Positions 1 to 5,234 of a stretch of DNA of 5,234 nucleotides are shown in pieces. The DNA lies in contig JAFNGD010000249.1 of NCBI GenBank assembly GCA_017885365.1, positions 694 through 5,927 on the forward strand. Direction: 5' to 3'. The notes under the pieces are model-generated. The model searched no databases. It was not told the DNA's origin and saw only the letters and a program-made list of their open reading frames with translations. Position 1 is the first letter of the stretch. Each line of letters begins with the position of its first letter. The stretch is from Nitrospirota bacterium (lineage in GTDB: Bacteria > Nitrospirota > UBA9217). The translations under genes and the position numbers were made by a program.

Positions 1-184
1 AAGTCCCCCAGTGCGGCTACTGCCAGTCAGGTCAGATCATGCAGGCCGCGGCGCTCCTGGCCGAGGACCCGAACCCCTCGGATGCGAAGATCGCCAATGC
101 CATGGACGGCAATCTCTGCCGGTGCGGGACCTATCCGCGCATCAAACTTGCCGTGAAGACCGCAGCAAAGGAGGGCAAGCGGCC

Positions 185-188
<4 letters not shown>
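1..188 (+). CDS. [2Fe-2S] small subunit of molybdenum hydroxylase (IorA type), 3' end only
   Basis: This is the C-terminal part (61 residues, reading frame from position 3, stop TGA at 186-188) of a ferredoxin-like electron-transfer subunit of the xanthine oxidase family. Visible residues include a CGYCQSGQ motif at residues 4-11 of the fragment and [11 protein letters not shown] at 37-47. These four cysteines (CxxC and CxC) are the ligands of the second [2Fe-2S] cluster, held in the helical C-terminal domain and lying nearest the molybdopterin. The plant-type N-terminal cluster domain lies outside the window. The final A of its last sense-stop junction is shared with the next gene (ATGA), which implies translational coupling. 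The pattern is typical of IorA-like small subunits that pair with a separate molybdopterin subunit and lack a fused FAD domain. The natural substrate cannot be read from this fragment. Confidence 0.93.
168..175 (+). promoter_or_regulatory. Ribosome binding site of the large subunit
   Basis: AAGGAGGG lies 9 nt before the ATG at 185. It decides the start of the large-subunit gene: the reading frame stays open upstream to position 11, but that stretch overlaps the small-subunit gene and does not resemble the family. Confidence 0.8.
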
Positions 189-2346
<2,158 letters not shown>

Positions 2347-2347
<1 letters not shown>

Positions 2348-2366
2348 ATCAGTCGGCAGTCGGCAG
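2347..2366 (+). repeat. Left inverted repeat, 20 bp
   Basis: The sequence AATCAGTCGGCAGTCGGCAG matches the reverse complement of 2866-2885 at 18 of 20 positions, and that of 2816-2835 at 17 of 20. Its first base is the last base of the large-subunit TAA stop. It belongs to a run of heptamers continuing to 2382, which read on the minus strand as GACTGTC, GACCGAC, GCCTGCC, GACTGCC, GACTGAT. Confidence 0.7.
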
Positions 2367-2382
2367 GCGTCGGTCGACAGTC
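2348..2382 (-). repeat. Degenerate heptamer array, left flank
   Basis: Five back-to-back 7-mers read on the minus strand (2382 down to 2348): GACTGTC, GACCGAC, GCCTGCC, GACTGCC, GACTGAT. Four of the five begin with GAC. The same heptamer family, in opposite orientation, forms the right flank of the four-helix-bundle gene, which makes the two flanks mirror images. Confidence 0.6.
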
Positions 2383-2414
2383 AGCGATACATGGTTGTTC
2401 GGGCCGGGGGTGGA

Positions 2415-2783
2415 ATGGCGAAGATCGAACGATTCGAGGATATACAAGCATGGCAGAAGTCGAGAACACTGGTCAAGGCCATCTATGACGTTACCGGCAA
2501 GAAGGTTAAACTGAATAAAGATTACGGGCTCAAGGAGCAGATACGAAGAGCATCTGTATCTGTCATGAGCAATATTGCTGAAGGTTTTGCGAGAAGAAGA
2601 GATAAGGAGTTCGGGCGTTTTCTCTCTATTGCACTCGGTTCCGCGGCAGAGGTCCAAAGCCAGCTCTATGTGGCTCTTGATCAAGGCTACATTACAAAGA
2701 AAGAATTCGAGGAGTTATATGAGCTTGCGTCAGAGGCAGCTCGACTGATCAACGGGTTCATCCAGTATTTGAGAACCGACTGA
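2415..2783 (+). CDS. Four-helix-bundle protein of the 23S rRNA intervening-sequence protein (IVP) family
   Basis: The product has 122 residues and is all-helical by appearance. Family landmarks, from memory of the IVP/four-helix-bundle family: FEDIQAWQKS (7-16), the core YGLKEQIRRASVSVMSNIAEGFARR (37-61, with Q42, R44-R45, N53 and E56-G57 conserved), EFGRFLSIALGSAAEVQSQL (65-84) and ALDQGYI (87-93). Members occur in intervening sequences of 23S rRNA genes, as the Avd accessory protein of diversity-generating retroelements, and as free-standing genes of unknown role; this one is free-standing. I prefer the ATG at 2415 because the conserved family start (MAKIERF) begins there. An in-frame ATG at 2391 would add eight residues and has no recognisable Shine-Dalgarno; a G-run at 2406-2410 may serve 2415. 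Base use is AT-richer, with ATA and AGA codons (three AGA in a row at R60-R62) rare in the neighbours, suggesting acquisition. The last codon and stop lie in the first tandem repeat. Confidence 0.88.
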   Translation: MAKIERFEDIQAWQKSRTLVKAIYDVTGKKVKLNKDYGLKEQIRRASVSVMSNIAEGFARRRDKEFGRFLSIALGSAAEVQSQLYVALDQGYITKKEFEELYELASEAARLINGFIQYLRTD

Positions 2784-2891
2784 TTCTCGACTGTCTTTTG
2801 CCCTTTGACTATTGACTGCTGACTATCGACTGATTCTTGACGGTCTTTTGCACTTTGACTACTGACTGCCGACAGTCGACTGATTCTCGAC
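2778..2891 (+). repeat. 50-bp tandem repeat, 2.3 copies, built of heptamers
   Basis: Units begin at 2778, 2828 and 2878, each with GACTGATTCT. Units 1 and 2 match at 43 of 50 positions with no gaps; the third copy is only the first 14 bases (2878-2891). Inside each unit the second half falls into GAC-phased 7-mers (for example TGACTAT TGACTGC TGACTAT, 2806-2826). The array starts within the last codon of the four-helix-bundle gene, whose TGA stop is part of unit 1, and it ends one base before the xdhC GAGG. Confidence 0.85.
2866..2885 (-). repeat. Right inverted repeat, 20 bp
   Basis: CTGCCGACAGTCGACTGATT is the mirror partner of 2347-2366 (18 of 20 positions match after reverse complementing). 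It overlaps the end of tandem unit 2 and the start of the partial third unit. In RNA the two arms could pair and enclose the four-helix-bundle ORF. Confidence 0.7.
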
Positions 2892-2892
2892 C

Positions 2893-2896
2893 GAGG
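2893..2896 (+). promoter_or_regulatory. Ribosome binding site of xdhC
   Basis: GAGG lies 5 nt before the ATG at 2902. It starts right after the last repeat-derived base, so xdhC kept its translation signal despite the repeat array immediately upstream. Confidence 0.55.
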
Positions 2897-2901
2897 TTAC
2901 C

Positions 2902-3747
2902 ATGGATATCTTTGAAGAGATCGTCAGACTGAAAAAGCTCGGCAGGCCGTCCGCGCTCGCGACCATCGTCGAGAGCAAAGGCTCATCGCCGCAGAAGCAG
3001 GGCGCCAAGATGCTGGTGCGCGATGACGGTACGCTCCTGGGCACGCTCGGCGGCGGGTGCATCGAGGCCGACGTCGTCGCCTACGCGCGCATGGCGATGC
3101 AGGACGGCCAGCCGCGCACGGTGCCCTTCGAACTGAACGAGAAGGAGGGCGGGCTGGTCTGCGGCGGAACGGTGATGGTCTACATCGAGCCCCTGTTTGC
3201 CGACCCGCGGCTGGTCATCCTCGGCGCGGGCCACGTGGGCAAGGCCCTGGCAAAGCTCGCCCGCTTTGCCGGCTTCCAGGTGACGGTTGCCGACGACCGG
3301 GCGCAGTTCGCGAACCGCGACAATGTCCCCGACGCCCACGAGATCGTGGTGAGCGAGTTCCCCGAGGTCTTCACCCATGTTCCCATTGACCGCGGAACGT
3401 ATCTTGTCATTGCGACGCGCGGGCACAACCACGATTTCGACGCTGTCCAGGCGGCACTCAGGACCGAGGCCGGCTACGTCGGTTTGCTCGGGAGCAGAAG
3501 GAAGAAGGGCATCCTCATCAATACGCTCAAGGCCGCCGGGTTCCCTCAGGAAGACATCCAGCGCGTCATCATTCCCGTGGGCATTCCCATCGGATCGGTC
3601 ACGCCCGAGGAGATCGCCGTGAGCATCATGGCCCAGATCATCCGGCACAGGAGAGAGCATGCCCCCACAGGTCTCAGCGATCGTTCTTGCGGCGGGGTCG
3701 TCGCGGAGGATGGGTCGCTCCAAACAGCTCCTTCCCCTCGGCCCTAG
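2902..3747 (+). CDS. xdhC: XdhC/CoxI-family molybdenum hydroxylase maturation factor
   Basis: The product has 281 residues. Characterised XdhC binds molybdenum cofactor, works with a sulfurase to obtain the terminal sulfido ligand, and delivers the cofactor to apo-hydroxylase in the cytoplasm. The N-terminal XdhC/CoxI domain shows ATIVESKGSSPQKQGAKM (20-37) and LGGGCIEADVV (49-59), including the conserved C53, then VCGGTV (86-91). The C-terminal Rossmann-like domain shows VILGAGHVGKALA (105-117), TRGHNHD (172-178), GLLGSRRK (194-201) and IGSVTPEEIAVSI (230-242). It follows the hydroxylase genes and overlaps a MocA-like gene, fitting a role in maturing the upstream large subunit. The domain is complete by about residue 252; the last 29 residues are read out of frame across the next gene and look non-conserved, perhaps from loss of an earlier stop. 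Start chosen at ATG 2902 with GAGG 5 nt upstream. Confidence 0.93.
   Translation: MDIFEEIVRLKKLGRPSALATIVESKGSSPQKQGAKMLVRDDGTLLGTLGGGCIEADVVAYARMAMQDGQPRTVPFELNEKEGGLVCGGTVMVYIEPLFADPRLVILGAGHVGKALAKLARFAGFQVTVADDRAQFANRDNVPDAHEIVVSEFPEVFTHVPIDRGTYLVIATRGHNHDFDAVQAALRTEAGYVGLLGSRRKKGILINTLKAAGFPQEDIQRVIIPVGIPIGSVTPEEIAVSIMAQIIRHRREHAPTGLSDRSCGGVVAEDGSLQTAPSPRP
3649..3655 (+). promoter_or_regulatory. Ribosome binding site of mocA inside xdhC
   Basis: AGGAGAG lies 3 nt before the ATG at 3659, within the xdhC coding region. It supports ATG 3659 as the true start and an internal or coupled initiation. Confidence 0.6.
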
Positions 3748-4246
3748 TCCGGTCATCCGTCATTGCCTGGACAACCTTGTCGCTTCAGATCTGCGGGATA
3801 TCGTGGTCGTGCTTGGGGCCGACCTTGACGGGATGGCCGGCGCGATCAGCGGGATGCCGGTGAAAACCGTCGTCAATGCCGATCCCCTGAGCGACATGGC
3901 AGGTTCCGTCCGGCTCGGACTCCGGCAGGTCGATCCGGCTTCGACGGGCGTGCTGATCTGCTTGGCAGACCATCCTCTCGTGTCATCGGGAACCATCAAG
4001 GGTCTTGTCAACGACCATCATTCCGGCCCTGACAGCATCCTGATCCCTCTGTATCACGGAAGACGGGGGCATCCCACCCTGTTCCCGCGAAAGGCCATCG
4101 AAGATATATTTTCCCTGGAGACCCTCCGCGACGTGATCGCAAGCCGCGCCGGCAGTGTTCGCACGGTGGACGTCGATGACGAGGGGGTGGTTCTCGACCT
4201 GGATACTCCCGAGGACTACGAACGGATCAAGGGCCGTTTCGCATAA
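3659..4246 (+). CDS. mocA: MocA-type molybdenum cofactor cytidylyltransferase (MobA-like NTP transferase)
   Basis: The product has 195 residues, the usual size for the family. MocA transfers CMP from CTP onto Mo-molybdopterin to give the molybdopterin cytosine dinucleotide used by many xanthine-oxidase-family enzymes. The nucleotide-binding signature LAAGSSRRMGRSKQLLPL occupies residues 10-27, with R16-R17 and K22. NADPLSDMAGSVRLGL (73-88) matches the family's second block. LADHPLV (102-108) holds D104, the likely metal/phosphate-site aspartate; many MocA proteins have Gln where H105 stands. RRGHPTLF (135-142) is the usual GHP block, and DLDTPEDYE (180-188) the usual C-terminal block. Overlap with xdhC and shared orientation link it to maturation of the upstream hydroxylase. 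A MobA (guanylyl) role is less likely, since this short form beside xdhC is the MocA pattern, but the nucleotide preference is inferred. Confidence 0.88.
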   Translation: MPPQVSAIVLAAGSSRRMGRSKQLLPLGPSPVIRHCLDNLVASDLRDIVVVLGADLDGMAGAISGMPVKTVVNADPLSDMAGSVRLGLRQVDPASTGVLICLADHPLVSSGTIKGLVNDHHSGPDSILIPLYHGRRGHPTLFPRKAIEDIFSLETLRDVIASRAGSVRTVDVDDEGVVLDLDTPEDYERIKGRFA

Positions 4247-4267
4247 CGCAAACAGGAGAGCGTTCAG

Positions 4268-4273
4268 TATACT
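4268..4273 (+). promoter_or_regulatory. Possible -10 box before the deacetylase-like gene
   Basis: TATACT ends 6 nt before the ATG at 4280, in the 33-nt gap after mocA. If it acts as a -10 box, transcription would begin at or near the ATG and give a leaderless message. No convincing -35 box is seen 16-18 nt upstream. The only Shine-Dalgarno-like string, AGGAGAG at 4254-4260, is 19 nt from the ATG, too far for normal use. Confidence 0.2.
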
Positions 4274-4279
4274 ACCCCT

Positions 4280-5197
4280 ATGAAACCGGTCGGATTCGTC
4301 TACGATGAGGTGTTCCTCTACCATGAGCCTCCGGTCTGGCATCCGGACTCCCGGGACCGGCTGATCAACATCATCATCACGCTCAAGGGCGCGGGCCTCT
4401 GGGACAAGCTCATCCACATCAAACCGCGCAAGGCAACGCCGGAGGACCTTGCTCTTGTCCACACCCCGGAAAACATCGAAAAGGTCAGGAGCCTCGGCGC
4501 CGGGGAGCTCGACCCCGACACCTTTACCTCCGCCGAGAGCTTCGATGCCGCGTCCTATGCCGCCGGCGCGGTGATGGAGGCGGTGGAACAGTGCCGGAAC
4601 AACGGCATGCGGCGGGTCTTCTGCGCTGTCCGGCCGCCGGGCCATCATGCCGAAGCAGACCGCTCCATGGGGTTCTGTCTCTTCAACAACGTGGCCGTCG
4701 GGGCCCGTCACGCCCAGCGGGTCGGCTACCAGAAGGTCTTCATCATCGACTTCGATGCCCACCACGGGAACGGCACCCAGCACATCTTCGAAGAGGACGA
4801 CACGGTCTTCTATTTCAGCACCCACCAGTATCCCTACTATCCCGAGACCGGCAAGGACATGGAGCGGGGAAAAGGCAGGGGAGAAGGGTATACTTACAAC
4901 GTCCCGATCCTGGCCGGGTCGGGCAACAAGGATTACCTCACCGTGTACCAGGACATTCTGCCCGGCTTGGTCCAGCGGTTCGGGCCGGACATCATCCTGG
5001 TCTCCGCGGGCTACGACATCCACGCCAACGACCCCCACGCGAACATCCGCGTCACCCACGAGGGCATCCACGGCATCGTCCGGAGCATCCTGACCTGCGC
5101 CGATGTCCCCATGATCTTCGTCCTCGAGGGCGGGTACGACCTCCCGTCCCTGTGCGATTCGCTGAAGATCACGATCGAGGAAATGATGAAGGCCTGA
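4280..5197 (+). CDS. Histone-deacetylase-fold zinc amidohydrolase (HDAC / acetylpolyamine amidohydrolase / AcuC superfamily)
   Basis: The product has 305 residues, the length of a bare HDAC catalytic domain. The family removes acetyl groups from amines, with zinc-activated water. All catalytic landmarks are present: WHPDSRDR (20-27); RPPGHHAE (118-125) with tandem histidines H122 and H123; FNNVAVGA (135-142); DFDAHHGNGT (157-166) supplying zinc ligands D159 and H161; SAGYDIHANDP (242-252) supplying zinc ligand D246; and LEGGYD (282-287) with Y286, the transition-state tyrosine kept in class I, IIb and most bacterial enzymes. The protein should therefore be active. There is no signal peptide, so it is probably cytoplasmic. 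Bacterial relatives act on acetylpolyamines or other small acetyl amides or on acetylated proteins, and some are linked to acetoin use; the substrate here cannot be told. It lies 33 nt after mocA on the same strand, but no established link to molybdenum enzymes explains the position. The start at ATG 4280 has no well-spaced Shine-Dalgarno. Confidence 0.92.
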   Translation: MKPVGFVYDEVFLYHEPPVWHPDSRDRLINIIITLKGAGLWDKLIHIKPRKATPEDLALVHTPENIEKVRSLGAGELDPDTFTSAESFDAASYAAGAVMEAVEQCRNNGMRRVFCAVRPPGHHAEADRSMGFCLFNNVAVGARHAQRVGYQKVFIIDFDAHHGNGTQHIFEEDDTVFYFSTHQYPYYPETGKDMERGKGRGEGYTYNVPILAGSGNKDYLTVYQDILPGLVQRFGPDIILVSAGYDIHANDPHANIRVTHEGIHGIVRSILTCADVPMIFVLEGGYDLPSLCDSLKITIEEMMKA

Positions 5198-5216
5198 ATC
5201 CAGGAGCGAGCGCAAT

Positions 5217-5234
5217 CCCCGCAGCTTGTTGCGG
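5217..5234 (+). terminator. Possible rho-independent terminator stem, cut by the window end
   Basis: CCGCAG (5219-5224) and TTGCGG (5229-5234) can pair as a 6-bp stem (one G-T pair) around a CTTG loop. CC at 5217-5218 could extend it if the sequence continues with GG. It sits 20 nt after the deacetylase-like stop. Any following T-run lies outside the window, so this is tentative. Confidence 0.35.

Follow-up and report, generated by a model that had tools for sequence, protein, structure and literature searches.

S23 genes with their own inverted tandem arrays appear to be dropped as units into tiny gaps between bacterial genes

Why should an S23 gene stand between two protein-coding genes of an operon? 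S23 proteins have long been known from rRNA intervening sequences (IVSs) and have no known function (PMC4990558). The window analyzed here, a stretch of 5,234 nucleotides from a Nitrospirota bacterium, holds such a gene between the large subunit of a molybdenum hydroxylase and an XdhC-family maturation factor (the iorB-xdhC junction), and its surroundings end in near mirror images of each other. An earlier note on this DNA had read the unit as a free cassette with mirror-image ends, possibly a non-autonomous element mobilised in trans.

The cassette in the window

The features at this junction are the following.
185..2347, + strand: upstream neighbour, molybdenum hydroxylase large subunit (PF02738, PF20256)
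2347..2382, + strand: left arm, tandem CAGTCGG-type heptamers; includes the inverted arm 2347-2366
2350-2382: left tandem array within the left arm, period 7 (CAGTCGG)
2415..2783, + strand: S23/IVP four-helix-bundle protein, 122 aa (PF05635, TIGR02436)
2777..2891, + strand: right arm, GACTNNN-type heptamers in a 50-bp tandem duplication (2.3 copies); includes the inverted arm 2866-2885
2805-2831: right period-7 array, TTGACTA-type heptamers, inside the 50-bp duplication 2777-2891
2893..2896, + strand: retained xdhC Shine-Dalgarno GAGG, read from the sequence and found upstream of xdhC in L115-L118 too
2902..3747, + strand: downstream neighbour, XdhC-family maturation factor (PF02625, PF13478)

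The ORF at 2415-2783 matches PF05635 (23S_rRNA_IVP; E 3.8e-38, 130.4 bits against a cut-off of 33.8) and TIGR02436 (E 7.3e-36, 122.7 bits against a cut-off of 24), in agreement with the IVP-family four-helix bundle that the earlier note had placed inside the unit. A longer start at 2391 appears in the ORF list; since both the family match and the closest relatives begin at about 2415, it is the less likely one. Among S23 relatives, 2gsc and 2rld have solved structures, and the solved relatives form a ring (PMC4990558). The window gene differs from that of L001, at the orthologous junction, at 20, 14 and 65 first, second and third codon positions (NG86 dN 0.165; dS 3.45, saturated), a pattern by which the protein is judged to be under purifying selection. 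Its GC content is 46.6%, whereas the two flanking genes have 63.8% and 64.8%; S23 GC lies below that of its own locus in 153 of 160 cases.

Between the arms, S23 is the sole protein with a family match (the antisense frame 2349-2684 lay outside the search). Neither a transposase, as would lie between the ends of an insertion sequence, nor a reverse transcriptase was found among the five proteins searched in the 5.2-kb window, and an Rfam scan of the window gave no rRNA match at the gathering threshold; within this scope, the earlier note's claim that rRNA and reverse transcriptase are both lacking holds. The protein belongs to a four-helix family related to Avd of diversity-generating retroelements, and the bAvd model matches it weakly (21.3 against a cut-off of 40); unlike Avd, it has no reverse transcriptase beside it among those five proteins. 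The layout resembles a 23S rRNA IVS in its sense S23-family ORF between complementary ends and in its patchy occurrence. It differs in lying in a protein operon without rRNA (no Rfam match at the gathering threshold places the window, or any of 20 S23 loci, inside a 23S rRNA gene) and in having tandem arrays that are mostly private to each copy.

The inverted arms at 2347-2366 and 2866-2885 are complementary at 18 of 20 positions (90%), exactly as first reported, and these 20-mers are the edges of tandem 7-bp arrays. The left-arm unit type is also found in L001, and the right arm, from 2777, overlaps the last S23 codons. The hydroxylase stop (TAA, 2345-2347) and the xdhC ATG (2902) bracket the cassette, and its described fit between that stop and the xdhC Shine-Dalgarno holds. 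Taken alone, the inverted repeat is marginal: the best self-inverted segment of the junction scores 15, the 95th percentile of 100 shuffles (15.05; maximum 22). Flank-to-flank complementarity in the window is 16, above the threshold of 15 that random blocks and other genes rarely reach. The RNA fold of the junction beats 97 of 100 shuffles (z −2.18) with both arms paired. At the orthologous junction in L001, the self-inverted score is 20 against a null maximum of 17. The case rests on relatives; with these included, comparison makes a convincing case that it is beyond chance.

Paired arrays around S23 genes in other genomes

A protein search with the window S23 returned 6586 homologues at E 1e-3, and scanning genome contigs yielded 539 confirmed relatives. 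We analyzed the best 80 of these 539, which by record title come from many phyla, a sample biased toward near relatives of the window's S23. A search for possible vehicles found matches at 1e-5 in 25 of 72,556 plasmid records and in none of 50,697 phage records.

Complementarity was scored as the best ungapped segment of left against right flank (match +1, mismatch −1; threshold 15). Across 79 of the 81 loci (L005 and L052 were left out for N runs or short flanks), S23 flanks score at least 15 in 45; among random blocks this happens in 1 of 271, and among other genes of the same loci in 4 of 229. Own pairs average 17.0, and pairs drawn from different loci average 9.0. The own partner is strictly best among all 79 loci in 20 cases and within rank 3 in 45; it is often not top-ranked because many loci share unit types. 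Among the loci listed, the arm units of relatives follow the same design in other sequence (GAGTTnn / nnAACTC, GGTTTCT / AGAAACC, AAGTCCA / TGGACTT). Counting either side, 70 of the 79 loci have significant tandem periodicity (58 left, 50 right, 38 both; the threshold per side is no more than 1 of 60 shuffles, p 0.033, uncorrected), and 9 have no significant periodicity on either side. Array periods are mostly 7, followed by 8, 9, 14 and 15.

The arms also have a polarity, with GTY on the left and RAC on the right. We considered stop-codon avoidance as a source of this polarity and found it weak: stop triplets per 100 nt number 5.32 in the sense and 3.93 in the antisense of left arms, and 4.00 and 4.73, respectively, in right arms. 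A pattern search with (RGTYNNN)x4 found heptamer arrays to be common in genomes, with a reversed-pattern control equal or higher in several of them.

Genomes with several copies show how far arms belong to their own cassette. Twenty genomes, picked for holding one of the best 80 of the 539 relatives, contain 1 to 17 PF05635 matches each. Of 110 loci, 22 had no match to our own profile; PF05635 coordinates located 20 of them, and the other 2 were excluded. After removal of identical ORFs and short flanks, 109 cassettes remained, 103 of them from genomes with three or more; the set omits several matches at contig ends or in fragments. Own arms score at least 15 in 59 of the 103 cassettes, against 16 of 686 pairs that combine arms of different copies in the same genome. 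The own arm pair is strictly best in 72 of the 103, and the own score is below 15 in 44. Divergent family members behave alike (mean own score 19.6, n = 20). The paralogues L147 and L149, with 73% identity, have own scores of 24 and 25 and cross scores of 11 and 6. Sharing within a genome does occur, as between L108 and L134 (78% identical), whose left arms score 25; the tandem copies L143 and L130 are further cases.

These counts bear on the reading of the cassette as a classical MITE or IS derivative, in which the inverted ends would be terminal inverted repeats for a transposase supplied in trans. Like MITEs, the cassette is short, has inverted ends and encodes no recombinase of its own, and the bare sites and S23-less array remnants described below would also suit such an element. 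However, ends are rarely common to copies of one genome in these relatives, they vary in unit and period, an ORF is present and comparisons of filled with bare sites reveal no target duplication by eye. We consider this origin very improbable. Of the earlier suggestion of a free, non-autonomous element, the moving cassette is supported; a classical element moved via shared terminal repeats is not, in view of the tandem-array ends, the few matching cross pairs and the lack of a visible target duplication.

The arms mirror each other in finer detail as well. Own scores average 22.8, versus 13.1 with units shuffled, and 63 of 91 cassettes lie above all 40 shuffles, in a test set that had been selected on own score. 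By this test, unit order, and not just unit type, is mirrored between arms. Independent expansions of short tandem repeats around an ordinary small gene, with a regulatory use such as attenuation or translational coupling, would leave this mirrored order unexplained, along with complementarity that is mostly private to the locus and bare sites that lack both gene and arms. Such expansions would agree with heptamer arrays lying away from S23 in the same genomes (among the matches listed), with arrays known from other bacteria (PMC4679880, PMC4692102) and with the S23 stop overlapping the next start in 28 of 160 loci against 112 of 1018 controls. Weighing both sides, we hold this explanation to be very unlikely.

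Bare and filled junctions

Comparison of loci brings out the architecture and its recurrence, presence and absence at fixed junctions, and gene plus arms beside different neighbours. At ispF-cysE, we examined 67 of 68 strong CysE matches in the genus of G011 (Nitrospira sp., the source of L041; G081 was left out). The junction is bare in 55 genomes, carries an S23 cassette in 11 and holds another insert (123 nt) in 1. Bare gaps span 15-49 nt, 46 of them 20-30 nt, and filled cassettes span 448-516 nt. The 11 filled junctions represent three S23 lineages: A (L259, L321), B (eight genomes) and C (L318), with identities of 53-63% between A and B and 67-68% between C and A. On a 66-tip gene tree built on about 390 bases, parsimony requires 8 changes.

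The rfbD-rfbA junction adds partial states. Among 30 loci, 14 are bare (20-26 nt), 6 have S23 sequence, 3 have array remnants and 7 have neither RfbD upstream nor S23. The remnants (L345, L352, L353) keep the first S23 codons or less, and the part of the L344 sequence that was read suggests a large deletion. In an alignment of nine loci, the S23 stop lines up with the native ATGA overlap, and the RfbA N-terminus now includes the right arm. Comparison of these junctions shows that bare and filled sites exist and that S23 loss leaves array remnants. When filled and bare sites are set side by side, no target-site duplication is seen by eye, and part of the native gap is replaced by the arms. We also considered that arms had expanded from the target site, as hinted by TGAGGTC in bare gaps and in L259, and rejected it on the rfbD-rfbA arms, which by eye are unlike the bare gap.

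For the window's own junction, XdhC served as the anchor for a comparison across 14 genomes in the order to which G001, the genome of L001, belongs. Nine of these have XdhC, which with the window makes 10 readable junctions. S23 is present in 2 of the 10, the window and G001 (L001 and L112 denote one locus). In L111, the closest relative (XdhC 92%), a different small ORF occupies the gap. The comparison of related junctions proposed in the earlier note favours, as far as it can be run, the mobility that it proposed, yet PF05635 matches occur somewhere in all 14 genomes, including six in that of L111 (G024). Between the window and L001, S23 (77% identity) and XdhC (78%) have diverged alike, so a single old insertion may underlie both. 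At iorB-xdhC, L115, L119, L113 (just) and L118 (another repeat kind) have hairpins that exceed the 95th percentile of shuffles; L111, L114, L116 and L117 do not. The small ORF of L111 is cysteine-containing and membrane-like by eye, with inverted arms that do not reach significance. Further downstream, a histone-deacetylase-like gene (PF00850; window 4280-5197) follows the molybdenum hydroxylase maturation genes, likewise in L001, L111 and L113.

Gene and arms appear to travel together. We compared arm words among 162 cassettes: pairs with 70-80% identical S23 and no homologous ORFs within 1.2 kb have a mean cosine of 0.31 (n = 35), against 0.12-0.14 at 30-60% identity and 0.18 for the outer flanks of the 70-80% pairs; pairs at 80-99% identity reach 0.32 (n = 6). 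Protein and arm similarity are correlated (Mantel r 0.28, p 0.0005), more strongly than in the controls (outer flanks r 0.10, p 0.002; GC 0.06). Similar S23 genes with similar arms beside unrelated genes include L020/L027, L034/L037 and L002/window. Together with the bare sites, these cassettes beside other genes uphold the idea of a horizontally moving cassette with mirror-image ends.

Placement follows the operon. S23 and its two neighbours point the same way in 57 of 68 loci (those of the 81 with both neighbours placed within 800 nt), versus 124 of 230 for other genes. The upstream stop lies at a median of 56 nt before S23 and is merged into the first (GTY) unit in 27 of 148 cases, versus 28 of 590; the overlap of the S23 stop with the next start, noted above, is a modest excess. 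From these comparisons, gene and arms seem to enter the short spaces between bacterial genes as one piece, and the element is very probably an insertion cassette.

Right arms are in places read as N-termini of downstream ORFs (L141, complement of 245-1156; L014, L016, L024, L027), giving for instance MTQLTTHHSPLPRKG in RfbA and MQEELFNSQLETRNSKPQPV in L016. In different phyla, S23 cassettes precede the same kind of ORF, with a CLGMTFxNDEARR-like start (L014, L016, L024, L025, L027, L035, L043, L047). This recurrence reflects either a shared junction or co-transfer.

Movement, arm matching and related elements

How the cassette moves, and why its arms stay matched, we infer as follows. An S23 gene with its own inverted tandem arrays would insert as a unit, mostly in sense, between two co-oriented genes, leaving the upstream gene with a retained or new stop and the downstream gene with a retained or new start. 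The S23 protein would bind the paired arms of its own cassette and bring both ends together, and a host or trans-acting enzyme would cut and join. The cassette encodes no recombinase and no movement step was observed; we favour host enzymes for the chemistry. The arms would stay matched either because one is copied from the other, by correction within the inverted repeat, or because both are re-made on movement. We lean slightly toward this account as a whole, an operon-gap insertion cassette whose S23 protein acts on its arms and whose arms stay matched. Its parts differ in standing: action of S23 on its own arms is a tentative proposal, and for maintenance of the matching at the DNA level we see the chances as about even.

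The level of matching was approached through mismatches and duplex energies. In 92 stems, G.U-type mismatches number 121 and A.C-type 146 (p 0.14), with no excess of G.U. This comparison is read through the behaviour of wobble pairs in RNA stems; since G.U does not exceed A.C, selection on an RNA stem is not visible in these 92 stems. Among 168 of 188 loci (duplicates removed), the RNA duplex is more stable in sense in 94 and in antisense in 71 (p 0.011), and the own partner is best against about 30 random partners in 52. The slight sense advantage and the RNA fold of the window speak for an RNA role.

The main rival is accordingly an intervening sequence in mRNA. The arms would pair in the operon transcript and RNase III would cut the hairpin and free the S23 part, as in 23S rRNA IVSs, with the flanking messages staying translatable. 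The protein family is the same as in rRNA IVSs. In Coxiella, the IVS carries inverted repeats at its termini and is a substrate for RNase III in vitro; heptameric repeats directly precede the S23 ORF, and the cut falls at the first of them (PMC4990558). Co-orientation in operon gaps, the slightly more stable sense duplexes and the pairing of the window arms in the best RNA fold all agree with this reading. Against it are the G.U counts and the lack of an rRNA family match in the window or the 20 S23 loci. We judge it unlikely and favour DNA-level copying between arms, although both could be partly true.

Should the operon-gap cassette be right, it would link the S23 proteins of rRNA IVSs with intergenic heptamer arrays, which so far have no agreed source. 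It would offer S23 a candidate substrate, the arms of its own cassette. It would also describe how operons can acquire genes, and in some cases new N-termini, with no recognisable recombinase involved.

A second gene family has a comparable layout. GxxExxY genes (TIGR04256) occur in all 10 genomes searched. In 27 of the 30 loci L200-L229 (three fragments were left out; the ORF was chosen by motif, and L209 is probably mis-picked), flanks score at least 15 in 20, against 4 of 54 same-genome cross pairs. Their arms are by eye mostly of the CACAGAGRC, ACACGGATG or CGCAAAGGC kind and resemble the window-junction repeats in L113 and L119. As judged from these flanks, this is the same architecture around a protein unrelated to S23, with inverted arrays that are mostly locus-specific. 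It is conceivable, though doubtful, that S23 and GxxExxY together form one widespread transposase-free class of cassettes, defined by the structure and not the sequence of paired inverted tandem arrays that are private to each insertion and re-matched at the DNA level. In that case, rRNA IVSs, together with some or all of the unexplained bacterial heptamer arrays, would be special cases or fossils of this class.

Known heptanucleotide arrays, of which the cyanobacterial STRRs are another set, are like those described here in being intergenic 7-bp tandem arrays near starts and stops, and unlike them in that window-type arrays form both ends of a gene cassette. They include TAACTGA in Beggiatoaceae, cyanobacteria and Bacteroidetes (PMC4679880), and, from PMC4692102, the Xanthomonas unit GGGAATC and the Nostoc unit GGGGA(C/T)T. 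The text of these two papers that was searched contains no match for S23 or helix bundle. Among the titles and abstracts listed, a scope that lies short of most subscription papers and preprints, none links S23 genes to such arrays except the Coxiella IVS paper. Convergent inverted pairs of heptamer arrays have been counted, with 70 cases in Xcc and 75 in Xac (PMC4692102). In our own set, contigs of G016 and G020 that have no listed S23 match bear heptamer arrays, some of them as facing plus/minus pairs about 40-110 bases apart (G020:C35, G016:C132).
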